IMG/VR virus record: IMGVR_UViG_3300035698_005117
Span: 1 to 39,494 of that record
Origin: a virus
Length of the DNA: 39,494 nt
Strand: one strand, 5' to 3'
The notes under the pieces were generated by a model. The model was given only the letters and a program-made list of their open reading frames with translations. It did not search any database and was not told where the DNA came from. A program made the position numbers and the translations under genes. Within the stretch, counting starts at the first letter, position 1. Every line of letters begins with the position of its first letter. Positions 1-39,494 of this stretch are shown here, piece after piece.

Positions 1-1645
1 AACCATTTACTGTATTATAATTACCACTAAGTAAATATCCAGAATTAAAACCATTAGCTATATTATGATCACCTTCAAGTTGATACCCAGCATAATAACC
101 ACCCAACACATTTTGACCACCATCAAGTTGATATCCAGCATAATAACCATTTGCTATATTATAATCACCATCAAGTTGATATCCAGCATAATAACCATTT
201 GCTATATTATAATCACCATCGAGTGAGTTTCCAGCATTTGAACCGTTTGCTATATTATAATCACCATCGAGTGAGTTTCCAGCATAATAACCGTTAACTA
301 TATTTTTACTGCCTTCAAGTAAATATCCAGCAAAATAACCATTTATTATATTTGTACTACCATAAATTTTACGTCCAGCAGATTCTCCAATTAATATATT
401 AAAATTACCAACACTTTGAAGACTTGCATTTTTACCAATACAAACACTACCAATTGTTTTAGATTTATAACCTGCACTTGTTCCCATCGCCACTGTATCT
501 TGACCTACGGCACTTGTAAATGCATAATGACCTATAGCCACACTTCTATCCACATTACCAGCAGATGCTATTGCATGACTGCCTATTGCAATGGCATTAG
601 AAGTAGAATCTAATAATACCTCAGCAGCATATTCACCCATAATAACATTACTATAATATTCGTATAAACCCACAGTTGTCAACGAACCAACACCCAATGC
701 AACATTTCCATCTCCAAGAATATTAAATGCCCCACCTTGACCAACATAAAAATTATTATCACCTTTTGAATCATTACAAGAATTTTTACCAAAAGCGACA
801 CAATAATTACCTATATAATTTAAACCAGAATCATTACCAAGAAAAATATTTTGTGAACCATTGGTATTATACCCACAAGCATATCCAATATTAATATCCC
901 CACCAGATGTTGATATTTTGTTAAAACCAGCATCTCTTCCAATAACTATTGAATTATCAGTTGTCATACCCCAACCAGCATATGCTCCTTGTATTATATT
1001 ATAATCACCATCTAAACTATAACCAGCAGATTCTCCAATTATGTCATTACGTAATCCATTAGAATCAACTCCTGCATGACTACCTATATTAATACCCCAA
1101 GTTTCTGTTGACCCAACACCAGCATTTGTACCAACATTAATATTATACCATCCATCTTGTCCATAACCGCAACTACTGCCTATACATATAGTATGGTTTC
1201 CAGTTGTTCCAATACCCGCAGACCAACCCACATTAACATTCTGACCATAACCAAGATTATAACCCTCTGATGATTTTCCTGCAAATTCACCTATATTAAT
1301 ATGACCACCACCACCACCACCCATATCAACACCAGCACCTTTACCGATATTAATAGAACCTATTAATCTTGTTGTGTTTTCAGAAACTTCATCATTCTCA
1401 GCATCTGTTGATATAGTGATTATTCCAGTACTACCAACATATATTTTTTCAAATCTTACAAGAGAATCCCATGCTGCAAATTCTTGAACATCACCAAATT
1501 TGTCTTTACCACCCCAATCAGTACCTCTATCACTATTGTGATAGTAAGCATTTGCACTTAATACATTTGCAAATTGATTATTATTTAAAGCTGATGTGTA
1601 ATTTGTTGTTATGTGTAAAATTCTTCGTGTTGCACTTGTTGACAT
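1..1645 (-). CDS. Tail fibre or adhesin with YadA-like head repeats (3' end outside window)
   Basis: Open for 548 codons from ATG at 1645 to the window edge with no stop, so the C-terminus lies outside. CGGAGG precedes the ATG by 6 nt. After a unique N-terminal domain (about residues 1-100) the protein is made of short repeats around 'NIxIGxxAG'. Residues about 345-415 read like trimeric autotransporter head repeats (AIAIGSHAIASAG, SVAIGHYAF, TVAMGTSAG). The last 120 visible residues are regular 16-residue units such as NIANGYYAGYQLDGDY. In bacterial adhesins such repeats form a left-handed beta-roll trimer; here they probably form a fibre shaft for receptor contact. The gene closes a run of large peripheral tail genes behind the baseplate wedge genes. 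An intramolecular chaperone domain could follow downstream but is not visible. Fibre role inferred; repeat content seen directly. Confidence 0.8.
   Translation of the reverse strand, partial: MSTSATRRILHITTNYTSALNNNQFANVLSANAYYHNSDRGTDWGGKDKFGDVQEFAAWDSLVRFEKIYVGSTGIITISTDAENDEVSENTTRLIGSINIGKGAGVDMGGGGGGHINIGEFAGKSSEGYNLGYGQNVNVGWSAGIGTTGNHTICIGSSCGYGQDGWYNINVGTNAGVGSTETWGINIGSHAGVDSNGLRNDIIGESAGYSLDGDYNIIQGAYAGWGMTTDNSIVIGRDAGFNKISTSGGDINIGYACGYNTNGSQNIFLGNDSGLNYIGNYCVAFGKNSCNDSKGDNNFYVGQGGAFNILGDGNVALGVGSLTTVGLYEYYSNVIMGEYAAEVLLDSTSNAIAIGSHAIASAGNVDRSVAIGHYAFTSAVGQDTVAMGTSAGYKSKTIGSVCIGKNASLQSVGNFNILIGESAGRKIYGSTNIINGYFAGYLLEGSKNIVNGYYAGNSLDGDYNIANGSNAGNSLDGDYNIANGYYAGYQLDGDYNIANGYYAGYQLDGGQNVLGGYYAGYQLEGDHNIANGFNSGYLLSGNYNTVNG
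27..362 (-). repeat. 48-bp tandem repeats, seven units visible
   Basis: Seven consecutive 48-bp units lie at 27-74, 75-122, 123-170, 171-218, 219-266, 267-314 and 315-362, in frame inside the adhesin gene. Each encodes 16 residues. Units 123-170 and 171-218 are identical over all 48 bases; the others diverge mainly at a few codons. The array probably continues left of the window. Confidence 0.9.
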
Positions 1646-1674
1646 TGTATTCCTCCGTTATATAAAATATTATT

Positions 1675-3435
1675 CTATGCACAATCATCAGCACATGGTG
1701 GACATATAGCGTCCTGAATAATATATGTTGCACCTATTTCATCAATCCAAATTGTTTCTTCAGTTATATCATCTATAATTATACATTCTTCTACTATACA
1801 ATTATTTATATAATCTTCTCTTGTATATCCAAAAATACCTGTTTCATAATCTGGATATTCACTATAACCATAACCAGGATTAGCTGGACATGAAATTCCA
1901 TTAAATGGTTCCAGATCAGATTTATTTTTAATGACGTGAATCAATTCTTTATCATATAAATCATTATTAACTGTAAATGGAAAATCATCACCAGCACTTG
2001 TTTCCCAAGAAAATTGATTTTCATACACATCATCTACAGCATATGCTTTATCATAATCTGAATTTATTTTTTCCATTGTTTCAGTGAATGTATTATTAAA
2101 AAATGTTAAAAATGTATCATTATTAATAACATTAATTTTTCCTATGTTGTGTGTTACTGTATCTATAAAATTATTATAAGAATTAATATTATAAATACTA
2201 ACATTATCATAATTTTCATACAATCCTATATGTTCATGATCAATACCCAACCCAAGACATTGTGAAGCTGAAGTGACATCATAAGCTGATGTTGCAGATA
2301 CATCATGAAATCCTGATTGTGAATAATATGTTATCAGTGGATCTATAGTTAAATATGTTTTACTACCCATTCCTGATAATGTTAATGGATTTCCTCCCCA
2401 ATAAAATAAATTATTTGTATTTATATTATAAAACATATTAAAATCCACAACACAATTATCTCTTTCAAGATTAGCACTAATTGCGTATGCATTTTGTAAA
2501 TTTGCTGATTCGCTATAAAATATATTATTTACGATATTATATCCCATCGCACTATTAGAACCATTATTCGGTACATATATACCAACAGTATCACTATAAT
2601 CATCTTCAAAAATTAAAACATTATTTTTTATGTTTACATCCTGACCATATTCTAATGGTGAATTTGATATGATACCGTATGAATTTGTACCTGAAATTTT
2701 TATCACATTATTAGCAATATAATTTTTATTAAAAAAACCATCAATATTAATTCCATTACCACTATCCACCATATTATATATTAAATTATGTCCAATATAA
2801 TTCCCAAATTTATGATTAGATGCTGATGTACAAATACCAACACCAGAAGTATTAGATAAATTTATTGTATTATTTACAATTAAAGACATTAAACAATCAT
2901 TTAATTCAATACCACACCCACCAGTACCACCATCAACAGGTGTTGTGATGTAATTAGAATCGATTTTCACATATTCACAACCATTTAATAAAATAGCAGA
3001 TCCATCATTAGTCACACCATCATTTGTGAATTCACAATCAAAAATAGAAAAAGAAATTGTATTTTCTGCTTTTATTAATGAACCACCATCAAATGTGTCT
3101 TTATGAAAACGTAATCCATTTATAGATGAATTAGATGCACCATTAAAAAATTTTAAACCATCACCATCAGATTTTAATTTCACTATAATACCATTATTTA
3201 ATGAATCTGATATTATAGTCACTTGTTTATAAAATTCAATATCGTATGATGTGTCATCAACAATACAAGTACTTGATGGACATGGATTGTATAATTTTAT
3301 ATTATCACCATTTTGTAAATCAATTTTTGTTGCTGGATTCATGATCAATTCATAAAAATTGTTAGCTCCATATTCTGGTCTATCGAATGGGTATGTTCCA
3401 ACAGTATTAAATTTATTTATATAATAATTTGACAT
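1675..3435 (-). CDS. Right-handed beta-helix tail protein
   Basis: 586 residues. Residues about 90-340 contain repeated short strands of the type 'NNxIxxN..GI.I', for example SNYITTPVDGG, NNTINLSNTSGVGI, NNVIKISGTNSYGI and NNIFYSESANL. This is the pattern of right-handed parallel beta-helix proteins (pectate-lyase or NosD-like PbH1 repeats), common in phage tailspikes and fibres. The C-terminus is rich in Cys and acidic residues (CPPCADDC end). It follows the 982-residue protein by 3 nt and precedes the adhesin, so it is probably a peripheral baseplate or receptor-binding protein. Whether it has polysaccharide lyase or hydrolase activity cannot be told; no catalytic set was recognised. The ATG at 3435 has GAAGGAT upstream. 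Confidence 0.7.
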   Translation of the reverse strand: MSNYYINKFNTVGTYPFDRPEYGANNFYELIMNPATKIDLQNGDNIKLYNPCPSSTCIVDDTSYDIEFYKQVTIISDSLNNGIIVKLKSDGDGLKFFNGASNSSINGLRFHKDTFDGGSLIKAENTISFSIFDCEFTNDGVTNDGSAILLNGCEYVKIDSNYITTPVDGGTGGCGIELNDCLMSLIVNNTINLSNTSGVGICTSASNHKFGNYIGHNLIYNMVDSGNGINIDGFFNKNYIANNVIKISGTNSYGIISNSPLEYGQDVNIKNNVLIFEDDYSDTVGIYVPNNGSNSAMGYNIVNNIFYSESANLQNAYAISANLERDNCVVDFNMFYNINTNNLFYWGGNPLTLSGMGSKTYLTIDPLITYYSQSGFHDVSATSAYDVTSASQCLGLGIDHEHIGLYENYDNVSIYNINSYNNFIDTVTHNIGKINVINNDTFLTFFNNTFTETMEKINSDYDKAYAVDDVYENQFSWETSAGDDFPFTVNNDLYDKELIHVIKNKSDLEPFNGISCPANPGYGYSEYPDYETGIFGYTREDYINNCIVEECIIIDDITEETIWIDEIGATYIIQDAICPPCADDCA

Positions 3436-3438
3436 TGT

Positions 3439-6387
3439 TTATCCTTCTTCTTTATAAATTATATATCCACGTTCTGATTTTACTGTCGAACCCATCACAT
3501 CAGAATAATAATTTGTTATATCTCTATTAGACATTTTCACAGGATATAAACTAATATAACCATAATGACGACTCGACACATTAGTTATAGGTGTACTCCA
3601 AACAATAAACATGTCGTTGATAGTAGATATTTCAAGATTTGGAACAAATTTACCATCAGAATTTTCTTCTCTTATGTTATATATTATGCCATTTGATATA
3701 GTTGAACTTATAAATGATACTACGTTGTTTGATACAACACTTATATTATCAAAATGCATATCACATATAATCATCCAAGGACCATAAACACTATTATCCC
3801 AAGCATCTATTTGATAATATTTATTTATCAATATTTTATATGAATTTATGATCTTTCTATAATTTTTTAATAAAAATTTAGAATTATAATCTGCTGTAGA
3901 CATCCCATCACCAAACACACCATTATCTTCTATTGTTGTCATTCTTTTAAATTCTTTATATGTCAATGGATAATCCGATGAACCATTGCTATATGGTAAT
4001 CCACATTGAGATTGTAATTTTATATAATTGAATCCTGTTGTTGTATCTGTTGATGCTACAATTATTAATCTCTTGTCATCAGCACTAACAGTACTTTGTG
4101 CCGGTAATATGTGTGTATATTCTTTCCAAACACCATCAAATTTAACATAAATTTGAATATTTCCACCACCTTCACTTTCTGGTGAAAATTTAACTCTTAT
4201 TGGTAAAAATCTTAATGACTCAGAACATCTCAAATCTTTACCACATTTTAAAAATTCTGTATATTTTATATGATACACTGTACCATAATATTCTACATTT
4301 ATTCTATCATTAAGAAAATCCCATTCAAATTTCAAAACATCTGTTGTATTTGATTTTATAAGAATATGTGGCACAAATGTCCTTTCTGTTCTTGAAAATT
4401 CCCACTCAAAATCAAAATTATAATATAAATATGAAGATATTAAATTTGCAACACCACCTGTTGCACAATTATATCCCCACATATCAACAACATTATATCC
4501 ACCTAAAAATGAAGAACTCCAACCAGAATCAATCACACTATTTTCAAATTCATCAAACATTCCTGTTTGTTTATACATCCATTTACCACTTGTTTCATAA
4601 TATTCATCTAAATCAACATAATATGTGTCATATGGTTTATTATAAACATCTATTTCTTTATATGTGCCACTAACACTACCATCTTCAGATTGTACACCAA
4701 AATTCACATAATAATGCCCTGATGATATGTATCTGTGTTGTTTTATATATGTATCATTAGCATACTCAAATCCTCTATTTTTTTTATTATAATATTGTTG
4801 TGATACATAAGTATTATAATTCCCAAAATCATGTCCCCAAGATTTAAACACTTTAATGTCTGAATATGTGCTCGTGTTAACTGCTGATAATGTTATTTCA
4901 TCAAAAGTGTATGCTGATAAATTACCATGCTCTCCTGATGTATAAACTGAATAATTATCATCAAAACATGTTGCTGAAGACTTCAATAAGAATAAAGTGA
5001 ATGCTGCTGATGTAAATAATAATTGTATGTTGGTATAATTATTAATATTATACCAACCATTATGAGATATAACTTCAACATATATATCATATTGTCCTGG
5101 GTTTTGATATGTGTGTATGACATTAAAAGCTGATGTTATTTGTTTTTCATCTGAATCATATTCACCTAATTCCCAATTATAAACTAATGGTGAAAATATA
5201 TCATCATAATATGTTCCGCCACTAACATTCATTATTGTTGCAGATAAACCATCAATTGATGCAGATAAATATGCAGGACCCATCATATTAAAAGTTAATG
5301 CACCAATACCATCTCTAACATTACTAAATGTGTATTCTAAATCAGAATAATTCTTTTTTATTGCATTTTCAAAATTATTAGTATCTTGTATACCTGAAAC
5401 TGTGATATCAACCCAATCAACATCTAAATAATTAAAATTGGCTGATTGAGATAAATCTAATAACGATTCAGTGCATGCACTTGAACCTGCCCAATTAAAT
5501 TGAACATTATCGACTTCAATTATATCATCTAAATCAAAAATATTATAATATGTTGGTGGAATTGCAGAAGTTGAAAACCCATTTACTCCCTCTGAAAATA
5601 CTGATTGATTTACGTGTGCTATAATTCCTTTTCCATCAATATTTAAAGATTGTGGTGAACCAAGCATATATTTAAATTTATAAAAAATGTTATTTGTAAA
5701 ATAACAATTAGCAATTTCTGTAAATGTGTTTTCTATAAATAAAGAACCTGATCCAGTTTTATTACTAATTAATGAATTTATAACATAAATATTTCTATAA
5801 TTATAAAAAACTAATTGGTGATTGTTTTGTTCAATATCTTCTTCTGAATTTGTGTATAATTTAGTGTTAACAATAGTTAATGTGTTATTTTCATAATCTA
5901 AATCATCATATTCAGGACGCCCACCAACACCAAAAACTAAAAAATTACAATTACCTGCTGTTTCTATTTCCCCATTTGAAATCTCAACATCATCATTATT
6001 AGTTATTATATCACAATTTGTATAATTGATTGTTCCACTTACAACAATACTCCAAGGATAATTAATTCCATCAACATTATCACCCCAATTTGATATTTTT
6101 ATATTTAATTTACTATGTGGAGTTTCAAATAAAACAGTAGACCCCAATTTTCCAATATCACTTGACTCTGACATATCTAAAGTCGTTTGACCTTTAAGAA
6201 AGAAATTCTGAGATGTGTTGTCATGATCAAAATACAAATATTCTCTAAATTGATTTAAATTTAATGGATTAGTAACAGTACCACCTTTACTTACACTATT
6301 GCATTCAACAAACCCCAAAGGATTAATGATCCCAGATGCTAATGTTGTTCTTTCTAAATCCACATATATGTTTGTAAATTCTGACAT
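3439..6387 (-). CDS. Large peripheral baseplate or tail protein with beta-helix and PKD-like regions
   Basis: 982 residues. The N-terminal third looks like beta-helix sequence (NCDIITNNDDVEISNG, NNTLTIVNTKLYTN). Around residues 390-450 a PKD-like Ig segment is suggested by NVSGGTYYDDIFSPLVYNWE, followed by VIHTYQNPGQYDIYVEVIS; the HTY..PG.Y pattern is typical of PKD folds. A second such segment may follow near residue 560 (HRYISSGHYYVNFGVQSEDG). The region about residues 640-800 resembles a concanavalin-like sandwich. It sits immediately after gp6, where T4 has wedge genes 7, 8 and 10, but no similarity to those was recognised. Probable role: outer wedge or fibre attachment. GGAGATG lies 9 nt before the ATG. 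Confidence 0.55.
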   Translation of the reverse strand: MSEFTNIYVDLERTTLASGIINPLGFVECNSVSKGGTVTNPLNLNQFREYLYFDHDNTSQNFFLKGQTTLDMSESSDIGKLGSTVLFETPHSKLNIKISNWGDNVDGINYPWSIVVSGTINYTNCDIITNNDDVEISNGEIETAGNCNFLVFGVGGRPEYDDLDYENNTLTIVNTKLYTNSEEDIEQNNHQLVFYNYRNIYVINSLISNKTGSGSLFIENTFTEIANCYFTNNIFYKFKYMLGSPQSLNIDGKGIIAHVNQSVFSEGVNGFSTSAIPPTYYNIFDLDDIIEVDNVQFNWAGSSACTESLLDLSQSANFNYLDVDWVDITVSGIQDTNNFENAIKKNYSDLEYTFSNVRDGIGALTFNMMGPAYLSASIDGLSATIMNVSGGTYYDDIFSPLVYNWELGEYDSDEKQITSAFNVIHTYQNPGQYDIYVEVISHNGWYNINNYTNIQLLFTSAAFTLFLLKSSATCFDDNYSVYTSGEHGNLSAYTFDEITLSAVNTSTYSDIKVFKSWGHDFGNYNTYVSQQYYNKKNRGFEYANDTYIKQHRYISSGHYYVNFGVQSEDGSVSGTYKEIDVYNKPYDTYYVDLDEYYETSGKWMYKQTGMFDEFENSVIDSGWSSSFLGGYNVVDMWGYNCATGGVANLISSYLYYNFDFEWEFSRTERTFVPHILIKSNTTDVLKFEWDFLNDRINVEYYGTVYHIKYTEFLKCGKDLRCSESLRFLPIRVKFSPESEGGGNIQIYVKFDGVWKEYTHILPAQSTVSADDKRLIIVASTDTTTGFNYIKLQSQCGLPYSNGSSDYPLTYKEFKRMTTIEDNGVFGDGMSTADYNSKFLLKNYRKIINSYKILINKYYQIDAWDNSVYGPWMIICDMHFDNISVVSNNVVSFISSTISNGIIYNIREENSDGKFVPNLEISTINDMFIVWSTPITNVSSRHYGYISLYPVKMSNRDITNYYSDVMGSTVKSERGYIIYKEEG

Positions 6388-6403
6388 TTATATATCATCT
6401 CCA

Positions 6404-9259
6404 TTATTTATATTCATAATTTAGTGTTTGTAAAGATATTTTAATAATTTCAGAACCAATAGAATATCCACCCCGAACATAATTATTTTTATTATCATAT
6501 TCGATTTCAACATTTCCATTACTGTCTATCATATTTAATTTTATTATGTATGATAAATCTTTATGAATTTTTGTTACAGCTTTTATGAAATCACAATTTA
6601 TTGTAACTGCAAAAAAATTATTAAATGAATTATATAAACTTTGAGGATTATTATATCCAATAAATCTTCTATAATTTGGGATTTCAACACCATCAACATC
6701 AATATATCTATAATCATTTTGTTTATTAGGATCAGCAGCCAATTTTTGATTTTCTGCTCTATTTAATAATACATCAAATATTTTCTTTAAAAATTTATTA
6801 AAAAAACTTCTTTCATTAATATAATTATGAATATTATAATATTCATTTTCTAATTCATAAGAAACTGAAATTGGTATATTTATTGTTTGCCATAATAATG
6901 AAATTGGGTATGCTGAATCATTATAAAATTTTCTAACTTCATTTATTTTATTGTATGTATTATTATCAACATTTAAATAATCATTCAACATAAGAAGAAA
7001 TAAATTCCAAATTTCTCCACCGTATGGATTAATCAATGGATCATTCCAGCCATAATAATATTTATTATCTTTATTATTAATTCCATTAGTTATATCTTCA
7101 GGAACAATATTTATGTTTGCATTTACTATGCCTGGGTTTTTTTCAATGAGTTCTATAATATTAGATGAACGTATTGGTTCATTAAAATCAGCATTTATAT
7201 TTAACCAATTGTAGATTGAATTATTGATTTCTGTTCTTAATGCTTCTTTATCATATAATGGTTTAACATATACTGTACCATTAAGATTAAAATTATGAAT
7301 AATTGGTGATATGTAAATATTCTTAATGTTCATTTGTGCTCTTGTATCTAAATCATCAATAATTTGTGTAATCTTTCCACTCATTGTTTCATTTTCTATT
7401 TGTGCTATTGTTTCAATAGTTTGTGACATCCCAATATCATTTGCAAATGAACCGAAAGCTGATGACGCATAACATGGTGAATCAACACCAAAAGTAAATT
7501 CAATTCTACCAACATCACTATTCCACTGAACTATTGCATTAGAATCATTGTCAAATGCTACTTGTTTATAATTATCATTATCAAAACTATTTGCTCTCTC
7601 ATCTTCAAATGTTGATATTTCATCATTTATTTTTTCAGCTACATCACTCATTAGAGATGAATCTGTTAATGATGAAAAATCTACAGTCACAGTTCCAGAT
7701 GTCACAATATTACTTGCATTATTTACGGTGTCTGTTTTATACACAAAATTAAAAACTGCATTATCACTATACGCATTTTTAAAATATAATGCATTTTTAT
7801 CTGGTGATACTTCTAAACCAACTAATTTTTTATAATAATATAACACATCATATTTTTTTAATTGATGTGCAATTGCTTGACGTGTATATACATTAAAATA
7901 ACTTTGTATTTGAATTTCATATGGATCATAATCTAAATCAAGAACTGATTCATTAAGTCCATTATTTTTTGTTCTTACTGTATAAATTTCATTATCTAAA
8001 TTATAAAGACTTCCGACTACTGAAAAAAGACTGACATTAAACATTTTAATATCTGCAAATACACCAGCTAAATCACGTTCTTCTTGTTCTCCCCATGCAA
8101 TTGCGTTTTTAACTATGATGGGAGTTTTTAATGTTTTTAAATAATTAATATAATCTGATTTTGAAACTAACCTATCTAATGAATAATAAATTTTAGGTGC
8201 AGAGAATTTAATACTATCATTATCTTCAATATCTGCTCCACCTATCACATTTGTATGTAAAGTAAATTTAATCTTATCTGTTATATCTACACCTGTATTT
8301 GTGAGCACTTTTCCTGAAAAATTAACTGTCTCACCAATAACACCAATTTTATTTCCTGATTTACCTTTAGTTGCTAAATATTGAAGATAAATATTGTCTT
8401 CTCTTGTTAATGGACCTTTTGCTGCAAATGCACCATCACCAAAAATAAGTTCTATAAATTCATCTGGTGTTGTTCTTACTAAACATATTTTTGTTGCTGA
8501 TGATAAATTATTACTTTCTAATGATTCCCAATTTATCAATGAACGCCTATCTATTTGATATTGTGTTGTTGTGTCCTTTACATTACCAACATAAATTTGT
8601 GTCACATCATTAAAAAAGAAATCTTTATCACCATAAATATTAGAAAATTCTTTATCTTCAATTTTATACATTTGGAAATTACTTCCAACTTGAGCATTAG
8701 TATTACCAATTATTACTTTTTCTCTAATATCTCCTTGTGAAATTGCAATATCATTTCCAAATGAATCTTGAATTATACCCATCTCAAAATCACTACCACT
8801 TGAAATCATATTATTTACTGTTGCAGGAGAAACATTATATGTTAATGTGTCAATTAAAACAAAATCATCACCATCATGAGAAAATTTTGAATAATATGGT
8901 ATTTGTATTTTATTATCTGCTGCTGATGTTGCATCAAACACACCTGTAAAATCACCATTTAAATTAATTTTGAGCTTTGATGATGCTGGTGTTGGTCGTG
9001 TCACCACATACCCTAATTGACGTGCAAGAAGAATTATTGATGACTTTAATTGTGCAGTATCAAAATAACATTCCTCTGCTCTACGTTGAATATAATAATT
9101 CACCATATCAGTTGTGCCAGCAAATACTTCAATTATTGTTTGAAATATTGCTGATTCACGGGGATTATCAAATCTACTATCAGCATTTATTTTATCTCTG
9201 ATTTGAGAATATATTTTATCATATGTTAATTCTGTGTATTTTAAAAAATTATCAGCCAT
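6404..9259 (-). CDS. 6: Baseplate wedge protein gp6-like (baseplate J family)
   Basis: 951 residues, longer than T4 gp6 (660). It begins with a helical segment ending RRAEECYFDTAQLKSSIILL, then 'ARQLGYVVTRPTPASSKLKI', the usual opening of T4 gp6 and P2 gpJ wedge proteins (first domain about residues 1-110). Later features are QNALYFKN-type beta segments and a C-terminal part (INADFNEPIRSSNIIELIEK, residues about 690-710) typical of the family. gp6 dimers form the ring of the baseplate inner wedge with gp25 and gp53. It follows gp25 by 15 nt, as in many contractile injection systems. Assignment by motif and neighbour order. Confidence 0.85.
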   Translation of the reverse strand: MADNFLKYTELTYDKIYSQIRDKINADSRFDNPRESAIFQTIIEVFAGTTDMVNYYIQRRAEECYFDTAQLKSSIILLARQLGYVVTRPTPASSKLKINLNGDFTGVFDATSAADNKIQIPYYSKFSHDGDDFVLIDTLTYNVSPATVNNMISSGSDFEMGIIQDSFGNDIAISQGDIREKVIIGNTNAQVGSNFQMYKIEDKEFSNIYGDKDFFFNDVTQIYVGNVKDTTTQYQIDRRSLINWESLESNNLSSATKICLVRTTPDEFIELIFGDGAFAAKGPLTREDNIYLQYLATKGKSGNKIGVIGETVNFSGKVLTNTGVDITDKIKFTLHTNVIGGADIEDNDSIKFSAPKIYYSLDRLVSKSDYINYLKTLKTPIIVKNAIAWGEQEERDLAGVFADIKMFNVSLFSVVGSLYNLDNEIYTVRTKNNGLNESVLDLDYDPYEIQIQSYFNVYTRQAIAHQLKKYDVLYYYKKLVGLEVSPDKNALYFKNAYSDNAVFNFVYKTDTVNNASNIVTSGTVTVDFSSLTDSSLMSDVAEKINDEISTFEDERANSFDNDNYKQVAFDNDSNAIVQWNSDVGRIEFTFGVDSPCYASSAFGSFANDIGMSQTIETIAQIENETMSGKITQIIDDLDTRAQMNIKNIYISPIIHNFNLNGTVYVKPLYDKEALRTEINNSIYNWLNINADFNEPIRSSNIIELIEKNPGIVNANINIVPEDITNGINNKDNKYYYGWNDPLINPYGGEIWNLFLLMLNDYLNVDNNTYNKINEVRKFYNDSAYPISLLWQTINIPISVSYELENEYYNIHNYINERSFFNKFLKKIFDVLLNRAENQKLAADPNKQNDYRYIDVDGVEIPNYRRFIGYNNPQSLYNSFNNFFAVTINCDFIKAVTKIHKDLSYIIKLNMIDSNGNVEIEYDNKNNYVRGGYSIGSEIIKISLQTLNYEYK

Positions 9260-9274
9260 ACTAATACTAATTCC

Positions 9275-9667
9275 TTATTGTGTTATTTTTCTTTGAAATG
9301 CAGCTTTTAATTGTCGTTCTTTAATTATGTATGGTATAGATATAAAAGCACTGTTATTATCAGGATCTATTGTTAATTTAATTTTACTTTCAATAATAAA
9401 AATTCTATCTTCCCATTTTTTAATTGCATTTACTGTGTCGTCAAGTAAAACTTCTAAAAAATCACTATCCATAGTATCAAAAATTCTTAATTGAAAATCA
9501 GAACCAAATGTAGGATTAAATAATCGTTCACCAGGTAATGTTGATAATATCATTTCGATACTTTGATTTATAACATCTTCATTTTTAATTTCACCACTTT
9601 TTTGCAATTGTATATCTAAATCAAAAGCCCAATCATCACTATATTTTTTGATTTTTTCAAAATTCAT
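9275..9667 (-). CDS. 25: Baseplate wedge protein gp25
   Basis: 130 residues, the usual length for T4 gp25. The family signature is clear: INQSIEMILSTLPGERLFNP followed by TFGSDFQLRIFD (residues about 35-65). gp25 is the conserved wedge subunit, homologous to TssE of type VI secretion, that contacts the sheath initiation site. It precedes gp6, the standard order. It has its own late promoter box at 9684-9691; the predicted start of transcription leaves a leader beginning with AAGGAT just before the ATG. Confidence 0.93.
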   Translation of the reverse strand: MNFEKIKKYSDDWAFDLDIQLQKSGEIKNEDVINQSIEMILSTLPGERLFNPTFGSDFQLRIFDTMDSDFLEVLLDDTVNAIKKWEDRIFIIESKIKLTIDPDNNSAFISIPYIIKERQLKAAFQRKITQ

Positions 9668-9683
9668 AATATATCCTTGTAAT

Positions 9684-9691
9684 TATTTATA
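9684..9691 (-). promoter_or_regulatory. T4-type late promoter box for gp25
   Basis: TATAAATA on the minus strand in the gap between the 164-residue gene and gp25. If the box occupies -13 to -6 as in T4, transcription starts at 9678, leaving a leader that begins with the SD AAGGAT. Confidence 0.65.
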
Positions 9692-9693
9692 TA

Positions 9694-10188
9694 TTATCCT
9701 ATATCAGTTTCTTCATTATCTGATTTTAATTTATCAGTTGTAGTCATTTGCCTTCCAATGCCCCCACCAGCCACAGCAACAGAAGTTAATGCTGTACCCA
9801 CAGGTGTAAGTGGTAATGCCACCAAACTGCCTCCTGCAACATTTAAAGCGATTATTAAAGCATTATAATCATTTTCCAAAGCATCTAACCGTTCTTTTAA
9901 ATTGACATCTGCATTTTCAACCACATAACTCAAAACTTCATTAGAAATAGCTTCTGCAATTTTTTCTAAACCCGTTCCTTTATTTGTTGTGTAATTCTCG
10001 CCATATGTTGGTTTTGATGCATTATCAAACCTCACAATATTACCTGCTGATGTTTCACTTACAAAATCAACATCATCATAATTAATATTACCATCGTTAT
10101 CAATATTTACTGGTACAGAAATTTTTGCCTTTTTTAATATTTCTACAATTCTTTCTTTTAATTTTTGAGTATTTCCTTTAATTGACAT
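9694..10188 (-). CDS. Unrecognised baseplate-region protein
   Basis: 164 residues from ATG at 10188; a TTG two codons upstream is in frame, but AAAGGAT is spaced correctly for the ATG. The N-terminal half is polar and helical. Residues about 95-112 look like a short coiled coil (NLKERLDALENDYNALIIAL). A hydrophobic Gly/Ala/Val segment follows (GGSLVALPLTPVGTALTSVA), possibly a membrane-active or buried helix pair. It lies between the spike (with a nuclease gene intervening) and gp25, where many myoviruses carry a spike tip or small baseplate protein, but no PAAR motif is visible. Function unknown. Confidence 0.6.
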   Translation of the reverse strand: MSIKGNTQKLKERIVEILKKAKISVPVNIDNDGNINYDDVDFVSETSAGNIVRFDNASKPTYGENYTTNKGTGLEKIAEAISNEVLSYVVENADVNLKERLDALENDYNALIIALNVAGGSLVALPLTPVGTALTSVAVAGGGIGRQMTTTDKLKSDNEETDIG

Positions 10189-10190
10189 AT

Positions 10191-11267
10191 TCAATCCTTT
10201 ATATTATTTATAAAATTTACACATTTTTTCATCACCAATTCTCTATTATTATTTACATCACTTTCCCAAATAATCAAAACATCATAACCATTATTTTTTG
10301 CTATATTATTTTTTATTTCATCATCTTTCCAAATATTTTTAGCTACTTTAGATTTTCCACCATAATACTTCAATATATCATCATCATTGTATTTTTTAGG
10401 ATTGGCATGCCAATAATCACCATTAAATTCAATAATCTTTTTATTGTTTTTAGCTTCAAAATCATAAAAATAATATTTTTTATCATTTATTAAAAATAAT
10501 TCTCTTTTACCATAATAACAATCCAAATCATCAGTCAAATTAGAAACTAATTCAGTAAAAAAATCAAAAGATGATTTTGAATAAAATCCATTATTATGCA
10601 ATGTATTGTTTTTTATTTTTGTTTGTAAACTTTTATCCTTTATATCTTGACGTTTTATTGCTGGATAACACCCATATCTTTCAATAGTTGTTTTTTTTAT
10701 TCTTTCCTTAACAATATCAGATTTGCAACTTGGATAACACCCATATCGTTCAATTGATGATTTTATTACTAAATCTTTACGTGTAATAAATATACATTCT
10801 TCTTTTTTCATCTTTTTGGATTTCCATTTATTATAACACTTTTTATTACAAAAATGATTATTTTTTTTATTCAATCTTGATAATGGTATGCGTTTTTCTT
10901 TTCCACAATTTGAACATTTAACTGATGAATATTTTTTATATTCATTAACCGATATCTTATTTTTAGTCAACTTATTAGATATTTTACAGCATTTTTTAAA
11001 ATATAAATCCAAACCAAGTTCTTCACCATAGCATATAATAAAATCATCTTTAGATTTTGGTTGACAAGTTGAACAAAATAAATTATATCCTTTAATTATT
11101 CCATTAAAATTTGTTTGATTATTACATTTTAAACAATTACCATCACCACTTTTCTTATAATACTTATTATAATAATCTTTAGATTTTACTTTATGAGTTT
11201 TTAAATGGTATCGTGCTATATAATCAAGACCTTCAAACTCTTTTCCACAAATAAAACATTTTTCCAT
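10191..11267 (-). CDS. Free-standing homing endonuclease, Vsr-like (EDxHD type), with zinc fingers
   Basis: 358 residues. The N-terminus has paired Cys/His motifs (C4-x2-C7 with H21 and H25; C45-x2-C48; C65-x2-C68; C118-x2-C121; C140/C144) suggesting zinc-binding DNA contacts. Residues about 172-215 hold two copies of an IERYGCYP repeat followed by a Lys-rich helix, a module common in phage homing nucleases. The C-terminus carries FYDFEAKNNKKIIEFNGDYW (D269, E280, D284) then H287, and later W313...GYDVLIIWESD. This fits the Vsr-like nuclease fold of I-Bth0305I-type homing enzymes. It is inserted between the spike gene and the 164-residue gene. It ends in TGA, unlike the structural genes. Strong SD AGAAGGGG. 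Nuclease class is by motif; homing role inferred. Confidence 0.8.
   Translation of the reverse strand: MEKCFICGKEFEGLDYIARYHLKTHKVKSKDYYNKYYKKSGDGNCLKCNNQTNFNGIIKGYNLFCSTCQPKSKDDFIICYGEELGLDLYFKKCCKISNKLTKNKISVNEYKKYSSVKCSNCGKEKRIPLSRLNKKNNHFCNKKCYNKWKSKKMKKEECIFITRKDLVIKSSIERYGCYPSCKSDIVKERIKKTTIERYGCYPAIKRQDIKDKSLQTKIKNNTLHNNGFYSKSSFDFFTELVSNLTDDLDCYYGKRELFLINDKKYYFYDFEAKNNKKIIEFNGDYWHANPKKYNDDDILKYYGGKSKVAKNIWKDDEIKNNIAKNNGYDVLIIWESDVNNNRELVMKKCVNFINNIKD
10205..10212 (-). promoter_or_regulatory. T4-type late promoter box for the 164-residue gene
   Basis: TATAAATA inside the last codons of the Vsr-like nuclease gene, 16 nt before the ATG at 10188. The predicted start at 10199 gives a leader starting AAAGGAT, so the gene stays expressed despite the inserted nuclease upstream. 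Confidence 0.55.
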
Positions 11268-11282
11268 AACTACCCCTTCTGT

Positions 11283-11310
11283 TAAATACCAATTTACTTA
11301 TAAGTATTTA
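11283..11310 (-). promoter_or_regulatory. Inverted repeat overlapping a late promoter before the Vsr-like nuclease
   Basis: Arms TAAATAC and GTATTTA (7 bp, minus-strand 11310-11304 and 11289-11283) enclose a 14-nt loop. The 5' arm lies within the late promoter box TATAAATA at 11305-11312; the 3' arm ends 6 nt before the AGAAGGGG ribosome site. Predicted late transcripts start at 11299 and lack the 5' arm, while read-through RNA could form the hairpin. Confidence 0.5.
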
Positions 11311-11312
11311 TA
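11305..11312 (-). promoter_or_regulatory. T4-type late promoter box for the Vsr-like nuclease
   Basis: TATAAATA on the minus strand in the 74-nt gap between the spike gene and the nuclease gene, 37 nt before the ATG at 11267. Confidence 0.6.
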
Positions 11313-11341
11313 TAAAGTAATATGGGAAACCACAAAATTAT

Positions 11342-12055
11342 CTAAAAAGTTTGATTTCCAACTTGATTTATACCTGTAAGAGCACACACAGGTAAACAGC
11401 AAAATGGTCCTTCTCCCTTTGGAACCACTACCTTACCATTGCTTTCTGTCATTATTTTATGATTTAATGATATTGATTTAGGAGAATCTATTGTAATATT
11501 TCCTAAATTATCAATTGTTATCTTTGCACCTGAATGATGCTCAATTTCAGATTCTTTCATCGTATGTTTAACTTTAGTTCCACTTGCATGTTCAAATAAC
11601 ACTGTTTTTTTCTTTCTATTAATTTCAAATTTATCACCATTATCTGTTTCAAAAAAAATCATATTGTCAGGATAATCATCATTTTTATTTGTTGGTAATT
11701 TATTCTCATCAATAACTTTATTCGAATATCTTGGAATATAAATTTCACCTCTTTCAAAATAAACATTAACAATACAACCCACAGGTGGTATAATAAAATT
11801 TCCTTTTAAACCACCCCTAAAATCAAAATCTGGGAATGCCCAAGGCAAATCTTTATCTTGAATTTTATCACCATGTACACCAAACACTCTAATTTTACAT
11901 TTACCAACTTTATCTGAATCTACATTGTCAACAACGATTCCAGTAAAATTACCCTCATATTTATCTTCATATTCTTCACTATTTAAAAAATCATTTAATG
12001 ACTCTACAATATCTTGTGACATTAACTTTTTTATATTTTCATTACCTTTAAACAT
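11342..12055 (-). CDS. 5: Baseplate central spike protein, gp5/gpV-like
   Basis: 237 residues from ATG at 12055 (AGGAGATGTG upstream; a GTG one codon earlier is less well placed). Residues about 35-110 form the OB-fold region of spike proteins: FTGIVVDNVDSDKVGKCKIR, LPWAFPDF, then FIIPPVGCIVNVYFERGEIY. The C-terminal part has short beta repeats (SGTKVKHTMKESEIEHHSGA, ITIDNLGNITIDS) like the triple beta-helix of the spike, ending in a Cys-rich CCLPVCALTG segment. Unlike T4 gp5 it has no lysozyme domain; a murein-degrading function may instead sit in the tape measure. It follows the hub gene by 5 nt. Confidence 0.85.
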   Translation of the reverse strand: MFKGNENIKKLMSQDIVESLNDFLNSEEYEDKYEGNFTGIVVDNVDSDKVGKCKIRVFGVHGDKIQDKDLPWAFPDFDFRGGLKGNFIIPPVGCIVNVYFERGEIYIPRYSNKVIDENKLPTNKNDDYPDNMIFFETDNGDKFEINRKKKTVLFEHASGTKVKHTMKESEIEHHSGAKITIDNLGNITIDSPKSISLNHKIMTESNGKVVVPKGEGPFCCLPVCALTGINQVGNQTF

Positions 12056-12063
12056 CACATCTC

Positions 12064-13272
12064 CTAATTAATTTCATAATTTTTTAATTCATCTGATTTG
12101 TTAATACCATTTCTACATAATAATACTTTCTTTTGATATACACCATCCGATGTTATATTGTGAGTTATTGAACCAACAACATAGTATCCTGAATATACCT
12201 CATTAAAATCATCATTAAGTGGTGATGGTAAACCCACTTTCACTTTGTCAAACAATTTAACATCTGTCATTGAATTAATATTTAAAACTAAAGATGTTGA
12301 AAACAAATTATATCTAAAATATAAATTTTGAACTATAGCTCTTGGATATTCTTTAAAAACATTACCATTACCAAACATCCCAACATTATTAAATATTGAT
12401 GGCTGTCCATCATATCTTTTATTTTTATTATATAACTGTGTTAATTTTTTTATATTATCTACAACTTCACCCTTATATTTACCTTTCAAATCATAAAAAC
12501 CAAATGTTGCTGCATAATTACTTATCTTGTTAAATAAACCTGTTAAATTAACAACATCATAAGCATTAAAAAACATAATATTTTTTTCATTTTCCATCAA
12601 TAAAAAATTATCAACACGTTCTTCATCAAATTCTGTTTTAAAATTTTCTTCTTTTTCTATTTCTGAATTAAATGATGTGTATACAAATTTATTTTTAGTG
12701 TTAGAATAAAAAAATACTCCATCATTTGAGATGTAAGATCTTCTTAACACATTTCTAATAAAATTATAATTATTATTATTCTGATACCATATCATTTTAT
12801 CATTAGGACTTATATTATGTGGGTTGTCAAATTCAATCTTTGTTTCTTTTGCAATCTTTTTTAATACATCCACACTATTACCATTAAAACTTCTATTTCT
12901 ATATGGTACAAACAAATCTTCAGAATATGCATATCCCACAATTTTAATTTTATTGAAATGATTTGCTCCATTATCTGAATCAAACTCATAATCGCTTATT
13001 ATAAAATCCATCTCAATTGATGGTTCACCATCTTCATATTGAGATATAACTATACTCATCACATCATTGTCTAATAAAGGAAAAGATTCTATTAATCCTC
13101 CCACATCATTAATAACCATTTCTAATTTTGGTAATAATGATAGTATGTCCTCAGTTATTGTTATATATCCTAAATTAGAATTTGTCAATTGTAATTCAGT
13201 GACTGATGTATTTACACCACTCTTATCTTTTATTCTTAAATCAATATAGAAATGTTGTGCTGGTAATGACAT
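12064..13272 (-). CDS. 27: Baseplate hub protein, gp27/gpD-like
   Basis: 402 residues. The N-terminus (residues 1-100: NSNLGYITITEDILSLLPKL, ISDYEF) and the central segment VDVLKKIAKETKIEFDNPHN with NNYNFIRNVLRRSYI match the organisation of gp27/gpD hub proteins: a first beta domain, then a helix-turn region selecting the second tube-like domain. The C-terminus has FDKVKVGLPSP and YSGYYVVGSITHNI, the usual terminal beta pair. The trimer joins tail tube and spike. Its place right before the spike gene supports the call; T4 gp27 is of similar length (391). Assigned by pattern and context. Confidence 0.8.
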   Translation of the reverse strand: MSLPAQHFYIDLRIKDKSGVNTSVTELQLTNSNLGYITITEDILSLLPKLEMVINDVGGLIESFPLLDNDVMSIVISQYEDGEPSIEMDFIISDYEFDSDNGANHFNKIKIVGYAYSEDLFVPYRNRSFNGNSVDVLKKIAKETKIEFDNPHNISPNDKMIWYQNNNNYNFIRNVLRRSYISNDGVFFYSNTKNKFVYTSFNSEIEKEENFKTEFDEERVDNFLLMENEKNIMFFNAYDVVNLTGLFNKISNYAATFGFYDLKGKYKGEVVDNIKKLTQLYNKNKRYDGQPSIFNNVGMFGNGNVFKEYPRAIVQNLYFRYNLFSTSLVLNINSMTDVKLFDKVKVGLPSPLNDDFNEVYSGYYVVGSITHNITSDGVYQKKVLLCRNGINKSDELKNYEIN

Positions 13273-13273
13273 A

Positions 13274-13603
13274 TTATTTCCTTCTTAATCTACTTCTCAT
13301 TTTAAGAACCCAATCTTTAATATCATATACATCAGGAATTATAATGTCTCTTCCTATGACCATATCATTCCAAAAATCATCAATTGCATTGACTTTTGCT
13401 AATATCCAGAAATAACTCATAGTTCCATATATTCTTAATGATAATAAATCAGGTCTACCTATATCTTGTCTCTTAATACTGTTATATTGAATTGGTCTTT
13501 TTATTTCAAATAGATCCCAATTACTAAGAATTAAATCCTTTTCTAAATAATCAGTTCCTGATGTTGTTGGTAATATATTAGTTCTATCATATTTATCTTT
13601 CAT
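13274..13603 (-). CDS. 53: Baseplate protein, gp53/LysM-like
   Basis: 109 residues. The core IGRPDLLSLRIYGTMSYFWI, then LAKVNAIDDFWNDMVIGRDI and IIPDVYDI is the LysM-like segment found in gp53-type baseplate proteins, where 'RPDLIAYKxYGDxxLWWxIxxxN' leads to 'xGxxLxIP'. T4 gp53 (196 residues) joins wedges into the central baseplate; this version is little more than the conserved core. It sits between the gp48/54-like gene and the hub gene, 2 nt from each, in the usual order of simple contractile baseplates. Confidence 0.75.
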   Translation of the reverse strand: MKDKYDRTNILPTTSGTDYLEKDLILSNWDLFEIKRPIQYNSIKRQDIGRPDLLSLRIYGTMSYFWILAKVNAIDDFWNDMVIGRDIIIPDVYDIKDWVLKMRSRLRRK

Positions 13604-13605
13604 GA

Positions 13606-14709
13606 TTATCCACCTAATCTAATTGATTTTAACACATCCCATGTTTCTCTTAATTGATCACTTATAGGTGTGGCTATTTTATCATTAAGTTCATTAAGAG
13701 ATTTTTTAATATCAGCAGCATCACTTTTAGTTTTAGTTTTAGTTTTTGGCATACTTTTCACAATTTTAGCTCTTGATGCCATCTTACCAACACCAACAAA
13801 ACCAACATCATTAAGACCTGTCATTATTTTTCTTGTTTCAAGTTCTAATGTCACATCTACATATAATGGTCCTAAATCACTAACCTCTTTTGAAAAATTA
13901 AATGTTGCATTTTTTATCACCATATCTGGATGATAAAAATATTGTCCAATTTGTATTTTTACTGGTGGTGGTGCTTTTTTTAATGTTATAAGATCGTGTG
14001 CATCTTCTAATATTGTTTTGCTTACAGTTTCTGCATTTATTATGTCAAAAACATTTTTAGCCACAGCTCCAACATTATTTAAATATAATTTAACATTATC
14101 AGGTGCTACTTTTTTTAAACCCCCAATAAGTTTATCTCCAATATCACCAACCAATTCTACACCACCTTTAACAAAATTTTCAACATCATCATGAACTAAA
14201 TTTAATAAGTTATTAGACAATTCTTGAAGTTTAGCATTAGTATCACTTGCTCCTGGTAAACACATTTTAGCGATTTGTAAAGCTAAATATATGGGTTTTC
14301 CAGTTCCATCCCAATCAACAATTCTAAATTCTGGTGCAATTCTTAAATAACCATTTTTTCTCCATAATTGTTTTGACATCCATACAGCACCAAGATCACC
14401 AGCACCTGCCATTGCTGTATAATCAGACACTGGTCCAGCAAAATCACCAATACTTTTAATTAATGGTAGTTTAGGAACACCCATTCTTTGCCATTCACTA
14501 TCAATAGAAATTGATACTCTATTTAAAATAACACCTATAACTGGAGATAAATCATTACGTCCTTTTCCCCAAAAATAATAATTGGGTGTAATTTTTATAA
14601 CACTATGCCCAGTTGCAAAACCTTTTTTATTTTCATTAACTTTATTTAATCCTGATTCTTTCCATGAATTCTGATCAAACAAAGACACATCATTATCATT
14701 AAATGCCAT
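13606..14709 (-). CDS. Baseplate tail-tube junction protein, gp48/gp54-like
   Basis: 367 residues, the same size class as T4 gp48 (364) and gp54 (320). The C-terminal half has the tube-protein pattern YHPDMVIKNATFNFSKEVSD, LGPLYVDVTLELETRKIM: a beta strand, a short gap, then a hydrophobic strand of a tube-like domain. The N-terminus is a separate domain (VIGVILNRVSISIDSEWQRM). Such proteins cap the hub and template polymerisation of the tail tube. Immediately downstream of the tape measure gene. It cannot be said which of gp48 or gp54 is the closer relative, and only one such gene is seen here. Confidence 0.68.
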   Translation of the reverse strand: MAFNDNDVSLFDQNSWKESGLNKVNENKKGFATGHSVIKITPNYYFWGKGRNDLSPVIGVILNRVSISIDSEWQRMGVPKLPLIKSIGDFAGPVSDYTAMAGAGDLGAVWMSKQLWRKNGYLRIAPEFRIVDWDGTGKPIYLALQIAKMCLPGASDTNAKLQELSNNLLNLVHDDVENFVKGGVELVGDIGDKLIGGLKKVAPDNVKLYLNNVGAVAKNVFDIINAETVSKTILEDAHDLITLKKAPPPVKIQIGQYFYHPDMVIKNATFNFSKEVSDLGPLYVDVTLELETRKIMTGLNDVGFVGVGKMASRAKIVKSMPKTKTKTKSDAADIKKSLNELNDKIATPISDQLRETWDVLKSIRLGG

Positions 14710-14721
14710 AATTTTAACCTC

Positions 14722-16887
14722 TTATAATTTTCTTCCAGACACTATCTGTGTGTTAGATAATGGTTGAGATTTTGGTTTTATTTTTTTTATTTGTTCACCA
14801 ATCGCAATTGCTAAATTATTAATATCTTTATCTGTCAATACGACTTGAATTGGTTTATCTGATTTAAGCTTATTTTCAACAATCCCCTGTGGTGCATTAA
14901 TATTGTCTCCACCCTGTTGTGGTATGATAGATTTTGGTACATTAATATTGTCTCCACCCTGTTGTGGCATAGTGAATTTTGGATTTTTATTCATTAAAGT
15001 TTTTATTCTAAAATCATTATTAATGGTATTTCTATCACCATAAACATCTTCACCAGGATATGGTTCAACATGCCAAGGTTCTTTCTTTTTTGACCAATTT
15101 AATAATGGTCTATGAAAACCATACCTTTGTAATAACCCCATATTTTCTAACACATTAGCATCTTGAGAATTGATATCAATAGCCCAACCAGTATTATGTG
15201 TAGAATTACCACCACCATATCTTTTACCAGAATTAACTTGAATTGTGTTGCCAGTTTTAGCAAAATATTCTTGTGCCATATTTTTAAAATTCATCTTCAT
15301 GTCTGGTTGCACACCCTCAAAATTTGGATTCCAAGGATCGTAATATGTTATTCCTTTATATTTTTGTTTTGATTTTATACCTTTTAAATCTCGTTTTGAT
15401 TTCACTGATGGATGAAACCCAATATCTAACATTTTTGATTCAATAAATTCAGATATTTTATATTTTGATGCAGTACCAAATGATTTAATCCCACGTGCTG
15501 TATATGCATGAATATTATCTCCACCTCGATCTTCACGTTTTTTTCTACCAAACAAATTACCAATACCTTTACCAGCAAGGCCAGCGACACCAGTAACACT
15601 ATCACCTAAAATAGAAACACCCTTTTTAAAAATCCCTTCATCTGCAATTTTTGTAACTCTACCAATCAAACCCTTCTCTGCAAAAACATCAACCATAGTA
15701 TTAGTGACATCGAATAATACACCACCACCAGGGATTATTGAAGATAATGCACCAGCAAATGTTCCCAATGCTTTACGTTTACTTCCACCACTCCACTGTT
15801 TAAATCCTTCTTTCATTCGAAGTACAGTACCAATACCAGGTAGATTTCTAAGAAATGACATCCCAAATTTCTTTGTACCACCAACAAATTTTTCATTTGC
15901 ACTACCTGCACCAGTCTCAACACCCTTAAAGTCTCTAAACAATAACAAGGCATCAATACCTATACTTAATGCTGTACCTACGCCAGGAACGATTGATGCT
16001 ATGCCTGATGCAACTTCTAAGAGTCCACCAATCCAATCACCCTTTCTAAATCGCATTATACCATACATCAACCCTAAAAGACCACCAACAACTGGTATTT
16101 TCTTTAGTAAAGATTTACTACCAGCTTTTCCAACACCTTTAGCAAGTGATTTAGTTCCAGCTTTAGTAACGCTCTTACCAAATCCCTTACCAAATACTTT
16201 ACCAAGAGTTTTAGTTACTGCACCGATAGCCTTAAACACACTACCTATTTTAGTTATATTTTTTATAGATGTTGCCATCTTTCCAATTTTAAACAAACCA
16301 ACCAATGACTTACCTATATACTTCGTCATTCCCTTAACAATGTGGATTAAAAATTCTTTCTTACCTGTCATTAAATAACCAAGTAACCCACCACCAACTA
16401 AAAGACCACCAAACCCACCAAGTAAACCTAACAATCCACCTTTCTTTTTCTTTTTTGCATCTGCTTCATTATCTCTAATTTCAGTTAATAACTTTTCCAT
16501 ATCTTCAATATTAGTTCTCATAGATTCATTTGGATCTTGTCTTCTAATAAAATCTTTTGTAGATAATGATGCTTTCTCAGCTTTTATTGTTTTTGAATCT
16601 TTTAAAAATTTAGCAGTTTGTTGTTGTAATCTCAATGCTGCTGTATTATTTTTAGATAATAAATTACCTTGAGATGCTAATGTTTTATTAAGATTAGTTA
16701 ATGAAGAATCTATACGTTTTAATGTGTTAGTATTTTCTAATTGAAAATCTGTATTAATAGAAAATGACTTGGCAGTATTATTAAAAATACCACCAAGTTT
16801 TCTTGTCATTGTTTCAGTAGTACGCTGCATAAATTGAGCAGCCTGATTTTGTTTTAAAAATTCATTATCTCTTGGTTTGTCTGGCAT
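14722..16887 (-). CDS. 29: Tape measure protein with an embedded peptidase M15 domain
   Basis: 721 residues. Residues 1-140 are polar, helical and coiled-coil-like. Basic KKKKKGGLLGLLGGFGG at about 145 opens a series of hydrophobic and Gly-rich helices (about 145-470) typical of tape measures, which pass into the host membrane. Residues about 490-620 carry a peptidase M15 (D-Ala-D-Ala or L-Ala-D-Glu peptidase) signature: SGKRYGGGNSTHNTGWAIDI, then YGFHRPLLNW and EPWHVEPYPG, giving the zinc ligands H, D and H. The tail has a near-duplicated segment IPQQGGDNIN. Tape length sets tail length; the peptidase would open peptidoglycan during injection. It sits directly after the gp26-family pair, as in many tailed phages. 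Role from motifs and order. Confidence 0.82.
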   Translation of the reverse strand: MPDKPRDNEFLKQNQAAQFMQRTTETMTRKLGGIFNNTAKSFSINTDFQLENTNTLKRIDSSLTNLNKTLASQGNLLSKNNTAALRLQQQTAKFLKDSKTIKAEKASLSTKDFIRRQDPNESMRTNIEDMEKLLTEIRDNEADAKKKKKGGLLGLLGGFGGLLVGGGLLGYLMTGKKEFLIHIVKGMTKYIGKSLVGLFKIGKMATSIKNITKIGSVFKAIGAVTKTLGKVFGKGFGKSVTKAGTKSLAKGVGKAGSKSLLKKIPVVGGLLGLMYGIMRFRKGDWIGGLLEVASGIASIVPGVGTALSIGIDALLLFRDFKGVETGAGSANEKFVGGTKKFGMSFLRNLPGIGTVLRMKEGFKQWSGGSKRKALGTFAGALSSIIPGGGVLFDVTNTMVDVFAEKGLIGRVTKIADEGIFKKGVSILGDSVTGVAGLAGKGIGNLFGRKKREDRGGDNIHAYTARGIKSFGTASKYKISEFIESKMLDIGFHPSVKSKRDLKGIKSKQKYKGITYYDPWNPNFEGVQPDMKMNFKNMAQEYFAKTGNTIQVNSGKRYGGGNSTHNTGWAIDINSQDANVLENMGLLQRYGFHRPLLNWSKKKEPWHVEPYPGEDVYGDRNTINNDFRIKTLMNKNPKFTMPQQGGDNINVPKSIIPQQGGDNINAPQGIVENKLKSDKPIQVVLTDKDINNLAIAIGEQIKKIKPKSQPLSNTQIVSGRKL

Positions 16888-16901
16888 TTGTAAAACATCC
16901 T

Positions 16902-18012
16902 CTATTCACGATTTACGCTTTGATGTAGTTTTGGATTGAAATTTTTTATAGACATCTCACCAGCATCATTATTTTCTGATTCATTTTCTTTTTTACGATA
17001 GTCAACTAATTTTTCATATTTTATAACCAATTCAAAATATTCTAAATCATTAAAATTTGAAATTGATCGAAAATTTACTTCAAGTTGAAATTCAATTTCT
17101 CGTATACTATCTAAGCTTACACTTGGGAAGAAAGAAGTCGGAACGAAACGTGATTCCCATAGGGACAACACCTCCACATTCTGCACACTCAACATTCATG
17201 TTTGGTTCAATTCCTACACCATATTTGTCAATGTATGTTGTTATGTACGATAAATCTCTTGGTGTAAAATCTAACACATAATTATATTTTTCAGATAATG
17301 TGATTTTTTCATTTCCATTTATTTCTGTGATCATACATGCTAATGCTAATAATTCTGTGTCAATTTCACCTAAAGTTTTTTCATTAATTTCAACAAATCT
17401 TTCAATGTTTTTTTCATCTTTAATTTTTAAATGTTGTAATTTTATACCATCTCCACTCTCTAATTCTATTTTTTCATTTGGATCATAATCATCTGGAAGA
17501 TAATTTACATTTAAATTTTTAATCTCAAAATGATAATTCGATTTCTTATTACATTTTGGACATTTAAATTCTATTGTATATGAACTATCTCTATATGTCA
17601 CACCTCTTAACCAAAAAATGATATATAATTTATCAGCAAGATATAACTCTCCAACATCACTTATCCCTGTAACACGAACTGTTCTTTTTATAATGTCATT
17701 TATGACATAATCAGCATTCGATTCATTGATAGATGCTAATTTTTTAACTTCAATAACTTTTAACGGCCTCGCCTCAATCATTGTATTAGGTGGATATAAT
17801 CTGTTTTTAGTTGGTAAATCTTTTATCTCCCAATAATTTGCATTGTCAACTTTTCTATTTTGATACATTGTTGAAGGTGAATTTACTGAAGAATTAAATT
17901 CTTCTTTTTGTACATTCTCTTCAGCATCTTGTTGCATCTTTGCCATCATTTGTAAAGCAGCTTGACCATCAACATCTTTATTTGTAGTAGCATCTGGTTT
18001 TTCCATTTTCAT
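16902..18012 (-). CDS. 26: gp26-family baseplate/tail assembly protein, apparently joined by +1 frameshift
   Basis: Frame 1 runs from ATG 18012 to TAG 17107 (301 residues) with SD AAAGGAG. It has the T4 baseplate (PF12322-like) pattern: YLADKLYIIFWLRGVTYRDS, then C151-P-K-C154, and C276-A-E-C279 near the end. A second open frame, +1 relative, covers 17195-16902 and has no credible start of its own. Frame 1 ends ITFRSDFFLPKCKLR; the other frame continues FFPSVSLDSIREIEFQLEVN. Family members usually end with 'FFxPS...' and a helical tail, so the two parts look like one protein. A shift at CCC (17125-17127) followed by A would give a product of 369 residues. It lies just before the tape measure, the position of frameshifted tail chaperones. 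Alternative: a mutation or sequencing indel. Confidence 0.72.
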
Positions 18013-18048
18013 AACATCTTTCTCCTTTTAAATTAATTCAACTTTATT

Positions 18049-18660
18049 TTAAATTGCAAATATCTTGTCTCTTTTTGTGTTACTTTGAGTTTCAGACTCC
18101 TCAACTATATTATCATTTTCTTCAAATTTAATAACATCACATCCAAAATGAATGTTGTATGTCATTATGTCATCTCTCTTATAACTTAAATTTAAATCTT
18201 CAGTCCCAAGAAAATAAACTTTATTCATTGTCCATCTACAAACTCCAATTCCATTATGATTGTATAAATGTACAAATACCTTCCCAATTGTATTAAGATT
18301 TAATGCATTGTATATCCCATCTCTCCTCACCACAGTCTGTTGTAAATAATGAATCAACCTCATCACATTCCCCTCATTATCATCCTCAAAAGCTATCTTA
18401 AAATCAAACCCTTCATGATTTAATACTGGAAATGTCTTTGCTACAGGTCCATACATCGTCTTTTCTTGTGTAAATCTATACATCGGTATTGACACATCAA
18501 CAATATGATGATACCTCAATTTTGAAAATAATTTTTTGATTTTTTTATTATTCTCATATAATTTACTATCACCATCTGTAACAATGTCAACTAAAAATTT
18601 CCACGAAGGAAGAACATTTTTATTTTCATAAAAATTCTGTAAATTATTACCAAAATTCAT
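18049..18660 (-). CDS. Second tail-tube-like protein
   Basis: 203 residues. It begins LPSWKFLVDIVTD and contains VDVSIPMYRFTQEKTMYGPV, then FDFKIAFEDDNEGNVMRLIH and a closing TMNKVYFLGTEDLNLSYKRD. Strand, loop and strand order resemble the tail tube fold of gp19 and its paralogues (gp48, gp54, gp27 domains). Residues after about 180 are polar. It follows the true tube gene by 29 nt and precedes the gp26-family gene. It may form a minor tube ring or a tube initiator rather than the main tube. No direct counterpart in T4 was recognised. Confidence 0.6.
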   Translation of the reverse strand: MNFGNNLQNFYENKNVLPSWKFLVDIVTDGDSKLYENNKKIKKLFSKLRYHHIVDVSIPMYRFTQEKTMYGPVAKTFPVLNHEGFDFKIAFEDDNEGNVMRLIHYLQQTVVRRDGIYNALNLNTIGKVFVHLYNHNGIGVCRWTMNKVYFLGTEDLNLSYKRDDIMTYNIHFGCDVIKFEENDNIVEESETQSNTKRDKIFAI

Positions 18661-18689
18661 TTTTATTCTCCCTAAATGCTATATAATTT

Positions 18690-19274
18690 TTAAGGTTGTG
18701 TAGTATCTGGAAATAATGTCCAAAAATCATATTGGAATGTCACTGTATATTTTACTGATTCCCCTGCACCATAATCTAATGCAACATCACCTACACTTTG
18801 TACAAATGCATTGTGAAATCTTACTGATTTTGGCAATGGTATTCCTGCATAACTATACATAACTAAGAAAATGTCTTTTGTCACCAATCTCTTAAGTGGT
18901 CTTCGTGACTTACCAGCAGTTAATGCACTTTTTGGGTTAATGTTAAATATATTTTGTTCCCACTCCCAAAATATTCTCCTTACTGCCATATCTTCTGTTT
19001 CTTCAAATGTTGCACCTACTGTACCACCAACATCAGGTTTACCAGGAAAGAATTGCTTCATACCCATAAAATCTGATTGTGTTACTGTATTTGAACGTGA
19101 TGGTATACTTATACTTCTACAACGTATAAGTAAATCTTCCATGTCAAGTAATGCTGTTGTTGGTGCAACTGAATTAATCCCTGGAATTAATAAGCTCCAG
19201 GACCAATTTCGCTGGATATCCAACATCGTCTTCATGCGTCCTTCTATAGTGAAGTTATTTGGTGAACCTGGCAT
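18690..19274 (-). CDS. 19: Tail tube protein gp19-like
   Basis: 194 residues (T4 gp19: 163). The N-terminus LDIQRNWSWSLLIPGI, then LLIRCRSISIPSRSNTVTQS and DFMGMKQFFPGKPDVGGTVG follow the tube family pattern (interaction strand, then 'fPG' turn). The end FVQSVGDVALDYGAGESVKY with TVTFQYDFW is the usual final hairpin 'v..ig...ldy...e...y.vtfsyd.W'. It polymerises into the inner tube around the tape measure. It should lie directly after the sheath gene, but a GIY-YIG nuclease gene is inserted between. SD AGGAGG at optimal distance. Confidence 0.87.
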   Translation of the reverse strand: MPGSPNNFTIEGRMKTMLDIQRNWSWSLLIPGINSVAPTTALLDMEDLLIRCRSISIPSRSNTVTQSDFMGMKQFFPGKPDVGGTVGATFEETEDMAVRRIFWEWEQNIFNINPKSALTAGKSRRPLKRLVTKDIFLVMYSYAGIPLPKSVRFHNAFVQSVGDVALDYGAGESVKYTVTFQYDFWTLFPDTTQP

Positions 19275-19283
19275 AATTTCCTC

Positions 19284-20066
19284 CTATTTTATTAGTTCTC
19301 TTTCTATTTTCCATTTTTTATAAAATTCGTCTTGTCTTTTAAAGGATTTTCTTATACTCCCATAATTAAGATTGAATTTTATACAAAAATTATTTATATC
19401 TTTAAATTTGTATTCTTTTTTATTTGGTGAAATGAATGTATATGAATATTTATGATTTGCATTTAATTCTCCAAATCTACCTTTTTTAGAATCTGATATT
19501 TTTCTTTTACAACCATCAGTTCTCTCTGTACCAATATTTATATTACTTCTTTTTTCTACATCCCAATACTTCAAACGTCTGCGTATTAATGGTATTGATG
19601 TTTCAGTTTTTATTGCAATATTTTCAATTGGCATCCCAGAATCGTATAATTTTAATAATTCATTTTCATCAATATTTTTCCATCTACCATTTGATTCATT
19701 TTGTAAACCAGAAAATTCTTCTCCACCATCAGTTATATTTACTAATGGACCATTATTTTTTATAATTCTTCCTATTTTATCAACTAAATCAAATTCTAAT
19801 TTATACGATTCATTTTCATTTATTTTATTTTTATATTTAATAACTATAGGTTCTAAATTTAATTTCCATATTTTTCTAATTTTATTCAATCTATAATTAC
19901 TGACATCACTATATTTAGCTTCTGTTAAATGCACTTTCCAACGCCGTTTACATCCTTTGCCAACATAAAAGGGTTCATGATCAAATTCATATTTTCCATA
20001 AACATATTTTCCTGGTTTTCTTGGATCAAGATACACATAAACATAAAATCTTTTTTCATCTTTCAT
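19284..20066 (-). CDS. GIY-YIG homing endonuclease
   Basis: 260 residues. The GIY-YIG core is at residues 7-45: FYVYVYLDPRKPGKYVYGKY, then EPFYVGKGCKRRWKVH; Y10/Y12, G36-K-G38 and a downstream E91 (KLEFDLVDKIG) are the expected catalytic set. NITDGGEE near residue 135 is also typical of this phage family. The C-terminus has helix-turn-helix-like segments (IAIKTETSIPLIRRRLKYWD; FCIKFNLNYGSIRKSF) for DNA recognition. Inserted between sheath and tube genes, as free-standing homing genes of T4-like phages often are. A structured leader (20097-20156) and late promoter precede it. SD AAGGAG. Ends TAG. Confident on family; homing target unknown. Confidence 0.88.
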   Translation of the reverse strand: MKDEKRFYVYVYLDPRKPGKYVYGKYEFDHEPFYVGKGCKRRWKVHLTEAKYSDVSNYRLNKIRKIWKLNLEPIVIKYKNKINENESYKLEFDLVDKIGRIIKNNGPLVNITDGGEEFSGLQNESNGRWKNIDENELLKLYDSGMPIENIAIKTETSIPLIRRRLKYWDVEKRSNINIGTERTDGCKRKISDSKKGRFGELNANHKYSYTFISPNKKEYKFKDINNFCIKFNLNYGSIRKSFKRQDEFYKKWKIERELIK

Positions 20067-20073
20067 TTTAATT

Positions 20074-20156
20074 CTCCTTATCTGAATTTTAAAATTGAGA
20101 GGTAATCCTTACTTGATAAGGTTTCAGGAAATAGCTTGCAAACTACTGTCCCTCTC
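20074..20156 (-). promoter_or_regulatory. Structured leader with possible SD-masking pairing before the GIY-YIG gene
   Basis: GAGAGG at 20156-20151 pairs with CCTCTC at 20102-20097, closing a 60-nt element. Inside are the near-palindrome TAGTTTGCAAGCTA and the hairpin CCTTA-TCAAG-TAAGG (20121-20107). The same CCTTATC segment (20121-20115) is perfectly complementary to GATAAGG (20082-20076), part of the ribosome site GATAAGGAG, so two exclusive pairings are possible. The predicted late transcript starts at 20156, the first base of the outer stem. Confidence 0.5.
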
Positions 20157-20161
20157 TATAT

Positions 20162-20169
20162 TATTTATA
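20162..20169 (-). promoter_or_regulatory. T4-type late promoter box before the GIY-YIG gene
   Basis: TATAAATA directly after the sheath stop codon. Placing it at -13 to -6 puts transcription start at 20156. It may serve the nuclease and the downstream tube genes. Confidence 0.6.
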
Positions 20170-22062
20170 TTAAGCGTATTTAAGCTTCACATCTGAAAAT
20201 GAAATGCCTGACCTCGTGATCACCGTAGTAAACTGTATAAATTCAGCAGTTTTTACCGGAGAAACATACAAATCCAAATTCATTTGATTACTATCTATAA
20301 CGTTAGATGTGTTATTAGTTTCATCACACACAACATCATAATCAGTTACTCCACCACCAGCAAGAACACCACCAAGGAAGTTATCAACCAATGACCAAAC
20401 TCTCAATCTTGTTTGTTCTGTATTATTTTCAAATACAAATGGTAATAAAGCACTCTCAATATTATTTTCAATATATAATAAAGTTCTTCTAACTTGAATT
20501 CTGTCAAGTGCAGATTTCTTAAGTTGTGCAGTTTTTTGACCCCACATAACAAAACCAACACCTCTAATAAATCTAACTGTATTAATATTTTTATCATACA
20601 TTTTGCCGATATGATCTGTACTATAAACTTTAAGTTGATCAAACACAGCTAATGTTGCTCTATCTATACCAGCAGGAGCATTCCAAGGATCACTAATACG
20701 ATCTACTCTTGCATACAATGATGCACCATAGATACTATTTGGTAAATAAACAAATTTATCATTATTTTTATCATATATTTTTGAATATCCGGCATAGATT
20801 GCCATGTACGATGGTGAAATATAACCATATTGTTCAGCTTCAAGAACTTCTTGATAAGTAATATCATCTAAAGTTCCAGCTTGACATGTTCCAATACAGT
20901 CAAATCTTCTACCAGCTAATTCACCCATTGCTTGTTTTGTTGTTGTATTATAACTTGTACCAACCAAAATTTGTACTGGTAATTCTTCTCTATCATTAAA
21001 ATAAGCCCAAAACTCATCATCACCACTATCTAAACCATTTTCTTGATTTACTGTGCCACTTAGTAATTTACAGAGTCTATCATTATTATAAACAAAAAAT
21101 CCAGCATTATCTGTACCATCAGGTAAACGTGCAGAACCACTTGTTCCACTAAATGTGTATGAATAATCAAAAGTTTGTCCAATATTTGAATTAACATATA
21201 TTGCTTGTGAATTACCATTAATTACATCTGGAGCATAGAGTGATTTACCATCACTATCCAATTGTGGTGTTAATGTTGCATAATAAGATTCTAATTCAGT
21301 TAATCTTAATTTAACATCTGCTTTATCAGCAGAATTTGAATACATCTCATCCCATGTTTTATTTTCAGGTCTTTTATAAACTTTAATTTTAAATACTTTA
21401 CTTGCAATTGGAAAATGAGATGCTATATCAGCAGAAGTGCCACTTGACCAAATTGAATTTGGACCAGTTGTTGTAGCAGATAAGTCTGTTGGATAATCAT
21501 CATATCTATAAAGCCAATCAGCATCTGGATGCAATGTTTCTACAGTAACAGCATATTCATTACCTTCTTTACCTGGACTTACAAATCCGATAAGTAAAGG
21601 TTTTGTATTTGTATCACCAATAGTATCGATACTTGAAATTTTATCTGCTGTATCAAACACATCCGGTGTTGCTGTTAATGATGGTATACCATCAGATACT
21701 TGAGTTGTTACACTTTCTTGATTAGTATCAACTTGAATAGCTGCATACGCATCACCAGTATCAAATGCTCTTACTACGTAAAGATTTGATGATTCCTTTA
21801 AAAATTCAAGTGCTCCATATGAACCATAACCATATTCTGGTATTAATTTATTAATACCTGATAAACCACAACCTGATGTAAATACAGGATTACCAAATTG
21901 TTCAATATATTCTTTATCATTTGAAACTAATACAGGTCTTCTTATTGGACCTTTTGGTGATCTTACAACAATAGCACCATTTGAAATACCACTTGCTACA
22001 AGAATTTCACTTAAGTCAATTTCTCTACGATAAACGTCCGGTGTTGAAAATACTCTTGGCAT
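20170..22062 (-). CDS. 18: Tail sheath protein gp18-like
   Basis: 630 residues (T4 gp18: 659). The N-terminus PRVFSTPDVYRREIDLSEIL, then GAIVVRSPKGPIRRPVLVSN and YGALEFLKESSNLYVVRAFD is the classic sheath opening that forms the inter-subunit arm. The C-terminal domain has GVGFVMWGQKTAQLKKSALD, RIQVRRTLLYIENNIESALL, FVFENNTEQTRLRVWSLVDNF, the conserved handshake region. It forms the contractile outer sheath. Two late promoter boxes precede it. SD AGGAGG. Very firm assignment. Confidence 0.95.
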   Translation of the reverse strand: MPRVFSTPDVYRREIDLSEILVASGISNGAIVVRSPKGPIRRPVLVSNDKEYIEQFGNPVFTSGCGLSGINKLIPEYGYGSYGALEFLKESSNLYVVRAFDTGDAYAAIQVDTNQESVTTQVSDGIPSLTATPDVFDTADKISSIDTIGDTNTKPLLIGFVSPGKEGNEYAVTVETLHPDADWLYRYDDYPTDLSATTTGPNSIWSSGTSADIASHFPIASKVFKIKVYKRPENKTWDEMYSNSADKADVKLRLTELESYYATLTPQLDSDGKSLYAPDVINGNSQAIYVNSNIGQTFDYSYTFSGTSGSARLPDGTDNAGFFVYNNDRLCKLLSGTVNQENGLDSGDDEFWAYFNDREELPVQILVGTSYNTTTKQAMGELAGRRFDCIGTCQAGTLDDITYQEVLEAEQYGYISPSYMAIYAGYSKIYDKNNDKFVYLPNSIYGASLYARVDRISDPWNAPAGIDRATLAVFDQLKVYSTDHIGKMYDKNINTVRFIRGVGFVMWGQKTAQLKKSALDRIQVRRTLLYIENNIESALLPFVFENNTEQTRLRVWSLVDNFLGGVLAGGGVTDYDVVCDETNNTSNVIDSNQMNLDLYVSPVKTAEFIQFTTVITRSGISFSDVKLKYA

Positions 22063-22101
22063 TTTAACCTCCTAATTTTAATATCAAAAATTATAATATT
22101 C

Positions 22102-22109
22102 TATTTATA
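22102..22109 (-). promoter_or_regulatory. T4-type late promoter box for sheath, proximal
   Basis: TATAAATA, 12 bp downstream of a second identical box (22114-22121). The predicted start at 22096 gives a 34-nt leader to the sheath ATG at 22062. Confidence 0.65.
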
Positions 22110-22113
22110 TAAT

Positions 22114-22121
22114 TATTTATA
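22114..22121 (-). promoter_or_regulatory. T4-type late promoter box for sheath, distal
   Basis: The first of two TATAAATA boxes spaced 12 bp apart. It lies next to the left copy of the 27-bp direct repeat. Confidence 0.6.
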
Positions 22122-22123
22122 TA

Positions 22124-22150
22124 TTTTATTTTAAAATATTTATGAAAAAA
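22124..22150. repeat. 27-bp direct repeat, left copy
   Basis: Identical over 27 bases to 23036-23062, including the internal TTTATGAAAAAA. The two copies bound a 912-bp unit between gp17 and gp18. Confidence 0.9.
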
Positions 22151-22155
22151 TTCAA

Positions 22156-22215
22156 TTTTATTTTATTTTATTTTATTTTATTTTATTTTATTTTATTTTA
22201 TTTTATTTTATTTTA
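22156..22215. repeat. Pentanucleotide microsatellite (TTTTA)12
   Basis: Twelve perfect TTTTA units (TAAAA on the coding strand). The stop codon of the 142-residue gene lies inside it, and the tandem sheath promoters lie just downstream in the transcription direction. Confidence 0.95.
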
Positions 22216-22636
22216 TATACCACTCTTTAGATTTAAATTTTTCAATGAATTCACCAACATTAATATATCCTATTATTCCACCCATATCTTTACATTCCAA
22301 AAACAAACACAAACCATTTAACATATCATAATATTCAATTTTAAATTTTTCAACTTGACTAAATCTATCTCCACCAACACCCTTTATAATAAATTTATCA
22401 TATTCTTTACGACACACAACACTACCAACTTTTAAAGGTGTATCTAATGATAACACATAATTTATATATGAAAATGCATCTTGTACAGCATTATAATTAT
22501 CAACGGTGATAACATAATTTATTTTGTTTTGTTCTTTATCCCATAACGCAATTTCTAATATTCTGTCACCAAAAAATAATTTATAATCTTCAAGGTGATA
22601 TTCATCACACAGTATATTCATACTACTAAATTCCAT
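22208..22636 (-). CDS. Unrecognised protein in the gp17-gp18 cassette
   Basis: 142 residues, no recognised family. Mixed alpha/beta: a strand-rich centre (EIALWDKEQNKINYVITVDN, KVGSVVCRKEYDKFIIKGVG) and a C-terminal segment CLFLECKDMGGIIGYINVGE. No signal peptide or membrane helix. GGAGAAAA lies 10 nt before the ATG at 22636. The gene sits within the 912-bp unit bounded by 27-bp direct repeats, downstream of a nuclease relic, so it may be cargo carried with that element or a phage gene caught in the duplication. Its stop lies in a TAAAA repeat, so slippage would not change the protein much. Confidence 0.6.
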   Translation of the reverse strand: MEFSSMNILCDEYHLEDYKLFFGDRILEIALWDKEQNKINYVITVDNYNAVQDAFSYINYVLSLDTPLKVGSVVCRKEYDKFIIKGVGGDRFSQVEKFKIEYYDMLNGLCLFLECKDMGGIIGYINVGEFIEKFKSKEWYIK

Positions 22637-22684
22637 TTCAAATTTTCTCCATAAAAAATAATTAAAAGCTTATTGTCTTCATCT

Positions 22685-23022
22685 TTACCCATTTATAACA
22701 TCCATACATTGTCGTTCATATAATTTTCTTTTATCACTCAATTTTTTTGTATTACACATTGCTGAATTTGTTTGCCCATAGCACAATCATCATTAAAACA
22801 AAATTTCATAAATCCTTCAATAAAATTATTTTTCACCAATCGTAATCTTTTACCACAACATAAACAGTTAGTATCATCTTTTTTAAAATATTTATCATAA
22901 TATTCTAATTTCTTCGCATCATCAAAATTATGTACATCTATTAAATGTTTTTTTAATGACCCCAACCTTTCAAACTTTACATTACATATTTTACAATTAT
23001 AATTTAATACCTTTATTTGCAT
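22685..23022 (-). pseudogene. Relic of a zinc-finger homing endonuclease
   Basis: An open frame from ATG 23022 (AAGGAG upstream; a GTG at 23031 is too close to the SD) encodes a C-x2-C...H-x4-H finger (CKICNVKFERLGSLKKH) followed by CLCCGKRL and MKFCFNDDC. This matches in spacing the N-terminus of the Vsr-like nuclease at 10191-11267 (CFICGKEF..., NCLKC, FCSTC). After DDCA the frame runs to TGA at 22738, but the -1 frame continues sensibly as NSAMCNTKKLSDKRKLYERQ to a TAA at 22685. So the gene appears frameshifted and lacks the repeat and nuclease domains entirely. It is probably a decayed mobile element; a surviving DNA-binding fragment is possible. Confidence 0.65.
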
Positions 23023-23035
23023 TATAACCACTCCT

Positions 23036-23062
23036 TTTTATTTTAAAATATTTATGAAAAAA
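23036..23062. repeat. 27-bp direct repeat, right copy
   Basis: Exact copy of 22124-22150. It overlaps the last codons and stop of gp17 (stop at 23052). Confidence 0.9.
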
Positions 23063-25925
23063 GTATTAATGGTGAGTCGTCATCATCACCTAAATTATAC
23101 TCATCATCTATTCTTTTTACACTTGTATCCTTACCATCAAAAAAATGAGTTGTTAAAAAATACATCCCCCAAATCAATGATGTCACACAATCATCATGTG
23201 TTGTTCTTGTTTCTGCTTTAAATACGTTTGGTGTTACCTCTATGTATTTAGATAACTCAACAACCGTATCTCTATCATTTAATTTTAACCAACCATGTTC
23301 AAGATATCTTTTTAAATTCAAATTAGCTTTCAACTTACTTTTTTTAGTTGACCTTATGCCAATACCTTTTTTATCACAATTTAATATAAGTTCATTCTCA
23401 TATTCAAACCAAATAGTTTGAGCAGTTTCTCCACCCTCACCGTTATTTTCAATCATCATATAAGCATTATTATAATATTGACTTATACCAATACACACTT
23501 TAGCAAATTCGTGTGTGTCTATCCTATTGTATTTATATATTGCAACTTGCTCTACACTTTTTTCATTTTCAATTTTTAATACTTGAACAACAGAATTGTC
23601 TCTGCCAGTTCCTTTTCCTGTGTCAATTCCTAATATATAAAGAGTGTCCTTTTTTGGTTTTTCAAAAATTGTGAATAAACCATTCCATTTAGTTAATACT
23701 GGTGGTATATATTCAAATCTTTCAAGAACATCACCATCTATCAATGTATTTGATGATCCTAAAAATTTACACCCAAATTCTTGGTTAAATTTTATTATAT
23801 TTCCATTCAATAAACTTATAGTTCTTTCTTTCCATTCTTCATCTCTATCTGGATGTTCCCACCAACCAACTTTAATAGGAAAAAAATCATTTTCTCCCTT
23901 AACTGCATTTGACCAATAATCATAGAAATGATTTAATCCAAGTGGGGTTTGATGTCCTAACATATTGTTATATGACACACTATGACACCATTTATCACCA
24001 TCAATATGGTTCAATGAAAAGTCATAAACTTTATTTTTAGACTTTATGATTTTACTTATTGGTTCCCATTTTATATCTTCTGAAATATTTTCATAAAGAT
24101 TATTTATAATAGGATTATTTAAACTCAATAACATCTGTTTATGTCTTAACATTAACATTCTTGAGAAATGAAAATTCTTTTTATAATTTCCTTTTAACAT
24201 TCCAGAATTTACAATTTTTTTATAATCATCATCATTATGAGTATATTTCAATGATGTTATGATATCTTTTGAATATGGAATAACATCAAAGCTATCTCTC
24301 TTAATACTTTCTGGTAAATATTTTTCTTTTAATTGTTTTCTCTTAAATCTAAAACCAATCATATCATAATATTTTCTTGACATTGTTTTATTTAATTCAA
24401 TACCAAAATATTCAGATTCAACTTTAACTAATTCATTTGGTGGTGTTATACCATTCACATAAGTTGACAATATACCAAAATTGTTTAGAATAGCTCTAAT
24501 CTGCTCTATAAGACGTTTTGATGATAATCTAATACACACAGTCCCCTTATTAATTTGACTACTCCCATCACCATCCATAATGCCTTGTAACATAGATACA
24601 ACATTATCTCTTGACATTTCAAATAATCTTTTAGGTATTATTTTTCGTGGTGCTTTTCTATTTAAATCAAACCCTAAAGATATTAAAATATCACATAATA
24701 TCTTTGAACTAATACTATAATGTAAACCATCAGGACAATAATATTTAAAACCTAAAGAATTTAAAACACCACTAACATCATCACCACATGTTATATTTAC
24801 ACCAGAATAAAATATATTGTTAATATTTTTTTTACTTCTTTGAATGCTACCCTCAGATATATACAGGCCGATAAAATAAGCAAAATCTTTTGTTATTTTA
24901 TCAATTCTATAATCATTAACATTGTGTTGATAATCATCAATATTTATTTTTGGAATAACATCATTATTTCCCCATTTATTCATTCCATATTTAATAGCAA
25001 TATATTCAGAACCATCTAAATCTTCAGTTCTAACCCAATCAAATTTTCCATTTTTACATACCCACCAAGGATGTCTTAATGAGCATTCAACTTTAGATGA
25101 TTGAGATGTTATAATTTTAGTATCAACATACCCACTATTAACCATTATTTTACCATTATTAACTCCATCTTTACCTATAACAGAATATTCATCAATTTCA
25201 TAACCAATGTTTGGGTGTTCAATCATATCATAATTAATAAAATCAGATACTTCTTTTATACCATTTGGTGTATTAACAAATGTATCATCTGTAACACAAG
25301 AAACCATTATAACTTTAGAATTTTTACTTGATGATACAACAGGCATTGTTGCTGTAATAAATTCTTGTGCTACATGATTTTTTACTTTTGCAAACTCATC
25401 CATATAAAGTAATGATATTGCTTCTCCTGATATTGAATCTGAAGATGTTGTTGAAGATATTGCTCTCATGCCATTTGCAAGTCTAATTGATGTTTTATTC
25501 CACCCACCTTCAACAATACCTTGTTGTAACCATATTGGTAACATAGCATATGCTAACTGAATTCTTCTCATAATTTCAGTTGCAGTTTTTTCTTTATTTG
25601 CCAATATTGCAACATTTTTATCTTTATTAAAAATCATATAATGTAACAAATATACAGTTGATGTTGTTGTTTTTCCACTTTGTCTTGGTAATAAAAGTAT
25701 GACGGATTTTTTACCTTTTGGATTTGATATAAATGCTTTTAATATTTTTTTTTGAAAACCATACAATTCAATTCTATGTTTACCTTTATCATTAGAAACA
25801 ATATAAAAATATTTTTCAGCAAAATAAATAATATCTTCTTTACATTTTATATATTCATTTATCAAATCTTTGGTATAAATAATCTTTTCGTGTTCTGCAC
25901 GTAAACTTTTATTACCTTGATACAT
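23052..25925 (-). CDS. 17: Terminase large subunit gp17 with in-frame intein
   Basis: 957 residues, of which 210-659 are an intein; the spliced protein would be 507 residues. ATPase: Walker A LLLPRQSGKTT (residues 77-87), Walker B LLYMDEFA (172-179). The N-extein ends SKVIMVS and the C-extein begins TPLGLNHFYDYW, which together restore the conserved 'TTPNGLNHFYDIW' motif region of T4 gp17. Nuclease: GIDTGKGTGRD (D768), MIENNGEG (E826), HDDCVTSL (D911, D912), the RNase H-like acidic triad. It powers DNA packaging and cuts the concatemer. It follows gp16 by 8 nt. SD GGAGAG. Very firm. Confidence 0.96.
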   Translation of the reverse strand: MYQGNKSLRAEHEKIIYTKDLINEYIKCKEDIIYFAEKYFYIVSNDKGKHRIELYGFQKKILKAFISNPKGKKSVILLLPRQSGKTTTSTVYLLHYMIFNKDKNVAILANKEKTATEIMRRIQLAYAMLPIWLQQGIVEGGWNKTSIRLANGMRAISSTTSSDSISGEAISLLYMDEFAKVKNHVAQEFITATMPVVSSSKNSKVIMVSCVTDDTFVNTPNGIKEVSDFINYDMIEHPNIGYEIDEYSVIGKDGVNNGKIMVNSGYVDTKIITSQSSKVECSLRHPWWVCKNGKFDWVRTEDLDGSEYIAIKYGMNKWGNNDVIPKINIDDYQHNVNDYRIDKITKDFAYFIGLYISEGSIQRSKKNINNIFYSGVNITCGDDVSGVLNSLGFKYYCPDGLHYSISSKILCDILISLGFDLNRKAPRKIIPKRLFEMSRDNVVSMLQGIMDGDGSSQINKGTVCIRLSSKRLIEQIRAILNNFGILSTYVNGITPPNELVKVESEYFGIELNKTMSRKYYDMIGFRFKRKQLKEKYLPESIKRDSFDVIPYSKDIITSLKYTHNDDDYKKIVNSGMLKGNYKKNFHFSRMLMLRHKQMLLSLNNPIINNLYENISEDIKWEPISKIIKSKNKVYDFSLNHIDGDKWCHSVSYNNMLGHQTPLGLNHFYDYWSNAVKGENDFFPIKVGWWEHPDRDEEWKERTISLLNGNIIKFNQEFGCKFLGSSNTLIDGDVLERFEYIPPVLTKWNGLFTIFEKPKKDTLYILGIDTGKGTGRDNSVVQVLKIENEKSVEQVAIYKYNRIDTHEFAKVCIGISQYYNNAYMMIENNGEGGETAQTIWFEYENELILNCDKKGIGIRSTKKSKLKANLNLKRYLEHGWLKLNDRDTVVELSKYIEVTPNVFKAETRTTHDDCVTSLIWGMYFLTTHFFDGKDTSVKRIDDEYNLGDDDDSPLILFS
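23949..25298 (-). mobile_element. Intein with LAGLIDADG homing endonuclease in gp17
   Basis: Residues 210-659 of the gp17 reading frame (450 residues). Block A starts with Cys: CVTDDTFVNTPNGIKEV. Block B-like VECSLRHPWWV at 279-289. Two LAGLIDADG helices: FAYFIGLYISEGS (348-360) and MLQGIMDGDGS (445-455). Block F KVYDFSLNHID and block G NNMLGHQ followed by Thr. The last intein residue is Gln rather than Asn, with the usual penultimate His kept. The insertion is in the ATPase coupling motif, a typical essential site. The nuclease domain looks intact. Confidence 0.92.
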
Positions 25926-25933
25926 AAACTCTC

Positions 25934-26467
25934 CTATTCACCATCATCAATATTAATTTCTTTTGTTGGTAACATTTCATCATCAACTTTAAATTCAGCT
26001 TTAATTTCTTTCATCTCACTTCTTTCTGCTGCTTTATTAATCATATCCAATAATTGTTCAGATGTTAATTCAATTTTATCAGAAATTTCTCCATCAACTA
26101 ATGACTTTTTACCTTTATCCATTTTAACTTTAGCAACAGATTCATGTAACTGTCTTAATTCTTTTAATTGTGCAGTTATTGAATTTGTCAACTGAGAATA
26201 TACCTCATACATACTTGCTTTACTTCCAATTTTAATATCAGAATCTAATCTATTTAAAACACCTTTACTTGATTCAATAAGACATTTTATTTCATTAGAA
26301 ACAAAATCAGTATCTCTAATTGTTTTATCATCATCTGTTACTACTGGGACTAATTCACTTTTATCTCTCACTACAATTGATGTATCATTTGTAAATAATC
26401 CATCCTCTTCAAATTCAGTATCAAAAGCTTCTTCTAATCCTTCAAAAGCTGCACTTAACTCTGACAT
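25934..26467 (-). CDS. 16: Terminase small subunit gp16-like
   Basis: 177 residues (T4 gp16: 164). Acidic N-terminus, then a long helical core: RDTDFVSNEIKCLIESSKGV, SKASMYEVYSQLTNSITAQL, KELRQLHESVAKVK. This matches the antiparallel coiled-coil core of T4-type small terminases with the 'yEv...l' segment; the C-terminus is acidic. It forms an oligomeric ring that regulates gp17 and DNA recognition. Position right before gp17 is decisive; sequence support is moderate. Confidence 0.82.
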   Translation of the reverse strand: MSELSAAFEGLEEAFDTEFEEDGLFTNDTSIVVRDKSELVPVVTDDDKTIRDTDFVSNEIKCLIESSKGVLNRLDSDIKIGSKASMYEVYSQLTNSITAQLKELRQLHESVAKVKMDKGKKSLVDGEISDKIELTSEQLLDMINKAAERSEMKEIKAEFKVDDEMLPTKEINIDDGE

Positions 26468-26480
26468 ACTGTGTATCTCC

Positions 26481-27374
26481 TTATGTTATTCCAAAACCAC
26501 TCGTTTCATGATATGTTTGGAACCAATCAAATTCTTTATTAGGTTCATAATATGAAGCACTAACATAATAACTACCTGATGTTGGAACAGCACTAACTTC
26601 AATTGGTGTTCCTGCTGATGTGGCTGTTGCGCCTGATGTTTCAATACCAGACACACTAAACCCTTCAAGATAAACACTTGTATCTTGAAGTAAATATTTT
26701 GTATTAATAATTTTAATGACTTTTGAATATAAAAATTTTCTATATGCCCAACCTTCAACAGTCAAATTAATTGTTGCATTAACAAACTTAGTATCATTTT
26801 CATCCATATCATCAACAAATTCTGGATTAACACCATCCATAGTCACTTTCAAATCTCTTTCAATATTTAAAAATGAAAATTCCTTTACACGTAATTGTAA
26901 AGATGGATTAAAATAAGGTAGAACATTTTCAAGAATTTGAGCTAAATAATCTGTTGAATCAGTTTTGATGTATAATGTGAAATTATAATCCCAAGGTGTT
27001 GGTTGATAATCTGTAATAATAGTATCAACTTCAGTATCAGCATCATTTAATTCTAATGATTCTTTAAACCAACTTCTCCACTGATTAACACCTGTAGCTC
27101 TTTCAGAGTTATAAACAATACCATTTAATACTATAGCCATCCTTGGTATTTGTAAATAGTATTTTACATTATGTTGAATACCATCAGCATCTACATAATG
27201 ATCTTCTTTTCTATCAAGATGATATTTTTCAACTGGTCCCCATGTAATTGGTACTTTACGCTCAAAAATAGCATTACCATCTTTATCATATTTAACAACT
27301 TTCATGTCATTAAACATATTTAAAATAGCAACACTAATTTGACGTATTGTTCTTGGATAATAATATGTTAACAT
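26481..27374 (-). CDS. 15: Tail completion / sheath stabiliser protein gp15-like
   Basis: 297 residues from ATG 27374 (AAAGGG 9 nt upstream); a TTG two codons earlier is too near the SD. T4 gp15 is 272 residues. Shared pattern: YYPRTIRQISVAILNMFNDM at the start, RKVPITWGPVEKYH, then YQPTPWDYNFTLYIKTDSTD and ILENVLPYFNPSLQLRV, equal to gp15's 'YNPSPIKMIYELSIFTR...QILPYFQP'. gp15 forms the hexameric terminator ring connecting tail and neck. Located before gp16, as in T4. The Ser/Thr/Gly-rich C-terminus is an extension relative to the core. Confidence 0.87.
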   Translation of the reverse strand: MLTYYYPRTIRQISVAILNMFNDMKVVKYDKDGNAIFERKVPITWGPVEKYHLDRKEDHYVDADGIQHNVKYYLQIPRMAIVLNGIVYNSERATGVNQWRSWFKESLELNDADTEVDTIITDYQPTPWDYNFTLYIKTDSTDYLAQILENVLPYFNPSLQLRVKEFSFLNIERDLKVTMDGVNPEFVDDMDENDTKFVNATINLTVEGWAYRKFLYSKVIKIINTKYLLQDTSVYLEGFSVSGIETSGATATSAGTPIEVSAVPTSGSYYVSASYYEPNKEFDWFQTYHETSGFGIT

Positions 27375-27390
27375 TGACAATTGCCCTTTA

Positions 27391-28197
27391 TTAGTCTATC
27401 TCTTTACCAAATTTAATTGCATGTGATTTAAATTTATTATACACATCATTTAAAAGTTCCCCAAGTGATTTATAATTTCGTCTATTTATATCATACGAAG
27501 GATAATGTCCACTGGATTCTGGATGAGAAAAAAATACAGTATCATCATACTTTCCATTTTCATCAGATTTATATGATAAATCAACAATAATAGAAATACC
27601 TTCATATGGTATGTCATTATATTCTTTAGAAAATTGATTAGATTCTTTAGTTCCACCTAAAGAATTCCATTCTGGTATTTTGATATTATATCTTTCAATT
27701 TCATCCTCTATAGATTCTTCTATATCATCAAGAGAAAATTTTGTATCATCATATGTTTCAACATCACCCTTTACATTATCAAGTTCATCTTCTTCGGGTT
27801 CATTTGAAATTTCTTTTTTATATTTTGTAACATCATATTCTTCATCATCAATTTTAGCAGGGTTTTTATCATATCCCATAGATGATAATTTTTCTAATAT
27901 CCATTTCTTCACTGCTTCTACATCATACTCATCTTCTTTACCTTCAAGTTCTAATGTAATATCAGCATAGACATCCCGATAATCATAATCATCATTAATT
28001 GCATCAACAGATTCACCATCAATTTTAGTGATCTTTACAGATGCTATATGATCATCATTATTATACACTTTAAATGATATATTTGATTCAACATCATATT
28101 CACCGACTGGTTGAAATGAATATTCTTCAAATATATAATTTTCATTTATATATCCATCTAATTTTGTTAAAATGGATTGTTCACCTAAAATTCCCAT
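27391..28197 (-). CDS. Unrecognised acidic protein
   Basis: 268 residues, strongly acidic, with many Asp/Glu/Tyr. A first domain of about 110 residues (YSFQPVGEYDVESNISFKVY, ADITLELEGKEDEYDVEAVK) is followed by an acidic linker (EISNEPEEDELDNVKGDVET) and a second domain with EGISIIVDLSYKSDE and FFSHPESSGHYPSYD. No family recognised. It lies where T4 would have neck gene 14, between gp13 and gp15, but does not resemble gp14. SD AGGAGG. It could be a neck protein or an assembly factor. Confidence 0.6.
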   Translation of the reverse strand: MGILGEQSILTKLDGYINENYIFEEYSFQPVGEYDVESNISFKVYNNDDHIASVKITKIDGESVDAINDDYDYRDVYADITLELEGKEDEYDVEAVKKWILEKLSSMGYDKNPAKIDDEEYDVTKYKKEISNEPEEDELDNVKGDVETYDDTKFSLDDIEESIEDEIERYNIKIPEWNSLGGTKESNQFSKEYNDIPYEGISIIVDLSYKSDENGKYDDTVFFSHPESSGHYPSYDINRRNYKSLGELLNDVYNKFKSHAIKFGKEID

Positions 28198-28213
28198 TGG
28201 AACCTCCTAATAT

Positions 28214-28501
28214 TTAAAAATCCATTTCACCAGCATCATCTTCCAATTCTTCTCCGCCCTCTTCTTCAGATGGTGTATTCATTTCTTCATCTTCAACATT
28301 GAGCATATCATACAAGACTTTATAAACTTCATTTTCAAGTTCTTCTTTTTCCATTTCAAGTTCTGCTGATTTTGCTGTAATCGTTTCTACTGTTACAGGT
28401 TCTCCTTCTGTAAATATAGCGACAACTTTCGCTTTTAATTCATCATTTTCTTGACCCATCATCTCTTCTTCTCTTTCTTTTAAAAATTCTTTGAAATCCA
28501 T
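28214..28501 (-). CDS. Small acidic helical protein
   Basis: 95 residues. Starts MDFKEFLKEREEEMMGQEND, then a helix-strand-helix core (VKTI-like 'EGEPVTVETITAKSAELEME', 'KEELENEVYKVLYDMLNV') and a very acidic tail ending GGEELEDDAGEMDF. The layout resembles a small winged-helix or scaffold-like factor, but no family is recognised. GGGAGATTTAC precedes the ATG. It lies in the gp13-gp15 interval with two other unrecognised genes. Confidence 0.6.
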   Translation of the reverse strand: MDFKEFLKEREEEMMGQENDELKAKVVAIFTEGEPVTVETITAKSAELEMEKEELENEVYKVLYDMLNVEDEEMNTPSEEEGGEELEDDAGEMDF

Positions 28502-28525
28502 GTAAATCTCCCTTTTGTTAAAATT

Positions 28526-28906
28526 TTATTTAAATTTTTCTGTTTCATCACTAAATACAACACCAACATCAGATATTGATGTGTTAAATATGTTAATTAA
28601 TACATTATTATAAATATCTAATGCTAATTCACCAGGACTCTTCTCATAAGAGCCATAGGATATGCTTGAAGGCAACTTAATCTGTCCAGTGACATTTAGC
28701 ATGTCATCATACATGATGCTCTGAACGTCCTCTAAATTGCCTATATCACCATCTATGTTTCCTGATAAATATTCCTCTAATTTTATTCTTGAATCTCTAT
28801 CATCAGGGATATTGATATTATCAAAAGAAACATCAAAACCAAAATTATAATAATTATAATCATCATATTCTCTTAATAGTAAATTTTTAAATTCATTTAA
28901 TAACAT
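28526..28906 (-). CDS. Unrecognised acidic protein
   Basis: 126 residues, acidic and rich in Asn, Asp and Tyr (EYDDYNYYNFGFDVSFDNIN). The C-terminal half (SPGELALDIYNNVLINIFNT) looks helical. No recognised family. The SD AAAAAGGAC lies about 12 nt before the ATG. First gene downstream of gp13. Confidence 0.55.
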   Translation of the reverse strand: MLLNEFKNLLLREYDDYNYYNFGFDVSFDNINIPDDRDSRIKLEEYLSGNIDGDIGNLEDVQSIMYDDMLNVTGQIKLPSSISYGSYEKSPGELALDIYNNVLINIFNTSISDVGVVFSDETEKFK

Positions 28907-28977
28907 ATAATAAATGTCCTTTTTATTTTAATGTTTGTTCTATATATCTTCCAAATAAAGTCCAAATGATCTCCTTC

Positions 28978-29742
28978 CTAACCAATAAAAAAATCCCCTC
29001 TCGCGCTCTCACTCCGCATCTCTTCATACCACTTATTTTCATCTTCTCTACCTTCAGAAACTAATGATGCACCATCAATTGTAATTCCATCTGGCATCGT
29101 TACAGCATACTTTCTTATAACTCTACCCAACAATTCTTTACAACGTGCAATTGCTAATTTTTTAACTAATCTATTATTGTAAAGATAAATTGCTTCTGTT
29201 CTTAGATATAAAGCTACCATTCCAACACCACATTGTTTTGGTGGTGGAAGAATTTCAAGAACTTCTCTTTCTTTATGCCATTTTGCTGTATGTTGTTTAC
29301 CAAACATAACTTTAATTTGTTCTATATATTGCATAGCAACTTGATATTCTGATATCACTAATCCAGTATTACTTGTTGAACGAGATCCCGGACCTCCCGG
29401 ATAATTACCTTTATTTACCCATTGATCATAAAGCAAAACATGTTCTGGACTAAACAACACATTAATACCATATAAATCCATAGCTAAATCCATATCATAT
29501 ATTGCTTCTATATTATGACCTGACAAATTATATTCAGAAACACCAGCAGAAACAAGAATACTTGTATAATGTAAATAGTTACCTTCTGATGAATTTAATT
29601 CTTGATAATCTTGAACAGTTGTTTCAATTACCATGTCCATTTGTCCATCATCAGTTGTATCTAATTCCACTTGCATAACAGGAAATCCGAGCATATGCAT
29701 TATATAATTTTTAAGTCCTGATAATGTAGTTATCTTTGCCAT
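28978..29742 (-). CDS. 13: Neck protein gp13-like
   Basis: 254 residues (T4 gp13: 309). The N-terminus LKNYIMHMLGFPVMQVELDT matches gp13's 'KDVILRRLGAPIINVELT'. The C-terminus NNRLVKKLAIARCKELLGRV, then VTMPDGITIDGASLVSEGRE and ending FFIG closely follows gp13 '[20 protein letters not shown]...LPGGVTIDGQRLIEEARLE...ILVG'. gp13 forms the neck ring that joins the filled head to the tail. Start ATG 29742 overlaps the preceding stop as TAATG, implying coupled translation. The last 60 bases are markedly GC-richer than the surroundings. Confidence 0.9.
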   Translation of the reverse strand: MAKITTLSGLKNYIMHMLGFPVMQVELDTTDDGQMDMVIETTVQDYQELNSSEGNYLHYTSILVSAGVSEYNLSGHNIEAIYDMDLAMDLYGINVLFSPEHVLLYDQWVNKGNYPGGPGSRSTSNTGLVISEYQVAMQYIEQIKVMFGKQHTAKWHKEREVLEILPPPKQCGVGMVALYLRTEAIYLYNNRLVKKLAIARCKELLGRVIRKYAVTMPDGITIDGASLVSEGREDENKWYEEMRSESARGDFFIG

Positions 29743-30029
29743 TATTTAACCTTTTTTGAAAGAATTTGATTTTTCTTTTTCTTTTTTATTTTAATACCTG
29801 CTAATGGTTTTTTATTATCTTTAGGTTTTTTTTCTTTTTCAAAATTTCCTAATACTATTTTTTTATTTGATGTGTCAACAACCATAACTTCTTTTAACTC
29901 TTTAAATTTAAAAATATCATCAGGAACACTATAAGGTATACCATCAAAAGGAATTTTTATAATACCTTCTCCATCTTTTCCCTTATACTTAAACGAAAAA
30001 TCATAACCAATAACATTTGCAACAATCAT
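29742..30029 (-). CDS. Small basic protein before gp13
   Basis: 95 residues. The N-terminal half is beta-like (VIGYDFSFKYKGKDGEGIIK, IPFDGIPYSVPDD), the C-terminal half is Lys-rich (KKPLAGIKIKKKKKNQ), suggesting nucleic acid contact or a charged tail. No known family name can be given. First gene of the post-terminator unit; the late promoter box at 30075-30082 lies upstream. SD GGGAG. Its stop overlaps the gp13 start. Confidence 0.65.
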   Translation of the reverse strand: MIVANVIGYDFSFKYKGKDGEGIIKIPFDGIPYSVPDDIFKFKELKEVMVVDTSNKKIVLGNFEKEKKPKDNKKPLAGIKIKKKKKNQILSKKVK

Positions 30030-30074
30030 AATAAACTCCCAAACTAAAATTCATAAATTCTATTTCTATGTATA

Positions 30075-30082
30075 TATTTATA
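30075..30082 (-). promoter_or_regulatory. T4-type late promoter box for the neck/packaging unit
   Basis: TATAAATA just downstream of the capsid terminator. Predicted start 30069 gives a leader of about 40 nt to the ATG at 30029. Confidence 0.7.
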
Positions 30083-30090
30083 CATTTAAT

Positions 30091-30128
30091 AAAAAAAGGG
30101 TAGGTGAATAATTTTCCACCCACCCTTT
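30091..30128 (-). terminator. Intrinsic terminator after the major capsid gene
   Basis: On the minus strand AAAGGGTGGGTG (30128-30117) pairs over 12 bp with CACCTACCCTTT (30106-30095), one G-U, 10-nt loop, then further T to 30091. A textbook rho-independent terminator. It separates capsid mRNA from the neck genes. Confidence 0.92.
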
Positions 30129-30170
30129 CTTATATATTGTCAATGTTAATTGTCAATTTTTTATTTGATA

Positions 30171-31484
30171 TTAAGCACCAGCAATGATTGAACTAAGATT
30201 ATAGAAACTAAGTAATCTGTAGTATCTTCCACTCCCAAGTAAACTATCTGTAATAGCATATCTTGACATAACGCCAATTCTTGGAGAGAAATCATCAGGA
30301 CTAATAGCTCTATTTTGAAGACCCATGATATATGGACTAAAAATAATACCAGCATCTGAAATTCCAGGACCTTTATAACCTACAAGTGCATAATCCGCTC
30401 TTGCATATTGATCTCTATAAACTTCGATTGTACCATTAAGTCTACCAATAGCAGCCATAACTGTTGTTGGATTTACTTTTGACTCATACTGTACAAATTG
30501 ATGACCTGCTGCTTGTAAACAAGATGCTATAGCAGGAGATACAACTACAAAGTTTCCTGGTCCACGCCTTGTTGTGATAGCAATAATATTTGCTTGGTGA
30601 ATGATAGAAGCAACAATGTTCATGTACTTCTCTCCACTCCATCTACCATCAATATCTCCACCTGTTGCACAGTTGATAGATGTGATTGTAGATCCACCAT
30701 TAGATGTATTAACAGCAGCTACTTTCATTCTATAAAGTAATTGTCTGTCAAGTTCTGCTGTGATCTCATATTGTAATACATTTACCATTTCTCTTTCTAT
30801 TTCCACACCATGCATAGCTTTAATATCTTGTGCTGCTTCAAGTGAGAAAGATGTTGCAACTTTTCTTGTTTGTGCTTCAATAGCTGTTCTATCAATTCTA
30901 AGTCCGATTTGTCTCCATTCGCCTTGAGCTGAACATGCTGCTGCCATACAACCATCAAAAATTTGAAGTGCTTCACCAGCACTTGTAGAAAGACCTGTAC
31001 CTGATGTATCATATATACCAGCATTTTGTGCTGATAATGCACCAGTACCATAATTCTGTAACAATGCTGCTGATGTACCAGGGCTACCTGTCCATCCACC
31101 AAAGTTATCAGGACCATCCCATGCAGCTTCAACACTTGTTCCATCTTTTTCGTAAGTAAATCTTAAAGCGTAAGATAAACCGACGGGAGTATTCATGGCT
31201 TGGACCCCGACTGTCTTATTTGCAAACAAGTCAGGAAATGTTCTTCTCATAAGAGCAAGAGCTACTGGACGGAATCTCCAGTTTACATTTGAAGCATCAA
31301 GGTTAGTTGTATTAACTGTACCATCTGATGTTTCAGTGAATAGCTCACGGCCATTCATATCTTTAGTTTCTTGATTTTCAAGAAGCTGTGCTAAATTTTC
31401 TCTAACATATGGGTCATTAATGTTTTTGATACTCATTGGACCAACACATTCTTCCCATTTTTTTATAAGTTCTCTTTTAGACAT
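30171..31484 (-). CDS. 23: Major capsid protein gp23-like
   Basis: 437 residues, shorter than T4 gp23 (521). Diagnostic stretches: ALALMRRTFPDLFANKTVGV, then TRKVATSFSLEAAQDIKAMH and EIEREMVNVLQYEITAELDR, all hallmark gp23 sequence; VAPAIASCLQAAGH-like 'FVVVSPAIASCLQAAGH' also matches. The N-terminus (residues 1-50) is helical and probably a cleaved propeptide; LLE at 34-36 fits an LxE gp21 site but this is only a guess. It forms the hexamers of the HK97-fold shell. Strong SD AGGAGG. Terminator follows. Codons look less AT-extreme than its neighbours, as expected for a highly expressed gene. Confidence 0.96.
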   Translation of the reverse strand: MSKRELIKKWEECVGPMSIKNINDPYVRENLAQLLENQETKDMNGRELFTETSDGTVNTTNLDASNVNWRFRPVALALMRRTFPDLFANKTVGVQAMNTPVGLSYALRFTYEKDGTSVEAAWDGPDNFGGWTGSPGTSAALLQNYGTGALSAQNAGIYDTSGTGLSTSAGEALQIFDGCMAAACSAQGEWRQIGLRIDRTAIEAQTRKVATSFSLEAAQDIKAMHGVEIEREMVNVLQYEITAELDRQLLYRMKVAAVNTSNGGSTITSINCATGGDIDGRWSGEKYMNIVASIIHQANIIAITTRRGPGNFVVVSPAIASCLQAAGHQFVQYESKVNPTTVMAAIGRLNGTIEVYRDQYARADYALVGYKGPGISDAGIIFSPYIMGLQNRAISPDDFSPRIGVMSRYAITDSLLGSGRYYRLLSFYNLSSIIAGA

Positions 31485-31533
31485 AATTAAATATCCTCCT
31501 ATATAATTAAAAGATTCGATTCTTTCTTTTTAT

Positions 31534-32385
31534 TTAAAAAATGTAAGCGTTTGCAATCTCACTCATTGATTTTTTTCCACTTTCATTAATTTCTTCATCT
31601 TTAACAACCTTTTTCTTTGGTGCTTCAAGACCTTCATTTTCTGTGATCACATCATCGACTTTCTTTTTCTTTGATGTTTTTGCAGATTTGTTTTTCTTTG
31701 TTTCTTTTTTTACACCTTCTTTAAGTACTGTAATAAAATCATCAATTTTACCATCAACTTCTTCAAACTTTCTATCTTTAAAAGTTTTAACTACATGTGC
31801 AGTTTCTGTTTCAGTAAGTCCTTTTGATTTTTGTGATATTAAAAGAAATACTCCCGCCTTTTCTAACCTTTCTTCATATTCCATATTCTTAGCGATTGCT
31901 TCTGTTAACTCAACAGCATTCTTCTCTTTTTCCTCTGCAAGCTCTTTGATTGCCTTTTCACCAGTTGAATCAAGTTCCACATGATATTTTGCAAATGCTT
32001 CTTTTAAACCATTTACAAGTGGAAGTAAAGTTTCATTAATAGCTACTTTTTCAAGCATGTCATCTGAAATTTGTTCGTTAATTGTACTTTCAAGAAATGA
32101 ATCTAATCTTGAAACAATCTTAGTTTCCAAATTCACAAGTTTGCTGTCATATGTTTCTATTAAATTAGCTTTCTCATCTTCTAATCTTTTTGTAACCTCT
32201 TTATTACAAAACTCTTCAGATAAAGTAGCATATTCCTTTTTTAATTCTTCCTCTCTAAGAGTGACTTGATCATTAACCTTTTTACTCACACGGTTATTAA
32301 TCATGTCTTCCATAGCACCCTCAAAAATTTTTAAATCTTCAGGTGTAAGCAAATCTCTTATCTTTTGAGTAATTTTTTTTGACAT
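31534..32385 (-). CDS. 22: Prohead scaffold protein gp22-like
   Basis: 283 residues (T4 gp22: 269). Nearly all helical and charged: LREEELKKEYATLSEEFCNK, RLEDEKANLIETYDSKLVNL, then KELAEEKEKNAVELTEAIAK. A Lys-rich stretch (KKETKKNKSAKTSKKKKVDD) precedes the C-terminal SMSEIANAYIF. gp22 builds the internal core of the prohead and is degraded by gp21. Position between protease and capsid genes is exactly as in T4. Two tandem late promoters lie upstream. Confidence 0.88.
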   Translation of the reverse strand: MSKKITQKIRDLLTPEDLKIFEGAMEDMINNRVSKKVNDQVTLREEELKKEYATLSEEFCNKEVTKRLEDEKANLIETYDSKLVNLETKIVSRLDSFLESTINEQISDDMLEKVAINETLLPLVNGLKEAFAKYHVELDSTGEKAIKELAEEKEKNAVELTEAIAKNMEYEERLEKAGVFLLISQKSKGLTETETAHVVKTFKDRKFEEVDGKIDDFITVLKEGVKKETKKNKSAKTSKKKKVDDVITENEGLEAPKKKVVKDEEINESGKKSMSEIANAYIF

Positions 32386-32405
32386 ATTAAATTTCCTCCT
32401 ATTAT

Positions 32406-32413
32406 TATTTATA
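32406..32413 (-). promoter_or_regulatory. T4-type late promoter box for gp22, proximal
   Basis: TATAAATA. Predicted start at 32400 is the first base of the AGGAGG ribosome site. A second box lies 12 bp upstream. Confidence 0.6.
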
Positions 32414-32417
32414 TAAG

Positions 32418-32425
32418 TATTTATA
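32418..32425 (-). promoter_or_regulatory. T4-type late promoter box for gp22, distal
   Basis: TATAAATA, spaced 12 bp from the proximal box, the same spacing as before the sheath gene. Predicted start 32412. Confidence 0.6.
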
Positions 32426-32453
32426 ATTTCTATAATTAAAAATCATAATTTTT

Positions 32454-33134
32454 TTACATATTTTTAATTTTTATTTCATTAATAAATTCAGTAAGATATT
32501 GTAAAGCATTTGAAGACATATCTTTACGTGTATATTTATTATATTTTTCATTTACTTTTTTTTGTAAATTTTCTACAGCTTTTTCTACAATTTCACCATC
32601 TTTACCAATGATAAACTCTTTATTTTCAAGAATTCCTTCCACAAATGCAGAAGGTGCGGACGGGTCGCAAACAATATCGATACATATCATTCGATATGAA
32701 TCTGCTACACAATTACCATCAAGTTCCCCAATACCACGTGTGGACATCCCAAGTAATATATTTTCATCAATCAACGTTTTTGCAATTCTTCCTTTTGGTG
32801 TATCTATAACTTTAGCACACCCATAACCAATATTGCCTTCCATTTTTAACTCTGTAATTAAATGTGACACTCTATCCAAATTTATAGTTGGGTCGGGCGG
32901 ATGGTCAAGTTCTCCTAATGACCTTCTTTTTTTTATTTTTTCATTATAGTATGTGTCAACTTCTCTAATTAATGTTTTTTTCATATATTTTCTATTATTT
33001 TTATTCAAAACCTCAGCTTCAAGAAATGGACCTTTCAAATAATATTGTTTCTTTTTTTCTCCATCAACTTCAGTTTCTTCTTTTATAATATCAATATCTG
33101 ATATGTCAATAAATTCAGTTAGCAGTTTAGCCAT
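32454..33134 (-). CDS. 21: Prohead maturation protease gp21-like
   Basis: 226 residues (T4 gp21: 212). Ser protease of the herpesvirus assemblin-like fold. Catalytic His H78 in SLGELDHPPDP, Ser S131 in LLGMSTRGIGEL; a conserved IDIVCDPSAPSAFVEGILE follows at 152-170. The opening strand YYLKGPFLEAEVLNKNNRKY (31-50) precedes the active region. It cleaves core and shell proteins during maturation. It lies between the prohead core and scaffold genes, the T4 order. Residues 18-46 are nearly duplicated in the short frame immediately upstream. SD TGGAG. Confidence 0.93.
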   Translation of the reverse strand: MAKLLTEFIDISDIDIIKEETEVDGEKKKQYYLKGPFLEAEVLNKNNRKYMKKTLIREVDTYYNEKIKKRRSLGELDHPPDPTINLDRVSHLITELKMEGNIGYGCAKVIDTPKGRIAKTLIDENILLGMSTRGIGELDGNCVADSYRMICIDIVCDPSAPSAFVEGILENKEFIIGKDGEIVEKAVENLQKKVNEKYNKYTRKDMSSNALQYLTEFINEIKIKNM

Positions 33135-33277
33135 TTTTTATCTCCATTGTTCTCTTTTTTTATAATATCTTTTAACAAATTTCTTCTTCCATTTTTATTC
33201 AAAACCTCAGCTTCAAGAAATGGACATTTCAAATAATATTGTTTCTTTTTTTCTCCATCAACTTCAGTATCTTCTTT
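32997..33277. repeat. Two 87-bp direct repeat copies: 5' part of gene 21 duplicated upstream
   Basis: Copies at 32997-33083 (inside gene 21) and 33191-33277 (upstream), offset 194 bp, differ at 2 of 87 positions. Both differences change amino acids. Confidence 0.93.
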
Positions 33278-33280
33278 CAT
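33119..33280 (-). CDS. 53-residue frame carrying a partial duplicate of the gp21 N-terminus
   Basis: Starts at ATG 33280, which overlaps the stop of the prohead core gene as TAATG, and ends at TAA 33119, overlapping the gp21 start by 16 nt. Residues 2-30 (KEDTEVDGEKKKQYYLKCPF, LEAEVLNKNG) copy gp21 residues 18-46 with two changes; the rest (RRNLLKDIIKKENNGDKKWL) is unrelated. The NKNGR it encodes is closer to the usual protease motif than the NKNNR of the full gene here. It may be a remnant of a replaced gp21 allele, or a translated decoy. No SD of its own, so coupled translation would be needed. Function unknown. Confidence 0.45.
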   Translation of the reverse strand: MKEDTEVDGEKKKQYYLKCPFLEAEVLNKNGRRNLLKDIIKKENNGDKKWLNC

Positions 33281-33468
33281 TATTTACCATCTATTGAAAT
33301 AGCAATAACTTCTTCCATTTGTTCTTTTGTAACATCATTTAAGTTTGAAAGAACATCAGTCTTTTTTTCATCAACTCTAACTTTAATCATTGCAGCAGCT
33401 TTACTTTCAATATGTTGTTTTAAATCTGCCCAATCTCCGTCCAATACAGTTTTTATAAGTGATTTCAT
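33280..33468 (-). CDS. Prohead core protein, gp67/gp68-like
   Basis: 62 residues: SLIKTVLDGDWADLKQHIES, then KAAAMIKVRVDEKKTDVLSN, LNDVTKEQMEEVI. The 'lI..il.gD...a...f...mA.k....v...K.dv' pattern is that of small T4-type prohead core proteins. Location between portal and protease equals genes 67 and 68 of T4. Strong SD AGGAGG and a late promoter upstream. It probably joins the scaffold and is cleaved by gp21. Which of gp67 or gp68 it corresponds to is not clear. Confidence 0.7.
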   Translation of the reverse strand: MKSLIKTVLDGDWADLKQHIESKAAAMIKVRVDEKKTDVLSNLNDVTKEQMEEVIAISIDGK

Positions 33469-33503
33469 AATTTCCTCCTATAGAATTATTATCTTTATAT
33501 TAT

Positions 33504-33511
33504 TATTTATA
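33504..33511 (-). promoter_or_regulatory. T4-type late promoter box for the prohead core/protease genes
   Basis: TATAAATA in the 50-nt gap upstream of the core gene; predicted start 33498, leader of about 30 nt containing AGGAGG. Confidence 0.65.
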
Positions 33512-33518
33512 TATTTTC

Positions 33519-33704
33519 TTAAATAATTGATGCAGCAGATGCAATTAATAAACTATTTTCTGCACTACCACCCAATTCCCAATTCACTTTTGTGAATCTT
33601 AATTCTGCGCTATTATCAATATATGTTACATATACATTTGAACCATTACCATTTATATAGACAATAGACACAACTTCGCCATTTAATGTTGCTGATACAC
33701 TCAT
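33519..33704 (-). CDS. Small beta-rich protein
   Basis: 61 residues: SVSATLNGEVVSIVYINGNG, SNVYVTYIDNSAELRFTKVN, then a hydrophobic Ala/Ser end. Looks like a small beta sandwich or barrel strand set; no family recognised. A clear SD (AGGAG, 7 nt before the ATG) supports translation. Lies in the head cluster between portal and prohead core, so a minor capsid role is possible. Confidence 0.6.
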   Translation of the reverse strand: MSVSATLNGEVVSIVYINGNGSNVYVTYIDNSAELRFTKVNWELGGSAENSLLIASAASII

Positions 33705-33706
33705 TT

Positions 33707-33832
33707 TTATTCTCCTATTTCATTACCAAGCAATATATCGGAAATATCTTCTGATAAACTACAATCTCTTACCATTTGTTTAAAAATAATTTTAAATAAT
33801 CCACTATTTTTTATTGACACATATAGACTCAT
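33707..33832 (-). CDS. Possible 41-residue protein after portal
   Basis: Opens at ATG 33832, 5 nt after the portal stop, and ends at TAA 33707, where its last codons form the SD of the next gene. Sequence begins MSLYVSIKNSGLFKIIFKQM and ends LLGNEIGE. No SD of its own (GTGGAAAT is too far), so it would need coupling to portal translation. The tight packing with both neighbours is the main support. Function unknown. Confidence 0.4.
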   Translation of the reverse strand: MSLYVSIKNSGLFKIIFKQMVRDCSLSEDISDILLGNEIGE

Positions 33833-33837
33833 AAAAC

Positions 33838-35688
33838 TTAATTTCCACTTTTATTCTTTTTATTCTTTTTAAGAATTTGTTTATCTAACTCAACAAATTC
33901 ACTAAGAAGTTTATTTTTATTATTTGTTAATTTAAAACTTTCTTCTGTACCACCGACATCAAATTCATCAGCAGATGATGGTTCAGTCCCACCTTGAAAT
34001 CCTTCACCTTCACCACCAGGTTCTACACCAAACTCTTCACCACCTGTTTCACTACCAAATTCATCAGCACCAGCTTCATTACCAAATTCTTCTTCACCCG
34101 CAACTTCTTCTTTTTTATCATCAAAACCAACTGATTGTCTTAATGCAGCAGCAGTTTTTTTCTCACTTTCTAACATCTCTTTATTTATATTATATTCATC
34201 ATCACTCATCATAAACCAATTACGTAATACAAATTCTTTAGAAAAATATCCATTTTCATTTTCTTCTGGTTTGTAAATATAAGATTCAATTGATCCAAGT
34301 AAAGCAAAACGAGATTCTAATAATTCTAAATCTTTATATTCTTTATATTCATTTTGTTCTGTAAATATGATATTATACAATGAATAATCAATATATCTTT
34401 TATCAACGACATCCCGAACACGTAATAATGTGATAAACGAATCAAGGAGGATTGGTTTAAATTTCTTTTGAAGTCTTTGTACAAATTTTGAAAATTGAAT
34501 TTCTTCTCTTGTAATTTCACCAGATTTGCCAGTACTAAACATTTGTGTGCCTTCAACATCTGCCCAACGTGTAGAAGGAAGTTTTAATGTTTTATATAAT
34601 TTTTTAAGAAAATATTCAACATCTTGCATTTCACCAAGATTTTGTCCTGCTCCTAATGTATCAACAGTAGTTCCTTCACCATCCGAATTTTTTTGAAACC
34701 AAAAATCTTCAACCATAGCTTGAATATTACCAGCACTATCCATCGCACCAGTACTTGAATCATATTTAATTCTTTTTCTATATCTTTGCATCACACCACG
34801 TAAATATTCATCAGCTTTTGTTTTAGGCATTCTACCAACATTAATATTCCAAATTCTTCTTTCTGGTGCTCTTACTAATCTATAAATAACAACAGCATCT
34901 TCAAGATTTTTTAATTGGTTATATGTTCTAATTGATGCTTCAAGAAATCCTCTAACGTCATATCTATTTCTACCAATATCACCATAATTAACATATATGA
35001 TTTGATCTTTATCAAAATAAATATTTTTATCTTCAGAAGGAGCACCATAACTTTGTCCAGCATCAATATTAATAGGCTTTACTGATTGAACAAACCCCAC
35101 AATTTTATTTTCTTCATATACTGGCACCATAGTATGTGCCGGTAAAATTTTAAATCCAATAATATCTACACCTTCATTATCAAGAACTAATTCTATATAT
35201 AACTCACCATCGACTAACCATTTTCTAAATAAATCCCATGCTATTTCACCAAAATTAAAAACTTCATCTGTTAAATAATTCCATTGTTTTTTAATTTCAT
35301 CTTCTATATGTGATGGCAATTCTTCTTTAATATCAAGTTCAATCATAATACCTTTTGATGATTCTGACATCGCATCATCACATATATTATCAAGAGCATC
35401 AGATATTTCTGGATATCTTGACATCTCACGATACGTTGATATTCTTTGTGCCTTATTTCCAAAATACTGGTCAAATTGTATATTAATAGAAGTCATTCCA
35501 TTCATATAATTACCATGTTGTGAAGTATGGTAATTTGAACCTGTAGGCATCATACCTAAATCAAATTGTTCTTGAGATATACCCTGACTATTTTCTGCTG
35601 CTTCTCTATCTCTAAGGTCTTCAGCCATTCGACCAACCTTAAAGAATTTAGCATATTTATTTAAATCAAAAAAATCTGCAATTCCCAT
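33838..35688 (-). CDS. 20: Portal protein gp20-like
   Basis: 616 residues (T4 gp20: 524). Diagnostic segments: YREMSRYPEISDALDNICDD (about 80-100), then PAHTMVPVYEENKIVGFVQS, EASIRTYNQLKNLEDAVVIY, RLVRAPERRIWNINVGRMPK, KADEYLRGVMQRYRKRI and GEMQDVEYFLKKLYKTLKLP. The ring of twelve forms the packaging vertex and the docking site for gp17 and the neck. The extra length is a low-complexity C-terminal tail of Glu/Gly/Phe units (EEFGNEAGADEFGSETGGEE). SD AAGGAG. Confidence 0.96.
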   Translation of the reverse strand: MGIADFFDLNKYAKFFKVGRMAEDLRDREAAENSQGISQEQFDLGMMPTGSNYHTSQHGNYMNGMTSINIQFDQYFGNKAQRISTYREMSRYPEISDALDNICDDAMSESSKGIMIELDIKEELPSHIEDEIKKQWNYLTDEVFNFGEIAWDLFRKWLVDGELYIELVLDNEGVDIIGFKILPAHTMVPVYEENKIVGFVQSVKPINIDAGQSYGAPSEDKNIYFDKDQIIYVNYGDIGRNRYDVRGFLEASIRTYNQLKNLEDAVVIYRLVRAPERRIWNINVGRMPKTKADEYLRGVMQRYRKRIKYDSSTGAMDSAGNIQAMVEDFWFQKNSDGEGTTVDTLGAGQNLGEMQDVEYFLKKLYKTLKLPSTRWADVEGTQMFSTGKSGEITREEIQFSKFVQRLQKKFKPILLDSFITLLRVRDVVDKRYIDYSLYNIIFTEQNEYKEYKDLELLESRFALLGSIESYIYKPEENENGYFSKEFVLRNWFMMSDDEYNINKEMLESEKKTAAALRQSVGFDDKKEEVAGEEEFGNEAGADEFGSETGGEEFGVEPGGEGEGFQGGTEPSSADEFDVGGTEESFKLTNNKNKLLSEFVELDKQILKKNKKNKSGN

Positions 35689-35702
35689 TTTATACTTTCT
35701 CC

Positions 35703-36029
35703 TTAATCAAACATTTTATCTATATATTCAATTGCATGACTATCATATGGATTATATTTATTTTCATGCAATTTCTTTTTCTTTTTAGTTTTTCTTTTTA
35801 ACATCATTCCAATTTTTGGTGCATAATTACCACTACCACCTAATTTTGAAATATTTCCAGCAGTTGTTGTTGTGATTGCACCATCTGCTTCTTCTTCAAT
35901 ACCTGTAATTTTTCCAATTTGTTTTATAATTTTATCTTTTTCTTCTCTTAATTTTTCCATTTCTTCTTGTAATTTATCCATATCACCCTGGATTTTATTT
36001 TTTTGCATATTTAATTGTTCTAATGTCAT
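35703..36029 (-). CDS. Small coiled-coil protein before portal
   Basis: 108 residues. Residues 1-45 form an uninterrupted coiled coil (LQEEMEKLREEKDKIIKQIG); then a Thr/Gly linker, a basic KRKTKKKKKLH cluster and a C-terminal YDSHAIEYIDKMFD. No family recognised. SD AGGAG. Ends 14 nt before portal. It may be a minor head or scaffold-related protein. Confidence 0.6.
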   Translation of the reverse strand: MTLEQLNMQKNKIQGDMDKLQEEMEKLREEKDKIIKQIGKITGIEEEADGAITTTTAGNISKLGGSGNYAPKIGMMLKRKTKKKKKLHENKYNPYDSHAIEYIDKMFD

Positions 36030-36038
36030 ATGTTTCTC

Positions 36039-36239
36039 CTATTTAAAATTATCTTTACATGTGATTTCAATTGTACCCATTAAACTCTCAAAAAATAAAC
36101 TCTTTATCTCGTCATCGACATCATTTGTTAAATCCAAAAATGCAGTCACAAATTCTTTTGAATTAACAATATCTTCTTTAAATGTTTCAATTTTATTTTC
36201 TACTTTTCCAAAATCATTTAAATAATCTTTATAAGACAT
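36039..36239 (-). CDS. Small acidic helical protein
   Basis: 66 residues from ATG 36239 (AAAGGAGAAGGTG upstream; the adjacent GTG is less likely). Helical and acidic: YKDYLNDFGKVENKIETFKE, then EFVTAFLDLTNDVDDEIKSL. No family recognised. Its start lies within the end of the 144-residue gene (11-nt overlap), suggesting coupled translation. Confidence 0.6.
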   Translation of the reverse strand: MSYKDYLNDFGKVENKIETFKEDIVNSKEFVTAFLDLTNDVDDEIKSLFFESLMGTIEITCKDNFK

Positions 36240-36663
36240 CACCTTCTCCTTTGTTTTTTATATTTTCAACCATTAATGTTTGTAAAACACCTTGAAAATC
36301 ATCTCTATCATATTTTTCAGCAAGTTTTTGAATATCCTTTTTAATTCTTATGATTTCTGCTCTTTGAGCAATACTTCCTTTTACGACAAGTTTATTATAA
36401 AAATCATTTGACAATGTAGATAGATATAAAAAACTATTTAGATTAATTAATTTACCTCCAAGTAAACGTTTTAATTTAAATACTAATTTATCTAACACTG
36501 TCAATGCCATCTTTTCTTTTTCTGTGTTTGGTTCTCTAATAACCCTACCTGCATTGTTTATTAATCCGAGACGATATGCCACGGAACGAGTGATCGGTTG
36601 AACTAACTTTTTTATTAAAATATATGAAATTATATTATCTATCTCTTCTCTTTGATTGCCCAT
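36229..36663 (-). CDS. Conserved-looking structural-region protein
   Basis: 144 residues. Segments IIKKLVQPITRSVAYRLGLI-like (ISYILIKKLVQPITRSVAYR), LGLINNAGRVIREPNTEKEK and LVFKLKRLLGGKLINLNSFL recall an uncharacterised protein found near the portal gene of many T4-like phages ('AYKLGIID..G..i+.p.t..Ek.a......l+fkLKR.lg'). Basic and helical; function not known. SD AAGGAG. Confidence 0.6.
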   Translation of the reverse strand: MGNQREEIDNIISYILIKKLVQPITRSVAYRLGLINNAGRVIREPNTEKEKMALTVLDKLVFKLKRLLGGKLINLNSFLYLSTLSNDFYNKLVVKGSIAQRAEIIRIKKDIQKLAEKYDRDDFQGVLQTLMVENIKNKGEGDVL

Positions 36664-36671
36664 ATAACTCC

Positions 36672-36833
36672 TTAATTTTTAAATCCACCAAACAATTCAT
36701 CAAATCCTGGTGGTAAATCATATTTTGGTTTATCAATACATTTATCACAATAAACCTTAACATCCATTCTTACTTCACCCTTATTTATTTTTGCTATAAC
36801 CAAACCACACTTTTCACAAACTATTGTTTTCAT
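36672..36833 (-). CDS. 53-residue zinc-ribbon protein
   Basis: ATG 36833 to TAA 36672. Two knuckles C6-x2-C9 and C29-x2-C32 (IVCEKCGLVIAKI; VKVYCDKCID) form a plausible treble-clef or ribbon, followed by a Pro/Gly/Phe tail (YDLPPGFDELFGGFKN). It starts 5 nt after the preceding stop. SD weak, so coupling is likely. Probably a small DNA- or protein-binding factor; too short for a family call. Confidence 0.6.
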   Translation of the reverse strand: MKTIVCEKCGLVIAKINKGEVRMDVKVYCDKCIDKPKYDLPPGFDELFGGFKN

Positions 36834-36838
36834 AATAT

Positions 36839-37246
36839 TTATTTAGGTTCTGTTAATACTGCTGCACACCTTGTTTTAATTTTATCGAGCATTTTCATTT
36901 TTTCTTTATAAACAATATCTCTAACTTTTTTCTGCACTTTAGTCAATTCTTTTCCATCACCAACTACAATAACCTTTCTTAATTCATTTCCAAGACTATT
37001 ACTAATCTTTGTTTCATTTGGAAAAAAATTATCAATATAAAGAACAAGCCTACTCACAAATTCTGGTGGTAATCCCATCTTGCCATCATTATAATTAGAT
37101 TTTGTGTCATGAACATCAATATCTTCACGTGCTTTATCTTGACGTTTTTCAACAGGTTTTACATTTATTCTTTCCTTTTCATCATCCAAATCTTTACCTA
37201 AGAATGTTGTAAGTTCATCTAAAAATGCTTCATATATTTTTTCCAT
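36839..37246 (-). CDS. Unrecognised helical protein
   Basis: 135 residues, charged and helical. Segments FLDELTTFLGKDLDDEKERI and PPEFVSRLVLYIDNFFPNET, then KKVRDIVYKEKMKMLDKIKT. No family recognised. Start overlaps the HNH gene stop (TAATG), with GGAGAAC upstream. Confidence 0.55.
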   Translation of the reverse strand: MEKIYEAFLDELTTFLGKDLDDEKERINVKPVEKRQDKAREDIDVHDTKSNYNDGKMGLPPEFVSRLVLYIDNFFPNETKISNSLGNELRKVIVVGDGKELTKVQKKVRDIVYKEKMKMLDKIKTRCAAVLTEPK

Positions 37247-37536
37247 TATTGTTCTCCATGAAACTGAGTTTCACCATTACTATCTATATATTCCAATATT
37301 CTTCCACCTGTTGATTGCATCCATCTATTTAAAATTATGGAATTGTCTGCTTTTATTTTATGTATACCTCGTGTGCCTTCAATGAATATTTTATTATGAC
37401 AATTTGGACATAAAAAAATGACATTATTTTTATTATCATTTGTATTTTCATGTTCTTGTGGAATTATATGATGTCTGTGTATTTGAAACCGAAATTCAGT
37501 TTCATATTTACATCCAGGAAATTGACACTTATGCAT
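37246..37536 (-). CDS. HNH endonuclease
   Basis: 96 residues. Zinc ligands C4, C9, C43 and C46; the HNH core is HRHHIIPQEHENTN (H20-R-H22-H23), N38 and CPNCHNKI (H47). Compact HNH nucleases of this type occur both as homing genes and beside head genes of many phages, where they can assist packaging. It overlaps both neighbours by a few bases, so it looks integrated in the operon rather than freshly inserted. Ends in TAA. Confidence 0.85.
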   Translation of the reverse strand: MHKCQFPGCKYETEFRFQIHRHHIIPQEHENTNDNKNNVIFLCPNCHNKIFIEGTRGIHKIKADNSIILNRWMQSTGGRILEYIDSNGETQFHGEQ

Positions 37537-37786
37537 CTATCATTTCCATTTCAACTTTAATTTTTAATGAATCTTTATTATTATCACCATATGTTAATTT
37601 AGGGATTTCAACTGACACCACACGTTTAGAATCAATTCCTGGACCAATTAATTGCCACATCCAATTTCTAATTATATCTCCACTTCCTGGTTTTGTTGTT
37701 TCACCTTTTTTATTATAAAATTCAATTCTACAATCACCCATTGATATTTCAACTATTTCTGTCATTTTATTTTTTAATATGTCCAT
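37529..37786 (-). CDS. Unrecognised small protein
   Basis: 85 residues from ATG 37786, chosen because GAAGGA lies 8 nt upstream; a later in-frame ATG at 37765 has no SD. It overlaps the preceding gene by 20 nt. Beta-like: EIVEISMGDCRIEFYNKKGE, VVSVEIPKLTYGD, SLKIKVEMEMIDA. No family recognised. Confidence 0.6.
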   Translation of the reverse strand: MDILKNKMTEIVEISMGDCRIEFYNKKGETTKPGSGDIIRNWMWQLIGPGIDSKRVVSVEIPKLTYGDNNKDSLKIKVEMEMIDA

Positions 37787-38234
37787 AAGTTTTTTCCTTC
37801 GTTATATCCTTCATATATTCTTCATAATCAATATCCAATTTTTTTAAATCATAGACTTGTAGTGGAATTCTATGTGATAATGCTTTTATATCAATAGCAT
37901 CAAAATCATCATATTCTAAATTAGAAATTCTTTCAGAATATGATTTATTACCAACACTAACCATCATTATAAATTTCATCCTTTGTTCTTTTGACATTAA
38001 ATTCCACTTATGTTTAATCATCTCATATTTTTCTTTAACCCTTCTTTCTTTCTTTTTTGCCCATTTATTGTAATTGTCATAATTATCTTCATCTTCTTCA
38101 CTAATACCAGCACCACCAGCATGTTGACTATGTAAACCATGCCATCCTGGTAATGATTTCATGTTCTTTTTCTTTGCCTTAAGTATTTCATTGTTTACTT
38201 TCATAACATTTTCTAATTCATTTAAAATTGACAT
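37767..38234 (-). CDS. Unrecognised basic protein
   Basis: 155 residues. A central Lys-rich helix (KWAKKKERRVKEKYEMIKHK) is followed by WNLMSKEQRMKFIMMVSVGN and a C-terminal KALSHRIPLQVYDLKKLDID. The N-terminus has a His/Gly stretch (PGWHGLHSQHAGGAG). No recognised family. SD AGGAGGAG. Confidence 0.55.
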   Translation of the reverse strand: MSILNELENVMKVNNEILKAKKKNMKSLPGWHGLHSQHAGGAGISEEDEDNYDNYNKWAKKKERRVKEKYEMIKHKWNLMSKEQRMKFIMMVSVGNKSYSERISNLEYDDFDAIDIKALSHRIPLQVYDLKKLDIDYEEYMKDITKEKTYGHIKK

Positions 38235-38237
38235 TCT

Positions 38238-38687
38238 CTATTCTCCTCCTCCATCACCACCGTCTCCTCCAGCATCACTATCTCCACCTTCAGTTCCGCC
38301 ATACCAACCATAACCCCCAACAAATCCTCGTTTTAAAGATTTTTTCTTTTTTCTTTTCTTCTTACGTTTTCTTTTTTTCTCTTCTAATTGTTCTGATTCA
38401 CCAAATTCTGCAAATGCTTCATCTTCCATTTTAGCAAGACGAGTATAATAATCAGGTACTTCAGCTAAATGATCCAAAATTATGTGATTTATGACATCAT
38501 CATCACCCGAATGTTCAGTTTCAACCTCTAAACCCATCTCATATTCATCTATATCTACATCATCTTTTGTTATTTCTTTCTCATAAGCCAATCCAGATTT
38601 CATAAATTTTTCAAATCTATCTTCTACATCTTCTACATCTTCTTCACCTTCTGTTATAATCTTATTTATATAATCATCTCTTTTCAT
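38238..38687 (-). CDS. DUF5661-like protein with basic and Gly-rich tail
   Basis: 149 residues from ATG 38687, which has AGAGGAT just upstream; a longer frame from 38741 overlaps the previous gene and adds an implausible Cys/Trp-rich start. Residues 52-90 (GLEVETEHSGDDD, then HIILDHLAEVPDYYTRLAKM, E) match the DUF5661 pattern 'GL..E.EHt.d...a..IAlDHL.e.PdYYt.L..mE'. Then KKRKRKKKRKKKKSLKR (104-120) and a Gly/Asp tail. The family is found in many phages; its function is unknown. Late promoter box at 38705-38712. Confidence 0.72.
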   Translation of the reverse strand: MKRDDYINKIITEGEEDVEDVEDRFEKFMKSGLAYEKEITKDDVDIDEYEMGLEVETEHSGDDDVINHIILDHLAEVPDYYTRLAKMEDEAFAEFGESEQLEEKKRKRKKKRKKKKSLKRGFVGGYGWYGGTEGGDSDAGGDGGDGGGE

Positions 38688-38704
38688 AATATCCTCTCTT
38701 AAAG

Positions 38705-38712
38705 TATTTATA
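38705..38712 (-). promoter_or_regulatory. T4-type late promoter box for the DUF5661-like gene
   Basis: TATAAATA in the 29-nt gap after the partial structural gene. Predicted start 38699 gives a leader AGAGAGGATATT before the ATG. Confidence 0.6.
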
Positions 38713-38716
38713 TGTA

Positions 38717-39494
38717 TTAAACATGCCCACCAACACACCATTTGACATAATGAGCATCAATTGCAACCATTGCAACATCACTGGCATTTGTATCATCATT
38801 ACCAGTTCTCTGTATAGATAACCATAATGTGTCTGGAAATCCACCACCTCTTCGTGATATCATATCAGTTATGTCAAGTTCAGTTGTGTACCATTTCACT
38901 GTATCGGCTGATGTTGGGGCCAATTCAGTCACTGTGTATGTTCTCATATTTGCAGGATCACTTCCTGGAGCAGTTCTATAGACATTATCACCATCACCAT
39001 TAAAACCCCATCGAATCACCCAATCAAGATCTCCACCACCAGTAGCAACAATACATGACCAATTAAACTTAATTGGTGATGATGTATCACCATCAAACGG
39101 TAATGTAGTTTTTAAAAGCTATTCGGTCATCTTCACTATTTCTTAACCTATTCTTCTTACCACCAACATCTAATGTATCACCAAGATACAAATCTTGATC
39201 TCCAGGTGCTGTGGCTGCCTTTACCATTACCATAATATCCCAAGGCAATCTACCAGTAGGACGTGCTTTACCAAAATATTCAGGCCAACCATCACTATTT
39301 ATTTCCATTCTATTTGAATGTATTTTAATTTGTTCAATGACTGGAGCGATGTTTGTTGCTGATACAGTTCTAAGACGTGACCAGTATATATTTTCTCCAT
39401 AACCAACATCATCATTTGGAATCCATGTTGCAGTTGTCACATATGCATTATATCTCACATGATGAGAACCAATATGTGCAAACATTATATCAGC
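38717..39494 (-). CDS. Unrecognised structural protein, partial, with broken frame
   Basis: Open at the right edge. The first frame reads VTTATWIPNDDVGYGENIYW, PTGRLPWDIMVMVKAATAPG, DQDLYLGDTLDVGG, NSEDDRIAFK and then hits TGA at 39093. Reading one base later continues smoothly as TTLPFDGDTSSPIKFNW, CIVATGGGDLDWVIRWGFNG to TAA at 38717, ending VAMVAIDAHYVKWCVGGHV. The two parts read as one beta-rich protein. The break is at GCTTTTAAAAAC, where one A less in the five-A run (39109-39113) would restore the frame. It could be a sequencing indel, a real mutation, or a +1 shift. Probably a head or tail decoration/fibre protein; no family named. Confidence 0.55.

Follow-up and report, generated by a model that had tools for sequence, protein, structure and literature searches.

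In T4 homing systems, illegitimate repair of double-strand breaks has been described that leaves microhomology junctions, and a deletion form of I-TevIII illustrates decay by deletion (PMC2988022). T4-like phages also carry free-standing homing-endonuclease genes of the GIY-YIG (Seg-like) type. Here we describe a locus in the T4-type head cluster of a 39,494-nt stretch of viral DNA (IMG/VR virus record IMGVR_UViG_3300035698_005117; hereafter the window) that compares with these systems in a probable endonuclease insertion next to an essential head gene. That head gene, gene 21, belongs with the T4 gp21 prohead core protease (Peptidase S77; PDB 5jbl). As in the I-TevIII case, decay would have proceeded by deletion, and, as in T4 microhomology repair (PMC2988022), a junction falls within a short shared sequence, here AAAAATGG. 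Unlike Seg-like genes and their degenerate forms, only about 17 codons of the putative endonuclease gene are left, fused to a piece of the neighboring gene, and unlike in the T4 homing experiments (PMC2988022), we infer the junction from natural sequence. We found no description of an endonuclease insertion at gene 21, or of a partial duplication of this sort, in the openly licensed literature.

Results

A partial copy of gene 21 lies upstream of the complete gene

The head cluster occupies the minus strand of the window and comprises gp20 (33838-35688), two small ORFs, a 62-aa core-like gene, gp21, gp22 and gp23 (Table 1). The complete gene 21 matches the Peptidase S77 family over the whole domain and carries the invariant H78 and S131. 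The core-like gene is syntenic between gp20 and gp21 in four close relatives (L004, L005, L014 and L016), with 63-73% identity. It has no significant family match, and because the 55-aa core component of Synechococcus phage S-CREM1 showed no significant similarity to its family, its designation as gp67 rests on position.

Table 1 Features of the gene 21 locus and the intact endonuclease gene of the window
Feature	Position	Strand	Basis or remarks
Full gene 21, prohead core protease (Peptidase S77)	32454..33134	-	PF03420 E 9e-27; PHROG 207; PDB 5jbl E 2e-22
Source copy, gp21 codons 18-46	32997-33083	-	Repeat comparison
53-codon chimeric mini-frame	33119..33280	-	TAATG, gp21 codons 18-46 and out-of-frame endonuclease tail; overlaps gp21 start
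Very probable 3' remnant of GIY-YIG homing-endonuclease gene, ending KKKFVKRYYKKREQWR-stop in gp21 frame	33138..33190	-	Match to L016 relic
Shine-Dalgarno-like GGAG for gp21, inside endonuclease remnant (TGGAGATAA), likewise in L016	33142..33145	-	Sequence
Upstream copy, gp21 codons 18-46 (87 nt, 2 mismatches)	33191-33277	-	Repeat comparison
62-aa small prohead-core-like gene (gp67 position)	33280..33468	-	Stop TAA overlaps mini-frame ATG
Intact GIY-YIG homing endonuclease between tail genes	19284..20066	-	LEM-3-like GIY-YIG E 9e-11

Codons 18-46 of gp21 recur upstream of the gene, with 85 of 87 positions identical and a start-to-start spacing of 194 nt; a repeat of this length and fidelity is far beyond chance. 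The sequences flanking the two copies are unlike on both sides. These observations agree with a sequence-only reading of the locus, which had described the repeat, its spacing, its two differences and its dissimilar flanks. One mismatch (A to T) gives D in the upstream copy in place of E20 of gp21, and the other (G to T) gives C in place of G35. Since D is also found at position 20 in all four close relatives, the upstream copy keeps the older state of gp21 there; its Cys35 replaces a Gly that is invariant in nine aligned gp21s. In the predicted fold (mean pLDDT 71), residues 18-46 make up most of strands 2 and 3, strand 1 being formed by residues 3-9, so that the earlier suggestion that the fragment holds the first strand of the protease did not hold. 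The conserved His78 and Ser131 blocks lie outside the repeated segment.

The upstream copy is read within a 53-codon mini-frame that opens at the TAATG of the core gene, its ATG overlapping the stop of that gene as the sequence-only reading had noted, remains open throughout, and closes inside the gp21 start region. L005 and L014 already have this TAATG at the stop of the core gene, with GAGG or GGGG after it. The mini-frame has no Pfam match, and its match to PHROG 207 reaches only E 0.003 over 28 residues. Unlike T4 gp21, the fragment comprises residues 18-46 only, without the catalytic block; it thus lacks the conserved His (GELxHPP) and Ser (STRG) blocks of the protease core and is not a Peptidase S77/gp21 member. 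No conserved small head gene corresponding to it is present at the same place in L004, L005, L014, L016 or any other gp21-bearing locus (134 in all), the loci of an identical contig excepted. Likewise, a comparable duplication of gp21 is lacking from all 134 gp21-bearing loci that do not belong to the window's own lineage, the only matches elsewhere being weak ones of 14-40 bases or residues and of another kind. We rejected the mini-frame as an independent gene; its relatives in viral contigs are only matches to gp21 itself.

The sequence upstream of gp21 resembles the end of a homing-endonuclease gene

The 53 nt between the upstream copy and gp21 end, in the gp21 frame, with a stop that precedes the start codon of gp21 by 3 nt. 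L016 has, at this genomic position between the core gene and gp21, a 130-codon ORF that ends SKNGNKYLKRYIIKREKWR-stop just before the gp21 start. The N-terminus of this ORF is 64% identical over 22 aa to the intact GIY-YIG gene of the window, the ORF is without the middle of the catalytic domain, and its NUMOD3 match is weak (E 0.24). The window's tail, read in the gp21 frame as KFVKRYYKKREQWR-stop, and the C-terminus of the L016 relic, KYLKRYIIKREKWR-stop, are identical at 9 of 14 residues and at the stop. Aligned with the last 40 residues of the L016 ORF, the tail scores 54, a value reached by none of 5000 dinucleotide shuffles (maximum 49). It is also the best place for the end of the L016 relic on the minus strand of the window, followed by the intact GIY-YIG gene at 19.3 kb, whose C-terminus ranks second. 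Scores above 35 were confined to L016 and the window's lineage when 95 distinct gp21 upstream regions were compared; the whole-window BLAST E-value for the tail against L016 is only 0.018. In addition, the window and L016 have in common TGGAGATAA followed by ATGGC around the gp21 start.

The resemblance to a relic at the same genomic position makes it very probable that 33138-33190 is what is left of an endonuclease gene. We stop short of a firmer identification because the match is short (14 residues and the stop), involves one relative, and lies in AT-rich DNA. The segment has no GIY-YIG catalytic domain; it would be a 3' remnant and not a functional member of the family. We also considered whether the tail is divergent gp21 sequence and rejected this; another frame matches the endonuclease C-terminus, including its stop.

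The core gene-gp21 boundary differs among the other close relatives. In L005 and L014 the two genes are separated by a clean gap of about 13 nt, and in L004 the gap contains the end of an HNH/endonuclease-VII-like gene (PHROG 1035 E 7e-10). Endonuclease relics in three of the five close lineages mark this boundary as a repeatedly invaded site. The L016 endonuclease was also sought in intact form; viral contigs yielded only its own contig, and isolated phages no match. A scan of genome contigs for gp21 gave four distant matches, none of them informative, and a co-conversion test along gp21 gave no clear similarity switch between L016 and the L004/L005/L014 group, although gp21 begins MAKLLTE in both L016 and the window.

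The arrangement recurs in a second, identical contig

The same arrangement is found in IMG/VR contig 3300025697_000443, which matches the window over 9663 nt at 100% identity. When both junctions were sought in viral contigs, they were present in this contig only. Because it ends within a few bases of the end of the window, the two assemblies may share reads, and their independence is uncertain.

Discussion

The observed order is core gene, TAATG, gp21 codons 18-46, 53 nt resembling an endonuclease 3' end, and the complete gene 21. We consider it probable that the mini-frame is a scar left when a homing endonuclease was gained and lost alongside an essential capsid gene, and that the frame itself is a chimeric by-product. 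Judging from L016, gene 21 and the small core gene would once have been parted by a free-standing GIY-YIG homing-endonuclease gene, and the ribosome-binding site of gp21 would have been contained in the final codons of that gene. A short shared sequence, AAAAATGG, may then have served for unequal or illegitimate recombination that duplicated a 194-nt unit consisting of the endonuclease tail and gp21 codons 1-46, and the body of the endonuclease may have been lost by a deletion reaching from the stop of the core gene to codon 18 in the first gp21 copy. In L016 AAAAATGG stands in the endonuclease tail, and in L004 and L014 it lies at codons 45-47 of gp21; AATAAAAAT closes the gp21 copy, and GGAAGAAG follows in the tail. 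Recombination at AAAAATGG would give exactly the spacing observed, and tandem duplication followed by deletion would explain the different flanks without a second allele. Microhomology at the left junction is minimal. We infer the order of the steps and the exact breakpoints, because no intact ancestor with the order core gene, full endonuclease and gp21 came to light. The earlier view of the fragment as a remnant of recombination, and not a simple tandem duplication, is thus upheld; the fragment is absent from every relative examined, where an independent conserved gene was not seen.

The same parts could have been put together in another order. A cut in gp21 near codon 46 of an endonuclease-free genome might have left a broken end that microhomology then linked to a donor's endonuclease tail, or a template switch might have copied gp21 codons 18-46 as filler. 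One-sided repair in T4 yields microhomology junctions, free-standing phage homing endonucleases tend to sit in or near functionally critical genes (PMC2988022), and the conserved NxNxR block marks the end of the gp21 copy. However, a single repair requires an active endonuclease whose cut site cannot be inferred here, and the second junction at the core-gene stop would still have to be accounted for; we regard this route, the template-switch variant included, as unlikely. A more pointed version, in which the homing event was aimed at gp21, the endonuclease cutting near codon 46 and failed repair leaving a partial copy that is now the translational leader of the protease, is improbable. Also of low probability is the proposal, which the sequence-only reading had based on NKNGR in the upstream copy and on the dissimilar flanks, that recombination between phages brought in another gp21 and left a remnant of an older, displaced allele next to it. 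The motifs were correctly read: around residue 47 (32990-33000) the gp21 of the window has NNR, whereas the upstream copy's frame has NGR, as do all close relatives, and NNR, NGR and NKR all occur among gp21s, NNR and NKR in more distant ones. The D20 of the copy, which agrees with L004, L005, L014 and L016, does preserve an older state. Yet NKNGR spans the junction, the letters after NKN matching the endonuclease C-terminus in its own frame and not gp21, and so it does not demonstrate a displaced allele. Moreover, the copy is identical to the resident gene at 85 of 87 positions, whereas the gp21s of the nearest relatives share only 67-75% of residues, and C35 departs from the invariant Gly.

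That the 53-aa frame is expressed and modulates gp21, whether by binding, as a substrate or through coupling, is very improbable. The TAATG coupling, the overlap with the gp21 start and the uninterrupted frame speak for such a role; against it, the frame has no homologue outside the identical contig, L005 and L014 have the TAATG already, the tail is read out of frame, and the invariant Gly is lost. If the frame is translated, the most that its stop, lying in the gp21 start region, could do is to maintain translational coupling between gp21 and the upstream gene. Least probable of all is an artefact of assembly: the copies are short and the second contig may derive from the same reads, but the copies differ at two bases and have unlike flanks, the upstream copy continues into sequence that has a biological match at the syntenic position, and the second contig has both junctions too. 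The duplication is short and recent, and the mini-frame is most likely a harmless recombination scar, neither a new protein nor an old version of the protease. The locus is of interest as a case of homing-endonuclease decay at an essential capsid locus and is otherwise ordinary. At single-base level it shows a possible route by which phages shed a homing endonuclease next to such a gene, and such loss can create new overlapping reading frames and partial duplications that resemble genes.

Other nuclease-like genes and intein-like inserts

Endonuclease-like ORFs occur in the head clusters of further loci. One lies just upstream of gp21 (L038:41-451; recognized by eye only, no Pfam hit) and another upstream of a gp67-like gene (L029:86-691; NUMOD3 E 3e-14), which suggests repeated invasion of this cluster. 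Within the window, likely mobile nucleases are numerous. In the 224-kb contig 3300035698_007246, a region that can be aligned with the window carries a 67% homologue of the intact GIY-YIG gene. An HNH nuclease gene is found at 37246-37536 (minus strand) and a zinc-finger/DUF559-like possible endonuclease at 10191-11267 (minus strand); the first part of this possible endonuclease is resembled by a short zinc-finger ORF at 22738-23031 (minus strand). An intein-like insert bearing LAGLIDADG motifs (PF14528 E 1e-12) lies in frame within the large terminase gene (23052-25925, minus strand), and the portal (gp20) genes of two distant relatives (L066:2293-4254 and L061:2828-3493) contain an apparent intein-like insert.
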